This document shows, in pieces, positions 1 to 51,020 of a DNA stretch of 51,020 nt. How positions within the stretch are numbered: the first letter of the stretch is position 1; the number at the start of each line of letters is the position of its first letter. The stretch comes from Candidatus Gastranaerophilales bacterium. Lineage in GTDB: Bacteria > Cyanobacteriota > Vampirovibrionia > Gastranaerophilales > Gastranaerophilaceae. The DNA is taken from positions 1-51,020 of the forward strand of contig CALUPY010000019.1 of NCBI GenBank assembly GCA_944322755.1, written 5' to 3'. Both the position numbers and the translations under genes were made by a program. Under the pieces are notes generated by a model, which searched no databases, was not told where the DNA came from, and saw only the letters and a list, made by a program, of their open reading frames with translations.

Positions 1-35
1 TGAATTGAACTTTAGTTTGAACTTTTTTATACTTT
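1..35 (+). promoter_or_regulatory. Promoter inside a 35-bp dispersed repeat (left copy)
   Basis: A -35 box TTGAAC (5-10) and a -10 box TATACT (28-33) are separated by exactly 17 nt, a good sigma-70 promoter reading rightward. A second TTGAAC (17-22) makes a direct repeat inside the spacer. The same 35 bases occur in reverse complement at 50853-50887. The predicted transcript starts near 40 and meets the strong terminator at 63-94, so the product would be a very short RNA. The window cuts the left side of the repeat. Confidence 0.55.
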
Positions 36-62
36 GGTTGGAAAAATTTTTTCAGGCAAAAT

Positions 63-94
63 AAAAGGACTCGCACATTGTGCGAGTCCTTTTT
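63..94. terminator. Strong bidirectional Rho-independent terminator
   Basis: A 10-bp GC-rich stem (67-76 with 80-89) has a 3-nt loop and is flanked by four A on the left and five T on the right. It works in principle on both strands. On the minus strand it would end transcripts leaving aroF or the structured region at 100-268. On the plus strand it would end the short transcript from the promoter at 5-33. Confidence 0.85.
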
Positions 95-99
95 ATGAA

Positions 100-268
100 T
101 ATAATCTAGTGTCGCAGTTTATGCCGGCTGTCTTGAAATCAGACGTTCGCCAAAAGCGTGGTTTTGGCTCACATGAACACTCGATTTTGCCTCACACGGT
201 CAGCCGTCTGATTTTGCTCAACAGAGTTTTATTACGAATTTTTTTTGACAAACTTAAGGAATCTTGAA
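100..268 (-). ncRNA. Structured region downstream of aroF; possible small RNA or 3' UTR structure
   Basis: No convincing gene is seen here. Two nested inverted repeats are visible: ATCAGACG (138-145) pairs perfectly with CGTCTGAT (205-212), and inside it GCCAAAA (149-155) pairs with TTTTGGC (162-168). On the minus strand the region lies between the aroF stop and the strong terminator at 63-94, so it would be the 3' end of that transcript or an independent small RNA. I do not recognise a known RNA family. Confidence 0.25.
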
Positions 269-1309
269 TCAGTCTTTGAGTTGCTGATTGTCGTAATCAA
301 TACGTCCGATAAGTTTATTAATGCGTTTTTGCATATCTTTAAACTGCGGTATACTCAGGCTTTGCGCACCGTCTGATGATGCGTTTTCCGGATCATGATG
401 AACTTCAATCATTAAACCGTTTGCACCGGCAACCAGTGCGGCTTTAGCCATGGGTTCTATCAGGTATCTTCTTCCTGTGCCGTGGCTCGGATCTGCAATA
501 ATAGGCAGATGTGAATATTTTTTGATAATCGGAATTGCTGCAAGGTCAAGAGTGTTTCTTGTAAATGTCGAATCAAAGCTTTTGATTCCGCGTTCACAAA
601 GAATAACCTTTTCATTGCCGTTGCACATAATATGCTCCGCAGCAAGCAAAAATTCTCTTATACTTGCTGCGCCGCCACGCTTCAAAAGAACAGGCTTTCC
701 ACATTTCCCAACTGCTTTTAACAGCTTAAAATTCTGCATGTTTCTTGCGCCAATTTGTACAACGTCTGCATAATCCTCAACCATCGGTACATCAGCTGTG
801 TCCATAACCTCTGTAACTACAAGCAATCCTGTCTTCTCTCGGGCTATTGCAAGATATTCCAGAGCTTTTTCCTCAAGTCCCTGAAATTCGTATGGTGAAG
901 TACGGGGTTTGAAAGCGCCGCCTCTTAAAAATTGACAGCCCATTTCTCTGGCAGCTACCGCAACTCTCAATAGTCCGTTAAAATCTTTTTCTACAGAACA
1001 GGGACCAACCATCATAACAGGTCTTTCCAGTCCGCCGATTTTTACACCATTTGGAAATTCTATTACTGTATCTTCTTCTTTTCCTTCTCTGGAGGCGAGT
1101 TTGTATGGCTCCTGTATCAGCTTTACACTTCTTACCCCTTCAAATGAGGCAATAGAAGCAGGGTCGACCAGCCTTTTATCGCCGATAGCCGCGATAACTG
1201 TCATTACGTCACCGTGGTTCAAAACTATTTTAAATCCCTTTTTCTCAAGGTTGTTTTTTACTACATCAATTTCTTCTTTTGTTGCTTTGGGTTCCATTAC
1301 TATAATCAT
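269..1309 (-). CDS. aroF: 3-deoxy-7-phosphoheptulonate (DAHP) synthase, AroF/AroG-II (type I beta) form
   Basis: This enzyme condenses phosphoenolpyruvate with erythrose 4-phosphate, the first step of the shikimate pathway, in the cytoplasm. The 346-aa protein has a small N-terminal ferredoxin-like regulatory domain (about residues 1-70) followed by the KdsA-like TIM barrel. Diagnostic motifs are GPCSVE (102-107), RGGAFKPRTSPY, GARNMQN, DPSHGTGRR and the C-terminal EVHHDPENASSDG, which include the PEP and metal ligands. Length and layout match the type I beta family. AAGG lies about 11 nt upstream of the chosen ATG; a second ATG four codons later is possible. It starts 15 nt after the nucleotidyltransferase gene stop, so the two probably form one minus-strand operon. 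The family assignment is secure. Confidence 0.95.
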   Translation of the reverse strand: MIIVMEPKATKEEIDVVKNNLEKKGFKIVLNHGDVMTVIAAIGDKRLVDPASIASFEGVRSVKLIQEPYKLASREGKEEDTVIEFPNGVKIGGLERPVMMVGPCSVEKDFNGLLRVAVAAREMGCQFLRGGAFKPRTSPYEFQGLEEKALEYLAIAREKTGLLVVTEVMDTADVPMVEDYADVVQIGARNMQNFKLLKAVGKCGKPVLLKRGGAASIREFLLAAEHIMCNGNEKVILCERGIKSFDSTFTRNTLDLAAIPIIKKYSHLPIIADPSHGTGRRYLIEPMAKAALVAGANGLMIEVHHDPENASSDGAQSLSIPQFKDMQKRINKLIGRIDYDNQQLKD

Positions 1310-1324
1310 GTTTCGGTTTTCCTT

Positions 1325-2341
1325 CTATACCAGTGCTTTTTCCTTCTTCTCTATAATTCTGTCTGAGCCTACTATTTCATTTTTAAGTGACATTTCAACA
1401 ATTGTATTATTGGCGACCACAACGTTCTCAAGGGTTATTCCCTCTGCAATTTCGACACCATCCCAGAGAATAACATTTCTCAGAATGGCATTTTCGCCTA
1501 TTTTACAGTTGCTGCCTATTATACAGGCATCATATATTTTTACGTTTTCAGGCAATATTGTATTTTCGCCTACTACGTATTTTGCATTATATTTGTTAAT
1601 AATATCCACTCCTGATACCATGACTTTTCTCATTAAAGCGTCTTTATTAGACTGAAGATACTGTGAGAGTGTACCGATATCAGACCAGTAATTGTAAATC
1701 TTATACGTATTTATTTCTTCACCAGCCTCAAGCAGTGATGGAAATACGTTTTTTGCAAAATCGTATTTTGTATTTTCGGGTATATAATCAAAAATTCTTT
1801 TATTGAAAACATAAATACCTGTATTTATACAGTTGCTTTTAGCTTCTGACACCGGAGGTTTTTCCTGAAATTCTGTTACATGAAAATCAGTATTAGCAAC
1901 AACAACCCCGTATTCGGAAACTTCTTCTATGTCGACAGGCATAACTGCCATCGTCGCTATACATCCGCTCTGCTCGTGTGCTGAAATAATTCTGCCCAAA
2001 TCCGCATCATGAAATCCGTCTGCACTAACAACAAGAAAATTTTCACAATCTTCAAAAAAATACTCGCACTTTTTTACCCCGCCAGCTGTGCCTGAAAGTT
2101 CGGTTTCATGTACAAATTCAATATCAACAGGACAGCTTTTTTTATAGCGCTCTTCTATCTTTTCAGCAAGATAGTATGTATTTGCGACAACTTTCTGTAT
2201 TCCGCAGTTTTTGAGTTTTTCAAGCAAAATATCCATGACCGGTCTGTTTAAAACAGGAACAAGCGGTTTCGGAACAGATTGCGTCAAAGGATCCAGTCTT
2301 GACCCGACTCCAGCTGCCATTACCATTGCTTTTTCAATCAT
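1325..2341 (-). CDS. Sugar-phosphate nucleotidyltransferase with C-terminal hexapeptide repeats (GDP-mannose pyrophosphorylase-like)
   Basis: The enzyme would transfer a nucleotide to a sugar 1-phosphate to make an NDP-sugar. The N-terminus carries the family signature, with an AAGVGSRLDPLT loop followed by PKPLVPV at residues about 9-30. A GTAGG-type segment and VSADGFHDAD (metal-binding region) follow near residue 110. The last 90 residues show isoleucine-patch hexapeptides (CIIGSNCKIGENAILRN, then VEIAEGITLENVVV), a left-handed beta helix. Length 338 aa fits mannose-1-phosphate guanylyltransferase-like proteins, but sugar and base cannot be read from sequence. GGGGAG precedes the ATG. It is the first gene of the operon with aroF. 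Confidence 0.85.
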   Translation of the reverse strand: MIEKAMVMAAGVGSRLDPLTQSVPKPLVPVLNRPVMDILLEKLKNCGIQKVVANTYYLAEKIEERYKKSCPVDIEFVHETELSGTAGGVKKCEYFFEDCENFLVVSADGFHDADLGRIISAHEQSGCIATMAVMPVDIEEVSEYGVVVANTDFHVTEFQEKPPVSEAKSNCINTGIYVFNKRIFDYIPENTKYDFAKNVFPSLLEAGEEINTYKIYNYWSDIGTLSQYLQSNKDALMRKVMVSGVDIINKYNAKYVVGENTILPENVKIYDACIIGSNCKIGENAILRNVILWDGVEIAEGITLENVVVANNTIVEMSLKNEIVGSDRIIEKKEKALV

Positions 2342-2409
2342 CAGAACTCTCCCCAGTTGAGCGTCTTTTTTTTATTAAATTTTAATATAAATTTTAGCTA
2401 TTTTCAATA

Positions 2410-2438
2410 TTGTAAAAAAGTTGGACTATACATATAAT
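2410..2438 (+). promoter_or_regulatory. Promoter with leaderless geometry for the YkgJ gene
   Basis: TTGTAA (2410-2415) and a perfect TATAAT (2433-2438) are 17 nt apart. The expected start point, 7 nt after the -10 box, is base 2445, which is the A of the ATG. There is no Shine-Dalgarno sequence. This predicts a leaderless mRNA. Confidence 0.65.
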
Positions 2439-2444
2439 ATAGTT

Positions 2445-3050
2445 ATGGATATTAGTATATCACATAATTCTGGTCACGAGGATTTTTCAATACAGGATGA
2501 ATTTCCGCAGCATTTATGCAAAATGTGCGGTAAATGTTGCAAAGCAATAACTACGCCTTATACTTATGAAGAACTTGTACAGCTTGCGAAAGAAGGGCAG
2601 GAAGAGGCTAAAGTTTTTGTCGAAGTCTTTAAACGCTATCCGTCTGTTGAAGCAGCCCGTGCAGCTGTTCCTGATCATGTAGATAACATTATTGAAATAT
2701 TAAAAAAGAAAGAAGACTTTGATTTATCAAAAATAACTTTTTACTATTGCCCACATTTGACAGAACAAAATACATGTGCAATTCACCCTACAAGACCTGA
2801 CTGTTGCAGGCGTGCCCCAAGAAACGGCTGGTCCATTTTTCCACCAGGTTGCGGGTTTAAGGGTTGGCAGTTTATGCAAAAAGAACGAGTAAAGGAAACT
2901 GTAAGAAAACTTAAAGAATATATGCTTGAACTTGATTTGCTTCCGCCTGATTATGTTATCCCGACCAGAAATGTTACCGCCTCAGAGCTGAAAAAAATTA
3001 TAGAAGACAGAATAAAACCCTGGGAAAAATACGGCGCTGATTTATGGTAA
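2445..3050 (+). CDS. YkgJ-family cysteine cluster protein (paralogue 1)
   Basis: The family is a small cytoplasmic Cys-rich domain thought to bind zinc or an iron-sulfur cluster; its biochemical role is not established. The 201-aa protein shows the characteristic layout: an N-terminal CKMCGKCCK, then YYCPH, then TCAIHPTRPDCCRRAP and a final PPGCGFK. I start at the ATG at 2445 because a strong promoter places the transcript start exactly there; a TTG eight codons upstream lies inside that promoter. It is monocistronic, divergent from the nucleotidyltransferase gene. A second copy of the family lies at 6253. Confidence 0.85.
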   Translation: MDISISHNSGHEDFSIQDEFPQHLCKMCGKCCKAITTPYTYEELVQLAKEGQEEAKVFVEVFKRYPSVEAARAAVPDHVDNIIEILKKKEDFDLSKITFYYCPHLTEQNTCAIHPTRPDCCRRAPRNGWSIFPPGCGFKGWQFMQKERVKETVRKLKEYMLELDLLPPDYVIPTRNVTASELKKIIEDRIKPWEKYGADLW

Positions 3051-3149
3051 TTAGCTACATTTGAATTGTCCGCAAATTTCATACATTTGTTCATTGCACT
3101 AATTACATTTTAAGTATTTAATTAATACAAATAGAAAAAGTATTACCCT

Positions 3150-4421
3150 ATGTTAAAAAAGACCGCATATTTACTTATAATTTTTATTTTAAGCTTTATT
3201 CTGTTTAACTACCTGTCAACACAATCTACGCAGGAAAATCAGGATACTTTATCAAATGCATCCTTTTTAATTAACAAACAGTCAACTGATCCCAAACGTT
3301 TGTTTTTAAAAACGTGGCGTATTGTAAAAAGCAAATACTATGATCCCACTATGAATAATCAGGATTGGTCCAGATGGAACAAACGCTATGTCGACAGAAT
3401 AAAAACACAGGATGATGCAAATGTTGCAATAGACACAATGATTGCAAGCCTAAATGACCCATATACCCAGTTTTTAGACAAAGAAGAATACAAAGAACAA
3501 ACAACAAGCATTGATGCAAAAATTACCGGTATAGGCGTAAATATAATATCTCTTGACGGTAATGTGCTTATCGTCAGTGTCGTCGAAGACACTCCCGCTG
3601 AAGAAAACGGATTAAAAGCTGGAGATATTATTTTAAGCGTGAACGGTAAAGAAGTCAGAGGAAAAACAGTCAGCGATGTAGCTGCCCTTATCCGTGGCAA
3701 AGAAGGCGATTCTGTCAAAATTGAACTTCTCCGGGATAAAACTAAACTGACAAAAAATATTACAAGACGAGAAATAAAAATAAAAAGTGTAAAAACAAAA
3801 ATTCTTGACAAAACTATTGGCTATGTTCAAATTAGTAGTTTTATCAGCGGTGATGTTACTAAAGAATTTATTGAAGCTCTTACCAAAATCCAGAACTGCG
3901 ACGGTTTAATTTTGGATTTGAGGGGCAACACTGGCGGTCTTATGCCTAATGCAGTATTTATTGCAGATATGTTTTTAACAGAAGGACACATCGTTAGTAT
4001 TGTCGACAGAAACAAGCAGCGCTCTGATATAGATGCACAGAAAAAGCCGTATTCAATTAACAAACCTGTTGTAATACTTGTTGACCAGGCTTCTGCAAGT
4101 GCATCAGAAATTCTCGGTGCAGCGCTGAAAGAAAACAGAAAAGCTATACTTGTCGGAGAACGTACTTTTGGTAAAGCAATGATACAAAGAATAATTCCGC
4201 TTCCAAATGAAACAGGATTAAATCTCACCATAGCAAAATATCTTACCCCCAAAGGTCATGATTTAAATAAGAACGGAATAACTCCGGATTACATCGTCTC
4301 ATATACGGAGCAGGATTTCTTAAAAAACAAAGATCCACAGCTTGATAAAGCGAAAGACATACTAAAAAATTTAATAAAAACAAAACAACAAAATCATCAT
4401 GAATTGGCGAGGCTTAAATAA
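3150..4421 (+). CDS. ctpA: S41-family C-terminal processing peptidase (CtpA/Prc-type)
   Basis: A serine protease that trims C-termini of envelope proteins. The 423-aa protein has an N-terminal hydrophobic segment (about 5-24) that acts as signal or anchor, a PDZ domain (about 115-200, with a TGIGVNI start and GLKAGDIILSVNG) and the S41 catalytic domain. The catalytic serine is probably S317 in SASASE and the lysine K342 in FGKAMIQ. Their spacing of 25 residues equals that of E. coli Prc. The conserved ILDLRGNTGG is present. No clear Shine-Dalgarno precedes the ATG. It sits between the YkgJ gene and the coiled-coil gene and is probably transcribed alone. Confidence 0.92.
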   Translation: MLKKTAYLLIIFILSFILFNYLSTQSTQENQDTLSNASFLINKQSTDPKRLFLKTWRIVKSKYYDPTMNNQDWSRWNKRYVDRIKTQDDANVAIDTMIASLNDPYTQFLDKEEYKEQTTSIDAKITGIGVNIISLDGNVLIVSVVEDTPAEENGLKAGDIILSVNGKEVRGKTVSDVAALIRGKEGDSVKIELLRDKTKLTKNITRREIKIKSVKTKILDKTIGYVQISSFISGDVTKEFIEALTKIQNCDGLILDLRGNTGGLMPNAVFIADMFLTEGHIVSIVDRNKQRSDIDAQKKPYSINKPVVILVDQASASASEILGAALKENRKAILVGERTFGKAMIQRIIPLPNETGLNLTIAKYLTPKGHDLNKNGITPDYIVSYTEQDFLKNKDPQLDKAKDILKNLIKTKQQNHHELARLK

Positions 4422-4528
4422 TAATTGTAAACGCATGTAACAATTTTATATATTTTTGATATATTTTGTCAATATTTTGTCCTTTATTCTCTTTATTTTA
4501 GTAAGAGAGATATTGCAGGAGAGAAAAA

Positions 4529-5695
4529 ATGGGCAATGATATTGCAAAAGTAAGACAAACACAAACAACTGTAGTCACAGACACCAAAAGCGTACAATCG
4601 ACAAAGCCCGCTGAAGAATCTGCAAATGATATTAAAATATATGGTCAAAAGGATGACAAGACTACAGTAAATCAAAATCAGGACACCGTAGAAATAGAAT
4701 CTCCTGCCTCTGATAGCAATTCTGATGTAGATATAGACGCTCCTGACAGCAGCACTGACCAGAAAGAAAAAGAACGCATTGCAAAAGATAATATTAATAC
4801 GGCAAAAAATTCATATGACTCGACCCAAAAAGAGACACAAAATGCGCAAACAGCAATGGACAAAGCCCTAACTGACAAAGACAAGGCTGATGTTGCTGTA
4901 CATAAGGCAAAAAATGAGGTTATTCAGGCAAAAAAAGATGTGAACACTTCAGAACAGTCAGTTAAAAATGCAACAAAGAATCGTGACAGTTTAAAAAGCA
5001 GCCTCAACGAGCTTAAAGCACAGTATGATTCAGCTCCTGAAGAACAGAAAGTATCAATTGCTACACAAATTTCTAAAAAGACCTCCGAGCTTGCAAAGGC
5101 AGAAAGTGAATTAAAAGAGGCTGAAAATGCCTTAACAAAAGCAAAAGAATCTCTTGAGACAGCTGAAACTAATCAGGAAAATGCTGAGTTGAGTTATGAA
5201 GAAGCTTCTAACAACTGTAAGATTGCAGAAAAAGAGTTAAAAATTGCAGAAAAAAATGAGAAATCTGCAAAATCAACTTATACACAGGCTAAAGAAAAAT
5301 ACGAACAGATAAAAGCAGAAAACAAACCAAATTCATCACAAAATACATCAAATTCTTCAGAAAACGGTTCAAAAACTCCGGAAAAGAAGAGTTTTTGGAG
5401 TTCTTTAACTAGTACATTAGGTTCTGCAACAGATGCAATGAATTCAGTTAATCAGCTGACCGGCTCGATAAATCAGTTTAAAATGCTTAAAGCCAGCTCA
5501 AGTATGGCAACAAACCCGTATTTTCAAAACAGCACAATGAATCCGTATACAAGCGCATTAGTTGGTTACACATTGGCTGATACCGGAAATTATATTAACA
5601 ATATGAATATGAATCAGAATTTCTTCTCAATGGGCGGTTATAATCAATACAACTCCACACAGTTAAGATTTACAAATCCGCAGTATTTCGGATAA
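4529..5695 (+). CDS. Long coiled-coil protein with Asn/Met/Tyr-rich C-terminus, function unknown
   Basis: I do not recognise the family. The 388-aa protein has no signal peptide. Residues about 1-85 are polar and disordered-looking, rich in T, D, S and Q. Residues about 88-265 form a long Ala/Lys/Glu heptad-rich coiled coil. A Ser/Asn-rich linker follows, and the last 80 residues are a low-complexity Asn, Met, Tyr and Gln-rich tail. The GGAGAG ribosome-binding site is close to the ATG. The architecture suggests a structural or scaffold protein, perhaps exported without a cleaved signal, but this is inference. Confidence 0.75.
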   Translation: MGNDIAKVRQTQTTVVTDTKSVQSTKPAEESANDIKIYGQKDDKTTVNQNQDTVEIESPASDSNSDVDIDAPDSSTDQKEKERIAKDNINTAKNSYDSTQKETQNAQTAMDKALTDKDKADVAVHKAKNEVIQAKKDVNTSEQSVKNATKNRDSLKSSLNELKAQYDSAPEEQKVSIATQISKKTSELAKAESELKEAENALTKAKESLETAETNQENAELSYEEASNNCKIAEKELKIAEKNEKSAKSTYTQAKEKYEQIKAENKPNSSQNTSNSSENGSKTPEKKSFWSSLTSTLGSATDAMNSVNQLTGSINQFKMLKASSSMATNPYFQNSTMNPYTSALVGYTLADTGNYINNMNMNQNFFSMGGYNQYNSTQLRFTNPQYFG

Positions 5696-5700
5696 GATGA

Positions 5701-6159
5701 TTACTCTTCTTTAACGCACTTCCATGTATTAAAGTATTCTGTTGCATCATCGAATTTGTTATGAGAATAGTGGGTTCTCTGGCCTTTTTTCAACGAGCAG
5801 GAATAATAGCCCTTGCCGTCAGAACGAACCACCATTGTGCATTCCTGATTTTCTGCAGTGCACCTGTAGTGTTCATATTCAAAAAACTCGCATTTGCCGT
5901 CTCTTATTCTGTTAATAAGCTCTTTTTTATCAAGGCTGCAGCCAACTCCTCCGTATGCACCACCGCCGAATTTGTCTCTTGCAACAGCGCAGGGCTCAAT
6001 TTTTGATTTAAAAACTTCTTTATATGTATCGTCCGGGCATTCGTATTTTCCATATCCGTCCGGATTTACTTCTGCAAAAATTTCTTCAATTTCGTTTGCG
6101 AAAACCGGCAGAAGCTGGAATCCCAAAACCAATAACACTGCAGCAGCGAGCTTCTTCAT
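5701..6159 (-). CDS. Secreted cysteine-rich small protein, function unknown
   Basis: The 152-aa product starts with a clear Sec signal peptide (MKKLAAAVLLVLGFQLLPVF, then cleavage near ANE). The mature part carries eight or more cysteines (YECP, EPCA, GCSL, KCEF, RCTA, ECTM, SCSL, WKCV), which suggests a disulfide-stabilised periplasmic or secreted domain. The start is chosen at the ATG preceded by GAGGAA six nt upstream; a longer in-frame start eight codons earlier would spoil the signal peptide. It is convergent with the coiled-coil gene, with stop codons 5 nt apart. Confidence 0.75.
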   Translation of the reverse strand: MKKLAAAVLLVLGFQLLPVFANEIEEIFAEVNPDGYGKYECPDDTYKEVFKSKIEPCAVARDKFGGGAYGGVGCSLDKKELINRIRDGKCEFFEYEHYRCTAENQECTMVVRSDGKGYYSCSLKKGQRTHYSHNKFDDATEYFNTWKCVKEE

Positions 6160-6252
6160 CTTTAATTCCTCATAATAAAACACTACCAGATTCTATCATA
6201 TTTTTTCGTATGCGTAAACCGGTTTATGCTATAGTGTATCAGGGAGATAGAA

Positions 6253-6978
6253 ATGGAAGATTTGCAAAAAGATTTAAATAAAACAAAAGAAGTTTACAGA
6301 GCTGTATTCGCACAGGCAAAAGAAGCAATAGACAAAAAACTTGATATTTTAAAAAAATCTTTTTTATGCAGCGGATGTCTTGAAAACTGCGCAATAGACT
6401 TTAATAATGCAGCGCTTTTTAAATCTTATCCCGGGAACTGTACATTTCGAATGTGGCAAAAGCGTGCATTAGCAGAGCTCAAAGGCCAAATTTCAAAAGA
6501 TATTTATTTTAAAATTCAACAGATGAATCAAAAAAGAGAAAATTACAGCTGCTTAAAATGTTCTTCCTGCTGCAATATGGCAAGCTCTGAATTTACTTAC
6601 GAAGAGCTAAAAGAAAAGGCAAAAAACGGTGACAGGTTTGCCGGTGAATTTATTTCAATTTTCGTGCCATATGAAAACAACGAAATTCCCCGAAAGATTT
6701 ATCCTGAATATGTAAAACTTCTTGAGGAAAAATTTGACGGGGAAATACAGTTTTACCACTGCCCAAAACTAGGAGCAGACGGTCTGTGCAGCGATTATGA
6801 AAACAGACCCTCGATTTGCCGTTCTTTTCCTGAAAATCCGCTGGCAGCTCTCCCGCCCAAATGCGGTTTTAGACCGTGGAAAGATGAAGTTGAAATCACT
6901 GCTCTTTTGCTGCATGCAATGGTTGAAATTGTCGGTTTTTATACTCAAAAGCTCGAACAATTGACAGATAAACAGTAA
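6253..6978 (+). CDS. YkgJ-family cysteine cluster protein (paralogue 2, with extra N-terminal Cys domain)
   Basis: The C-terminal half repeats the YkgJ pattern seen at 2445: CLKCSSCCN, FYHCPK, LCSDYENRPSICRSFP and PPKCGFRPW. Unlike paralogue 1 it has an N-terminal extension of about 90 residues with its own cysteines (CSGCLENC and NCTF), possibly a second metal site. Length is 241 aa. GGGAGA precedes the ATG. It is followed after about 75 nt by the arginase-like gene on the same strand, so co-transcription is possible. Confidence 0.83.
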   Translation: MEDLQKDLNKTKEVYRAVFAQAKEAIDKKLDILKKSFLCSGCLENCAIDFNNAALFKSYPGNCTFRMWQKRALAELKGQISKDIYFKIQQMNQKRENYSCLKCSSCCNMASSEFTYEELKEKAKNGDRFAGEFISIFVPYENNEIPRKIYPEYVKLLEEKFDGEIQFYHCPKLGADGLCSDYENRPSICRSFPENPLAALPPKCGFRPWKDEVEITALLLHAMVEIVGFYTQKLEQLTDKQ

Positions 6979-7054
6979 TAATTTTTAATGTAACTATAGC
7001 TTTGGTGCCGAAGTTTTGCAGGATGTGCAAGTGTTTGCAAAAGAGGAAAAAACA

Positions 7055-7921
7055 ATGAATAATTCGAAAAAAATCAGATTAGTTTATCCGCAGTGGCAGG
7101 GCGGTAATATTTCCGAACTGATACCTGAATTGTCTTTTGAAGATGTCTCAAAAGGTTATATTCTCGGTGCACATCTCTTAAATTATCTTGCTCCCGAAAC
7201 AAAAGACAAAACTGTTATTATACCGGTTTCGGAAGAAATAAACAGAACGGAAGAAAACGGAATCCTCTGTTATGCTGATATTCTTAAGCAGACAAAAGAA
7301 GCTTTGCAAATTTTAAACAAAGAAAACCCGGACATAATCATAACACTGGGCGGTGAATGCTCGGTAAGCGTTGTGCCTTTTACTTATCTTGCACATAAAT
7401 ATAAAAATGATATTGCAATGATTTGGATAGATGCCCATCCTGACATAACGCTCCCTGATGACCAAACCTACAACGGCTATCACGCAATGGCTGTTGCTTC
7501 AATTATGGGAAAAGGCGATGAGAAGATAGTCTCGGAGCTTCCTGCAAAAATTGATGCGGACAAAATTCTATTTGTAGGTTTAAGAGATTGGGAGCGTGAG
7601 GAAATAAAAAAACGCCAGATTGAATACGGCATAAAACATTTATCCCCAAAAGATTCCGACAGTACAAAAATTCTGGACTGGCTGAAAAGCACGGACACAA
7701 ATCATGTTGTCATTCATTTTGACATGGATGTTTTGGATCCAGCAGAAATTATTGCAGCAGTCGGAGTCGTTCCGTCAGGAATGAAAATAAACGAAGTTAC
7801 GAAAATCATTAATGATATTTCAAAAGAATACGATGTTGTAGGACTTACCATTGCAGAACCAATGCCAAGAACTGCTATTAAAATAAGAAATATGTTATAC
7901 AATCTGCCCATAATAAAATAA
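7055..7921 (+). CDS. Arginase/agmatinase (ureohydrolase) family protein
   Basis: Family members hydrolyse guanidino compounds using a two-manganese centre. The 288-aa protein keeps the metal motifs DAHPD (D126, H128, D130) and HFDMDVLDP (D223, D225). However, the first motif is GGECS, with C102 where GGDHS enzymes have a metal-binding histidine. Substrate is therefore uncertain; arginase, agmatinase or formiminoglutamase are all possible. I choose the ATG preceded by GAGGA, not the upstream TTG. It leads a tight cluster with the acetyltransferase and nucleotidyltransferase genes (gaps of 38 and 13 nt). Confidence 0.85.
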   Translation: MNNSKKIRLVYPQWQGGNISELIPELSFEDVSKGYILGAHLLNYLAPETKDKTVIIPVSEEINRTEENGILCYADILKQTKEALQILNKENPDIIITLGGECSVSVVPFTYLAHKYKNDIAMIWIDAHPDITLPDDQTYNGYHAMAVASIMGKGDEKIVSELPAKIDADKILFVGLRDWEREEIKKRQIEYGIKHLSPKDSDSTKILDWLKSTDTNHVVIHFDMDVLDPAEIIAAVGVVPSGMKINEVTKIINDISKEYDVVGLTIAEPMPRTAIKIRNMLYNLPIIK

Positions 7922-7959
7922 CTGCTAAAAACAGTTTTATGCATAAAAAGGAGACTTTT

Positions 7960-8523
7960 GTGAACGAAAAAGAAAAAATGCAAAATGGATTATTATATGA
8001 CGCAAATTATGACAAAGAACTTGCAGAAGAAAGAATAAAATGTAAAAATCTCTGTTATGAATACAACGCACTTGCCCCCGGCGAGACTGAAAAAAGAAAA
8101 GAGTTGATAAAGAAAATTTTAGGTTCTGTCAGGGAAAATTTTTTAATAGAGCAGTCGTTTCAGTGTGATTACGGATATAACATAGAAATAGGCGAAAATT
8201 TTTATTCAAACCACAATCTTGTTATCCTTGATCCGGCAAAAGTTACTTTCGGGGATAATGTGTTTATCGGCCCCAACTGCGGCTTTTATACTGCTGAACA
8301 TCCTCTTGATGCAGAAACAAGGAACAAAGGGCTGGAGACTGCAAAACCTATAAAAGTCGGGAATAATGTCTGGTTTGGTGGAAATGTTGTTGTATTACCC
8401 GGTGTTACAATAGGGGACAACACTGTTATCGGAGCAGGAAGCGTAGTAACAAAAAACATCCCATCTAATGTCGTCGCAGCAGGGAATCCCTGCAAAGTAA
8501 TAAAACAGCTGGAGAATAATTGA
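7960..8523 (+). CDS. Hexapeptide-repeat O-acetyltransferase (maltose/galactoside acetyltransferase-like)
   Basis: It would transfer acetyl from acetyl-CoA to a hydroxyl, usually of a sugar. The 187-aa protein has the N-terminal Maa-type region (LYDANYDKEL, LCYEYN), then left-handed beta-helix hexapeptides (IEIGENFYSN, VTFGDNVFIG, IKVGNNVWFG, VTIGDNTVIG). It also has TAEHPLD, holding the likely catalytic histidine, and ends with the usual GNPCKVIK. I choose the GTG at 7960 because AAGGAG lies 6-7 nt upstream; an ATG six codons later is an alternative. It belongs to the 7055-9319 cluster. Confidence 0.85.
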   Translation: MNEKEKMQNGLLYDANYDKELAEERIKCKNLCYEYNALAPGETEKRKELIKKILGSVRENFLIEQSFQCDYGYNIEIGENFYSNHNLVILDPAKVTFGDNVFIGPNCGFYTAEHPLDAETRNKGLETAKPIKVGNNVWFGGNVVVLPGVTIGDNTVIGAGSVVTKNIPSNVVAAGNPCKVIKQLENN

Positions 8524-8536
8524 CGGAGAAAATTTT

Positions 8537-9319
8537 ATGACAGATGAAAAAATAATGAGTATTCTTAAAGAGTTTGAACAGTTTCAGGAAGTTGAAGCAA
8601 TCGCAATAGGGGGCTCTTCTGTCTCTAATACTGCAGACAAGAATTCTGATATAGATGTTTATGTCTTCGTAAATAAGGATATACCTGTCGAAAAAAGAAC
8701 AGAAATTGTAAAAAAGTATTCCTCTAAGTATGAAACCGGCTGTGAATATTTTGGCGCAGGCGATGAGTTTTGGGTGGACAATGCCGGCTTGCAGCTGGAC
8801 GTAATGTATTTTAACAAACAATGGTTTGGGGACTATTTTGAAAATGTTTGGATAAAGCATTACCCGTCAAACGGGTACACAACCTGCTTTTTGTATACAT
8901 TGAAAATACTTAAAATCATATATGACAGAAACGGCTGGCTTGAGGGTCTGCAAAAACGCCTCAACTCTTCATATCCTGATGAACTGCAACAAAATATCAT
9001 TAAACGTAATATGATGCTGCTTATGGACAAGCCCTTTGCATCTTACTATGATCAGTTGGAAAAAGCTGTCGAAAGAAAGGATTACAACAGCATAAATCAT
9101 CGAACCGCGGCTTTTTTGGCCAGCTATTTTGATATCATTTTTGCTAAGAATAAATTATTACATCCCGGTGAAAAGAGGCTCGTTGCTTATGCAATGAAAA
9201 ACTGCAGCATTCTGCCTGAAAATTTTGAAAAAGATGTTAATGATTTAGCCGTCGGAAAAATTTCTGACAGGCTCAAAACTGCCGAAAATTTGGTCGCAAA
9301 TTTAAGAAAAATTTTATAA
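8537..9319 (+). CDS. Nucleotidyltransferase-fold protein (DUF4037-like)
   Basis: The 260-aa protein begins with a pol-beta-type nucleotidyltransferase site: GGSSVSN at residues about 25-31, followed by SDIDVYVF, with a further acidic residue in LQLDVMYF. The rest is helical and resembles DUF4037 or aminoglycoside-nucleotidyltransferase-like proteins. Substrate is unknown. It starts 13 nt after the acetyltransferase stop and is preceded by ACGGAG. Its place in an operon with two small-molecule enzymes suggests a metabolite-modifying role, which is inference. Confidence 0.72.
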   Translation: MTDEKIMSILKEFEQFQEVEAIAIGGSSVSNTADKNSDIDVYVFVNKDIPVEKRTEIVKKYSSKYETGCEYFGAGDEFWVDNAGLQLDVMYFNKQWFGDYFENVWIKHYPSNGYTTCFLYTLKILKIIYDRNGWLEGLQKRLNSSYPDELQQNIIKRNMMLLMDKPFASYYDQLEKAVERKDYNSINHRTAAFLASYFDIIFAKNKLLHPGEKRLVAYAMKNCSILPENFEKDVNDLAVGKISDRLKTAENLVANLRKIL

Positions 9320-9342
9320 TTAAAGAATAATTAGCACCTTGT

Positions 9343-9894
9343 TTACATAGCAGTACTTTTAGCGGGTATATAAAATTTTGACATGTCGACGCCCTCATGT
9401 TTTAACAGACGGATTTTCGTATTTATTCCCCCTGCATATCCGGTCAGCGAGCCGTTTACACCTACGACTCTGTGGCAGGGAATAATAATAGAAATCGGAT
9501 TATGACCCACTGCACCGCCTACAGCCTGTGCTGACATTCTTTTTTGACCGCGTTCTTTTGCTATAATATCTGCAATTCTGCCGTATGTCGTAACCTCTCC
9601 GTATGGAATTTTACACAAAATTTGCCAGACTTTTTGTCTGAACTCATTACCCTCTGGAGCAAGCGAAAGCAGTGATATATCAGGTTTTTTCCCGCTAAAA
9701 TACAAATCAAGCCATTTTTTTGTATCATGAAATATATCGAGATTGTCATTCTCTATCAAGTCACAATGTATGTTATCTGCAAAATATTTTTGGCCTTCCT
9801 GCCATACCCCTAAAAGGCTTATCCCGTCTGAGACAAGTGTATAGTTTCCCAGCGGGGAAATGTAATTTGTTTTGTAATACATTTTATTTTTCAT
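9343..9894 (-). CDS. ogt: Methylated-DNA--protein-cysteine S-methyltransferase
   Basis: The protein repairs O6-methylguanine by moving the alkyl group to its own cysteine. The 183-aa sequence carries the invariant active site IPCHRVVG and the following LTGYAGG segment. The winged-helix DNA-binding part (FRQKVWQ, IPYGEVTTYG, SAQAVGGAVGHNP) matches Ogt/MGMT. The start is the ATG preceded by AAAGGA; a longer frame runs 15 codons further but has no ribosome-binding site. It is convergent with the nucleotidyltransferase gene, about 23 nt apart. Confidence 0.93.
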   Translation of the reverse strand: MKNKMYYKTNYISPLGNYTLVSDGISLLGVWQEGQKYFADNIHCDLIENDNLDIFHDTKKWLDLYFSGKKPDISLLSLAPEGNEFRQKVWQILCKIPYGEVTTYGRIADIIAKERGQKRMSAQAVGGAVGHNPISIIIPCHRVVGVNGSLTGYAGGINTKIRLLKHEGVDMSKFYIPAKSTAM

Positions 9895-10116
9895 TGTAAA
9901 AATCCTTTTTCTAAATAGTAACATAGATTTCCTAATCATAAAAACAATGTTTAATTACTATATAGGAATTTTCGTACTGGCTGAAAATTTGACAAACCAA
10001 TAGAATAATTCTTGAGTTTTAAACTGATTATAGAAATGACAGGAGTAGAATCAATAATTGTCTATTAACCTCTTACCTGAGACGACAAAATGCAGAGAAA
10101 GCCTGATTTCCATTAC

Positions 10117-10151
10117 GAAAAAGTGGCTCTTAGATATTTTCTAAAAGCCAC
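10117..10151 (-). terminator. Rho-independent terminator, original end of the tRNA-fMet transcript
   Basis: A 12-bp stem (10123-10134 with 10140-10151, one mismatch) is followed on the minus strand by a run of T. It lies just downstream of the 3' tRNA fragment at 10162-10206. It was presumably the terminator of the tRNA gene before the element separated the two. Confidence 0.7.
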
Positions 10152-10161
10152 CTATATCAAT

Positions 10162-10206
10162 TGGTTGCGGGAGCTGGATTTGAACCAACGACCTTCGGGT
10201 TATGAG
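10162..10206. repeat. attL: 45-bp direct repeat, 3' tRNA-fMet fragment
   Basis: Identical to 22974-23018. It holds the anticodon loop, variable region, T-arm, acceptor 3' strand and CCA of tRNA-fMet. Past 10206 the match stops abruptly, so no intact tRNA is present here. Confidence 0.93.
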
Positions 10207-10530
10207 TTGTATAACGCAGTATTGTAGCTGTTTTTAGAATTTATCAGAATTTACCTTTGTTTATTGCGGTGCATGAATTCGAGACTAATTTTATTCTCAT
10301 ATTTTATTAGATTTGATTTTGATTTATCAGAAATTTTGCAACTGATTTGCAACTCAGGGGTAAATATATTTGATTGGGTTTTTAACAACCAACTTAAAAT
10401 AACAATTAAGGAAAGATTGAAAATTAAAGAATTGTGATTTCGCACAAGGGCGGGGGAGGGGTAAAACCATAATACAGCCTCCTTTAATTGGAGTCGTAGA
10501 AAAATTCCGTATTTTTGAAATTGAGATTAT
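10207..10530. other. Left end of the element: non-coding, with paired integrase arm-type sites
   Basis: I see no supported gene in these 324 bases. The notable content is two TTTGCAACT copies at 10335-10343 and 10346-10354 with a 2-nt spacer. They are in the same orientation and spacing as a pair at 22895-22914 at the other end of the element. A 64-codon minus-strand frame (10251-10445) has no ribosome-binding site and overlaps these sites, so I do not call it. Confidence 0.6.
10335..10354 (+). promoter_or_regulatory. Candidate integrase arm-type binding sites (left arm)
   Basis: The sequence has the form TTTGCAACTNNTTTGCAACT (NN is ga), 129 bp inside the attL core. The right-end pair at 22895-22914 has the identical form with NN as tt. 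Paired arm sites flanking a tRNA-derived core are typical for tyrosine integrases of the lambda class. Confidence 0.6.
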
Positions 10531-13500
10531 CTAGCTAGTTTGCTTATTTTTCCTTTTTCTTGAAAATAATTCTTTTCTATATGACAACAAGGCTCTATTC
10601 TTGTTAAAAGCTTTTTGTAACTTATCAACATCCAACTTTATATTTTTTGAGTTTTTAAAATCTGATTTAGAAAATACTCCTTTGGCTTCTTTATCTATAA
10701 GTTTTTTTGCAATGGTTAAAATTTCTTTTTTATATTCATCATCATCAACCAAAATATAACCATTAATCAACAATGACTTCCCATATTCTTTTTGAATATC
10801 ATCATTATAATTTTTCACAATAAAATCTGTTATAAATTTACATTGTTCTATAAAATTTTTATTAAGTTTAATAATTTGTTGAGCTGATACTTTTGAAAGA
10901 ATATTTAAGTTGCCAAATCTCTCATAAATAAGCTTGCACCACAAATCTTTATCCTTAGTATTTTTATATTCTGCAATAAAATTTTCTGTTCTTTTGGTTA
11001 ACCAAGTTTCATCTGCTATTTTAAAAATATCTTGCCAATATTTTTCTAATAAATAATGGTATTCTGCTGGTGTTCGTGGACTCAACCATTCATGATAATA
11101 TCTTTTAATCATAATATCGTTGAAATTTAAAAGTTCTTTATAGGCATATTCGGTATGCTTATTCCAAAGATACATTAGCGAATTGGTTATAATACATTTT
11201 AAGTCGTATGAGTTTTCGATTTTGTTCTTAAATATGGAATATATGGATTCAAAAGCAACTTTTTTATCAATTGTCACATTAGAATCTTTTAATAGTTTAA
11301 GCATATTTTCTGCAATATTTATGACATTATAGCTTGGGAGTTTTTCTTTGTCTTCATGTGGCCATACGTCCTTCATTGAAGCATATAATTTTTCGGTTTT
11401 ATCCGTTTCATCAACTAAATGTTCTGTGATAATATAAGACAAAAACGAATTTAGTGTGGAAGTTTTTATAATATCAAAGAATTGAGCAACACTATCAAAT
11501 AATGTATCAAAATAATCTTCATAATCATTACTAATAGCTAGTTCCAAAGCCTCATACATGTTTGAAATGTGCTGTATAAATATTTCATTAGAATGGTTTT
11601 GCTTATCTAAATGATATAACAACTGATAATATCTTTCGCTATTTTTATCATCTACTGTATTTGTGTAGTCTTCAAAAACATTTTCAAGTATTTTAGACAA
11701 TATTTCAATTTGTTTTTCTTTAATATATTTTTGAGCAAGTAAAATCAATAAATCTGTTTTAATTGTTTCTTCTTCAGATATTTCATCAGTAATAAAAATA
11801 TTTTTTACAAGTTTATTTAATATGTTTTCAGCCTTTTCAGGGAATAAATCTCCATATTTAGAAAATAATTTATCAAATAATGGGGTAGACTCATTTGCTA
11901 AAATATTAACCAAACTGGATATACTAGATTCAATAATATTATTGGCACCATTTAATTTAATACATAAATTAATCATTGAAATTAAATTGTTGATAACATT
12001 TTCTAGATTTTCTAATTGTACTGCTTGAACATAATATTTTATAATTCTTTGAGCATAGGAATCTATAATTTCTGGAATTAAAGCTTTATCAACTTTATTA
12101 AAGGCATTCTCTTCAAATATTAATTTTTCAAAATAATTGATAATCTTTATATTATTATTCGCCAATCCCTTACTTATAGTATTTTCAAGTTCTTTGGGCT
12201 TAACATTTGTAGTATTAGATATTATATAATCTATGTGCAAAATATAAGACTCCACATCTTCTTCTGCATTATTTAAAAATTCTAACAAATCATCTACATA
12301 ATTAAGAGTTAAATCATCTAAAAGAGCTTTGCCATAAGTTTTAATGTTTTCTATGTAAAAAGAAACGTCTATTTTATTAACAAAAGATGATTCATTCTCT
12401 GCATTTTTATATTTATATATACCATCATTCAATAATTTTATTAAATTTTTTGTGTTGTTTTTATCTAGTTTTTTGTTTGTATAGTGTTGTTCTAAACCTA
12501 TCTCGATAACTTTTTTATATTGATTTTCACTAGCTTTCTGGGTGATAACTTTACCGTTTTTTACGGTTGCAATTAAATAAGAATATACTTTATTTATATT
12601 TACATCGCTAATATATTCTGTATCTAAAAGTTTTTCAATATAAGAACTCTCTATATTTTTTATAAAATTTTTATCAACTATTGTTTTTGAAATATCATTA
12701 ATTAAAAGTTTAGCATCCTCTCCCTTGTATAGATTAGCGAACATAGATAAAATAATATATGCTTTTTCTCTACGGTCATCATCTTCATGCCCATTAATCT
12801 CTTGTACAACTAAATTCAATTGTGAAGTCTGTAATTCTGAAATTTCTATAGTTTCATCTGTAATTCCAAGATTATCTTTAAATCTTGTTACATTCTGAGT
12901 TATTAAAGAATTATATATTGGAATGGAATTACCCCCGATTTTTCTTTCCAGATTATCCTGCAATAACATTATAAAAGGTTTAATATCATCTGGTATTGCT
13001 ATTGTTTGTATTGAAGCCAAATAACTCTGTAAATTAGAATATTTTTTATCAAATATATAAATATTTTCTTCATTCTCTGGTACATACTTTTTAGCCAGTA
13101 ATTTTAGCATTGTGTTGTCAGCTATTTCATAATTTCTTAAATCAAAAAACTTTTGCATTATAAATCTTAATAACTGAGGTTCAATTATGATATCATTATA
13201 TAATTCTGGAAATTGATTTTTTAAAACAGTTATTATGGCTAAAATATCCAAATGAGAAGTAATAATATTTTTAACCAATAAGCACTCTTTATCTGTTGGA
13301 CAAGAAGGATTATGCTCTTTATTACACAAATCACATTGTTCTTCTCTTTGTTTAGCAATCCACCAAGCCTGCATGTATGAATTTAATATCTGTATAACTG
13401 CTCGTGGACTACTAACTTCAATAGGAATTAAAATATTTAAAATTTTATTAATATTGTAGGTGCTTGATTTTTCTATATCTTTTTCAAATACCTTAAAAGA

Positions 13501-14493
13501 GTCAAGTTGTTTTAGATGTTCCAGTGCAAAACTTTTCATTGATTGATTAGGTAAAATAGGAACATCAATTTTAAATTGGAACACTCTGTCTAAATATTTT
13601 CTTGCGCTATCAATATTTGAGAATGTTGTTTTTGTTTGCGTAATAGATTTTGCTATATGTTCATCATAGCAAGATACAACAAAAATTAAATCGCTTTCTT
13701 TTATATCTAAAAAAATTCTTATTGCGTCTAGTCCATTAATCATTTTGTCAGCAGAAAGCCTGTCTAAATCATCTATAAATACAACGAGTTTGCGTTTATT
13801 TTTCTTTTGAAATTTTTCTTTGAGTAATTCTAAAATGATTTCTTCAAATTGTTCTGAACTAACAATAGGATTAGTGGTAATTGTTCTGGGGATATAACTT
13901 GACATAAGCAGACCACTTTTATCAAAAATGAACTTTGCAATATAAGCCGTACAGGCCATTAGCACAGAATACATTATAGCGGTATTATTTGATTCAAAAT
14001 GAAAAATTGCATTTGCAATACATGCAGAAATTAAAAAAACAATTAAAATAAAAATTATTTGAATGGCTATGGAAACATTATCTTTTAAATCTTCAAAAAT
14101 TTCATTCCAAGATTTAACTTTTTTGGAGTTATCTGTTATGCTTGAATATAGTTTTTGTTTTAAATATTCTTCTTTTTTGCCACTTAATTTTTCATATAAG
14201 CATTTTAATAAAGAACGTCTAACATCTTCACTTTCATAACGCCAAGCATTAAAATCAAGCCAATCATATTTATCTTTTTCTTTATTTAAAAATTCCTCAA
14301 TACATAATTTTTTTATGGAACTTTTACCAACACCCCATTGTCCCAAAAGCCCTATCGAAAAAGGGGGTATATGATTTTCAATAATAGAAAATAGCACATG
14401 GGCATAATGTATATGGCCAAAGTTATCTTCACTTTTATTTTGGATAGCTTTATCTAATATGGATGGCAGTTTTACAATGTTAGTCTCTTTCAT
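10531..14493 (-). CDS. KAP-family membrane-associated P-loop NTPase, probable defence or accessory cargo
   Basis: The 1320-aa protein has the KAP layout: an early Walker A, GQWGVGKSS (residues 51-59), then two hydrophobic membrane helices inserted in the NTPase domain (about 135-190), then Walker B VVFIDDLDRLS (about residues 237-247). A Cys cluster (CDLC, then PSCPTDKEC) follows at about 385-405. The remaining 900 residues are alpha-helical, Asn/Lys/Glu-rich and without motifs I recognise. KAP NTPases are known from phage-exclusion protein PifA and other mobile-element cargo; a defence role here is inference. It is the gene nearest attL, and its own TATAAT lies 6 nt before the ATG. AT content is high even compared with its neighbours. 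Confidence 0.85.
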   Translation of the reverse strand: MKETNIVKLPSILDKAIQNKSEDNFGHIHYAHVLFSIIENHIPPFSIGLLGQWGVGKSSIKKLCIEEFLNKEKDKYDWLDFNAWRYESEDVRRSLLKCLYEKLSGKKEEYLKQKLYSSITDNSKKVKSWNEIFEDLKDNVSIAIQIIFILIVFLISACIANAIFHFESNNTAIMYSVLMACTAYIAKFIFDKSGLLMSSYIPRTITTNPIVSSEQFEEIILELLKEKFQKKNKRKLVVFIDDLDRLSADKMINGLDAIRIFLDIKESDLIFVVSCYDEHIAKSITQTKTTFSNIDSARKYLDRVFQFKIDVPILPNQSMKSFALEHLKQLDSFKVFEKDIEKSSTYNINKILNILIPIEVSSPRAVIQILNSYMQAWWIAKQREEQCDLCNKEHNPSCPTDKECLLVKNIITSHLDILAIITVLKNQFPELYNDIIIEPQLLRFIMQKFFDLRNYEIADNTMLKLLAKKYVPENEENIYIFDKKYSNLQSYLASIQTIAIPDDIKPFIMLLQDNLERKIGGNSIPIYNSLITQNVTRFKDNLGITDETIEISELQTSQLNLVVQEINGHEDDDRREKAYIILSMFANLYKGEDAKLLINDISKTIVDKNFIKNIESSYIEKLLDTEYISDVNINKVYSYLIATVKNGKVITQKASENQYKKVIEIGLEQHYTNKKLDKNNTKNLIKLLNDGIYKYKNAENESSFVNKIDVSFYIENIKTYGKALLDDLTLNYVDDLLEFLNNAEEDVESYILHIDYIISNTTNVKPKELENTISKGLANNNIKIINYFEKLIFEENAFNKVDKALIPEIIDSYAQRIIKYYVQAVQLENLENVINNLISMINLCIKLNGANNIIESSISSLVNILANESTPLFDKLFSKYGDLFPEKAENILNKLVKNIFITDEISEEETIKTDLLILLAQKYIKEKQIEILSKILENVFEDYTNTVDDKNSERYYQLLYHLDKQNHSNEIFIQHISNMYEALELAISNDYEDYFDTLFDSVAQFFDIIKTSTLNSFLSYIITEHLVDETDKTEKLYASMKDVWPHEDKEKLPSYNVINIAENMLKLLKDSNVTIDKKVAFESIYSIFKNKIENSYDLKCIITNSLMYLWNKHTEYAYKELLNFNDIMIKRYYHEWLSPRTPAEYHYLLEKYWQDIFKIADETWLTKRTENFIAEYKNTKDKDLWCKLIYERFGNLNILSKVSAQQIIKLNKNFIEQCKFITDFIVKNYNDDIQKEYGKSLLINGYILVDDDEYKKEILTIAKKLIDKEAKGVFSKSDFKNSKNIKLDVDKLQKAFNKNRALLSYRKELFSRKRKNKQTS

Positions 14494-14499
14494 ATCTCT

Positions 14500-14505
14500 A
14501 TTATA
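14500..14505 (-). promoter_or_regulatory. -10 box with leaderless geometry for the KAP gene
   Basis: A minus-strand TATAAT ends 6 nt before the ATG at 14493, placing the expected start on the A of the ATG. A second TATAAT with an extended TGT lies just upstream and would give a leader of about 10 nt. No convincing -35 box is visible in this AT-rich segment. Confidence 0.4.
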
Positions 14506-14761
14506 ATTATAACATTGATAAATAGTTTATGAATTTGATTTAAACATGTGGTCTTAACAAAACTTTATAGTAAGAATAAATAAAACCCACAGCTTAGTTA
14601 CTAACATTCGCAACAAATATAAATTAACATGGTGCACAGAAATTCACTCTTGCGTTAATATGCGATTATGACGGTATTGCTCATTATTATAACGAGACGC
14701 CTGTTATAAATACCATAAAACAGCTAGATACACGCATACAAATACAAAGGAGTTAATTTTT

Positions 14762-15040
14762 ATGCGCGATAAAAACGCATTAAATCGATTAGAAAGCGGC
14801 TTGCGAGCAAAGGGCGAAGGGCAAACGCAGGCCCGTTTATTGCGAGCAAACAAGCAAATTTCGGACGCAAGAATGATTTTATACGATTTACAAGTGTTCA
14901 TTAAGTTAGGTGTCCTTGCTAGCGATTCCGGTATTATTGATGAAGAATTACAACTCAATAAAGACAAAGACGATTATTACATACTTTTCAAAACATTAAA
15001 CAAAAAGTTGCAAAAAGCAATAGACACTTTGCAGACCTAA
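14762..15040 (+). CDS. Small element protein, function unknown
   Basis: A 92-aa, mostly helical, charged protein with no recognisable domain. A good AAAGGAG lies upstream of the ATG. Its coding sequence has more G and C than the rest of the element (several GCG, GGC and CGC codons), so it may have another origin. It is convergent with the repressor gene, with the last 4 nt overlapping. The 268 bases upstream, to the KAP gene, hold no other gene. Confidence 0.65.
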   Translation: MRDKNALNRLESGLRAKGEGQTQARLLRANKQISDARMILYDLQVFIKLGVLASDSGIIDEELQLNKDKDDYYILFKTLNKKLQKAIDTLQT

Positions 15041-15252
15041 AGTTCTTCAAACAGATTAGAAGGTTTAATATTCAGGGCTCTTGCGATTTTAAACACATTT
15101 TCAACAGTTGTGTTTCTCTCACCTCTTTCAACCATACCAATAAAATTAGGGGACATATCAAGGATTTCAGCTAATTCAAGCTGGGTTAACTCTTTATCAA
15201 GTCTTAGAAATTTTAATCTCTTGCCAAACTTTTGTAAATCTTTTTTACTCAT
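15037..15252 (-). CDS. XRE/Cro-CI-type helix-turn-helix repressor
   Basis: A 71-aa protein that is essentially one HTH_3 domain: KFGKRLKFLRLDKELTQLELAEI, then SPNFIGMVERGERN as the recognition helix, and KIARALNIKPSNLFEEL at the end. It probably controls the element's own promoters. The ATG at 15252 fits the domain start; a TTG ten codons upstream is possible, and neither has a Shine-Dalgarno. It is divergent from the secreted-protein operon at 15375, with an inverted repeat between them at 15287-15307. Confidence 0.85.
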   Translation of the reverse strand: MSKKDLQKFGKRLKFLRLDKELTQLELAEILDMSPNFIGMVERGERNTTVENVFKIARALNIKPSNLFEEL

Positions 15253-15286
15253 ATTGCAATTTTCGTGGTAATATAAAAGCAATGGA

Positions 15287-15307
15287 ACAAACTGAACGTG
15301 CGTTTGT
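15287..15307. promoter_or_regulatory. Candidate repressor operator
   Basis: ACAAAC (15287-15292) and GTTTGT (15302-15307) form a perfect 6-bp inverted repeat with a 9-nt spacer. The site lies in the divergent region between the HTH repressor gene and the secreted-protein operon, where an autoregulatory operator is expected. Confidence 0.4.
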
Positions 15308-15374
15308 ATGTGTTAATCTTTTACCAATCAAGATTTTAAAGACTAATACTATGCGTGGTTAAGAAAGGTAAATT

Positions 15375-15644
15375 ATGAAAAAGTTATTTATTTTGTTTTG
15401 TATCCTAACGGTTATTACAGGAAAATGTTTTGCTTATTACACAGTTGAGCAAATCAAGTATGAACAGAGTTTAGGCAAAACTGATACTTTAAATCGTGCT
15501 ATGGAAAATCCTAAGCAGTTTGAAAAAATGTACAGCGATTATTACAACAAGCAAAATTATGAGAATAATCGAAATAATTACAATAGACCTGATTACACAC
15601 GGGAAAGGCCTTTGTATAAGTTCGGTAATTCATACGAATTATAA
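15375..15644 (+). CDS. Small secreted Tyr/Asn-rich protein, function unknown
   Basis: An 89-aa protein with a clear signal peptide (about residues 1-20, ending CFA). The mature part is short, polar and rich in Tyr, Asn, Arg and Lys, with a YNKQNYENNRNNYNRPDY stretch. No family recognised. GAAAGG lies 7 nt before the ATG, the same ribosome-binding context as the next gene. It is first in a three-gene operon of exported or membrane proteins. Confidence 0.7.
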   Translation: MKKLFILFCILTVITGKCFAYYTVEQIKYEQSLGKTDTLNRAMENPKQFEKMYSDYYNKQNYENNRNNYNRPDYTRERPLYKFGNSYEL

Positions 15645-15670
15645 GTATAAATTTAAGAAAGGATGGTTTT

Positions 15671-16345
15671 ATGAAAAAGTTTTTAGTTTTGTTCGCAGTA
15701 TTAATGCTCTTTGCTTCAACTCCTATGGCAGAAGCTAAAAAGCCAACTCCAGATGATATTGCACCTGTTGGATTCAAGATTTTAGAATCTAACAATATCC
15801 AAAAAAGAATGGTTTTTAAATATACATTTTCTATCAAAAATCCCAGAGCGACATTAGATTACAAGCCGGAAAATATTGGTCTAGATTATACCGGACGAGT
15901 GTTGTGGGTTTATGGTGATGTTTTGAATTTAACTGATAATGAAGATGAATTAGCAGGACTTTTAAGCCATGCAATAGCTATGGGTGAAAATTCTTACAAA
16001 GGTCTATTTAGAGGTTTCTTCTCTCATGCAGCGTATTCCTTTAATTCCAGACCAAAAGAAAATAAGGCTGATTTAAAAGCAGTAGATTATATGGTAAATG
16101 CCGGTTACAATCCGCTTGCATTGATTACGATTTACAGTAAAACACTTGCCCAAACACGCTATGAGTGGTGTCATTATTATCCATTAGCAACTAACAGAAT
16201 GATGAACATTTACAAATACATCTATAAAAATTATCCAGAATACTTAAAAAATAATGCATATAAAAATAATATTTACTATCAAAACTTTTTATCTAACACA
16301 ACAAAAGAAATGGCCAAGTTTAACAAGAAAGTTGAGAAAATTTAG
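15671..16345 (+). CDS. Exported M48-like protein with a degenerate active site
   Basis: The 224-aa protein has a signal peptide (cleavage near AEA-KK, residue 22). The mature domain resembles the M48 metallopeptidase core: YGDVLNLTDNEDELAGLLSH corresponds to the segment leading to HEXXH, and ENKADLKAVDYMVNAGYNP (130-148) to the downstream EADxxA/AGYxP segment. The zinc and catalytic residues are lost: HEXXH reads HAIAM at 100-104, and the third ligand Glu is Lys. It is therefore probably a non-catalytic relative acting in the periplasm, if the M48 link is right. The next gene begins at the base after its stop codon. Confidence 0.6.
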   Translation: MKKFLVLFAVLMLFASTPMAEAKKPTPDDIAPVGFKILESNNIQKRMVFKYTFSIKNPRATLDYKPENIGLDYTGRVLWVYGDVLNLTDNEDELAGLLSHAIAMGENSYKGLFRGFFSHAAYSFNSRPKENKADLKAVDYMVNAGYNPLALITIYSKTLAQTRYEWCHYYPLATNRMMNIYKYIYKNYPEYLKNNAYKNNIYYQNFLSNTTKEMAKFNKKVEKI

Positions 16346-16783
16346 ATGATTGCAACTTTTTTAATACTAATAGTATGTGTATTTATATTACTCATAATAC
16401 TATCTTGTAATGTTGATTCGGATTTCAATAGTGAACCAAAGCCAACTTTAAGAGAAGACGCCTTTTATGAACACGCAAATAAATACGTGAAAAAAATCGC
16501 ACCACCTTGGTTGGTAAAAGATTTAAAGCCTTATGCAAATAGAGTTGTTGCAAAAATGCTTGCTATATCAAAAGATTTTAAGGCAAAGGGGATAGATTTC
16601 AAATTGGCTGATGAAATGGATTTAATAGAATGTTCATTAGAATTATGCTTAAAGCAAATATCTATGGATGATTTTTATAACTATTTGGGTCATGTTAAAA
16701 ATGCAAGAGTTGTAAATACTCCACCACGTATAGTTTGTATGGCAGAATTACTCATAAGAGAGTTTTTCCCTTTAGAAATTTAG
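16346..16783 (+). CDS. Membrane-anchored small protein, function unknown
   Basis: A 145-aa protein with a single N-terminal hydrophobic segment (about residues 2-20, ending ILSC, a poor lipobox), followed by a soluble helical domain. No family recognised. The ATG directly follows the stop of the M48-like gene, so translation is probably coupled. The operon ends at the terminator at 16808. Confidence 0.65.
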   Translation: MIATFLILIVCVFILLIILSCNVDSDFNSEPKPTLREDAFYEHANKYVKKIAPPWLVKDLKPYANRVVAKMLAISKDFKAKGIDFKLADEMDLIECSLELCLKQISMDDFYNYLGHVKNARVVNTPPRIVCMAELLIREFFPLEI

Positions 16784-16807
16784 AAGTGAAAAATTTCCAA
16801 TCTACTA

Positions 16808-16856
16808 ATCGGTGTCCTTGTTTTCTTATGTAAATAAGCAAGGAGACCGATTTTTA
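16808..16856 (+). terminator. Rho-independent terminator after the secreted-protein operon
   Basis: A 13-bp stem (16808-16820 with 16839-16851, one mismatch) is followed by a run of five T. It lies 25 nt after the 16783 stop. Confidence 0.85.
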
Positions 16857-16905
16857 CTAGCATTATAAATTTGATTAGCTAGAAAAAAGTTGTATAAATA
16901 TTTAT

Positions 16906-17712
16906 TTATAAATTATAACTTGTAAGATTAATTGCATCTAGATCGCGTTTTTCTTCAGTGCGTATTAAATAATCAATTTTTAAATTTTCTTGATATTGTT
17001 GTTCGCAGAAGTTAAGAAAAATTTGTTCAAGTTTATTATCAAAAAATTCTTGTTGGTTATCATTTAAGTCGCCATGTTCATAATCTTCAATATCTGTATA
17101 AAGATTGATATTGACACTTAAAGCTTTTTCTAATGTTTTTCTTTTACGTGTCCATTTTGCATAACAGCAGTCATCATGTTTTTCAGGATTGGAACTCTTT
17201 TCACAGAGGTTGTTATGACAAAAAACTTCTTTTTTATTAAAACTCTTTATTTTATTATTTATTTTATAAAAATCTGGCTTACCGCAATAATAACATTGCT
17301 TATATGGGCTTTCTATTCTTTTTCTAAAGTAGTCTGGTAAATCAAAAATATTCAAAAGGCTAATTTGAAACAGTGTCCAATGCAAGGCATTTAGTTTTCT
17401 CTCTATTAATAGATCATATTTTATAGACAAAGAACAATGCGCATATATATTTTCATCTAAATAATTGTTTGATAACTCAGTAGCAAGTACACTAAAAACA
17501 ATTTTTAAATCCTCTTTATTAAGATTGCAATATGGCACTATGTATATATCATAAAATTCATCTTCAGTAATATTAAGCTTTGCTAGTAGTTTTTCAGGAG
17601 GCCTTTCTATGTTTAGATTAGATTTAATTTCTTTTTCTTTTTTTGAATACCAATCTAAAAAAACGTCTGCTAGCTGATTGTATTTTCTTTTAGTTGCATT
17701 TTTTTCTCTCAT
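16906..17712 (-). CDS. Element protein with a Cys-rich zinc-finger-like segment, function unknown
   Basis: The 268-aa protein is mostly helical. At about residues 138-175 it has CYYCGKPDFY, then VFCHNNLCEK and DDCCYAKWTRKRK, which looks like a zinc-binding treble-clef or CGNR-like finger followed by a basic stretch, so nucleic-acid binding is plausible. The start is chosen at the ATG preceded by TAGGAGA; the frame is open 23 codons further upstream without a ribosome-binding site. It is divergent from the primase gene, with the origin-like region between them. Confidence 0.6.
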   Translation of the reverse strand: MREKNATKRKYNQLADVFLDWYSKKEKEIKSNLNIERPPEKLLAKLNITEDEFYDIYIVPYCNLNKEDLKIVFSVLATELSNNYLDENIYAHCSLSIKYDLLIERKLNALHWTLFQISLLNIFDLPDYFRKRIESPYKQCYYCGKPDFYKINNKIKSFNKKEVFCHNNLCEKSSNPEKHDDCCYAKWTRKRKTLEKALSVNINLYTDIEDYEHGDLNDNQQEFFDNKLEQIFLNFCEQQYQENLKIDYLIRTEEKRDLDAINLTSYNL

Positions 17713-17840
17713 ATATATTCTCCTAAATCGATTATATTGCAAATGCGTAAAATCAAACATGTAGTAAATAAATTTATACAAGGAGATAGTCTATGCAAGA
17801 TAATCTACCGAGAAGCAAGCTCTAGATAGCTACATATTAT

Positions 17841-17955
17841 CGGTTATTACGGTTAACATAATTATCTTATTTCTAAAACTCGTATAAAAATAAAAAAAAC
17901 GAAAATAAAAAATAAAAATAAAATAAATTTTTATTTTAATTAACCGATTTAACCG
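17841..17955. other. Candidate replication origin of the element (iteron-like repeats around an A/T tract)
   Basis: The left block 17841-17856 contains two CGGTTA units three nt apart. The right block 17940-17955 contains the same arrangement in inverted orientation. Between them lie about 80 bp that are nearly pure A/T, with poly-A on one side passing into poly-T. This sits directly upstream of the primase-helicase gene. The layout suggests initiator-binding iterons beside an unwinding region; a regulatory site is the alternative. Confidence 0.45.
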
Positions 17956-17990
17956 TGATTCATTGTATCAGCTAATTAAAGGAGAAAATA

Positions 17991-20567
17991 ATGCAAAATT
18001 ATGTAAAATATTTAGAAAAGTTTAATAATACAGAAAAAGTAATTGTTCAATTAAATAATAATTCAATTAAAACGTATAAAAATGTTACAGCAAATGATTA
18101 TAAAAAATTATGTAAAAAGCACTTGTTAGGTGAATCTAGGCTCGGGGTGTCACCAGAAATAGAAGGCTGTAAAGATAAAGTTTTATTTGGTGCTATAGAC
18201 ATTGATTGTCCGGATTTATTACCAAATGAAAAATATCAATTAGCATTAAAAATCAAAGATACAGCATTATCTGAGTTTCGAATAATAACAATGATAGAGA
18301 TGTCAAAAAGTAAAGGCTTTCATATATATGTACTTTTCTCTAAGCTACAAGATAGAAATTTTATAAAAAAAATGTTAGAGACAGTTGTTTCTAAAGCTAC
18401 AGATAGAAAAATTTCTAATGGAGAAATTGAAATTTTTCCAAAAGGAGAGAAAGGGAATGCAATCTTTTTACCATTTTACGGGATGTTCAAAGATGATTTC
18501 AGTATTGATGATTTGTATTTTGAAAAGAAAAAATCTTGTTTTATTAAATGGCACAGTATGGAGACAATAGAAAAGCCTCTTGAATCAATTGAACAAGCTG
18601 TGCGTAATAATGATTCTATTTTGACCTTTTTAAAACAGCTAGATGCATTACCTCCTTGCATCAGAAAAGCTGCTTTAAATTGGCGAAAAGGTGAGCGAAA
18701 TACTCTTACTTTTGCTATTGCCGGTGTCTTAAAGAAGATTTCTAATACCCCAGTTAATGTTTCAACTGAAATTATAAAACAAATTGTCGGTTTTAATAAT
18801 GACGAAGAGCTCTCCATGAGAATAAATGCCGTCCTAAATACATATAAAAGTGAAGAAATTGCTGGTTGTTCTATATTTCAATGTAAAAACCCAAATTTAT
18901 CTTTGTTAGAGCCGATTTGTGAAAATATTTGTAGCTATATAGAACAAAAACTCACAACAAAAGAAAAAGTAAGACAGATACAATACAAGAATAAGGGCAT
19001 TTTGTGCAAAGACAAAATTGCAAAACTTATAATTGAAACTATTCAAGAACAAGGTAATGTATATGTTTCGAATAATAAATATTACTTATTTCTAAAACAC
19101 GAAAAAAAAGTCCTAGGCATAACAGATGATTCAAATGAAATAAAAACACTTTTAACTAAGTGGGGTATTAATGCAGCTGAGCCACTGTTCAGATTTGTTT
19201 TACAAGAAATTTTAGCCTATTGTTCAGAAAATGCTACGAGCGTAGATATACACAGAATGGCCTACTATGATAGTCAAAAATATATATTGTATTTATACAA
19301 CACGCAAAACTCTATTTTAAAAATTACAGAAGATGCTGTAAAAGTGATTAAAAATGGAGATGAAGGTGTACTGTTTGAAGAAATGAGAGATTTTGAACCT
19401 TTTGAACTAGTTCCATTTGATAAAAACATTAATTATCTTACTTTGAATATCCTTAGTAAACTGAACTTAGAAAAAAAAGAAAATATAGACAATGTAAAAT
19501 TGTTAGAACTTTGGTTCTATAGTCTATTCTTTGAATCAATCATGAATACAAAACCTTTATTAGTTGCAATAGGAGAAAAAGGGAGTGGTAAAACATCCTC
19601 CTTAAGACGACTGGGCGAATTGTTAATGGGGAAAAATTTCAATGTTACATCTGTTTCCTCTGATATTAAGGACTTTAACACACTTATATCCAATAATTAT
19701 TTTATAGTTCTTGATAATATGGATTCACCTACAACGCAAATAAATGATACATTAGCAAGAATATCAACTGGTCAGACCTTAAAAATGAGAGATTACTATA
19801 CTACCAATAAACAAGTGAATTTTGACGTAAAGTGTTTTGTTGCTCTTACATCAAGAAAGCCACAATTTACAAGGGACGATATTGCTGACCGATTAATTTG
19901 TATTTTTTTAAAGCGATTCGATAAATTTCAAAACGAAAATAAAATAAAAAAAGAAGCCTTAAGTAAACGTAATCAAACAATGAGTTATATTGTTTCAGAA
20001 TTGCAAAACAAAATAAAAAACTTAAAAATCAATGCTAATAAAACTTTTTATACGGATTTTAGGATTGCAGATTTTGCAGTATTTGCTTTAAGCAGTGCTA
20101 ATGATGAAATAGAACGAGAATCATTAAGAGACTTATTTACCGCATTAGCAAAACAACAAAAAGATTTTGCAACGCAAGATGATATTGTTTATACGATTTT
20201 GAAAGAAATAGTGGGTTCAAAAGCTAATAAAAATAGACGTTTTACTTCAGAACAACTGTATGTTGAATTCAAGAACAAAGCTGAATTTTTAGAATTAGAT
20301 AGATTTTTTATTAGTGTTTACAGTAATCCAAAAGCGTTAACAAGTCATTTATTAAATATTAGAGCCAACATTGCTGATGAAATTATAATAAATCGAACCA
20401 AAGGACGCTCTAACGCATATTATTATTCATTTGTTGAAGTTGATACAACAAAACCACTAACCGATGCAAATGCTGTTCAAAAGTTAATGGACCTAAATGT
20501 TGAAACACAAATAAAGATGTATGAAGATTACATAAAAAACAGAACGGAGGAAGTATCTAATGAATAA
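17991..20567 (+). CDS. AEP-type primase fused to an AAA+/SF3-like helicase (replication protein)
   Basis: The 858-aa protein has an N-terminal archaeo-eukaryotic primase domain: catalytic AIDID (D70, D72), SKGFHIYVLF (H111) and EIFPKGEKGNAIFLPF (148-162), a pattern close to TOTE-type primases. The C-terminal part is an NTPase with Walker A GEKGSGKTSS (about residue 530), Walker B FIVLDNMDS (about 570) and a CFVALTSRKP...DRLICIFL sensor region. Such fusions start replication of satellites and plasmids. AAGGAG precedes the ATG. The excisionase-like gene overlaps its last 8 nt. Confidence 0.85.
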   Translation: MQNYVKYLEKFNNTEKVIVQLNNNSIKTYKNVTANDYKKLCKKHLLGESRLGVSPEIEGCKDKVLFGAIDIDCPDLLPNEKYQLALKIKDTALSEFRIITMIEMSKSKGFHIYVLFSKLQDRNFIKKMLETVVSKATDRKISNGEIEIFPKGEKGNAIFLPFYGMFKDDFSIDDLYFEKKKSCFIKWHSMETIEKPLESIEQAVRNNDSILTFLKQLDALPPCIRKAALNWRKGERNTLTFAIAGVLKKISNTPVNVSTEIIKQIVGFNNDEELSMRINAVLNTYKSEEIAGCSIFQCKNPNLSLLEPICENICSYIEQKLTTKEKVRQIQYKNKGILCKDKIAKLIIETIQEQGNVYVSNNKYYLFLKHEKKVLGITDDSNEIKTLLTKWGINAAEPLFRFVLQEILAYCSENATSVDIHRMAYYDSQKYILYLYNTQNSILKITEDAVKVIKNGDEGVLFEEMRDFEPFELVPFDKNINYLTLNILSKLNLEKKENIDNVKLLELWFYSLFFESIMNTKPLLVAIGEKGSGKTSSLRRLGELLMGKNFNVTSVSSDIKDFNTLISNNYFIVLDNMDSPTTQINDTLARISTGQTLKMRDYYTTNKQVNFDVKCFVALTSRKPQFTRDDIADRLICIFLKRFDKFQNENKIKKEALSKRNQTMSYIVSELQNKIKNLKINANKTFYTDFRIADFAVFALSSANDEIERESLRDLFTALAKQQKDFATQDDIVYTILKEIVGSKANKNRRFTSEQLYVEFKNKAEFLELDRFFISVYSNPKALTSHLLNIRANIADEIIINRTKGRSNAYYYSFVEVDTTKPLTDANAVQKLMDLNVETQIKMYEDYIKNRTEEVSNE

Positions 20568-20736
20568 CCTTTTATCTGTTCAAGATGCAGCGTGTTATCT
20601 TCATATTTCATCAAGCACACTTTATCGTTGGGTTCATTGCAAAAAGATAGAATATGTCAAAATAGGTTCAAGAGTTTTATTTACGAAGGAATCTCTCGAG
20701 ATTTTTATTCAAAATAATACAATTACCCCTAATTAA
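20560..20736 (+). CDS. xis: Excisionase-like helix-turn-helix protein (MerR/HTH_17 fold)
   Basis: A 58-aa protein whose sequence fits the excisionase family: MNNLLSVQDAACYLHISS at the start, then TLYRWVHCKKIEYVKIG and SRVLFTKESLEIFI. It would bind near the att sites and steer the integrase to excision, or act as a regulator. GGAGG lies 9 nt before the ATG. The start codon lies within the last codons of the primase gene (8-nt overlap), so the two are probably co-translated. It is immediately upstream of the integrase gene. Confidence 0.85.
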   Translation: MNNLLSVQDAACYLHISSSTLYRWVHCKKIEYVKIGSRVLFTKESLEIFIQNNTITPN

Positions 20737-20740
20737 CCCT

Positions 20741-20781
20741 GGCACTGTGAGCACCGTGCCGCATCAATGACACGGTGCTCG
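20741..20781 (+). terminator. Alternative hairpins between xis and int (terminator or attenuator)
   Basis: A perfect 10-bp inverted repeat (20749-20758 with 20771-20780) is followed by a T-rich stretch. An overlapping second hairpin GGCAC/GTGCC (20741-20745 with 20756-20760) uses part of the same left arm, so the two are mutually exclusive. This could limit read-through into the integrase gene. Confidence 0.55.
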
Positions 20782-20873
20782 TTGTGTTTAATGAATTTAA
20801 ATTAGCAAATATTTGCAATATGGCTTACAAATCTGTATACACTCGACATAATGAAATAAAGGAACAAAAACAA

Positions 20874-21983
20874 ATGGCAATAAGAAAAAATAAAAAGACG
20901 AATAAGTGGGAATTTGATTACAAAGACCTTAGAGGCAAACGGCAAATAAAGAAAGGTTTTAAAACCAAAGCAGAAGCAGAAAGAGCTTATAATAAAATGG
21001 TTGAAGATTTGAACAAAGGTTTAAATCCCGTTAATGCAAAAATGTCATTAAAAGAAGCTGGCGAGTTATATTTACGACTTCACGCAAGTTCAAATTGCAA
21101 ACCTTCTACTTACAAAACTTACTGCGGATACTTGCAAAATCTATTAGTTCCATTCTTTGGCAAGCTAAACATCAATGAAATCAGTCCTATACTTGTAAAA
21201 GAATTCATAAAACAAATGCAAGACAAAGGACACCAAAATTCAACAATCAACAAATACGTAAAATTCATAAGTGCAATCTATAACTTTATGATAGACAGTG
21301 ACGCAGCAACAAGAAATCCTATTGCAAGAATCAAATCATTAAAAGAAGTTAAAAATGATAAGATTAGAGCTTTATCAACAGAAGAAGTTCAGGCTTTATT
21401 AGCTAAAACAAAAGTTGTTTATCCAGATTTCTATCCACTATTGTTTACAGCTTTATTTACAGGTATGAGACGAGGGGAATTGTTGGCTTTAACTTGGGAT
21501 TCGATAAATTGGGTAACAGGTAAAATCACAATCGATAAAAACTATGTTAATGGAAGGTTGGGGACGCCAAAATCAAGCAAAACCAGATATGTTGATATGA
21601 GTAGTGAATTAGCAAGAGTGTTAAAAGAATGGAAACTTGCTTGTCCTCATAGTGAAATAAACTTGGTGTTTCCAAATACTGAAGGAAAATATCAAAGTGC
21701 AGATAATATGATAAAAAGAAGATTTATACCTTCATTAAATCGCGCCGGCATTGATTTAATTCGTTTCCACGATTTAAGACATACTTATGCCAGTTTGCTT
21801 CTTGCCAACGGCGCCCCAATGAAGTATGTTCAGACCCAACTGGGACACGCTTCAATCACTATGACAATGGACTTATATACCCACTTGTTGCCAGAAGTTA
21901 ATGATAAATGTGTGAATCTATTAAATAACATTGTTAATTCAACAATTACGTCCAAAGAAGAAATTAAAAGATTTGGGACTTAA
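20874..21983 (+). CDS. int: Tyrosine recombinase (integrase)
   Basis: It catalyses integration and excision of the element at tRNA-fMet. The 369-aa protein has an N-terminal arm-binding (AP2-like) domain starting AIRKNKKTNKWEFDYKD, a SAM-like core-binding domain (about 55-150) and a catalytic domain. The catalytic residues are R in TGMRRGELLAL, HDLRH (H-x-x-R), H in LGHAS and the tyrosine in MDLYTHL. I choose the ATG with AAAGGA upstream; an open stretch of 33 codons before it lacks one. A 12-bp palindrome GCAAATATTTGC (20805-20816) lies in the leader. The gene is convergent with the HNH-like gene (4-nt overlap). Confidence 0.95.
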   Translation: MAIRKNKKTNKWEFDYKDLRGKRQIKKGFKTKAEAERAYNKMVEDLNKGLNPVNAKMSLKEAGELYLRLHASSNCKPSTYKTYCGYLQNLLVPFFGKLNINEISPILVKEFIKQMQDKGHQNSTINKYVKFISAIYNFMIDSDAATRNPIARIKSLKEVKNDKIRALSTEEVQALLAKTKVVYPDFYPLLFTALFTGMRRGELLALTWDSINWVTGKITIDKNYVNGRLGTPKSSKTRYVDMSSELARVLKEWKLACPHSEINLVFPNTEGKYQSADNMIKRRFIPSLNRAGIDLIRFHDLRHTYASLLLANGAPMKYVQTQLGHASITMTMDLYTHLLPEVNDKCVNLLNNIVNSTITSKEEIKRFGT

Positions 21984-22879
21984 AATTTGTTTCCTTGAAG
22001 TTGAGGATATGATTCTATAATTTTATTTAAGATATCTTTTTTGTGATATTTCAAGAATTGTCTTTTGCCTGTTAATTCTTTAAAGTACACATCTCCCAAA
22101 TCATTCTGTTGAAATTTAGAAATATCGTTTGTTATTTGAAAAACTGCAGAATGAAATTTATCATTTCCCCAAAAACTAACACCTAAACATAATGCATCTG
22201 CGTAATAGCTTTCCCATATAATGTGACAGTCTGAAAAGAATTTTCCTTTTATAATAATATTCATGAAATCGTCTTTATACACGTTAGAATCACTAGAAAA
22301 AATACCTAATTCGCATCCTAATTTAATTTCACCAGACCTGAGTAGTTCAATAGGTTTTGCAGAATTCATTAAAGTTCTTAATTCCTTATGAAAACCATAT
22401 TTTACAAAATTTTCACCATATAAATTATAAGCAACCCCTAAAAAGAATTTTGAATAAAAACGTATGTATTTATCAATCTCAATGGTAATAGAACACTTAA
22501 ATTGCGATTGTGGTAAATAATTGGAAGCTTTTTCATATCTAGTTTTATTATTTTTATCAGTTCCATGGATTTTAAGTATAACATCTTGAGGTGAAAAAAT
22601 AACATCTGCACTTTCACCATTTAATAACTCTGAATTTTTAAAAACCGCGGAAGGAATTTTTTTGCTATATCCCTTAAATCCATAATGTTTTGTTGCAAAT
22701 TGATTTATCAAATCATTGACAAAAGGTTCATCTATAACATTACCTAATTCATTGTTTAATTTTTTATCTACAAAAATAAAAAAATCAAGTTGTCCGCCCA
22801 ATTTTTTGGGGATAATGTGTTCTTTTGTAATATCTTCTTCATTAATTTCTTTATCTGAGTATATACAATATTTTTTCAT
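21980..22879 (-). CDS. HNH-endonuclease-like protein with degenerate zinc ligands
   Basis: The 299-aa protein starts like an HNH_5 domain: KYCIYSDKEI, then ITKEHIIPKKLGG at about residues 17-29. In usual members two CxxC pairs bind zinc. Here only the first cysteine of the first pair remains, and the second pair is replaced (FVDKKLNNELG). The remaining 250 residues are not recognised. AAGGTGAT precedes the ATG. As the gene next to attR, outside the integrase, it lies in a usual cargo position; a defence role is inference, and the nuclease may be inactive or use another metal mode. Confidence 0.6.
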   Translation of the reverse strand: MKKYCIYSDKEINEEDITKEHIIPKKLGGQLDFFIFVDKKLNNELGNVIDEPFVNDLINQFATKHYGFKGYSKKIPSAVFKNSELLNGESADVIFSPQDVILKIHGTDKNNKTRYEKASNYLPQSQFKCSITIEIDKYIRFYSKFFLGVAYNLYGENFVKYGFHKELRTLMNSAKPIELLRSGEIKLGCELGIFSSDSNVYKDDFMNIIIKGKFFSDCHIIWESYYADALCLGVSFWGNDKFHSAVFQITNDISKFQQNDLGDVYFKELTGKRQFLKYHKKDILNKIIESYPQLQGNKF

Positions 22880-22894
22880 ATCACCTTAAAATAA

Positions 22895-22914
22895 TTTGCA
22901 ACTTTTTTGCAACT
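22895..22914 (+). promoter_or_regulatory. Candidate integrase arm-type binding sites (right arm)
   Basis: TTTGCAACT at 22895-22903 and 22906-22914 with a 2-nt spacer, 59 bp inside the attR core. Same orientation and geometry as 10335-10354. Confidence 0.6.
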
Positions 22915-22931
22915 TTTGCCCATTTTGTATT

Positions 22932-22964
22932 AAAAAAGGCTTCAGTCAAATGCCTGAAACCTTT
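22932..22964 (-). terminator. Element-supplied terminator for the rebuilt tRNA-fMet
   Basis: An 11-bp stem (22935-22945 with 22954-22964, one wobble) is followed on the minus strand by six T, starting 10 nt after the tRNA 3' end. It replaces the host terminator now stranded at 10117-10151. Confidence 0.8.
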
Positions 22965-22973
22965 TATTTTAAA

Positions 22974-23050
<77 letters not shown>

Positions 23051-23082
23051 ATATTAAATTTTCATTTATCGATACTTGCCGC

Positions 23083-23131
23083 AGTCTGGTTCCAGACTTA
23101 CCTCTCGTTCGAAATGACATTTAGTCATTTC
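23083..23131. repeat. Pair of hairpins upstream of tRNA-fMet
   Basis: AGTCTGG/CCAGACT (23083-23089 with 23092-23098) and GAAATGAC/GTCATTTC (23111-23118 with 23124-23131) are perfect stems. The minus-strand segment between and beyond them closely resembles part of the GC-rich element at 24185-24337, with different stem bases but preserved pairing. Confidence 0.5.
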
Positions 23132-23244
23132 TCTCTCGGCAGAGTAACCCGCGATAAATTCTCTTACACCCATTATTAAACGCTAAAAAACAAAAATCAA
23201 TACCCATGATTTGGGATATGTATACAAGTTTACACAAAACCAGG

Positions 23245-23708
23245 CTAAAGTTTGTTATAAATTGCTCCGCCAAAAAAGTCAGAATTGTTGCCGGTAAAGG
23301 AGGAGCCGGTTATTGTGGTTGTTCCGTGATTAAGAATCACTCCTCCGCTCAAGCTAAGATTTCTTATACCATTATTAAATCCGTTGAAGCCTTTTGCATT
23401 TTCATTTGCCGGATTTCCTGCATTATCTATATTTAGGGTTTGTCCTTCAGCAACAGTTATACCTTTATAATCGTTTCCGTTTATATTATGCCTGTTGCCG
23501 TTAATAGTAACTAAAGAACCACCGAAAGTTCCTAGACCCTCAGATGTGGAATTTGTTATATCAGTTTTAAATTAATTGGCGTAGTCCCTTTTTGAATAGC
23601 GTCTTTCAACTCGCTCCAGCTGGAAACATCCTGAGCTTTTACGCTTTGCACGCCCAGAAACAACAGAGCTCCGACCAGTGCAATCAAAATTTTTTTCTTC
23701 TTTTTCAT
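23245..23708 (-). pseudogene. Remnant of a Pmp/autotransporter-type adhesin, frameshifted and truncated
   Basis: The minus strand starts with a good signal peptide (MKKKKKILIALVGALLFLG, cleavage after VKA) followed by QDVSSWSELKDAIQ. After about 49 codons the frame stops. The next frame, one base away, continues at once with TDITNSTSEGLGTFGG and runs to GGAIYNKL-stop. The break lies in an A run at 23565-23568, consistent with loss of one A. SSFTGN and FGGAIYN match the FxxN and GGAI motifs of polymorphic membrane proteins. Intact relatives are far longer, so only the N-terminal 155 residues remain. Confidence 0.75.
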
Positions 23709-23760
23709 TTGTTCTATCCTTAGTTTTCTTTAATAGTTATTAATTTTTTCTGTTTTTAGC

Positions 23761-23798
23761 AAAAAACATCTCCTGCAGCTTAGCTGTTTGAAGATGTT
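23761..23798 (-). terminator. Terminator-like hairpin
   Basis: AACATCT (23765-23771) pairs with AGATGTT (23792-23798), and on the minus strand a run of T follows. It lies upstream of the adhesin remnant, so it would end a transcript coming from the gene-free side. Confidence 0.5.
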
Positions 23799-23974
23799 CT
23801 ACGTCTTTATTTCTGTATTATTGTATTCATCTCACTCAATACAGCTGATTACTAATTCCAGATTTAATTCAAACTTATATTATCATATTATTTACAAATG
23901 CATGTAATGTTTTTGAATTATTTTATTATTCAGTGCTTCTCGATGACATAGGAACGATAATATTTAATTCAGGC

Positions 23975-24004
23975 AAAAAAAATGTTTGCAGAGACTGCAA
24001 ACAT
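23975..24004 (-). terminator. Strong Rho-independent terminator on the minus strand
   Basis: A perfect 10-bp stem ATGTTTGCAG/CTGCAAACAT (23982-23991 with 23995-24004) has a 3-nt loop and is followed on the minus strand by seven T. No gene is visible upstream on that strand within 450 bp. Confidence 0.8.
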
Positions 24005-24184
24005 AAAATAAACACGAGGATATTAAGAGAGAGAGTATATGGATAAAATCTATTGTTATTATTGCATTTCAGCTTCCTGTAAAATTTAATTTCCCTTACA
24101 TTTTTATAAACAAATTTTCTTTATGAAAATTGCCTCTTTAAAAATGGATTATTACAATTTGTAAAAATTATTTTTTATAAAATT

Positions 24185-24337
24185 AGAAGCGAAATCGGTC
24201 GGGCACGCCGTGGCGAAGCCCCAGTGCCCAAGCGTAGTCGGTCGAAGAAACGGAGAAATTCGGAGAATTTCGAAGTGAGAAGTAAGACCGACGAAGCGTC
24301 CGTATTTCAAGAAGCGAAATCGGTCGGGCACGCCGTG
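24185..24337. repeat. GC-rich structured element bounded by a 28-bp direct repeat
   Basis: The same 28 bases (24185-24212 and 24310-24337) enclose a hairpin-rich core in otherwise AT-rich DNA. Stems include GGGCAC/GTGCCC (24201-24206 with 24224-24229), GTCGGTC/GACCGAC (24237-24243 with 24286-24292) and GAAATTC/GAATTTC (24255-24261 with 24265-24271). No coding frame is evident. It looks like a dispersed palindromic repeat, MITE-like unit or structured RNA. Confidence 0.6.
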
Positions 24338-24490
24338 TAAGACATACCCGAATACAGTCCCCCGGCTCAGGGAAAACAGGATTTTTAAATGCCTCTAAAT
24401 GGGCTATTTGGACTATTGAATTGACTGCTGTGTTTTTATATTCTTATAGTGTCTGATATTAGAGTTGTGCCGGTTTGATAAGGATAGTTT

Positions 24491-26146
24491 ATGGTCGATT
24501 TTTTAGTAGAAGAAATGGATAAAGGTATAGGCGAGTACTATTTTAGGGAAAAAAGAGTAAATCTTGGTATTAAATATTTTGAAAAATATCTGGAGGAAAT
24601 CAGAACATTATCCGAACAAAATCCGGAGGATGAACTCCTAAAAAAAGAACTTGATGATACTAAAAGCAAGTACTGTTATCATCTTTTTGAAAATGCACAG
24701 TTAGCTTATAATGAGAAGCACTGGATAAAATCGCTTACATGCTGCCAGAAGCTTTTGTCTTTCAATTACAGCGACACATCTGTTTATAAATACACTTCTC
24801 TTATCTATAAAACATTAAAACAGCAGGATATCAGACTAAAATTTGCGAAAAAGTATTATGAAATAGAAAAAAATGATCCTGATATAAACAGGTTTATGGG
24901 CGAAGCTTATTTTGAAACCGCAGATGACGCGAATATGCAGACGGCGATTGATTTTTATCAAAAACATCTTGAAAAATATCCTAAAGATTCGCATTCATAC
25001 AATATGATAGGTCATATATACGCCAGTTCTCCGTTGCTTCAAAATACTGAAAAACAGCTTGAATATTTTACAAAAGCCTATGAGCTTGCGCCCGAAGAAA
25101 AAATAATCATAAAAAACCTTATTCTTACTTATTCAAGAATGAAAGAACCTGGCAGAGCCTTTGAGTTGTATGAAAAACTTAAAGAAATAGGGATGACTAA
25201 TGATGATTATTTTGATTATGCGGCATTGTGCATAAAACACAAGGATTTTAAAAACGGGTTCAAATATTATTCTCGCAGATTTGAAAAAGAAACGAGTCCT
25301 ACTTTCTATCCAAAAATAGATAAAAAACAGTGGAATGGTCAGACAATACAGAACAAAACCCTTCTTGTGCATGTAGAGCAGGGATTTGGGGATTTTATAA
25401 TGTTTTCAAGATTTATTCCAGAAATGAAAAAGTATGCAAAAAACGTTATTTCTGTATGCCAGAATGAACTTTTGGACTTGATGAAAGAGAGTTTCCCTGA
25501 TATCCCGTTTTACGGCGTAATTAATACTAATCTTGAAAAGATTGATTTTGACTATCATATCCCCTTAATTGAAATTCCCAGGATAGTCAAACTTGAACCT
25601 GATACTATCCCTTCAAAATCAGGCTATTTGACAGCAGGAGCAAAACGTGTAAGTGAATATAAAAAAAGATTTTTGTCCAATCCTGAATATGAAGGAAAAT
25701 TGAAAATAGCTATATCTTTTGAAGGAGACAAAGGAGCAAAGGCGCAGGGGAGAGATGTCGGTATTGAATACTTTAAGCCGTTAGCAAAAATGTCAAATGT
25801 TCAGCTTTTTGGGGTTAACAAACAATTTAGCGATGATTTTTACAAACAGCTCGGAGAAGATATGAATATCGTAAATCTCGCAGGAACGTTTGTCGATTTT
25901 TCAGATACTGCTGCTGCCTTGACGAATATGGATTTGGTTATCAGTTCTGATAACGTTATTCTCAATCTGTCCGGCGCACTCGGCATTAAAACATTTGGGC
26001 TTTTTAATGAACAGTACGAGTACAGATGGTTTGACCTTCCTGAGTCTTCCGGATGGTATAACAGTATAACGCCATTTGTTGCAAAAAAGCAGAATGACTG
26101 GGCAGAAGTTATCGAACGTGTGTGTGATGCTTTACCTAAAAATTGA
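24491..26146 (+). CDS. TPR protein with C-terminal GT-B glycosyltransferase-like domain
   Basis: The 551-aa protein has tetratricopeptide repeats over about residues 1-270 (SYNMIGHIYASSP, RAFELYEKLKEIGMTNDDYF and others). The C-terminal domain resembles the TPR-linked glycosyltransferase-like family: VHVEQGFGDFIMFSRFIP, then FDYHIPLIEIP and DLVISSDNVILNLSGALGIK, the last being the nucleotide-sugar-binding style segment of GT-B folds. It may modify a protein or envelope glycan, but donor and acceptor are unknown. AAGGA lies upstream of the ATG. Upstream is the gene-free region; downstream an AT-rich, A-run/T-run segment may act as a weak terminator. Confidence 0.78.
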   Translation: MVDFLVEEMDKGIGEYYFREKRVNLGIKYFEKYLEEIRTLSEQNPEDELLKKELDDTKSKYCYHLFENAQLAYNEKHWIKSLTCCQKLLSFNYSDTSVYKYTSLIYKTLKQQDIRLKFAKKYYEIEKNDPDINRFMGEAYFETADDANMQTAIDFYQKHLEKYPKDSHSYNMIGHIYASSPLLQNTEKQLEYFTKAYELAPEEKIIIKNLILTYSRMKEPGRAFELYEKLKEIGMTNDDYFDYAALCIKHKDFKNGFKYYSRRFEKETSPTFYPKIDKKQWNGQTIQNKTLLVHVEQGFGDFIMFSRFIPEMKKYAKNVISVCQNELLDLMKESFPDIPFYGVINTNLEKIDFDYHIPLIEIPRIVKLEPDTIPSKSGYLTAGAKRVSEYKKRFLSNPEYEGKLKIAISFEGDKGAKAQGRDVGIEYFKPLAKMSNVQLFGVNKQFSDDFYKQLGEDMNIVNLAGTFVDFSDTAAALTNMDLVISSDNVILNLSGALGIKTFGLFNEQYEYRWFDLPESSGWYNSITPFVAKKQNDWAEVIERVCDALPKN

Positions 26147-26245
26147 TGAATGATTCCTTTCTAAGACAAGAAAAAAAAATCGGGCATTTTTTTTGTGCTG
26201 TTTGTTTTTATATATACATAAGATATAAGAGAGAGGAAAAATTCT

Positions 26246-27178
26246 ATGGCTGTACACAATATTGTATCTGGTGATACACTTTGGGGTATTGTAAAGAACA
26301 AGTATAATCTAACAAGCAATACCGATATAGCCAATATGGTCAACAAAGTTGCAAAAGCAAACGGTATTACTAATCCTGACAAGATTTATGCCGGAAAAAC
26401 AATACAGCTTGTTGATATCACTGATACACCCGAGGATAAATTTGAACGTACTACATCCGTAGATGATGAATATCCAGTCCAGCAAACAAAAAGTAAAAGT
26501 TTAAATAATGAGCAGGTACAAGATAATGAGGATAAAGCTATAGGAGAAGATTCCACTGTCAGCCCGACAGTACAGAAGGCAATTGACACAAAACTCCAGT
26601 CAAAAGACTTGAATTCATACGAAGATATAGATAAAGCTGAAAAGATTACAGTAAACCTTTTTGATTCAAATGCAACTGAGGCGGAAAAAGAAAAAGCTTA
26701 CTCTGATTTTTCAAACGGAATTTTGAAAAGCTATGATGCAGACGGTGACGGAGTAGTGACTGTTGAGGAATTTGCACAGAAAGAATACGATGATGGTATA
26801 AAAGCTGCAGAACTTACTGCAGGTGTTTTTGGCGGCAATGTCTCAGATCAGATTAATCTTGCTTCGCAGCGAATGGGCAATATTTTTGCACAAAATCTGG
26901 ATATAAATCAGAACGGAAAAATAGATACAGAAGAAATGAATTTCTTTAACAAAACTGCAGATGCAATGGACGGACAACAAGACGGACAAATCTCTGCATC
27001 CAGTGAATCAGAGTTATTTAGTTCAATAATCGGAACAAATGTTGACAATCAGGAACTGAAGGCCGTTACAGAAAAATATTTTGAGGGTATTCAGCTGACT
27101 GATGAAGAGCAGAAAATATTTGATAACGGAATGAAAACTATAAACAAAAGCATGAGAGATATGTCCGGAATAGACTAA
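26246..27178 (+). CDS. LysM domain protein with EF-hand calcium-binding motifs
   Basis: The 310-aa protein opens with a LysM domain (HNIVSGDTLWGIVKNKYN to YAGKTIQLVDI, residues about 4-54), which binds peptidoglycan-type glycans. A polar linker follows. Then come EF-hand loops: DADGDGVVTVEE and DINQNGKIDTEE are complete, and DGQQDGQISASS is a likely third. No signal peptide or membrane helix is visible, so how it reaches the wall is unclear. GAGAGGA precedes the ATG. It appears monocistronic. Confidence 0.88.
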   Translation: MAVHNIVSGDTLWGIVKNKYNLTSNTDIANMVNKVAKANGITNPDKIYAGKTIQLVDITDTPEDKFERTTSVDDEYPVQQTKSKSLNNEQVQDNEDKAIGEDSTVSPTVQKAIDTKLQSKDLNSYEDIDKAEKITVNLFDSNATEAEKEKAYSDFSNGILKSYDADGDGVVTVEEFAQKEYDDGIKAAELTAGVFGGNVSDQINLASQRMGNIFAQNLDINQNGKIDTEEMNFFNKTADAMDGQQDGQISASSESELFSSIIGTNVDNQELKAVTEKYFEGIQLTDEEQKIFDNGMKTINKSMRDMSGID

Positions 27179-27235
27179 CAGGGCAAGTCAAAATTTTATT
27201 GTAGTGTTTTATAATACCTCGAAACGGAGGTAATT

Positions 27236-28165
27236 ATGAAATATATTGAACTGAATTCGGGACACAAAATGCCTGTAATAGGCTTGGGCACCTGGAAGAG
27301 TGATAAAGAAAAACTTAAACACGCAATAAAGTTTGCACTAAAAACCGGATATCGCCATATAGACTGCGCGGCTGCGTATGACAATGAAAAAATTGCAGGT
27401 GAGGCTTTTTCTGAAGTGTTTAAATCGGGTGAAGTAAAAAGAGAAAATCTTTTTATTACATCAAAACTCTGGAATGATTCTCATCTGAAACACGATGTAA
27501 GACCGGCATTGGAAAAAACGCTGAAGGATTTGCAGCTTGACTATCTTGATCTTTATCTTGTCCATTGGCCTGTAGCGAGTGAAAAAAATACAGGATATCT
27601 GATTCCTCTTTCTGTCGCGCCGCTGTCCGAAACATGGGCAGAGATGGAGAAAGCAGTAGATGACGGGCTTGTAAAAAGTATCGGCGTTTCTAATTACAGT
27701 ATAAAAAAACTTGAAGAGATGAAATCTTATGCTCGTATACCTGCTGCGGTAGACCAGGTTGAGATTCATCCGTTTTTTCAGCAGAAAGCTCTGCTAGAAT
27801 ATACTAAAGCAAATAACATTGCAGTCACTGCCTATTCCCCGCTCGCATCGTGCGACAATCCGGACAGACCGCAAAATATGCCCTCTCTTTTGAAAAATGA
27901 AATTATCAACAGTATCGCTAAAAAACATGGCGCTGAACCTGCACAGGTCGTTCTTGCCTGGGAGATTGAAAGAGGCTGTGCGGTAATACCGAAATCTACT
28001 ACAGAAAAACGTATTGAAGAAAATTTCGAATCACTAAAAATAAACCTTACCGATTCGGAAATATCAGCAATTGATAGTCTTGACGCAGGTATAAAAACAG
28101 TCACTGCAAAATTTTTCATTGACCCTGAGAAAGGCTATACAGAGGAAACCATCTGGGATATTTAG
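27236..28165 (+). CDS. Aldo-keto reductase
   Basis: An NADPH-dependent carbonyl reductase of the (beta/alpha)8 AKR family. The catalytic tetrad is complete: D43 and Y48 in HIDCAAAYDN, K77 in TSKLW and H110 in LVHWP. The coenzyme-binding IPKSTTEKRIEENFE is present near the C-terminus. Length 309 aa is typical. GGAGG lies close to the ATG. Substrate cannot be told. It is convergent with the helicase gene (4-nt overlap of the ends). Confidence 0.93.
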   Translation: MKYIELNSGHKMPVIGLGTWKSDKEKLKHAIKFALKTGYRHIDCAAAYDNEKIAGEAFSEVFKSGEVKRENLFITSKLWNDSHLKHDVRPALEKTLKDLQLDYLDLYLVHWPVASEKNTGYLIPLSVAPLSETWAEMEKAVDDGLVKSIGVSNYSIKKLEEMKSYARIPAAVDQVEIHPFFQQKALLEYTKANNIAVTAYSPLASCDNPDRPQNMPSLLKNEIINSIAKKHGAEPAQVVLAWEIERGCAVIPKSTTEKRIEENFESLKINLTDSEISAIDSLDAGIKTVTAKFFIDPEKGYTEETIWDI

Positions 28166-30456
28166 TCTAAATCTACAGGAGGACGAAGGATTGCGTCAAT
28201 TGCAGCGCGGGCATTTTCTATAACAGTATCCGAAACATTCGGTATAATAGTAAGCTGGCGAAGTACATCTACTGTGCGTTTAAAACTACGTACTACATCA
28301 CCTTCGCCTGTGCCCGCCTGTTCAATGAGGCCTTCCCAGTCTCCGCCGTTTATCCAGTATTCGACAAGCGGAGAATAATAAGAATTTATATACATTTCCG
28401 TATCAATATCAAAATCGTTCTGAATTTTGCTGACCCGTCTTTTTATATCTTTTATTTTTCCGAGAGTCTTTCTGGTTGTACGGCTTATTGGAATTTCAGG
28501 AAAAACATCTGCTCTCAGGTCTTCGGTTGTAATGGCACAAATAACTGACGCCAGTTCGTCAGGTTTTAATCCCTCAAGAGCTCCGTTCATGATGATTTCT
28601 GAAACGAACAATTCGTTTTCTGTTCTGATTGCCGCTATTGTGAGTCCTTTTTCTGTTGGATAGTTATCTTTTAAATAGCCCATTTTCTCAAGCGCATATG
28701 TGTGATTTAAAAATTTGCGCCAGTACACATCTTTTTCATACTCAATATTTTTTTCAAGCTGTGCTGCTTTTTTTTCAAATCTTTTTAAAAGTTCTATTTC
28801 TTTTGCATGTTTTTTGTACAATCTGCAGGTGTCACAAGGACAGGCATGTACTTTGGCGAGCAATGCTTTGGTTTTGTTGTTAAATTCAACAAATTCCGGG
28901 GTGTTTTCTTCGTCCTTGTGTTTCATTTGTTTTCTGAGCGTTTTTACTATTTTTCTGTATTCAACGTATGTATTTTTATTTTTTATGTATTCTGCCATAT
29001 CCTCATTGCTAAGCCCGTGAATACATCGGAATGCACGGAATCTTTCGAGTGCTTCCTTCAGCTCTTTTTGCTGTGTAAGAAGCGGTTTAAGCCGGTCTGT
29101 AGATGAAAAATAGCCAAAACTTTTAAGGATAAGTTCTTTTGCTTCCTCCAACGTAAATCTTTGCAGCAAGTTCACTACCATGGAATATGTAGGTGAAAAA
29201 CGGCTTTCCAGTGGGTTTGCCTTACTAGTAACGAGCTCTGCCACTTCTTCCGGAGACTGGAATGCTGTGCCCACAATGGTGACATAGCCTATTTCATCCA
29301 TGCCTCTTCTGCCCGCTCTGCCTGACATTTGCAAGAATTCGCTTGCCGTAAGCATTCTGTGACCGGAGTCTGTGCGTTTTGAGACAGCACTTATTACCGT
29401 GGAGCGTGCAGGCATGTTTATACCGGCAGCCAGAGTTTCTGTTGCGAATACTACTTTTATAAGTCCTTTTTGAAATAATTTCTCAACAAGAACTTTCCAT
29501 CCCGGCAGCAGTCCGGCATGGTGTGAGGCAACCCCGCATAAGAGGTATTCAATGTGCTTATTCATTGCAAGATACGGGTTCTCAGCAATATATTCATCAA
29601 CAATTTCTTTTATTTGTTTCTGTTCATCAGGTGTCACAAGACAGAGACCTGCGCATTTTTCCATCTGTTCATCACATTTTTTTCGCGAGAAAGTAAAATA
29701 TATGGCAGGCAGCATATTCTTTTTGTGCAATATAGATACAACATCTTTTGCTACCTGACGCTGAGGCATTTTCCGCCTGAATGCTTTTGCGCGTGATTCC
29801 GGTTTGATTTTTTTATTCAGTTTTCCTTCCGGTGTTAAAAGCGGAAGAATGTCATTCGGTTTTGATGAATCATAGTAATAAAATCTTAATGGAACGGGAC
29901 GAAAGTCTGTATAAACCAGCTCTGTACGGGAATGGACTGTATTTATCCAGTCTGTGAGCTGCTGTGAATTTGCGACGGTAGCAGAGAGCGCAATAATCTG
30001 AACATTTGTGGGGCAGTAAATAATGCTTTCTTCCCAGACCGTTCCTCTCTGTTCGTCATTCATGTAGTGAACTTCATCCAGTACAACATACCTGACATCT
30101 TTCAGATTATCGGAGACTGACCCGAAATTCGTGCCGTAGAGCATATTTCTGAACACTTCTGTCGTCATAATGACTATCTGGGCATCTCTGTTTATAGATG
30201 TATCACCAGTCAAAAGTCCGGTTTTTTCTTCTCCATATTTTCTGGAAAAATCGTTATATTTTTGGTTTGATAACGCTTTGAGCGGTGTTGTGTAAAATAT
30301 TCTGAAGCCTTCCTCCAGTGCTTTATGTATTGCCATTTCTGCAATACAGGTTTTTCCGGCTCCTGTCGGTGCGCATACAACCACACTTTTCCCGTTGTTT
30401 ATATGATATAGGGCTTCTTCCTGAAAATCGTCCAGTTTAAAATCGAATTTGTACAT
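28162..30456 (-). CDS. SKI2/Mtr4-type DEAD/DEAH-box RNA helicase
   Basis: A superfamily 2 helicase expected to act on RNA in the cytoplasm. Motifs in order are CAPTGAGKT (Walker A, residues 28-36), TTPLKALSNQK (Ia), DEVHYM (II), ALSATVAN (III) and SGRAGRRGMDEIGYV (VI). After the helicase core comes a Cys cluster, ACPCDTC, and a C-terminal DSHCT-like helical region (PDELASVICAITTEDLR, then VRSFKRTVDVLRQL). The 764-aa length is shorter than eukaryotic Mtr4 but normal for bacterial HelY-like proteins. It is probably transcribed alone. Confidence 0.9.
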   Translation of the reverse strand: MYKFDFKLDDFQEEALYHINNGKSVVVCAPTGAGKTCIAEMAIHKALEEGFRIFYTTPLKALSNQKYNDFSRKYGEEKTGLLTGDTSINRDAQIVIMTTEVFRNMLYGTNFGSVSDNLKDVRYVVLDEVHYMNDEQRGTVWEESIIYCPTNVQIIALSATVANSQQLTDWINTVHSRTELVYTDFRPVPLRFYYYDSSKPNDILPLLTPEGKLNKKIKPESRAKAFRRKMPQRQVAKDVVSILHKKNMLPAIYFTFSRKKCDEQMEKCAGLCLVTPDEQKQIKEIVDEYIAENPYLAMNKHIEYLLCGVASHHAGLLPGWKVLVEKLFQKGLIKVVFATETLAAGINMPARSTVISAVSKRTDSGHRMLTASEFLQMSGRAGRRGMDEIGYVTIVGTAFQSPEEVAELVTSKANPLESRFSPTYSMVVNLLQRFTLEEAKELILKSFGYFSSTDRLKPLLTQQKELKEALERFRAFRCIHGLSNEDMAEYIKNKNTYVEYRKIVKTLRKQMKHKDEENTPEFVEFNNKTKALLAKVHACPCDTCRLYKKHAKEIELLKRFEKKAAQLEKNIEYEKDVYWRKFLNHTYALEKMGYLKDNYPTEKGLTIAAIRTENELFVSEIIMNGALEGLKPDELASVICAITTEDLRADVFPEIPISRTTRKTLGKIKDIKRRVSKIQNDFDIDTEMYINSYYSPLVEYWINGGDWEGLIEQAGTGEGDVVRSFKRTVDVLRQLTIIPNVSDTVIENARAAIDAILRPPVDLD

Positions 30457-30572
30457 AATAAATACTCTCTATTTCCATTTTAGTGGAAATAGTTTTGAAA
30501 GTACAGATGAAATGTTAGCAAATTTATTTTTGCGCGGACTTATATATATAGAATACAAAACCGGAGATTAAC

Positions 30573-30923
30573 ATGCCTGAGACAACAATTTCTTCTAAGC
30601 CTTCATTCAAAGCATATTTAAAGTTCAAAGCAGAGCCGAAAAAAATTAACAAACTCATAGAAACTATACAAAACGCCGGTGATGAGGCAATTTTTATAAA
30701 CAGAAAAAAAGGAAAGCATAAAGATACAGTGTGTATGCTGACTGATGTTCATTATGACAAATTTTTGGATTTTTTAAAAGACGTGAAATATGCACATATG
30801 CGTGAACTAAGAAATAAAATTTCTTCAATTCTCGGAGAAAAACCAGTCCGAAGTGACGCAGAAAAAGTGACAGAAGCTGTCAGGCACAAAAAATTTGACT
30901 TCAAAACCGGCAGGATAAAATAA
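30573..30923 (+). CDS. Small basic protein, function unknown
   Basis: A 116-aa, Lys-rich, soluble protein with no recognised family. CGGAGA lies 7 nt before the ATG. It is divergent from the helicase gene and convergent with the sugar operon, so it stands alone. The composition, with no membrane or signal segment, is compatible with a cytoplasmic regulator or nucleic-acid binder, but nothing specific supports that. Confidence 0.65.
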   Translation: MPETTISSKPSFKAYLKFKAEPKKINKLIETIQNAGDEAIFINRKKGKHKDTVCMLTDVHYDKFLDFLKDVKYAHMRELRNKISSILGEKPVRSDAEKVTEAVRHKKFDFKTGRIK

Positions 30924-30953
30924 TTATCTTTAACCTGCGACGACAATTTTCCT

Positions 30954-31949
30954 TTATATTTTATATAAAAATTCGAATCCCAGGATTTTGATTATTTTTT
31001 TATGCTTTTTCCAGTGGATTTCAACAATTCTTTTCATCAGTTGTTTTTGTCCAAAGTGTAAATCTTCAAAAAGTTTATTCTTTAAATAATTTTTGAAAAA
31101 CAGCGCAAAGAATGGTGTCCGTTTGTAGACAAACTCCCACCATTCTTTGGAATAGTTTATGTATAAACTATTCCAAGGTTTCCTGCCTGTATAATGAATG
31201 ACTGCGGGTGCAGCTTTTAGCTGAGAAAATTCTTCAGATGTAATTATACCTTCTTTAAGCGCCTTTCTGTATGTATAAGAGTCCGGGCAGTCTATTATAT
31301 TAAATCGGGTAGGGAGATATGTTACAAGGTTTTTACAGGTGATGTTTAATATGTCTTGATCCTGGAAGAAGAGTTTTTCTGCACTCCAGGGCAGCCAGGT
31401 TTTTTCCATTTCTTTCTCCCTGATTTTTTTCAGATTCATAACCATAAAGCCTGTATTAAAATATTGCCCTCTCATATCAGAAAGATGTTCTTTCCAGAAT
31501 GGATATTTTAGATTTTTTTCAAAATTTTCTTCCAGATTGTTGCGCACTGATTTTACTGCAGCAAAAAGATAATCGTCAATATCTGTGTCCCAGGCTTCTT
31601 TTAAGCTGCCTTTGAATATAATGTCCACATCAGAGTATATGATTTTATCTATATCCGGTAAAAATTTATGCAGCAGAAGACGACCGTAAGTGGCTTTTGA
31701 TAAACCTCGGGATTCATAAGTATTATCGAAAATTTTCCCTATTTCGACAAAAGTCACTGTCGACAAGGGGCTGTTTTTTTTCACAAGATTTTTTATTGTA
31801 TTTTTTGCTTTATCTGTAACATCCTCTGTGCAAAGGCAAAAGATATTATAAACCTCTGCTTTTCCTGCATTTAAGAGGCTGCAGATGGTTGTGACGCCCT
31901 GTCTCCAGTAGTTGTTGTCAAAAGAAAATGCAATATTTATCTCAGTCAT
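30954..31949 (-). CDS. Glycosyltransferase family 8 protein
   Basis: A retaining glycosyltransferase using UDP-sugars, usually in lipopolysaccharide or capsule synthesis. The 331-aa protein begins INIAFSFDNNYW, has the DxD motif in KIIYSDVDIIFKGSL, GQYFNTGFMVMNLK and, near the end, VIHYTGRKPW, all hallmarks of GT8. The ATG is preceded by GAGG and overlaps the upstream epimerase gene by 8 nt, so it is the last gene of a coupled three-gene operon. The sugar is unknown. Confidence 0.9.
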   Translation of the reverse strand: MTEINIAFSFDNNYWRQGVTTICSLLNAGKAEVYNIFCLCTEDVTDKAKNTIKNLVKKNSPLSTVTFVEIGKIFDNTYESRGLSKATYGRLLLHKFLPDIDKIIYSDVDIIFKGSLKEAWDTDIDDYLFAAVKSVRNNLEENFEKNLKYPFWKEHLSDMRGQYFNTGFMVMNLKKIREKEMEKTWLPWSAEKLFFQDQDILNITCKNLVTYLPTRFNIIDCPDSYTYRKALKEGIITSEEFSQLKAAPAVIHYTGRKPWNSLYINYSKEWWEFVYKRTPFFALFFKNYLKNKLFEDLHFGQKQLMKRIVEIHWKKHKKIIKILGFEFLYKI

Positions 31950-32898
31950 TTTGTTCCTCAATCCATTTTACAAATTTTTTGATACCTTCTGTGAATGATG
32001 TTTCAGGGTGATAATTCAACAGTGCTTCTGCTTTTGTTATGTCAGAGACTGTTTTGTCGACGTCGCCCTTTTGCATTGGCATTCTGTTTATGATTGCTTT
32101 TTGGTGAAGGTTGTTTTCGAGTTCTTCTATCATTCTGCTAAGTGTGACAGGCTCGCCGCCTCCGATATTTATTATTTCGTAGCCTGTTTTGTTGTACTCA
32201 ATTGCGGATATAACCCCATGGATTATGTCATCAACGTATGTGTAGTCTCTTTTTGTGTGACCGTCTCCGAATACGGGGATGGGTTTTCTTTCTTTGATAA
32301 GTCTTGCAAATTTATGGATAGCAAGATCCGGTCTTTGTCTCGGGCCGTATACAGTGAAGAATCTTAATGCGACTACATTTATGCCGTATAGTTTGTGATA
32401 TGTATAGCAAAATTGTTCACATGCGGATTTTGTAGCCGCATAAGGGGATATGGGTTCTGATATCTTGAGGTCTTCACTGAAGATGCTTTCCTTACAGTTT
32501 CCGTATACGGAACTTGAGGATGCAAATACAAGTTTTTTAACATTGTATTCTTTCATTAGTTCAAGAATATTTATTGTTCCGAGAATGTTTGTTTTTACGT
32601 ATCCTTCCGGATTCTCAATAGACGGTCTGACTCCTGCTCTTGCTGCAAGATGGACAACAACGTCTATTTTGTTATTTTTAAATACTTCGCCAATCTCTTT
32701 TTTATTTTCTATATTGGCTTTGTAAAAAGAGTAGCGGCTGTTTTTTAAGTTATGTTTAATATTCTGTTGTTTTATTTCAGGTGAATAAAAATCACTCATA
32801 TTGTCGATAACGATGATATGAGTGTCATTTTTTAGAAGTTTGTCCGCAAGATGAGAACCGATAAAACCGGCTCCGCCCGTTATGAGTATAGTTTTCAT
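31942..32898 (-). CDS. NAD-dependent sugar-nucleotide epimerase (UDP-glucuronate 4-epimerase-like)
   Basis: An extended short-chain dehydrogenase that interconverts NDP-sugars. The 318-aa protein has GGAGFIGSH (NAD binding, residues 8-16), the ASSSSVYG serine segment and the catalytic YAATK. NMSDFYSPEIKQQNIKH and FFTVYGPRQRPDLAIHKF match the uronate or UDP-hexose 4-epimerase branch. It overlaps the DUF616 gene by 4 nt (ATGA) and the GT8 gene by 8 nt, so all three are translated together. It presumably supplies the activated sugar to the transferases. Confidence 0.88.
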   Translation of the reverse strand: MKTILITGGAGFIGSHLADKLLKNDTHIIVIDNMSDFYSPEIKQQNIKHNLKNSRYSFYKANIENKKEIGEVFKNNKIDVVVHLAARAGVRPSIENPEGYVKTNILGTINILELMKEYNVKKLVFASSSSVYGNCKESIFSEDLKISEPISPYAATKSACEQFCYTYHKLYGINVVALRFFTVYGPRQRPDLAIHKFARLIKERKPIPVFGDGHTKRDYTYVDDIIHGVISAIEYNKTGYEIINIGGGEPVTLSRMIEELENNLHQKAIINRMPMQKGDVDKTVSDITKAEALLNYHPETSFTEGIKKFVKWIEEQND

Positions 32899-33734
32899 TT
32901 GTTGTGAACCCTCAATATTATATCTTTATGCATTTTTCTTACCGGTTTTTCGAAAATATCAGTGACTGTTCCGTAGTTGTTTTTCCATAAAACATACATA
33001 AGGCTCAGCTGGTCTCTTTTTGAATAATTAGCAAGCCAAAACCACCAGTCTTCCATTATTTTTATTATTTCAGGTGAGTTGTGTTCTCTGAAAATGATAT
33101 TGTTTTCTTTTAGTCCGTAGTGCGCGGGAAATCCGTCTTTTCTGAATATTTCTATCTGTTTTTCTGTATTTTCGACAGTATCTTTACCTTTCTTAATACA
33201 AACTTCCCTTTCATCATAGAGACAGTCTCTGCAAAAATGTTTTGTTATCGCCAATTTTTTACCGTTTTTTATTAATTCTTCTGCTTTTCGGTAGATTTTG
33301 TCAGAGATGATATCTATATTTGCATCAATGTAGATACTGTATTTGTATTCAGAAAGAAATTTGTGGGCAAGAATTTTGGGCAGTCTTGATTTTTTCTGGT
33401 CGTCAAGTTCCATTTCTGACTTTATCGGCTGAACTATCCAGAACGGATGGCCGTTTTTTAACAAATCTTCATTATTCGTAAAACAAATATAATTCCAGTC
33501 CTGCTCATAACACAAAGGGGTGATTAAATCGTTGTATGTTCCGGTTATTACAGTGTAAACGACTTTGTCTGTTTTTGTGCTGTTTGTATTAATTTTACCG
33601 GAGTTAAAAAGGCGGCGCAAAATTAGAGGATATGCTTTTAGCGGATATCCAAAGAAGAACAGTTTTTTGTTCAATAATAACCGGTTCGTTTTGCCCGGAA
33701 CCAGTGATATTAAAATTTTGACTAATCTATTCAT
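32895..33734 (-). CDS. DUF616 / TOD1-MUCI70-type glycosyltransferase domain protein
   Basis: The 279-aa protein shows the whole DUF616 pattern: VVYTVITGTYNDL, WNYICFTNN, RLPKILAHKFLSEYKYSIYI followed by DANIDI, KHFCRDCLYDEREVCIKKGK and WWFWLANYSKRDQLSLMYV. This domain is a predicted GT-A-like sugar transferase. First gene of the sugar operon. A TATAAT lies 16 nt before the ATG and an AAAGAAG acts as ribosome-binding site. Confidence 0.82.
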   Translation of the reverse strand: MNRLVKILISLVPGKTNRLLLNKKLFFFGYPLKAYPLILRRLFNSGKINTNSTKTDKVVYTVITGTYNDLITPLCYEQDWNYICFTNNEDLLKNGHPFWIVQPIKSEMELDDQKKSRLPKILAHKFLSEYKYSIYIDANIDIISDKIYRKAEELIKNGKKLAITKHFCRDCLYDEREVCIKKGKDTVENTEKQIEIFRKDGFPAHYGLKENNIIFREHNSPEIIKIMEDWWFWLANYSKRDQLSLMYVLWKNNYGTVTDIFEKPVRKMHKDIILRVHNK

Positions 33735-33775
33735 ACTTCTTTGTATGAATATTATAACGTGAAACAGGAAAATGT

Positions 33776-33805
33776 AAAGAAAAACGGCTGTAAAGCCGCT
33801 GTTTC
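33776..33805. repeat. 30-bp direct repeat flanking the zeta-toxin cassette (left copy)
   Basis: Exactly identical to 34743-34772. It contains a CGGCT/AGCCG hairpin with T-rich sequence on the minus strand. Unlike the right copy, its outer flanks do not pair. Confidence 0.8.
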
Positions 33806-33864
33806 AAAAAAATAATCTTTAAATATTTAATGCAAAAAAATTTAAAGACTGATAAAATTTTATT

Positions 33865-34476
33865 ATGCAGAGCAAAGAAAAATTATTGTATATTATTGCA
33901 GGTGCCAATGGCAGTGGAAAAAGTACTCTGGCTGAGGTTTTGTTAAGAGAAAAAAATCTGGTGTTTCTAAACGCCGATGAAATAGCAAAAGAAATTGCAC
34001 CTGATGCAATGAATAGTGTGCAAATATCTGCAGGAAAAGAGTATTTCAAACGATTAGAAACCTTTCTTGCGCAAAACATGTCTTTTGCCGTGGAGTCTAC
34101 TCTTTCCGGAAATAATATTGTTAGAGTTATAAAAAAGGCAAAAAATCGATATTACAAAATTATATTAATTTATTCTTTTTTACAAAGCTGCACAACCTGT
34201 ATTAAGCGCGTTAAAACCCGTGTTCAAAATGGTGGTCATGATGTTCCGGAAGAAGATATTATTCGCAGATATTACAAAAGTATTGTTAAATTTTGGGATG
34301 AATATCGTTTAATGGTTGATGATTGGACTTTGTTTTATAATGGCTATGACTATGCACCTGTAGTGGTGGCTTTTGGTACAAATGATAAATATGATATAAT
34401 TAATAAAGGCAAGAATGATTTATTTCACAATGTGTACAAAATTGCAAAGGATGAAATAAAAATCTATGACAGGTAA
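33865..34476 (+). CDS. Zeta-toxin-like P-loop kinase
   Basis: The 203-aa protein has Walker A AGANGSGKST (residues 12-21), then NADEIAKEIAPDA, FAVESTLSG and RVKTRVQNGGHDVPEEDIIRRY. This is the pattern of zeta toxins and related UDP-GlcNAc or small-molecule kinases, which can poison peptidoglycan synthesis. The neighbouring small gene overlaps its last 11 nt and is a candidate antitoxin, although classical epsilon antitoxins are encoded upstream. The cassette is bounded by identical 30-bp repeats. A non-toxic kinase role remains possible. Confidence 0.8.
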   Translation: MQSKEKLLYIIAGANGSGKSTLAEVLLREKNLVFLNADEIAKEIAPDAMNSVQISAGKEYFKRLETFLAQNMSFAVESTLSGNNIVRVIKKAKNRYYKIILIYSFLQSCTTCIKRVKTRVQNGGHDVPEEDIIRRYYKSIVKFWDEYRLMVDDWTLFYNGYDYAPVVVAFGTNDKYDIINKGKNDLFHNVYKIAKDEIKIYDR

Positions 34477-34663
34477 AGATGCTTTAGAATTGTTGAATAT
34501 GTTTACAACTGCTGTTCAAATTGCAAAATCAAAAAATAAAAATGAATGTAATGAAAACTTGGATGAAGCTGCATTAAATGAATTATTTAAAAAAGCGTTT
34601 CCCTTTTTACAAGATGATGCAAATAGGCAAAGTATAATAAAAAAAATGTTGTCTAACGGTTAA
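34466..34663 (+). CDS. Small partner of the zeta-like kinase, possible antitoxin
   Basis: A 65-aa helical protein with no recognised domain. Its ATG lies inside the last codons of the kinase gene (11-nt overlap), so translation is coupled. Position, size and coupling suggest a partner or antitoxin; the sequence itself does not prove it. Confidence 0.6.
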   Translation: MTGKDALELLNMFTTAVQIAKSKNKNECNENLDEAALNELFKKAFPFLQDDANRQSIIKKMLSNG

Positions 34664-34740
34664 TCTTTTTTATAAACTGTAAAAGATTTTTTAAATTTTT
34701 TTAAATCCGAAACATTTGCTACTTTCACAAAAATATCTTT

Positions 34741-34777
34741 CAAAAGAAAAACGGCTGTAAAGCCGCTGTTTCTTTTG
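34741..34777. terminator. Bidirectional terminator containing the right 30-bp repeat
   Basis: CAAAAGAAA (34741-34749) pairs fully with TTTCTTTTG (34769-34777) around an inner CGGCT/AGCCG stem. It can end the kinase cassette on the plus strand and tRNA-Gln on the minus strand. Bases 34743-34772 repeat 33776-33805. Confidence 0.8.
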
Positions 34778-34783
34778 AAAAAA

Positions 34784-34854
34784 CTCCCAGACATGGATTC
34801 GAACCACGATTAGATGATCCAGAGTCACCTGTCCTGCCGTTAGACGATCTGGGA
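34784..34854 (-). tRNA. tRNA-Gln (CTG)
   Basis: A 71-nt cloverleaf: acceptor TCCCAGA/TCTGGGA, anticodon stem GGTGA/TCATC with loop CTCTGGA giving anticodon CTG, and T-arm with TTCGAAT loop. CCA is not encoded, unlike the two other tRNAs in the window. A terminator-like hairpin separates it from tRNA-Asn upstream. Confidence 0.88.
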
Positions 34855-34870
34855 ATATTCAGTTTTTACG

Positions 34871-34898
34871 AAAAAGACGCCTGCTTTAGCGTCTTTTT
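34871..34898. terminator. Terminator hairpin between tRNA-Asn and tRNA-Gln
   Basis: AAAAAGACGC (34871-34880) pairs with GCGTCTTTTT (34889-34898) around an 8-nt loop. It should end the tRNA-Asn transcript 6 nt after its 3' end, leaving less than 20 nt for any separate promoter before tRNA-Gln. Confidence 0.75.
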
Positions 34899-34903
34899 TA
34901 AAA

Positions 34904-34978
<75 letters not shown>

Positions 34979-35036
34979 ATATCTCAGCCGCTTCAACACT
35001 CCGTTTTTATGTGTCTTTCAACGACCTTGTATATTT

Positions 35037-35064
35037 ATTATAACAAGGAAATTTTTCTTGTAAA
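35037..35064 (-). promoter_or_regulatory. Promoter of tRNA-Asn
   Basis: Minus-strand TTTACA (35059-35064) and TATAAT (35037-35042) with 16 nt between. The start would be near 35030, about 50 nt before the tRNA. Confidence 0.6.
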
Positions 35065-35159
35065 CAGTTTTTTTATTTTTAATGAATCAGCAGATACTGC
35101 GGGCTTTTTCAAGAATTGGTTCATACATATTCCTGTCTGAATAATGTCATGCCGATATA

Positions 35160-35193
35160 AAATTTGAAAAGACAATAAATTTGAAAAGACAAT
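35160..35193 (+). repeat. 17-bp tandem duplication upstream of rmuC
   Basis: AAATTTGAAAAGACAAT occurs twice head to tail (35160-35176 and 35177-35193). Each copy carries a TTGAAA that could serve as a -35 box for rmuC. Confidence 0.8.
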
Positions 35194-35223
35194 TTTTATG
35201 CTAGAATGATTAAGGAGGATGTT

Positions 35224-36306
35224 ATGGAATTTATTTTTATATTTTTAGCCGGCATGGTTTCTGGTGCAATAATAGTCTATTTTGTTCAGAAATTAATTAC
35301 AAAAAAGAGCACAGATGCATATTCTGATATATATGAAAAAATGCAGATGCAGTTTGAAAATTTGTCGAACAAAATTTTCAAAGAAACAACGCAGGATTTT
35401 TCGACAATGTCAAAAGAACGTATGACCGAAATACTGGAACCGTTTAAAGAAAAATTTGACGAACTCAAAAAACAGTCGGTGATTAACAATGAACATTTTG
35501 CAAAACTTGATGTGCATATAAAAGATGTGCTGGAAACCGGTTCAAAGATTTCTTCCGACACAAATACCCTGGCTTCCGCTCTTAAAGGTGATAATATGGT
35601 GCAGGGCAAATGGGGTGAGCTTATACTGGAGAGAGTTCTTGAGGCTTCAGGTTTAAGAAAAGGCGAAGAATATGTTACCCAAACAGCTTTTTCTACTGGC
35701 AGACCGGACGCAACTATTTTGCTTCCTGATAACAAAGCTGTATTTATAGATGCAAAAACAACCCTTGCTTCTTATGATGCATTTTTAAACGCAAAAGATG
35801 AAGATGAAGCAAAAAGATGTCTTGATATGTTCAAAATGTCTGTTAAAACACATATCTCTAACCTTGCGAAAAAGGAATATTTTAATGCACAGGAAGTTAA
35901 TACTCCAGAATATGTGCTTATGTTCATACCGATAGAAAGCTGCTATATGTTATTGTTCAGCGGTGACAGCGAACTGTGGGAATTTGCCTGGAAAAATAAA
36001 ATCATGCCGGTGTCTCCTTCCACGCTCCTGGCTGCATTGAAAATAATAAATAATTTTAATGTTGTTAACAGACAGAACAAAAATGCGCAGGAAATAGCTG
36101 CTCTGGCAGGAAAAATGCTGGATAAATTCTCCGGACTGCTGACAGATATGAACGGAATCCAAAAAAGTCTTTCTAATGCAATAACAAAACTGAATGGCAG
36201 AGATAATGTGATACGTCAGGCACAAAGGATGCAGGAGCTAGGTGCAAAAGCATCAAAACAGCTGCCGGAATTGAGCGTAAAAGAAGAAGAATGCCTTGTT
36301 GAGTAA
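35224..36306 (+). CDS. rmuC: RmuC-family DNA recombination protein
   Basis: RmuC proteins limit DNA inversions and have a nuclease-like core. The 360-aa protein has an N-terminal membrane helix (about residues 1-22), a coiled-coil region, then the RmuC domain starting GDNMVQGKWGELILERVLE. The PD-(D/E)xK-like site reads RPDATILLPDNKAVFIDAKT, and PEYVLMFIPIES follows. I choose the ATG 5 nt after AAGGAGG. Probably monocistronic; ftsH follows after 223 nt. Confidence 0.92.
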   Translation: MEFIFIFLAGMVSGAIIVYFVQKLITKKSTDAYSDIYEKMQMQFENLSNKIFKETTQDFSTMSKERMTEILEPFKEKFDELKKQSVINNEHFAKLDVHIKDVLETGSKISSDTNTLASALKGDNMVQGKWGELILERVLEASGLRKGEEYVTQTAFSTGRPDATILLPDNKAVFIDAKTTLASYDAFLNAKDEDEAKRCLDMFKMSVKTHISNLAKKEYFNAQEVNTPEYVLMFIPIESCYMLLFSGDSELWEFAWKNKIMPVSPSTLLAALKIINNFNVVNRQNKNAQEIAALAGKMLDKFSGLLTDMNGIQKSLSNAITKLNGRDNVIRQAQRMQELGAKASKQLPELSVKEEECLVE

Positions 36307-36529
36307 GCACTTGTGAGTAAATGCGAGGGGAACTTATTGCATTTTTGGACAGAAAAAAATTTTGTATAAATAAAGATTAATGATATAATCGAAATACGGT
36401 AAAATGTCTGAAAAATTTGTCCTGTTATAGAGTACAAATTTTGAGAGAGTTTTAAAATTTGCATCCGGATGGAAAAATATAATCGGAGTGCAAAAACGTA
36501 CAAGATAAGATGTTTTAAAGGAAAACACA

Positions 36530-38407
36530 ATGAACAAAAGTCAATCTACAGGTATATGGATTATTGTGACACTGCTCGTATTAAGTCTGGCGGCAATGTT
36601 ATTTCCGGGCGGAACTACCAGCACCCAGGATATTTCATATTCTCAGTTTCTGAAAAAGGTGAAAGCAAGCGAGATTGCATCGGTTAATATTGACAAAGAT
36701 GTACTTATTGCAAAACCTGTGAAAGAAATTACCAAAGAGGAAAAAAATTCAAATATTATAAAACAAGAACACAAAGCACCGCTTATTCAATATAGAGTTA
36801 TGATTCCAATGAATGACTCAGCTTTGTATAAAACTTTAGAATCTAATAATGTAGATATAAGTGTGAAGAAACCGAGTGATTCTTCGCAGGTTTTTGCTGT
36901 GCTTTCGACATTTTTACCGTTATTGTTGATTGTCGGTTTTATTATTCTTATGGCAAAAACTCTTCAATCCGGCGGCTCTCAAGCTATGTCTTTCGGAAAA
37001 AGCCGTGCAAAACTTATGCTGGATAGCAAAGTTAAAGTGACATTTAACGATGTTGCCGGAATAGATGAGGAAAAACAGGAACTTGAAGAAATAGTAGATT
37101 TTCTGAAAAATGGTGAAAAATATCTTAAACTTGGCGCTAAAATACCCAAAGGTGTTCTGCTCGTAGGTGTTCCAGGTACAGGTAAAACTCTTATGGCTAA
37201 GGCTGTAGCTGGTGAGGCCGGTGTTCCGTTTTTCTCCATTAGCGGGTCTGATTTTGTTGAAATGTTTGTCGGTGTGGGTGCTTCAAGGGTAAGAGACCTT
37301 TTTGAGCAGGCTAAAAAACACCAGCCCTGTATTATATTTATAGATGAAATTGATGCTGTCGGCCGTCAAAGAGGTGCAGGTATGGGCGGCGGACATGATG
37401 AGCGTGAACAGACCTTAAACCAGCTTTTGGTTGAGATGGACGGTTTTGATGAAAATACGAATATAATTGTAATTGCTGCAACAAACAGACCTGATATTCT
37501 CGATAACGCTCTTTTAAGACCGGGTCGATTTGACAGACAAATTGTTGTTCACAGACCCGATATATTAGGAAGAGAACAGATTCTGCAGGTTCATGCGAAA
37601 AATAAACCGCTTGCTCCCGAAGCTGATTTGAAAGTTCTTGCAAAGAGAACTCCCGGTTTTACCGGTGCGGATTTGCAAAATCTTCTGAATGAAGCGGCTT
37701 TGCTTGCAGCACGTGCAAATCAGACAACTATTTCAATGCATTTTCTTGAAGAAGCGATAGACAAGGTCATTGCAGGCCCTGAAAAGAAAAGCAGAATTAT
37801 TTCTGACGAGGAAAAAGAAAACACTGCTTATCATGAAGTAGGTCATGCTCTTCTTGCCAAACTGTTAAAGAACACAGATCCTCTTCATAAAGTTTCTATT
37901 ATTCCCCGTGGTATGGCACTGGGGGTTACAATGACCCTTCCTGAAAAAGATCATCTGACCCTTAAAAAGAGCCAGCTTCTTGACAGAATTACAATGCTCT
38001 TAGGAGGCAGGGTTGCAGAGGAAATAGTTTACGGCCCTGAATCAATCACAACCGGTGCGCAGAATGATCTTGAAAAAGTGACATCTACTGCACGCAAAAT
38101 GGTTACTACTTACGGTATGTCTTACAAAATGGGCAATATGACATACGGTAAAAGCGAAGACCATGTCTTTATGGGCAGAGATTTCGGTCATACCAGAGAT
38201 TTTTCTGAAGAGATTGCTGCAGATATAGACAAAGAGGTTAAGAAAATTGTAGATGAACGATATAACCTCGCAAAAGAACTTCTGCTCGCTAATCGTGACA
38301 TGCTCGAAGTAATTTCTAAAGAACTGCTTGAACGTGAGACATTGGATGAAGCTGAGTTTGAAGAATTGATGAGAAAGGTCGAAGAATCAAGATCTCAAAA
38401 TGTATAA
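36530..38407 (+). CDS. ftsH: ATP-dependent zinc metalloprotease FtsH
   Basis: The membrane-bound AAA+ protease that degrades damaged or regulatory membrane and cytoplasmic proteins. The 625-aa protein has two membrane helices (about 9-28 and 125-146) around a periplasmic loop. It then has the AAA domain with GVPGTGKT (about 213-220), [11 protein letters not shown] and the RPGRFDR arginine-finger region, and the peptidase domain with HEVGH (about 434-438). Length and order are standard. AAAGGA precedes the ATG. A strong terminator follows at 38443. Confidence 0.97.
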
Positions 38408-38442
38408 TTTATAATTCTTGAGTATTTCTTTAAATTTCATAA

Positions 38443-38468
38443 CCCCTGCTTTCTGCAGGGGCTTTTTT
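38443..38468 (+). terminator. Rho-independent terminator of ftsH
   Basis: CCCCTGC/GCAGGGG stem (38443-38449 with 38455-38461), 5-nt loop, then CTTTTTT. Confidence 0.93.
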
Positions 38469-38638
38469 ATCTGTTTATATCCATAATTTGAAACTAATAT
38501 AAAATACTGGAACTTATATAGAAGTTTAGAACGGACATTTTCTAAAAACTTGACGTTTATAAGGTCTTAAAATAACTTGATGGCACGATTTTAATTATTT
38601 TCATTGTAAACTTTTATACAAATTCCAAAACTCGGGTA

Positions 38639-38667
38639 TTGACAAAAATCATTAATTTTTGTAAATT
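38639..38667 (+). promoter_or_regulatory. Promoter with overlapping inverted repeat
   Basis: TTGACA (38639-38644) and TAAATT (38662-38667) with 17-nt spacing. A perfect 8-bp inverted repeat ACAAAAAT/ATTTTTGT (38642-38649 with 38655-38662) overlaps the spacer and both boxes, a likely operator. The leader to the next gene is about 80 nt. Nothing else is seen in 38469-38638. Confidence 0.6.
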
Positions 38668-38756
38668 GTATATCCCACAATCGCAAATTATTTTATTTTC
38701 GAGTTTAAATATAAATACCTTACCCAAACAATTTTTATAGATAAAGGAGACAAAAA

Positions 38757-39137
38757 ATGAGAATTCCCGCTTTAAAAGCTGCAAATGTACAAAATTTAAG
38801 AAAATTAGTCGATAAAGTGCCGACCGAACTCAGAGATGCTGCTCGTGCAGAAAGAAAAAATTTAATCAGAATGGAAAAAGAAATGGAGGGTTCTTCTTCA
38901 TATGCTGTTGCAAGAGGCGCATTGAATGCTAATGCAAAACTTGCTGAATATGTTGACAAACTCAATGCCCAGAGTGCAACCAGTTTTTATCAAAGACAAC
39001 CTATGGGAAAAATTGTTAACCCTGCTCCGGTTGCTCAGGAAGAACGTTCTTTGCAGTATGTATCTGCCTCAATGATTGAAGATACTGCAAATTCACAACT
39101 CCAGCATGATTATATGGCTAAAAAACTTCTTAAGTAA
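38757..39137 (+). CDS. Small soluble protein, function unknown
   Basis: A 126-aa, Ala- and charge-rich, mostly helical protein without signal or membrane segment and without a domain I recognise. AAGGAG lies 7-8 nt before the ATG, and a near-consensus promoter with an operator-like repeat lies upstream, so it is probably well expressed and regulated. It ends 60 nt before the attenuator-like hairpin of the corrinoid protein operon. Confidence 0.7.
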   Translation: MRIPALKAANVQNLRKLVDKVPTELRDAARAERKNLIRMEKEMEGSSSYAVARGALNANAKLAEYVDKLNAQSATSFYQRQPMGKIVNPAPVAQEERSLQYVSASMIEDTANSQLQHDYMAKKLLK

Positions 39138-39200
39138 TTATTCGGGTGAAATATAAATATAAAAAATATAATTGACATATAAGCAATTAATTTTTAAGAT

Positions 39201-39252
39201 AGGTCTATATTACAGATTTCTGTTTAGGAATGAAAATATAGACCTGTTTTTT
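39201..39252 (+). terminator. Terminator or attenuator abutting the ribosome-binding site of the corrinoid protein operon
   Basis: A perfect 10-bp stem (39201-39210 with 39236-39245), with a small ACAG/CTGT hairpin inside its 25-nt loop, is followed by GTTTTTT. The AGGAG ribosome-binding site begins right after the T run and the ATG follows at 39263. The hairpin could end the upstream gene or control the downstream operon. Confidence 0.6.
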
Positions 39253-39262
39253 AGGAGTTTGA

Positions 39263-40138
39263 ATGAAAAATGTCTATCAGCCGAATTTGAAAATACGAGA
39301 GGTAAAAATAGGAGACTGTGTTGCCGGTGGAGACACTTCATTTTCTTTTATGAAAGAAAATGAGAATACTGCGAAAGTTTTGGTTGCTCTGGAGATTCCG
39401 TATTTGTACGATTCTTCTTATCCTGTTTTATTAAAAGAGTTGTGGAATTGTGAAAGTTTTGAAGGCAGACTTGAAAAAGCCGCAGATTCTGATGCAGATA
39501 TCATTTCTGTAAAATTTAACATATCAGAAATAAATGAATCAGAACTGGCGGATGCTGTACACATTGCAGAAAAAATTATTCAAAAGCCTCTTATATTACG
39601 AGGAGCGAATAATTCTAATATAGATAAAAGACTGCTTCCTCTTCTTGCTGAAAGTGCAAAGAGACAGGCTGTTATAGCTTTTGGCGAGGATGGTACGTAT
39701 GAAGATATTGTTCCTGCTGTTATACAAGGCGGACATGTCCTGTCTTTGCGTTCGCCAATAGACATAAATCTGGCAAAGGAACTGAATATATTATCATCAG
39801 ATATGGGATTGAGCCCTGACAGAATCCTTATAGATCCGGATATGGGAGGTCTCGGATACGGACTTGAGTATGGATACAGTATTATTGAAAGAATTAAACA
39901 GGCTGCATTTGACGGGGATTCTATGTTAAATATGCCGATAATAGCATTTATCGGGGAAGAATCATACCGGGCTAAAGAAGCTAAAAGCAAAAATTTTCCT
40001 GAGTCCTGGGGGGATTATACTAACCGTGCAAAATTCTGGGAAACCGCAGCTGCGTCTGCTTTGATATCTGCGGGGGTAAATATTGTTGTTCTTTGGCACC
40101 CTGAAAATGTCAGTGTTATAAAGGAGCTTGTGAAATAA
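39263..40138 (+). CDS. Corrinoid iron-sulfur protein small subunit (CdhD/AcsD-like)
   Basis: In the Wood-Ljungdahl pathway the CFeSP carries a methyl group on cobalamin from methyl-tetrahydrofolate to acetyl-CoA synthase. The 291-aa protein has a TIM-barrel fold of the DHPS-like family. Segments such as KIGDCVAGGDTSFSFM, ADIISVKF, PLILRGANN, DRILIDPDMGGLGYGLEYGY and a C-terminal GVNIVVLWHPENV fit the small (delta) subunit. The large-subunit gene starts within its stop codon (TAATG), so both are made in equal amounts. The rest of the pathway is not in this window. Confidence 0.8.
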   Translation: MKNVYQPNLKIREVKIGDCVAGGDTSFSFMKENENTAKVLVALEIPYLYDSSYPVLLKELWNCESFEGRLEKAADSDADIISVKFNISEINESELADAVHIAEKIIQKPLILRGANNSNIDKRLLPLLAESAKRQAVIAFGEDGTYEDIVPAVIQGGHVLSLRSPIDINLAKELNILSSDMGLSPDRILIDPDMGGLGYGLEYGYSIIERIKQAAFDGDSMLNMPIIAFIGEESYRAKEAKSKNFPESWGDYTNRAKFWETAAASALISAGVNIVVLWHPENVSVIKELVK

Positions 40139-41451
40139 TGGGCAGTGAACTCAGCGGACTTCAGATATTTAAATATTTACCTGCAGCAAAAAAACTTGCT
40201 GATGCAAACTGCAAAAAATGCGGATGTCCTACTTGTATGGCATTTGCATTGAAGCTTGCCAAAAAACAGACGGAAATAGAAAAATGTCCGTCAGCTTCTG
40301 ATGAACTGAGATGCCTTATTGAGGAGGCTGTTAAAGTTAAACAGCATGAATACACAATTGGGGTAGAAAATCCGGTAAAAACCGGCGGCGAAACTGTTAT
40401 GTTCAGACATGACAAGACTTTTGTAAACAGAACTGTTTTTGCGGTTTTGCTGGAAAGTTCGGATGTGGATTTTGATAAAAAACTCCGGCGTATTAAAAAT
40501 TTTGAAATAGAACGAATCGGGGAAACTTTTAAGATAGATGCAATTCATCTAAAAGATACCGGGGAGTTCCTTTCTGCTGCCGAAAAAGTTAAAAAAGCCG
40601 GGTTTGTATTGATAGCAGAATCTGATGATACAGAAGCTCTTTCTTCTTTAAAAGAAGAAAATCCTCTTATAATAACAAATAAAGCAGAAAATTTTAAAGA
40701 TAATCTTGTTGCAGTAACTGCTGATGATATTGATTCTCTCGAGGCTGCATCTAAAGAAAAGATTAAAAACGGATACAAAAAAATTGTTCTAAATCCGGTT
40801 TTGAAGAATATAGCTGATACAATCGAAGCTTTAACGTATATCAGGCGTATGGCGATTATTGACAAGTTTGAGCCCATGACATTCCCTGTTATGGTAAAAA
40901 TTCCGAGTGAAAAGAATCTTGGAAAAACAACGGCACTGGCTGCACTTCTAATCTGCAGGTATGCAAATATAATAGTTTTTGAGGATTTTGATGAAGCTAT
41001 GATGGCTGCTCTTCTTACATTACGTCAGAATATTTTTACAAATCCTGAAAGACCGCTTCAGGTTGAGTCCAAGGTCTATGAATTTAATGAACCTGACAGA
41101 AATTCACCGGTCATTTTGACAACGAATTTTGCTCTTACATATTTTGCGGTTGCGAATGAATTGGAGTCACTGCCGTTTGGTTCTTATCTCGTTGTTACGC
41201 CGTCTGACGGAATGAGTGTTTTAACAGCGTGGTCTGCAGACAAGTTCACTGCTGATATTGCCGCAAAAACTGTTAAAAAGTTTAATCTCGAAGAAAAAGT
41301 AAACAGAAAGGCGATAATTATTCCGGGACTTTTGTCTCACATGAAAGAGGAGCTGGAACAGGCGCTTGTGGGATGGGATATTATAGTAGGAACAATTGAA
41401 GCCTGTGAGATTCCTGATTTTATCAAATCTTTAAATTACATTAAATCTTGA
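40138..41451 (+). CDS. Corrinoid iron-sulfur protein large subunit (CdhE/AcsC-like)
   Basis: The N-terminus binds a 4Fe-4S cluster through C25-x2-C28-x4-C33 and C50 (CKKCGCPTCMAFALKL, then KCP), exactly the CFeSP/ACS-gamma pattern. A TIM-barrel part follows (VMVKIPSEKNLGKTTALAAL, YANIIVFEDFDE), and the C-terminal Rossmann-like domain (SPVILTTNFALTYF, YLVVTPSDGMSVLTAWSADK) binds the corrinoid. Length 437 aa is normal. The start overlaps the small-subunit stop by one base. Confidence 0.88.
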   Translation: MGSELSGLQIFKYLPAAKKLADANCKKCGCPTCMAFALKLAKKQTEIEKCPSASDELRCLIEEAVKVKQHEYTIGVENPVKTGGETVMFRHDKTFVNRTVFAVLLESSDVDFDKKLRRIKNFEIERIGETFKIDAIHLKDTGEFLSAAEKVKKAGFVLIAESDDTEALSSLKEENPLIITNKAENFKDNLVAVTADDIDSLEAASKEKIKNGYKKIVLNPVLKNIADTIEALTYIRRMAIIDKFEPMTFPVMVKIPSEKNLGKTTALAALLICRYANIIVFEDFDEAMMAALLTLRQNIFTNPERPLQVESKVYEFNEPDRNSPVILTTNFALTYFAVANELESLPFGSYLVVTPSDGMSVLTAWSADKFTADIAAKTVKKFNLEEKVNRKAIIIPGLLSHMKEELEQALVGWDIIVGTIEACEIPDFIKSLNYIKS

Positions 41452-41458
41452 AAGTCTT

Positions 41459-42436
41459 TTATTTTTTCTCATCTTTGTCATAAAGATGGCATCTTGTATA
41501 GTGATTTAGAGAAAAGAATGTTTTTTCAGGTGCAGTTTGTCTGCAAATTTCCATGACATAGGGGCATCTTGTGTGGAATTTGCAGGCTTTGGGCGGATTT
41601 TTGGGAGAGGGCAGGTCGCCTTCAAGTTGTATTACGTCAGTATCTCTTTTTTGACCGACCGTAGGAACTGCTGATATAAGAGCTTTTGTATAAGGGTGTT
41701 TGGGGTTTTTGAAGAGTTCATCAGAAGGTGCTGTTTCAACTATCTCTCCAAGGTACATAACAGCTATTCTGTCTGATATGTATTTTACAACGCCCAAATC
41801 ATGCGATACAAAGAGAATTGTCAGCTGCATTTTTTCTTTTAGTTCCAGAAGAAGTTTTACAATCTGTGCCTGAATACTGACATCCAGAGCACTTACCGGT
41901 TCATCTGCAACAAGAAATTCCGGTTGTAAAATCAATGCTCTGGCAATTGCAATTCTTTGCCTTTGTCCGCCGGAAAATTCGTGAGGATATCTTGTCAGTA
42001 TTTCGTTATCAAGTCCTGTCATATCGAGTATATTTTTTATTTTGTCCTCAATAATCTTTCTGTCGCGGATTCCGTGTATTACAAGCGGCTCTCTTAATAT
42101 TTCGTGTATTGTCATTCTCGGATTCAGACTTGAAAACGGGTTTTGAAATATGAGCTGTGCATTTTTTCTGAATGATTTCAGCTCTTTTTTCCTAAAATCC
42201 ATTATATCCCGGTTTTCAAATAAAACTCTGCCCTCAGGTGTTATAAGCCGCAGAATGGCTTTTCCGAGTGTGGATTTTCCGCATCCGGATTCACCGACAA
42301 GTCCGAGTACCTCGCCTTTATAAATGTCTAAACTCACATGATTTAATGCATGGATATATTCTTTTGTTTCGTTAAACATGCCGGAAGAAACCGGATAGTT
42401 TACAGATACATTTTCAATTTCGAGGATTTTTTGCAT
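41459..42436 (-). CDS. Oligopeptide/dipeptide ABC transporter ATP-binding protein (OppF/DppF-type)
   Basis: Cytoplasmic ATPase subunit of a peptide-type importer. Walker A is GESGCGKST, the ABC signature FSGGQRQR and Walker B FLVADEPVSALD. The oligopeptide/dipeptide C-terminal domain (PSPKNPPKACKFHTRCPY, then ICRQTAPE) places it in the OppF/DppF group. Permeases and the OppD partner are not next to it. I choose the second ATG (42436) because a TATAAT lies exactly 6 nt before it and no ribosome-binding site is present. It is convergent with the corrinoid protein operon. Confidence 0.9.
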   Translation of the reverse strand: MQKILEIENVSVNYPVSSGMFNETKEYIHALNHVSLDIYKGEVLGLVGESGCGKSTLGKAILRLITPEGRVLFENRDIMDFRKKELKSFRKNAQLIFQNPFSSLNPRMTIHEILREPLVIHGIRDRKIIEDKIKNILDMTGLDNEILTRYPHEFSGGQRQRIAIARALILQPEFLVADEPVSALDVSIQAQIVKLLLELKEKMQLTILFVSHDLGVVKYISDRIAVMYLGEIVETAPSDELFKNPKHPYTKALISAVPTVGQKRDTDVIQLEGDLPSPKNPPKACKFHTRCPYVMEICRQTAPEKTFFSLNHYTRCHLYDKDEKK

Positions 42437-42442
42437 AAGCAT

Positions 42443-42448
42443 ATTATA
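42443..42448 (-). promoter_or_regulatory. -10 box with leaderless geometry for the oppF-type gene
   Basis: Minus-strand TATAAT, 6 nt before the ATG at 42436. The -35 region (TGTATT, 17 nt upstream) is weak. Confidence 0.5.
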
Positions 42449-42599
42449 CTATTTTTCTTATATTTAATACATACCCGATATGTATAGTAAAAAAATGTAA
42501 ATACTTTGGCTTTTAACGCAAAAATGTGTTATGTTTATTTTTAAGGCAATTTATAAGTCGAAAAGTATAAAATTAGAGATTGATTGGGGAGACTATACA

Positions 42600-43754
42600 T
42601 TGGCAAAACCAGCATTCAGACCGGAAATAAAATACGATTATTACAACAATCCGCATAGATACTCATCGAATATCCGTTCTGCAGCGCAGCGCCCGATTCG
42701 TTTCGCTAAAAAAAAGAAAACGCATCCGCTTGGCTGGATTGTGAATCTGTTTTTGGCTTTGGCTATATTTTTTGTGGTTGCCCCTAATTACTATGATACT
42801 GTTACCCGTCCGATATTTCTCAGACAGCAGAAATATCCGGCTATTACCGTTGATTATGATACTTTGTATCGTCCTACATCGGTATATTTGAATAATACGC
42901 ACTTTATGGGTAAAAATTTTTTGAATCCCGTATTTGTGAAAAGAGCGCAGATGAGCCCGCTTTATGAAGCAGGGACTATGCCGATGCTCGAAGCAAAATT
43001 AAAAACTCTTGCACGTCAGTATCCTACTATCACGCCGTCTGTTTATGTATGGGATTATTCAACGGGCAAATCCGCGTCTCTTGACAGCGACAAAATATTT
43101 TCTGCAGCGAGTATTATAAAGCTCCCTGTTCTTTTGCATTTGTTTAAATCTATTGAGGCAGGTGAAATCACGCTGCAGGATAAAATACAGATGACGGATT
43201 ACTATCGTTCCGAAGGTTCCGGAAGTTTGCAGTTTCGTGGTGCGAGAGCGATTTACACGGTAGATGATCTTGCAAGAGTTATGATTACAGAATCAGACAA
43301 TTCTGCAACAAACATGCTTATGTCAGCAACGGGCGGCATGGGCTCTGTTAATAACTCGCTACGTCATTGGGGTATGTTTAGAACCAGGGTAAATGACTGG
43401 CTGCCTGATATGGCAGGGACGAATGTTACTACGGCAAAAGAACTTGCGACAATGCTCTATAATATAGATAATTCAAAATTCCTATCGTTAAAGTCAAAAG
43501 AAAAAATTGTTGATTATATGAGCCATGTCCACAATGACAGACTTATTCCTGCCGGACTTCCGGCCGGGGCGTTGTTTGTTCATAAAACCGGTGATATAGG
43601 AAAAATGCTGGGAGATGCCGGTATTGTCTATGCTCCAAACGGAAAGAACTATATAGTTGTTATGCTTGTAAACCGTAAATACAATGCACCTGAGGGAAAA
43701 GACTTTATTGTTAAAGCTTCTTCTCTTGTGTACAATCATCTTACTTCACTTTAA
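42600..43754 (+). CDS. Membrane-anchored serine hydrolase of the class A beta-lactamase fold
   Basis: The 384-aa protein has one membrane helix (about residues 46-62) followed by a periplasmic penicillin-recognising domain. Active-site motifs are S171-I-I-K174, S232-D-N and K329-T-G. The deacylating glutamate of true class A beta-lactamases is not seen: the RWEPELN-type segment reads NDWLPDMA. It may therefore be a peptidoglycan or ester hydrolase, or a slow penicillin-binding protein. I choose the TTG at 42600 because GGGGAG lies 9 nt upstream; an ATG 23 codons earlier has no ribosome-binding site. Confidence 0.82.
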   Translation: MAKPAFRPEIKYDYYNNPHRYSSNIRSAAQRPIRFAKKKKTHPLGWIVNLFLALAIFFVVAPNYYDTVTRPIFLRQQKYPAITVDYDTLYRPTSVYLNNTHFMGKNFLNPVFVKRAQMSPLYEAGTMPMLEAKLKTLARQYPTITPSVYVWDYSTGKSASLDSDKIFSAASIIKLPVLLHLFKSIEAGEITLQDKIQMTDYYRSEGSGSLQFRGARAIYTVDDLARVMITESDNSATNMLMSATGGMGSVNNSLRHWGMFRTRVNDWLPDMAGTNVTTAKELATMLYNIDNSKFLSLKSKEKIVDYMSHVHNDRLIPAGLPAGALFVHKTGDIGKMLGDAGIVYAPNGKNYIVVMLVNRKYNAPEGKDFIVKASSLVYNHLTSL

Positions 43755-43838
43755 CAGAAAATTCAGGCACGGGAAAACCCCGGTGCAGGATAAGAGTGTA
43801 AAAGATTTAGCAGTCAGAATAAAAAACAGGAGTTTATT

Positions 43839-44924
43839 ATGAAGGAATATAAAATAGCATTACTGGGCGGGGACGGAATAGGACCGGAAGTTGTTGCACA
43901 GGGCATGAAAGTTTTAAATGCTGCAGGAGAAAAATACGGTATAAATTTTGAATATGAAAAAGCTCTGATTGGCGGTTGTGCTTATGAAAAGGCCGGTACA
44001 CCGCTGCCTGATGAAACTCTTTCTATTGCTAAATCCGCTGATGCTGTTTTTCTTGGTGCAGTGGGTGACTGGAAATATGATACACTGCCTCCGGAAGTTC
44101 GTCCGGAGAAAGCTCTTCTGGGAATAAGGAAGGCTTTGAATCTTTTTGCCAATCTCCGTCCAGCAATTGTTTATGAAGAACTTGTATCGTCATCTCCGCT
44201 GAAACCTGAACTTGTGAGCGGTGTTGATATTATGATAATAAGAGAGCTGACAGGAGATGTGTATTTTGGCGAGCCAAAAGGGGTTGGGCTGGTAAACGGC
44301 AAAAAAGCCGGATATAATAATATGATTTATTATGAGGATGAAGTGGAACGCATTGCACATGTCGCATTTCAGACTGCAATGAAACGGAAAAAACGTTTGT
44401 GTTCTGTGGATAAAGCCAATGTTCTGGATGTTTCCAGACTATGGCGTGAAGTTATAAGCCGCGTGTCAGAAAAGTATCCGGAAGTTGAACTCTCTCATAT
44501 GTATGTTGACAATGCTGCTATGCAGATAATTCGTGCACCAAAACAATTCGATACTATTGTCACGGGTAACATATTCGGCGATATTCTTTCGGATGAAGCA
44601 TCAATGCTGCCGGGTTCACTGGGGCTTCTTCCGAGCGCAAGTCTTTCTGATTCAAAGCTCGGTATGTACGAACCTATTCATGGCTCTGCGCCTGATTTGA
44701 AAGGCAAAGATATTGTTAACCCGATTGCCACGATACTTTCTGCTTCTATGATGTTAAAATACAGTTTTGATAATGATGAAGCAGCGCTTTCAATAGAAAA
44801 TGCAGTGAAATCAGTCTTAAAAGCCGGTTACAGAACACCTGACATAAAATCAGAAGGTGCAAAAATTATAGGTACGGATGAAATGGGCTCTCTTATTGCA
44901 CAAGCTGTACTTTCTCAGCCGTAA
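43839..44924 (+). CDS. leuB: 3-isopropylmalate dehydrogenase
   Basis: Third enzyme of leucine synthesis: NAD-dependent oxidative decarboxylation of 3-isopropylmalate. The 361-aa protein has [10 protein letters not shown] at the start, the substrate-binding arginines in [17 protein letters not shown] and [16 protein letters not shown], and [17 protein letters not shown]. The metal and coenzyme region is [18 protein letters not shown] followed by [20 protein letters not shown]. The FANLRP segment favours LeuB over isocitrate dehydrogenase. GGAG precedes the ATG. Other leu genes are not in this window. Confidence 0.95.
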
Positions 44925-44937
44925 TTTTACGTTATGG

Positions 44938-45651
44938 CTACAGAGGCGAGTTCTTTATTGTCTGAGTTTTTCTGGGGTACTTTAGCGGGGTTGCTGCTGT
45001 CTTTTTAATTACAACAAGCTCCCTTGTAAAGTCACTATCCAGCGGCAGATTATATTTTATAATATCTGCTACATTACAGCCAAGGGTTTTCATTGCATTT
45101 TGCGCATTTTTGATTTCTTCCGGGCTGTTTTTCGATTTGTATGCTACAAACCATCCGTCTTTTTTTATAAAAGGAATTGCGTATTCAAGAATTATGTTCA
45201 AAGGCGCAACTGCTCTTGATACTGCTATATCAAAAAATTCTCTTTTATCTTCGGAAAAGTTTTCTACCCTCATACATATTGGGTGAAGATTTTCAAGCAT
45301 TAACTCTTTTTTTGCAAGTTCAATAAACCCTATTTTTTTTGCAATAGAATCTACCGGATAGATATCGATATTTTTAAAAAAAACAGCAGCAGGAATCGCA
45401 GGAAATCCGCCTCCTGAACCAATATCAAGCAGAGTAAGTCTGTCATTTCCGCTATAATATTTTTCAAGAAAAAGATTCAAAGAAAGAGAATCGAAAATGT
45501 GTTTCTCGAACAACAGATTTTCATCATTTTTACTAACAAGATTTGTGTGTGAATTATAGATTTTAAAGACATTAACGAAATCGTTAAGTTTTGTACGGTC
45601 TTTTACTTTGCATTCGAGATGCAGATCTGTTTGTAATTTATCAAATTGCAT
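44938..45651 (-). CDS. rsmG: 16S rRNA (guanine527-N7)-methyltransferase
   Basis: Methylates N7 of G527 in 16S rRNA using S-adenosylmethionine. The 237-aa protein carries the SAM motif LLDIGSGGGFPAIPAA, the AVSRAVAPL segment and the typical C-terminal YPRKTQTIKNSPL. GGAAAG lies before the ATG. It overlaps the end of the STAND/TPR gene by 11 nt, so the two are coupled. Confidence 0.95.
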   Translation of the reverse strand: MQFDKLQTDLHLECKVKDRTKLNDFVNVFKIYNSHTNLVSKNDENLLFEKHIFDSLSLNLFLEKYYSGNDRLTLLDIGSGGGFPAIPAAVFFKNIDIYPVDSIAKKIGFIELAKKELMLENLHPICMRVENFSEDKREFFDIAVSRAVAPLNIILEYAIPFIKKDGWFVAYKSKNSPEEIKNAQNAMKTLGCNVADIIKYNLPLDSDFTRELVVIKKTAATPLKYPRKTQTIKNSPL

Positions 45652-48100
45652 TTGTACTTTCCAATACTCTTTTAATCACTTCTTCTTCAAGCATCATATT
45701 CAGCTCTTTTAGTCTTTTTTCTATTATATCAATATTATCAGGAATTACACCCTCTTTTTTTGATATATTTTTTGCAAGCAAAAATGCTTTGAATGCTTTT
45801 TCATAATTTTTCATTGCATAATAGCATTCACCCGCATTTACATAAGAAGAAATAATATAAAATTTTTCATTGAGTCTTTTTGCGGAGGAAAGTGCCTTCA
45901 GGGTGTAATTAAGCGATTTTTCAAGGTCTCTTTTCTTGAATATTGCCGCTAATTCGGTACATATATAATATATTCCGTCGTAATTTGTGTTTTCTAAGTC
46001 TATTTTCAGTGCGCTGTTGTAGTTTATTGCGCAATCTTTGACATTTCCTCTTTCTTTGTATATTTCAGCAAGATTTGTGTAAGCAGATGAAAGGTAAGGA
46101 TTTTCGTTCTTAATTTGTGTACATTTTTCATAATATTTTTTTGCCATTTCTATCTGTGCATTGTCATCTAATATCAATGCGTATTTAAAATATGCTTCAG
46201 CAAGGAAGGCCGGATTGTCAATAACAGAGGCCATCTGAAAAGCTTTTTGATAGTATAATACAGACTTTTCAAGATTCGATGAATCTTCTTCAATTTCTGC
46301 AAGAGCAATGTAAGAATATCCGATTATGCTGTTTGTGCAGTCTTGGGGATTGTTGATAAAGCCTTCATATATTCTTCGTGCTGCGGTATATTTATAGGAT
46401 TCTTTATAAATTTTTCCTAGTGCAAGAAGTGCAAGATTTGCACTGTCTTTATCATTCTTCTGCCGGTAATATTCAATTAGTCTGTTGCTGTATAAAACAG
46501 CTGAATCAATATTACTGCTTTTTTGTGCACAGCGTATCAGTCCTGAAAGAATTTCTCCCAGCATTTCTTCGTAATTTTTCGAGCGTTTTTGTTCATATGC
46601 AAAAAGATATTTTTCATATGCATCTACATATTCGAGTGAATTCTCAAAATTTTTTGCTTCAAGAATTATTTCATTTAGGTCATAAATTTTTTCAGCCGGA
46701 GGCAGTGGAACTGTTTCAGTAGTGCCTTTGTTTGCACCTTCTTTATTTAAATCAACTGGAATTCCTAGTAATGCCAGTTCTTCCTTTGTCAGCTTATATT
46801 TGCTTTCAACTGTTTCTTCTTTGTTTGTTTCGTGCGGGGGAGGTGGCAGCTTTTTGCGTTGTCCCTGCGGGCGGGGTTTCTTTTCTGCAAGGCTTCTGTT
46901 TATCTTCCAGTCAGTGTTTCCGCTCATATATGTCAAAAGCGAGGCATTTATATCCTGTTTTTTCTTTGGCATTTCAGCAGGAAGAAACGCGCTGTGGTAT
47001 GCAATCTGTGCTCTCATTGTATCTCTCGAGAGTGAAAGAACCCGTTTTGCCGGTGTTTTAGGTAATTGCGCATTGTAAAAATCAATAAGAAATTTATGCA
47101 GTTTTATCTTGTCAAAGTGCGGAATAAGGCCGTACACGTAATACCTTATCTCCGGCTTTAAAAATAAAAGACCGTTTTCTTTAGAAATAATTAGTTTTTC
47201 CGTAAAATATCCAAGCTGTTCTCTGGTGATTAAATCATAGTTCAATAAAAACGCTTCTGTCAGCCCGACATTAATTACTGCAAGAATCTGCAAGGTTTTT
47301 TTGTATTTATCAGGAACGAGTGATGTTAGTTTTTGCAAAATAAAATTTTTAAAATTCAGATTTTTTGAGTGATATTCTTTATACAGCGTTTCAAGAGGGA
47401 TATTTAGCGTTTTTACTATGCTTGCCGTATAAAAAAGCAGGTTCATATCACCGTCTATGTCTTCATATAAAGTTTTTAGTTCTTTGTCAGAAAAAGATGT
47501 GCCGTTGTGTTCAAACATTTTTTCAATCTGGTTTTCTGAAAATTGCGGAATATCTATGGTAAATACTGAATAAGAAGAATCTATAGGAACAGTGTCATTT
47601 ACAGCTCCAATGATTTTTATATTGTTTAATTTTGCCAGATATTCAATAAAACTAACTATATGCGGTCTGCTTTTTTCTGTTATATTTTCGAGAGAGTCAA
47701 AAAATATAACGACTTTTTTGTTTGTGTGTGAAAAAAAGTTTGAAATTTTTTGAACAAGAGAATGTGTTTCGATTTTGGGTATACTTATTAGTCCGTGCTG
47801 GTAGTATTGTTTCAGGTCTTTGAAAAAACTCAAGAAAACGTCATCTACTGTGGAAGCTTCAAAAAATTTAAATCTAAAAACCAGTGTCTGTGTATCAAGA
47901 TTATCAAGGACAAAATTTATAATTTTTGTTTTAAAACAGCCTGATTTTGATTTTACGAGACAAAAATCATTCTCCTCATCGAGAATAAATTCTGCGATTC
48001 TGCTTGCAGAATCCAGCATTTCTGTCAGAATAAAACTGTTTTTTGACCTTTCTTTAAGAAGTTCAAACATTTTGCGCTGTTTTTCCAAAATTCTATCCAT
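45641..48100 (-). CDS. STAND-like NTPase with TPR repeats and a degenerate P-loop
   Basis: The 819-aa protein starts with a NACHT/AAA-like module: the P-loop position reads KSKSGCFKTK (glycine before the lysine lost), and Walker B is KKVVIFFDSLEN. A winged-helix-like region and a Pro/Lys-rich linker (about residues 385-440) follow, then about 380 residues of TPR repeats (SIIGYSYIALAEIEEDSSNL, AYTNLAEIYKERGNV and others). STAND proteins are signalling or sensor ATPases, but the altered P-loop may mean weak or no ATP hydrolysis. The promoter predicts a leaderless mRNA. The linked rsmG is probably a passenger. Confidence 0.72.
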   Translation of the reverse strand: MDRILEKQRKMFELLKERSKNSFILTEMLDSASRIAEFILDEENDFCLVKSKSGCFKTKIINFVLDNLDTQTLVFRFKFFEASTVDDVFLSFFKDLKQYYQHGLISIPKIETHSLVQKISNFFSHTNKKVVIFFDSLENITEKSRPHIVSFIEYLAKLNNIKIIGAVNDTVPIDSSYSVFTIDIPQFSENQIEKMFEHNGTSFSDKELKTLYEDIDGDMNLLFYTASIVKTLNIPLETLYKEYHSKNLNFKNFILQKLTSLVPDKYKKTLQILAVINVGLTEAFLLNYDLITREQLGYFTEKLIISKENGLLFLKPEIRYYVYGLIPHFDKIKLHKFLIDFYNAQLPKTPAKRVLSLSRDTMRAQIAYHSAFLPAEMPKKKQDINASLLTYMSGNTDWKINRSLAEKKPRPQGQRKKLPPPPHETNKEETVESKYKLTKEELALLGIPVDLNKEGANKGTTETVPLPPAEKIYDLNEIILEAKNFENSLEYVDAYEKYLFAYEQKRSKNYEEMLGEILSGLIRCAQKSSNIDSAVLYSNRLIEYYRQKNDKDSANLALLALGKIYKESYKYTAARRIYEGFINNPQDCTNSIIGYSYIALAEIEEDSSNLEKSVLYYQKAFQMASVIDNPAFLAEAYFKYALILDDNAQIEMAKKYYEKCTQIKNENPYLSSAYTNLAEIYKERGNVKDCAINYNSALKIDLENTNYDGIYYICTELAAIFKKRDLEKSLNYTLKALSSAKRLNEKFYIISSYVNAGECYYAMKNYEKAFKAFLLAKNISKKEGVIPDNIDIIEKRLKELNMMLEEEVIKRVLESTNAI

Positions 48101-48106
48101 GCAAGT

Positions 48107-48115
48107 ATTTTATCA
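48107..48115 (-). promoter_or_regulatory. Extended -10 promoter with leaderless geometry for the STAND/TPR gene
   Basis: Minus-strand TG-A-TAAAAT with the hexamer at 48107-48112, 6 nt before the ATG at 48100. No Shine-Dalgarno exists. Confidence 0.5.
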
Positions 48116-48207
48116 TATTTGGAAAAAAGGGGCTACATTACCGCAGAAAATGACGATAAATTTTTATATAATTCTTGTAAGAGTGCATTTTTGCAAAAAG
48201 AACGAGT

Positions 48208-49281
48208 CTAAACGAAAATTCTTTTATTTGTCACAGAATCGAAGAATAAAAAGTCATTTCTGTTTATATGCAGAGTAATTGAGGTTGCAAATTCTTTTTC
48301 AGCATTGATTTTCGCGGAGCATTTTGCACCGTTTATGTCAAAATATACAATTTTTTCACTGCCGAGCATTTCGGAAATATCGACTTTCGCAACTATTTCA
48401 GAAATGTTTTCGTCCTCCTCTAAAAATGAATCCATTTTTTCGGGGCGAATACCGGCAATAAATTCTGTTCTGCCGTTGAGTGCTCTATGCTGCGCTTCTG
48501 TCATTTTTATTCCGATGCCGTTTAGTATAATTTCATTGTTTCTGAGTTTTACCGGAATAAAATTCATGGACGGAGACCCGAGAAATCCGCCGACAAAAGT
48601 GTTAGCAGGAGAGTTATAAATTTTTTCAGGTTCATCAACCTGCTGAATTTTGCCCTTGTCAAGAACAACAATTCTGTCACCCATTGTCAAAGCTTCTGTC
48701 TGGTCATGTGTTACATAAATGAATGTTGTTTGTAATTTTTCATGCAATTTTTTTATTTCAGAGCGCATTTGCACCCTAAGTTTAGCATCCAGGTTTGATA
48801 ATGGCTCGTCCATCAAAAAGACCTTTGGGTTTCTGACAATAGCCCTTCCAAGCGCAACCCTCTGTCTTTGGCCTCCGGAAAGCTGTTTTGGCTTTCTTTT
48901 TAAATAAGGCTCCAAATCCAGTATCTTTGCCGCTTCAAGTACTTTTTTCTCAATCTCCTGTTTCGGGTAATTCCGCATTTTTAGAGGAAATGCTATATTT
49001 TCAAAGACTGTCATGTGCGGATAAAGGGCGTAGTTTTGAAAAACAAAAGCAATATCTCTGTCTTTCGGGTGGACATTGTTAACACATTTTCCATCTATAA
49101 ATATTTCTCCGGATGTTATATCCTCCAGCCCAGCTATCATTCTTAGTATTGTTGATTTTCCGCATCCGGACGAACCTACGAGAACAAGGAACTCTTTATC
49201 CTTTATAAAAAGGCTGATATCATCAATGATGGTTTTTTCATCATATTTTTTGATTACATTTTTGAGTTCAACGTTTGCCAT
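48208..49281 (-). CDS. Sugar/glycerol-phosphate-type ABC transporter ATPase (UgpC/MalK-like)
   Basis: A CUT1-type ATPase that powers sugar or glycerol-phosphate import. The 357-aa protein has Walker [11 protein letters not shown]-loop [12 protein letters not shown], signature LSGGQRQR and Walker [15 protein letters not shown]. The C-terminal regulatory TOBE domain (residues about 240-357) includes GIRPEKMD. One such ATPase often serves several importers; no permease is nearby. Its ATG is one base after the stop of the histidine-kinase-like gene. Confidence 0.9.
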
Positions 49282-49282
49282 C

Positions 49283-50431
49283 CTAGATACCTATTTTTTC
49301 GCTTGGAATTATAAACGAGTAAGTAGTTCCCTCGCCATCTTCCGAGGAAACCCACATTTTCCCTTTTAAAATGCGGATAAAATGATAAACAATACCCATT
49401 GAAAGACCTCTTGTCAGTGTTTTTTTTGAAATGTCCTCATCTGCATTTGCGTACGGGTCGAATGCAGTATACATTTCTTCTTCACTTAAACCGTCGCTGC
49501 CGTCCGTTACCTGAAACATCATATATGTTTTTTCACCTGTTTCAGGCAGTACAACAAGACCTGCGGCTTTGACTATTTCAATATTCGGTGTGCTTACCGT
49601 AACTCTTACTGCACCTTTGTCCGTGTTGTTAATCGCGTTTTCTATCAACACGCTTATAACCTGTTTCAACAAAGCTTCATCGCTATAGCAGCTTCTTTTC
49701 AAAAGACCGTTTAAATCCACGGTAAGAACAAGCTTTTTCTGCTCTGCTTTAAGTTTGTATTCGTTAAACACGTTTGTGATAAGTGTTACAAAATCGAAGA
49801 TTTTAAGATTGTAGTCGAACAATCCCGCTTCCAGCTTTGTGTAATCAATAAGTTTTTGCATAAGCTGAAGCAGCTGTTCGGAATTTTTGTTGATAATTTT
49901 CAGGTATTTTTCCTGTTTTTCATTAACCTCTCCGCCTAATCCTTCAAGAATTGCCTGTGAAAATCCTACAACAGAATGCAGAGGTGAGGTCAGTTCATTG
50001 GAAATTTTGGACAGGTAAACATCTTTGTTTTTTGTGTGTTTTGTCAGGTATTCATGCTCAAACATCAACTTGCTGAGCATTTTTTGAGAACTTGTTTCAT
50101 CTCTGACTGTAATTAGAATTTTATCTCTGAATGGCATTCTTGATGCCATTATTTCTAAATACATTTCATCTTCAGGATTCAGTTTGGAGCGTACAATAGT
50201 ACAAGTGCCTGTATCGGCAAGCCCTTCAATCAGTTTGTATCCGCCGTCAAACATATTGAACAGTTCAGCTGTATCAAATTCTTCCGGAGTCATTTTGAAA
50301 ATATCAAGCAATTTCTGGTTTGCCTGTAAAATTTCACCGGATGTTGATATCATCATCATCGCTTCCGGATAATATTCAAAAGGTATATCATCGGTCTTTG
50401 CCGGTTTAAAAAATAACGATAGTAAATTCAT
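49283..50431 (-). CDS. Histidine-kinase-like protein with PAS domain, phospho-acceptor His missing
   Basis: The 382-aa protein has no membrane segment. A PAS-like domain (about 15-125) is followed by a dimerisation helix aligned with His[22 protein letters not shown] has Asn (N145) where kinases have the phosphorylated His of S-H-E-L. The ATPase part keeps the N box ([10 protein letters not shown]), but G1 reads [11 protein letters not shown] and G2 [13 protein letters not shown]. It may be a pseudokinase or scaffold. The ATG at 50431 has GAGAGAT upstream; a GTG 11 codons earlier does not. It is coupled to the UgpC-like gene (1-nt gap). Confidence 0.8.
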
Positions 50432-50506
50432 ATAATATCTCTCAATACTGTTAAATCTTAACACATTTTCAAAGTTTTATAAACAAATTGTTTCTAAATT
50501 TTTCTT

Positions 50507-50740
50507 TTAAATAAAAAGAGCCTTTAGGGCAAGCAAATCCTCATAAGCTGCACCTGCTTCCGCAAGTTCTTCTGCAGTAATACCAAAAAGGGTAATCACT
50601 GATTTTGTTTCTTCTCCGAAATCATTCTGTTTAAAACGTTCAACAACTTGCGTTACTGCGTCTTCCCGTTTCAGTGTTCCGTTGAGAGAAAGATTCCCTT
50701 TTGTGCAACTGTAAAAATTCCGTTTTTTCGCCTTTCCCAT
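50507..50740 (-). CDS. Small protein, function unknown
   Basis: A 77-aa protein with a basic N-terminus (MGKAKKRNFYSC) and an Ala/Glu/Leu-rich helical C-terminus (LFGITAEELAEAGAAYEDLL). No family recognised. There is no Shine-Dalgarno; a TAAAAT lies exactly 6 nt before the ATG. About 115 nt upstream is the promoter-bearing 35-bp repeat, with a terminator-like hairpin between, so expression might come from either promoter. Confidence 0.55.
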   Translation of the reverse strand: MGKAKKRNFYSCTKGNLSLNGTLKREDAVTQVVERFKQNDFGEETKSVITLFGITAEELAEAGAAYEDLLALKALFI

Positions 50741-50746
50741 ACTTAA

Positions 50747-50752
50747 ATTTTA
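50747..50752 (-). promoter_or_regulatory. -10 box with leaderless geometry for the small gene
   Basis: Minus-strand TAAAAT, 6 nt before the ATG at 50740. The -35 region is poor. Confidence 0.35.
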
Positions 50753-50768
50753 AAGCAAAAAATTCTTA

Positions 50769-50796
50769 AATAAAAGCCCGCCTGTCCGACGGCTTA
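50769..50796 (-). terminator. Weak terminator or attenuator between the repeat promoter and the small gene
   Basis: On the minus strand AAGCCG can pair with CGGGCTT (one bulged base) around a 9-nt loop, followed by TTTTA. It lies about 50-80 nt after the predicted start from the 50855-50883 promoter. Confidence 0.4.
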
Positions 50797-50852
50797 ATAA
50801 TTTTATACAGCATGTAAGTAATTTGTTTATACCTGCTGCTTAATTTCCATCT

Positions 50853-50887
50853 AAAGTATAAAAAAGTTCAAACTAAAGTTCAATTCA
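50853..50887 (-). promoter_or_regulatory. Promoter inside the 35-bp dispersed repeat (right copy)
   Basis: Exact reverse complement of 1-35. The -35 box TTGAAC lies at 50878-50883 and the -10 box TATACT at 50855-50860, 17 nt apart, reading leftward toward the small gene at 50507-50740. Confidence 0.55.
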
Positions 50888-50911
50888 CAAAGATAGTCAG
50901 AGGTAAGATAA

Positions 50912-51020
50912 TATAATAGAGGGATAAAACTCGATAAACAGGAAAGAAGAAGAGAGTTAGTCGCAAAGCTGCGGCGAATAGTGAAATCCCCCGTATCGTT
51001 CGTTGACAAAGGAATAGAAA
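50912..51020 (+). ncRNA. Rightward promoter with a possible structured leader, cut by the window end
   Basis: TATAAT at 50912-50917 would start a transcript near 50924. The following sequence contains TCGCAAAGCTGCGGCG at about 50966-50981, which recalls the GACGCAAAGC core of class I cyclic-di-GMP (GEMM) riboswitches. Other parts of that aptamer are not clearly matched, and no gene is in view to its right, so this is only a suggestion. Confidence 0.2.

Follow-up and report, generated by a model that had tools for sequence, protein, structure and literature searches.

KAP proteins are a broad group with non-defence members in other organisms. KAP NTPases such as PifA and Tmn stop phages; Tmn, described as having a KAP NTPase and a pair of transmembrane domains, blocks phages (PMC11846954). 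The large protein analyzed here is, judged by its sequence, a member of the KAP group that includes PifA, QatA, and Tmn. Its gene lies in a stretch of 51,020 nucleotides (the window) from a Candidatus Gastranaerophilales genome, on an element of about 12857 bp integrated at tRNA-Met, of which it makes up 3963 bp (31%), in line with the "almost a third" given by an earlier sequence-only reading of this DNA.

Architecture of the KAP protein

The KAP open reading frame is a single unbroken frame of 1320 codons on the minus strand (Table 1), and its product scored 108.5 bits against the Pfam model PF07693 (KAP_NTPase; cut-off, 20), as expected of a KAP P-loop NTPase. KAP was the sole Pfam family above cut-off in the 1320-aa protein, and no STAND family exceeded its own cut-off. 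Both predicted membrane helices fall in the interval from Walker A to Walker B (residues 58 to 237), and such an insertion is a trait of KAP proteins. The gene is real: its reading frame is preserved in full-length homologues at 98, 88, and 55% identity, and most changes relative to the one at 55% are silent (dN/dS of about 0.2 over residues 1 to 938). The sequence-only reading had described a membrane NTPase of this length with two helices in its NTPase domain, a cysteine cluster, and 900 residues of unrecognized helical sequence, and each of these features was recovered, the helices as predictions: about 950 residues following residue 372 had no assignment in Pfam, PHROG, or NCBIfam, and structure prediction made this region nearly all-helical.

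The four cysteines follow the NTPase domain with the spacing C387-x2-C390-x7-C398-x5-C404 and may form a metal site. Every element-borne homologue has them, even G610 at 40% identity, whereas more distant KAP homologues do not, so that they are confined to the element-borne clade. As to the proposal that the gene has its own promoter, the motif TGTTATAAT is conserved upstream of four KAP homologues, down to 55% identity, but promoter-like motifs in the region upstream of KAP were no more frequent than in shuffled sequences.

Table 1. Features of the KAP gene and its element in the window, and contents of the cargo slot in related elements
Feature	Position	Strand	Remark
KAP P-loop NTPase, 1320 aa	10531-14493	-	unbroken frame; E of 5e-31 to Pfam KAP_NTPase
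KAP NTPase domain, residues 29-372	13378-14409	-	Pfam KAP_NTPase
Walker A GQWGVGKS, residues 51-58	14320-14343	-	motif
Walker B VVFIDDLDR, residues 237-245	13759-13785	-	motif
Predicted membrane helix 1, residues 142-160	14014-14070	-	hydropathy 3.0
Predicted membrane helix 2, residues 172-190	13924-13980	-	hydropathy 1.7
Four-cysteine cluster C387/C390/C398/C404	13282-13335	-	possible metal site
C-terminal helical region, residues about 520-1312	10558-12936	-	predicted alpha-solenoid; models of middling confidence
Divergent patch, residues 939-1010	11464-11679	-	78% identical to L018
Exchanged segment, residues 1050-1250	10744-11346	-	35% protein identity to L019
Extended -10 promoter-like motif TGTTATAAT	14506-14514	-	just upstream of KAP ATG
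attL core, 45 bp	10162-10206		copy of tRNA-Met 3' part
att-proximal noncoding block	10177-10520		conserved in sister elements
Exchangeable cargo cassette	10521-14595		sequence outside common to KAP-less sister elements
Small conserved element gene	14762-15040	+	right border of slot
XRE-type regulator	15037-15282	-	conserved in sister elements
Secreted M48-like protein	15671-16345	+	element core; no HExxH motif
Probable primase/helicase, 858 aa	17991-20567	+	element core; function inferred
Tyrosine integrase	20775-21983	+
HNH_5 protein	21980-22879	-	second variable slot, between integrase and tRNA
tRNA-Met, integration site	22974-23050	-	attR core 22974-23018
Slot of L092			NsnA/GmrSD-type, C5-methylase
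Slot of L093			Fic, NsnA/GmrSD-type
Slot of L096			HamB-like helicase
Slot of L097			OLD-like ATPase, C5-methylase
Slot of L098			C5-methylase, HATPase matching REase_II
Slot of L099			GmrSD, MutH-type REase, C5-methylase
Slot of L101			C5-methylase, AAA ATPase, protein like MutH-type REase of L099
Slot of L102			same set as L098 by sequence; methylase confirmed
Slot of L103			C5-methylase, Avs2-like NTPase, AbiH
Slot of L105			HamA, HamB, GmrSD, C5-methylase
Slot of L128			KAP, MspI-type R-M system

A defence cargo slot in a mobile element

The element is real: its left att core repeats the 3' part of tRNA-Met, and sister elements end in an identical core. Between the att cores lie the genes for the KAP protein, the small protein, the XRE regulator, secreted proteins, the probable primase/helicase, the tyrosine integrase, and the HNH_5 protein. 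The integrase, the small gene, and the XRE regulator recur in most sister elements; among 194 relatives, the small gene was present in 16 and close KAP homologues in 2. DNA comparison with the sister elements showed that the block at 10177 to 10520 and the sequence from about 14596 onward are conserved and that what lies in between is not shared, which delimits a cassette with KAP as its only content.

Sister elements thus present the same flanking blocks with different genes in the slot, as the sequence-only reading had anticipated in calling the gene cargo at the variable end. All 10 KAP-less slots that were checked with HMMs include at least one gene of a restriction-modification (R-M) or other defence family: cytosine methylases, a MutH-type restriction enzyme, Hachiman, GmrSD, AbiH, an Avs2-like protein, NsnA/PD-T4-2-like proteins, and an OLD-like ATPase, with matches to HamA and HamB at 1e-115 and 5e-301. 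A C5-methylase was found in 9 of 11 slots, against 0 to 5 per whole genome of about 2 Mb, in elements that are related to one another and so are not independent draws. The tally of 11 comprises the 10 KAP-less slots and that of G610, and the listed slots count L128 as the eleventh; it omits L094, L095, and L100 (slot cut by a contig end or element of degenerate appearance), L104 (cargo outside the HMM search), and L106 and L107 (which fall short of the slot). The choice of cargo clearly departs from random. With fixed flanks and different defence cargo in sister elements, the site behaves as a defence hotspot, and these observations support the view that the KAP gene is cargo in a defence slot at the variable end of the element.

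With its integrase and probable replication protein, the element might also keep the KAP gene for its own service, to exclude superinfecting related elements or helper phages, or for maintenance, rather than for general defence; KAP proteins of Campylobacter prophages have been proposed to confer superinfection immunity (PMC3995785). KAP-less sister elements, however, bear R-M and Abi genes instead, and most distant KAP homologues are found outside this element type, and we consider such a service role unlikely.

Several further observations concern the element itself. L096 (5199 to 6341) and L097 (13132 to 14274) each carry a 380-aa gene that looks Fic-like by eye; the two are nearly identical and lie beside otherwise different cargo, so exchange in the slot affects individual genes and not only complete systems. 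The noncoding block next to attL is kept in sister elements regardless of cargo and may carry recombination sites; an Rfam scan gave no match in it and found only the tRNA. The secreted M48-like protein has LLSHAIAMG in place of the HExxH zinc motif, and 130 of 194 related genomes encode relatives, most often more than one each; it may be an inactive peptidase that serves in binding. The second slot, between the integrase and the tRNA, also varies, with a TIR gene in L103 (18760 to 19488), a SEFIR gene in L106 (33 to 944), and a nucleotidyltransferase gene in L019 (1355 to 2128) at the place of HNH_5. Just outside the element, a perfect 28-bp direct repeat (24185 to 24212 and 24310 to 24337) lies in noncoding sequence. 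Integrase-like matches in L074, L075, and L076 (G013, G046, and G039) were reported with in-frame stops, yet these loci contain open reading frames of normal length; the stops may precede the start.

Segmental exchange and transfer between genera

The KAP gene of the window and that of L019, from another genus (G091), are 99.9% identical in DNA over residues 1 to 959 (2.9 kb), with 4 codons differing, whereas the protein identity of a housekeeping helicase from these genomes is no more than 67%; the KAP gene therefore moved recently between genera. After the nearly identical part, protein identity drops in the segment listed in Table 1 and recovers to 76% at the end, and the differences are clustered far beyond random placement (log10 p of -136). 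At silent sites, divergence is 0 up to residue 938 but exceeds 1 beyond residue 1050, indicating that the segment was replaced and not slowly mutated.

Other pairs show a comparable picture. L018, from a third genus (G219), is nearly identical to the window gene outside the patch at residues 939 to 1010. The KAP proteins of L021 and G610 are 22 to 53% identical up to residue 938 and 78 to 97% identical from residue 939 to the end, and those of G478 and G325 are 39% identical at residues 546 to 740 and 98% identical at residues 741 to 938. The partial gene L020 is close to the window gene around residues 401 to 740 and 39% identical to it across the membrane-helix region. Three homologue pairs thus switch identity at different places in the C-terminal half, and the pattern, as read from these alignments, is one of repeated exchange, mostly of C-terminal segments. 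A single misassembly, considered as the cause of the mosaic, could mimic the pattern between the window and L019 but cannot explain that between L021 and G610, because their shared C-terminal part is itself 5 to 21% diverged in DNA. The exchange could also reflect gene conversion that has nothing to do with sensing.

Predicted structure

Models of the KAP protein were of middling confidence (pLDDT of 63 to 67, pTM of 0.38), and in the region after the NTPase, confidence was good only at residues of about 520 to 730 and 970 to 1310. The residues after 372 are predicted to form helical repeats. The best structural neighbours of the C-terminal model were many HEAT/ARM-type solenoids, unspecific and without a clear winner, and matches to viral structures were equally unspecific. 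For the NTPase, structural comparison returned Cdc6/ORC AAA+ domains (Z of about 14) and RdrA of RADAR (Z of 12.4), and there were weaker long-range matches to Avs3 (Z of 10.7) and Avs4 (Z of 8.8), both with high rmsd. A sequence search against solved structures gave no convincing match to the KAP family.

KAP homologues in other contexts

The KAP family has a patchy distribution, occurring in 10 of 383 genomes of the bacterial family. When neighbourhoods were inspected for defence genes, more distant Gastranaerophilales homologues were found to adjoin R-M genes in all four resolved cases (MspI type; type II with two C5-methylases; type I HsdM-S-R; AlwI type). The KAP genes of G478, G411, and G325 are about 32% identical to the window gene in the NTPase half, with G478 and G411 97% identical to each other; their neighbours are the type II system with two C5-methylases, the type I HsdM-S-R genes, and D12 methylases with the AlwI enzyme.

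This adjacency raises the question of whether the KAP protein is a partner of R-M systems that detects the phage proteins or DNA modifications by which restriction is overcome and, as a second line, stops the cell. The mapping of escape from Tmn to the phage DNA-modification gene nmad5 would fit such a role, but deletion of nmad5 gave no escape (PMC11846954). Moreover, KAP is the only slot gene in the window and in the close homologues L018, L019, and L021, and R-M genes occupy the slot equally often without KAP; we give the partnership a small chance of being correct.

Elsewhere, a rhizobial relative sits in a plasmid island with an integrase, and a profile scan of a viral collection revealed a contig with a KAP homologue beside a gene for a GTA-like tail protein; an earlier scan of viral contigs had found no KAP homologue, nor did the phage record collection contain one. 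Plasmid records held no close KAP homologue, only rhizobial, haloarchaeal, and Dietzia KAP proteins. We know of no cognate phage of these uncultured Gastranaerophilales hosts. Homologues are thus not confined to core chromosomal loci but lie in elements, beside R-M genes, in the rhizobial island, and on the viral-collection contig; a core-genome origin was rejected.

That the protein is a membrane NTPase with a signaling, scaffolding, or metabolic function, mobile by chance, is conceivable for so broad a family with its non-defence members; but the slot content, the R-M adjacency, the patchy distribution, and the segmental exchange all argue against a non-defence function, which appears very unlikely.

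Proposed function

The domain layout, the defence cargo slot, the recent transfer between genera, and the C-terminal segmental exchange are computed results. A role of the KAP protein in phage defence, with partnership to R-M systems counted among such roles, has strong backing from the genomic context and seems probable, although the co-localization with defence genes could be hitchhiking. For the mechanism, we infer an anti-phage activity, sensing by the solenoid, and an effect on the membrane, as follows. The gene would be carried as an exchangeable anti-phage cassette by the tRNA-Met-integrated element. The C-terminal solenoid, above all its last third, is a likely sensor given its position and its exchange, and would respond to some sign of infection, for which a phage protein is the best candidate. 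Its recognition might release or assemble the KAP NTPase, which would act as a switch, with its two inserted helices in the inner membrane; the effect would probably run through this hairpin, and the altered state would damage or depolarize the membrane, halting the infected cell ahead of phage release. A single-gene defence of this kind, with sensor, switch, and membrane effect all as described, is the model toward which we lean.

More tentatively, large KAP NTPases might constitute a family of membrane-anchored receptors in which the C-terminal sensor recombines while the NTPase and membrane part stays nearly constant, so that specificity is reshuffled from strain to strain and across genera, as in NLR-type receptors. 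Natural recombination marks the C-terminal segment that most likely sets specificity, and the recombined alleles provide natural pairs identical elsewhere, which makes sensing approachable by segment swaps.

Comparison with known systems

By description, Tmn is the nearest tested protein to the window protein: both are single large gene products with a KAP NTPase and two membrane segments, a combination reported for Tmn as a single-gene system, in a mobile defence context. Most Tmn homologues are found in Gammaproteobacteria (PMC11846954), in contrast to this gastranaerophilalean protein, and no Tmn model was among its PADLOC or NCBIfam matches. PifA of the F plasmid, known for phage exclusion of the T7 type, is the best PADLOC match (4.5e-23), and the kinship that the sequence-only reading saw with it holds for the NTPase domain and not for the rest: the model has 720 aa and matches stretches of the NTPase region only (the best aligns KAP residues 231 to 390 with model positions 179 to 330), leaving the long C-terminal helical region without a counterpart. 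QatA of QatABCD shares the KAP NTPase domain (E of about 1e-18 to 1e-21), but identity with QatA was rejected at 76 bits against an NCBIfam equivalog cut-off of 600, and a PADLOC scan of neighbouring genes found no QatB, QatC, or QatD beside the KAP gene, which is alone in its cassette.

The Avs/STAND proteins place an NTPase before a long helical sensor, an arrangement that the window protein may share, its structural resemblance to Avs3 and Avs4 being at the level of architecture; the window protein differs in having a KAP rather than a STAND NTPase, helices inside the NTPase, and no N-terminal effector domain. Plasmid-borne "P-loop NTPase fold proteins" of Ensifer, Sinorhizobium, and Mesorhizobium (1342 to 1357 aa) are full-length relatives with an identity of about 30% in the first 545 residues, but they lack the cysteine cluster, are only about 12% identical in the C-terminal half, and have DUF4238 genes nearby; one DUF4238 protein is an anti-T7 system in Escherichia coli (PMC9122126). 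The hotspots of P2 phages and P4 satellites likewise hold varied defence systems in a small slot at a fixed place (PMC9122126), whereas the element described here is of a different type, belongs to Gastranaerophilales, and showed no signs of a helper phage. The present locus thus adds a defence hotspot in Gastranaerophilales, little-studied gut bacteria, in which KAP genes alternate with restriction systems; what appears to be new is a KAP NTPase of probable defence type whose C-terminal region recombines and whose slot is shared with restriction systems.

What the first reader, a model, noticed from the sequence alone, without database searches (positions are those of the whole stretch)
33776..34772. 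Zeta-toxin-like cassette between exact 30-bp repeats of a tRNA terminator
The right repeat is part of a functional bidirectional terminator after tRNA-Gln, and the left copy has lost the outer pairing. The 1-kb kinase/small-protein cassette thus looks inserted at the terminator, duplicating it, in a way that mirrors the tRNA-fMet element but without a recombinase of its own.
Basis: partly seen in the sequence, partly recalled or inferred. Interest (0 to 1): 0.55.

Follow-up and report, generated by a model that had tools for sequence, protein, structure and literature searches.

The report
Toxin-antitoxin cassette between duplicated terminators
In an uncultured gut bacterium, a two-gene toxin-antitoxin-like unit of about one kilobase appears to have been dropped behind a tRNA gene, copying the target DNA on both sides although it carries no enzyme for moving DNA; similar arrangements at unrelated sites in relatives suggest that such gene pairs may spread as bare mobile units.

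Summary
An exact 30-bp direct repeat (33776-33805, 34743-34772) flanks a zeta/PezT-like kinase gene and a 65-aa partner gene. Its 22-bp core occurs nowhere else in the 2.19-Mb genome, even allowing 3 mismatches. Named relatives are Candidatus Gastranaerophilales MAGs. In relatives the same two-gene unit is flanked by direct repeats that differ from site to site (22-264 bp): 25 of 76 loci, against 2 of 314 control placements in the same loci. The repeats copy local DNA: tRNA/tmRNA 3' flanks, terminators, a promoter, 3' ends of protein genes. Cassette-free sites in congeners show insertion with target duplication at two loci; a third shows loss by recombination between the repeats. The window cassette holds no recombinase or transposase. 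The partner gene behaves like an antitoxin. The closest known phenomenon is 'insertion with long target duplication', described for restriction-modification systems; finding it for a kinase toxin suggests that the module's own nuclease is not needed. The window site has no empty sister; its congener G003 has a defence island there. The mechanism (host repair, or a recombinase acting in trans) is unresolved, and 51 of 76 loci show no repeat.

The parts
33776..33805 (.). Left copy of the 30-bp direct repeat; terminator core (AGCGGCTTTACAGCCGTT then T-rich on the minus strand)
   Evidence: orthologue in G003 at L074 about 3013-3045
33850..33865 (+). Extended -10-like sequence TGATAAAAT six bases before the zeta ATG; suggests a promoter carried by the cassette and a very short or absent leader (inference)
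   Evidence: sequence; similar spacing by eye in relatives; not among the sites listed
33865..34476 (+). Zeta/PezT-like kinase gene (203 aa), putative toxin
   Evidence: invariant NGSGK-T, NAD, E-T-G, R-RV-GGH, D-RR over 28 sequences; model pLDDT 89 with best PDB matches AvrRxo1, PezT, zeta
34466..34663 (+). 65-aa partner gene overlapping the end of zeta; putative antitoxin (family A)
   Evidence: three-helix model, pLDDT 74; no fold match at E<=0.001
34743..34772 (.). Right copy of the 30-bp repeat, inside the tRNA-Gln terminator hairpin
34783..34855 (-). tRNA-Gln(CTG), whose 3' flank is the target
   Evidence: orthologous tRNA-Gln/tRNA-Asn pair in G001, G002, G003

Best explanation
The window carries a bare toxin-antitoxin gene pair (a zeta/PezT-like kinase and a small antitoxin) that was inserted into the 3' flank of tRNA-Gln. 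The insertion duplicated 30 bp of target DNA, the terminator, on both sides: an 'insertion with long target duplication'. The unit that moves is little more than promoter plus two genes, mostly about 0.8-1.2 kb, with no recombinase. It is taken up and inserted by general host recombination or repair at unrelated sequences, tolerated where nothing essential breaks (behind tRNA/tmRNA genes, at terminators, at gene ends, between promoter and gene). It persists because losing the partner while the toxin stays is harmful, and it can be lost cleanly by recombination between the repeats. Shown: the repeat and its uniqueness; recurrence with different repeats above controls; cassette-free sites with one copy at two other loci; a loss at one; partner kept when the toxin is lost. 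Inferred: toxin activity, antitoxin action, addiction, and the molecular route of insertion (staggered break with fill-in, or homology-assisted illegitimate joining).
For: (1) Direct repeats enclose the zeta unit in 24 of 76 loci vs 1 of 236 control placements, and in 25 of 76 vs 2 of 314 with wider windows (Fisher p about 1e-17). (2) 22 repeat sequences compared pairwise share no common core; mean similarity is only slightly above shuffled (5.75 vs 5.59, sd 0.07), through a few pairs. (3) Cassette-free sites with one full repeat copy: L081 (tRNA-Asn terminator) in G084, G133, G383; L106 (3' end of the small gene before mraW) in G364, G305, G111, G339. (4) Loss: at the permease (BPD_transp_1) site G204 has one repeat and no cassette, with flanks 99.2% and 97.5% identical to L095. 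Outgroups show that its left neighbour is the derived one, so it looks like recombination between the repeats. (5) In pairs of loci at different sites, homology ends within about 150 bp of the two genes. (6) In 26 of 26 genomes with a near full-length A-type zeta the partner is present, whereas 10 of 39 genomes with the partner have no zeta at E<=1e-25. G173, G201 and G275 keep the partner at the permease site after losing most of zeta. (7) The same sign at another toxin family: 3 of the 30 ParE loci fetched (37 places found), one in this genome.
Against: There is no empty site for the window itself. 51 of 76 loci show no repeat. tRNA/tmRNA genes, a known target of tyrosine recombinases, are over-represented near the cassettes (17 vs 7.3 expected), although only 6 of the 24 repeat-flanked loci have one close by. 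Four A-type loci share a fixed left boundary, 106 bp before zeta, at a tRNA-Asn-3'-end-like sequence, which looks more site-specific than random. At the permease site the right repeat is preceded by 18-43 bp of sequence that matches outgroups, so this is not a textbook target duplication. In L138, L122 and L133 the two copies differ, which could mean a copy brought from a donor. In L094 the repeat belongs to a tandem array, so it is no clean case. In G084 and G133 a shorter piece of the tRNA-Asn end is itself repeated. Control placements are mostly in ordinary genes, not in accessory genes that are not toxins.
Confidence: 0.58

Rival explanations
1. Mini-element mobilised in trans: the repeats are attL/attR sites of tyrosine recombinases encoded elsewhere, and the cassette is a CIME-like non-autonomous unit.
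For: tRNA/tmRNA genes are over-represented near cassettes. L134 sits at a tmRNA gene, and L136 and L131 by eye at a decayed tmRNA end. A fixed tRNA-Asn-like left edge occurs in L077, L079, L081, L082. A tyrosine integrase lies in the window (20775-21983), and a 116-aa Phage_integrase piece lies in the G003 island at this site. Swapped module order at tmRNA ends in G001/G002, by eye.
Against: No shared core among 22 repeats. Repeats include a promoter-like stretch with start codon (L095), protein-gene ends (L106, L138, L122, L133) and terminators without tRNA sequence (window, G054). Length varies from 22 to 264 bp.
Confidence: 0.25
2. Erosion remnant: a large island (as in G003) once lay between the repeats and shrank to the toxin-antitoxin pair, which cannot be deleted easily.
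For: The orthologous interval in G003 is a defence island: HipA next to the left terminator, an IrrE-like protein, a reverse transcriptase, Mrr, type I restriction-modification, Mu-type transposase and TniB.
Against: Homology between copies ends near the gene pair. Random erosion should leave more varied lengths.
Confidence: 0.1
3. Chance or assembly artefact: two similar terminators that happen to flank the gene pair.
For: Both copies are terminator hairpins; nearly all loci come from metagenome assemblies.
Against: Exact 30-mer, unique in the genome; control placements 2 of 314; the same 42-bp arrangement in two separately assembled genomes, L095 and L100.
Confidence: 0.03

Closest known systems
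Insertion with long target duplication of restriction-modification systems (Nobusato et al. 2000; Furuta et al. 2010; both known here only through citing passages read in PMC3874152 and PMC3031569)
   Same: Small selfish gene module without recombinase, flanked by long, variable direct repeats of target DNA; insertion inferred from genome comparison.
   Different: The module is a kinase toxin with a small partner, no nuclease; repeats here are often 22-95 bp (PMC3874152 says of the order of 100 bp); several lie at tRNA 3' flanks; another host lineage.
epsilon-zeta / PezAT toxin-antitoxin systems
   Same: Zeta fold and P-loop kinase residues; two-gene operon; model matches PezT and zeta in the PDB.
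   Different: Short toxin (about 185-205 aa); partner gene downstream, not upstream (epsilon/PezA order recalled); the 65-aa partner has no good match to PDB folds and none to Pfam above cut-off.
CIMEs / tRNA-integrating elements (recalled)
   Same: Direct repeats, in part at the 3' side of tRNA genes; no recombinase.
   Different: Repeat sequences without a common core; a promoter-like stretch and protein-gene ends among the targets.

Membership tests
Zeta/PezT kinase family | Sequence profile above the curated cut-off | tested here: met
   Zeta_toxin 37.1 bits (cut-off 22.3), AAA_33 41.3 (27)
Zeta/PezT kinase family | Fold and P-loop/catalytic residues | tested here: met
   Best PDB matches AvrRxo1, PezT, zeta, E about 3e-7 to 5e-6; invariant N15-K19, D38, E77, R115, R119, R134, R135; role of each residue recalled
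Zeta/PezT kinase family | Phosphorylates UDP-N-acetylglucosamine and is toxic | not testable with these tools
   needs an assay
Two-gene toxin-antitoxin module | Conserved small partner beside the toxin | tested here: met
   76 of 80 loci: 53 by motif (22 A, 31 B) and 23 more by eye; 4 without, being cut or broken
Two-gene toxin-antitoxin module | Partner can outlive the toxin, not the reverse | tested here: met
   26 of 26 vs 10 of 39; decayed toxin beside intact partner in G173, G201, G275, G030, G032; contig ends may hide some
Two-gene toxin-antitoxin module | Partner neutralises the toxin | not testable with these tools
   needs co-expression
Insertion with long target duplication | Long direct repeats of target DNA, different at each site | tested here: met
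   25 of 76 loci vs 2 of 314 controls
Insertion with long target duplication | Empty site with one copy in a relative | tested here: met
   met at L081 and L106; not available for the window site
Insertion with long target duplication | Module is a restriction-modification system | tested here: not met
   kinase plus small protein, so it works like these insertions but is not one of the described modules
Integron gene cassette | Recombination site shared between cassettes (attC-like) | tested here: not met
   no common core among 22 repeats
Insertion sequence / transposon | Transposase and terminal inverted repeats | tested here: not met
   two ORFs, neither a transposase; none of the 17 inverted-repeat pairs listed lies at the two cassette ends
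CIME / tRNA-integrating element | Repeats are sites of a recombinase acting in trans | tested here: inconclusive
   tRNA bias for; no shared core and 18 of 24 repeat loci without a tRNA gene close by against

The most novel reading that the evidence does not exclude
Toxin-antitoxin gene pairs that cut no DNA behave as stand-alone mobile units: they insert as bare two-gene fragments with long duplications of arbitrary target DNA by host processes, spread through addiction alone, and leave cleanly by recombination between the duplicates. The long-target-duplication route known for restriction-modification systems would then be a general route for addictive modules, independent of any nuclease.
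Probability: 0.4. Interest if true: 0.75.

Novelty: new variant of a known kind. Interest (0 to 1): 0.6.

Why it matters
For restriction-modification systems two roles of their own cutting in movement have been proposed: the breaks drive the movement, or killing merely selects the cells in which the module moved (PMC3031569, passages read). A kinase toxin that shows the same long-target-duplication pattern argues for selection over cleavage, and these cassettes give many small, comparable cases. It would also explain how chromosomal toxin-antitoxin pairs appear in places with no mobile element near them. The review passage that I read says that the mobility of both kinds of system is often ascribed to carriage by other elements, and names only restriction-modification systems as moving unlinked to any (PMC3874152, passages).

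Tried and rejected
Common-terminator explanation: rejected. Direct empty site for the window: not found; G001 and G002 have other sequence left of tRNA-Gln and other terminators, G003 has an island. Reading G204 as the ancestral empty permease site: rejected, because outgroups L190 and L191 show that the sequence left of the repeat in G204 is derived, so it is better read as a loss. L127 (tRNA-Pro): its repeat is the 3' flank of tRNA-Pro in congeners G252, G381 and G321, with no zeta match in the stretches fetched, but the right flank lies elsewhere, so no clean empty site. G187 has the left flank of L081 and a repeat copy on one contig with other DNA between them; not analysed further. Phage or plasmid carriage: 1 weak viral contig, 4 phage records, 463 plasmid records, all below 60% identity; no evidence that this cassette travels on them. 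Partner-gene fold: no match at E<=0.001. Naming the neighbours: the 109-aa gene at L106 is ftsL by position only, and the left neighbour in G204 looked Cas9-like by eye; neither has a Pfam match at E<=0.001. Searches for earlier reports (most lists capped at 15 of up to 2,044 papers) listed no paper whose title or abstract start describes toxin-antitoxin insertion with long target duplication. Only those listings and passages of PMC3031569, PMC3874152, PMC2654758 and PMC4978471 were seen. Furuta 2010 is not held; Nobusato 2000 was seen only as a citation.

Full report
OBSERVATION. The window lies in a 2.19-Mb, 43-contig genome. Close relatives found with the toxin gene are mostly named Candidatus Gastranaerophilales. 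An exact 30-bp direct repeat (33776-33805 and 34743-34772) encloses a 203-aa kinase gene and a 65-aa gene. The kinase passes the Pfam cut-offs for Zeta_toxin and AAA_33. Its model (pLDDT 89) is closest in the PDB to AvrRxo1, PezT and zeta. The repeat core is unique to these two places in the genome with up to 3 mismatches. The right copy is the centre of the tRNA-Gln terminator hairpin; the left copy keeps only the core stem.

THE SITE IN CONGENERS. G003 keeps the left flank (glycosyltransferase genes plus an orthologue of the left terminator; 78% identity over window 31401-33804) on one contig and tRNA-Gln/tRNA-Asn/RmuC on another. The stretches next to the two flanks carry HipA, an IrrE-like protein, a reverse transcriptase and Mrr on one side, and type I restriction-modification genes, a 116-aa Phage_integrase piece, a Mu-type transposase and TniB on the other. 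That both belong to one interval is inferred, since the contigs are not joined. The interval therefore looks like an integration hot spot. The left terminator was already beside the glycosyltransferase gene in the common ancestor, and it lacks the outer arms there too. G001 and G002 have other sequence and other terminators beside tRNA-Gln. No direct empty site is available for the window.

RECURRENCE. A scan of species genomes gave 140 relatives of the kinase, of which the best 80 loci were kept. 72 of 383 genomes of the order hold one at E<=1e-25, in 26 of 52 genera. Of 76 loci with both flanks, 24 have a direct repeat around the unit at score 18 or more, against 1 of 236 placements elsewhere in the same loci. 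With wider windows it is 25 of 76 against 2 of 314, and 3 of 30 for ParE-family toxins, one of them in this very genome (30 loci fetched of 37 places; Fisher tests). 51 of 76 show none. With exact repeats of 20 bp or more at 400-2500 bp spacing, 26 of 80 loci enclose the unit, 19 of them at 804-1217 bp; 9 loci have other such repeats. The repeats include a tmRNA end (L134), tRNA-Pro and tRNA-Phe flanks (L127, L153), a terminator plus tRNA-Asn end (L081), a promoter-like stretch with start codon (L095, L100), and 3' ends of protein genes (L106; by eye L138, L122 and the uvrA-like gene of L133). 6 of the 24 have a tRNA or tmRNA gene close by. In G054 a terminator is copied on both sides much as in the window, after a gene that I read by eye as an aminotransferase. 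In G006 a 40-bp repeat lies next to tRNA-Lys. L095 and L100 are one inherited site, L131, L134 and L136 are one type, and L094 lies in a tandem array, so loci are not all independent or clean. Among 22 repeat sequences no common core exists; similarity is slightly above shuffled (mean 5.75 vs 5.59, sd 0.07), with two pairs at score 13, L081 with L077 and with G006.

CASSETTE-FREE SITES. (a) L081, an A-type cassette whose zeta is 81% identical to ours, sits at tRNA-Asn. G084, G133 and G383 have the 95-bp terminator unit once in full, joined to tRNA-Asn, and no cassette between (90%, 77-81% and 77-79% identity over the unit and the 56 bp before it). In G084 and G133 a shorter piece of the tRNA end is itself repeated, so the site has seen other events, and L081 has a further 173 bp before tRNA-Asn. 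(b) L106: of 29 congener loci compared, four (G364, G305, G111, G339) join its left flank directly to the end of the small gene before mraW, with one copy; in the rest the left flank did not align in that way. The left copy in L106 has drifted. (c) L095/L100: G204 has one copy and no cassette, with flanks 99.2% and 97.5% identical. Outgroups L190 and L191 carry, left of the repeat, the sequence that in L095 stands left of the right copy; no zeta lies in L190-L192. G204 is therefore best read as recombination between the two repeats that removed the cassette. G173, G201 and G275 keep only the end of zeta and the whole partner gene at this site.

WHAT MOVES. Where copies at different sites are compared (pairs at 80% identity or more), homology ends within about 150 bp of the two genes; L095/L100, which share the site, are the exception. 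The genes follow an extended -10-like box about six bases before the ATG, read by eye. No recombinase or transposase is in the window's cassette.

TOXIN-ANTITOXIN LOGIC. 76 of 80 loci have a small downstream gene, of family A (as here) or the dissimilar family B: 53 by motif and 23 by eye. In 26 of 26 genomes with near full-length A-type zeta (identity 64% or more; one has a stop codon) the A-type partner is present, whereas 10 of 39 genomes with the partner have no zeta at E<=1e-25 (recounted). Toxin decay beside an intact partner is seen in G030 and G032 too. This polarity fits toxin and antitoxin. It is indirect, and contig ends can mimic loss. The partner model is a three-helix protein of modest confidence with no PDB match at E<=0.001.

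MECHANISM. The best reading is insertion with long target duplication, as described for restriction-modification systems (passages in PMC3031569 and PMC3874152). Steps shown: duplication of target DNA, absence of an own recombinase, gain at two sites, loss at one. Steps inferred: entry as a bare fragment, joining by host repair, retention by addiction. The main rival is a tyrosine recombinase acting in trans. It is favoured by the tRNA bias (17 tRNA/tmRNA genes near cassettes, 7.3 expected, p 2e-4) and by the constant left edge in L077, L079, L081 and L082, and disfavoured by the lack of a common core and by promoter-like and gene-end targets.

VERDICT. A real feature, best read as an insertion; a new variant of a known kind, because the module is a nuclease-free toxin-antitoxin pair. 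Its molecular route is open.

Noticed in passing
G000:C36:1-900 (L310, L251): A ParE-family toxin gene with an upstream small gene in the same genome is flanked by an exact 42-bp direct repeat (805 bp apart), the same arrangement as the zeta cassette.
   Followed up: partly
   Followed up: partly
window 24185-24212 and 24310-24337: Exact 28-bp direct repeat, 125 bp apart, between the listed ORFs.
   Followed up: no
L058 6450-8436 and L060 1-1700: At the tmRNA 3' end of G002 and G001 the zeta module and another gene module stand in opposite order, separated by tmRNA-end-like repeats, like a shuffled array (by eye).
   Followed up: no
L188 (G204) and L185/L187/L189: A large gene, Cas9-like by eye but without a Pfam match, borders the permease insertion site; in three sister genomes this flank and most of the toxin are gone while the partner gene remains.
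   Followed up: partly
L067 (G030) 3160-3484: In-frame internal deletion leaves a 47-aa zeta remnant beside an intact partner gene, still between imperfect direct repeats.
   Followed up: no
L077, L079, L081, L082 (zeta -106): Four A-type cassettes share a left edge at the same distance from zeta, at a tRNA-Asn-3'-end-like sequence.
   Followed up: partly
L062 and L063 (G006, G032): The string AAGGCTCTGCCTTGTGGTTCTC occurs beside the zeta unit in both genomes, so it may be a dispersed repeat of the lineage.
   Followed up: no
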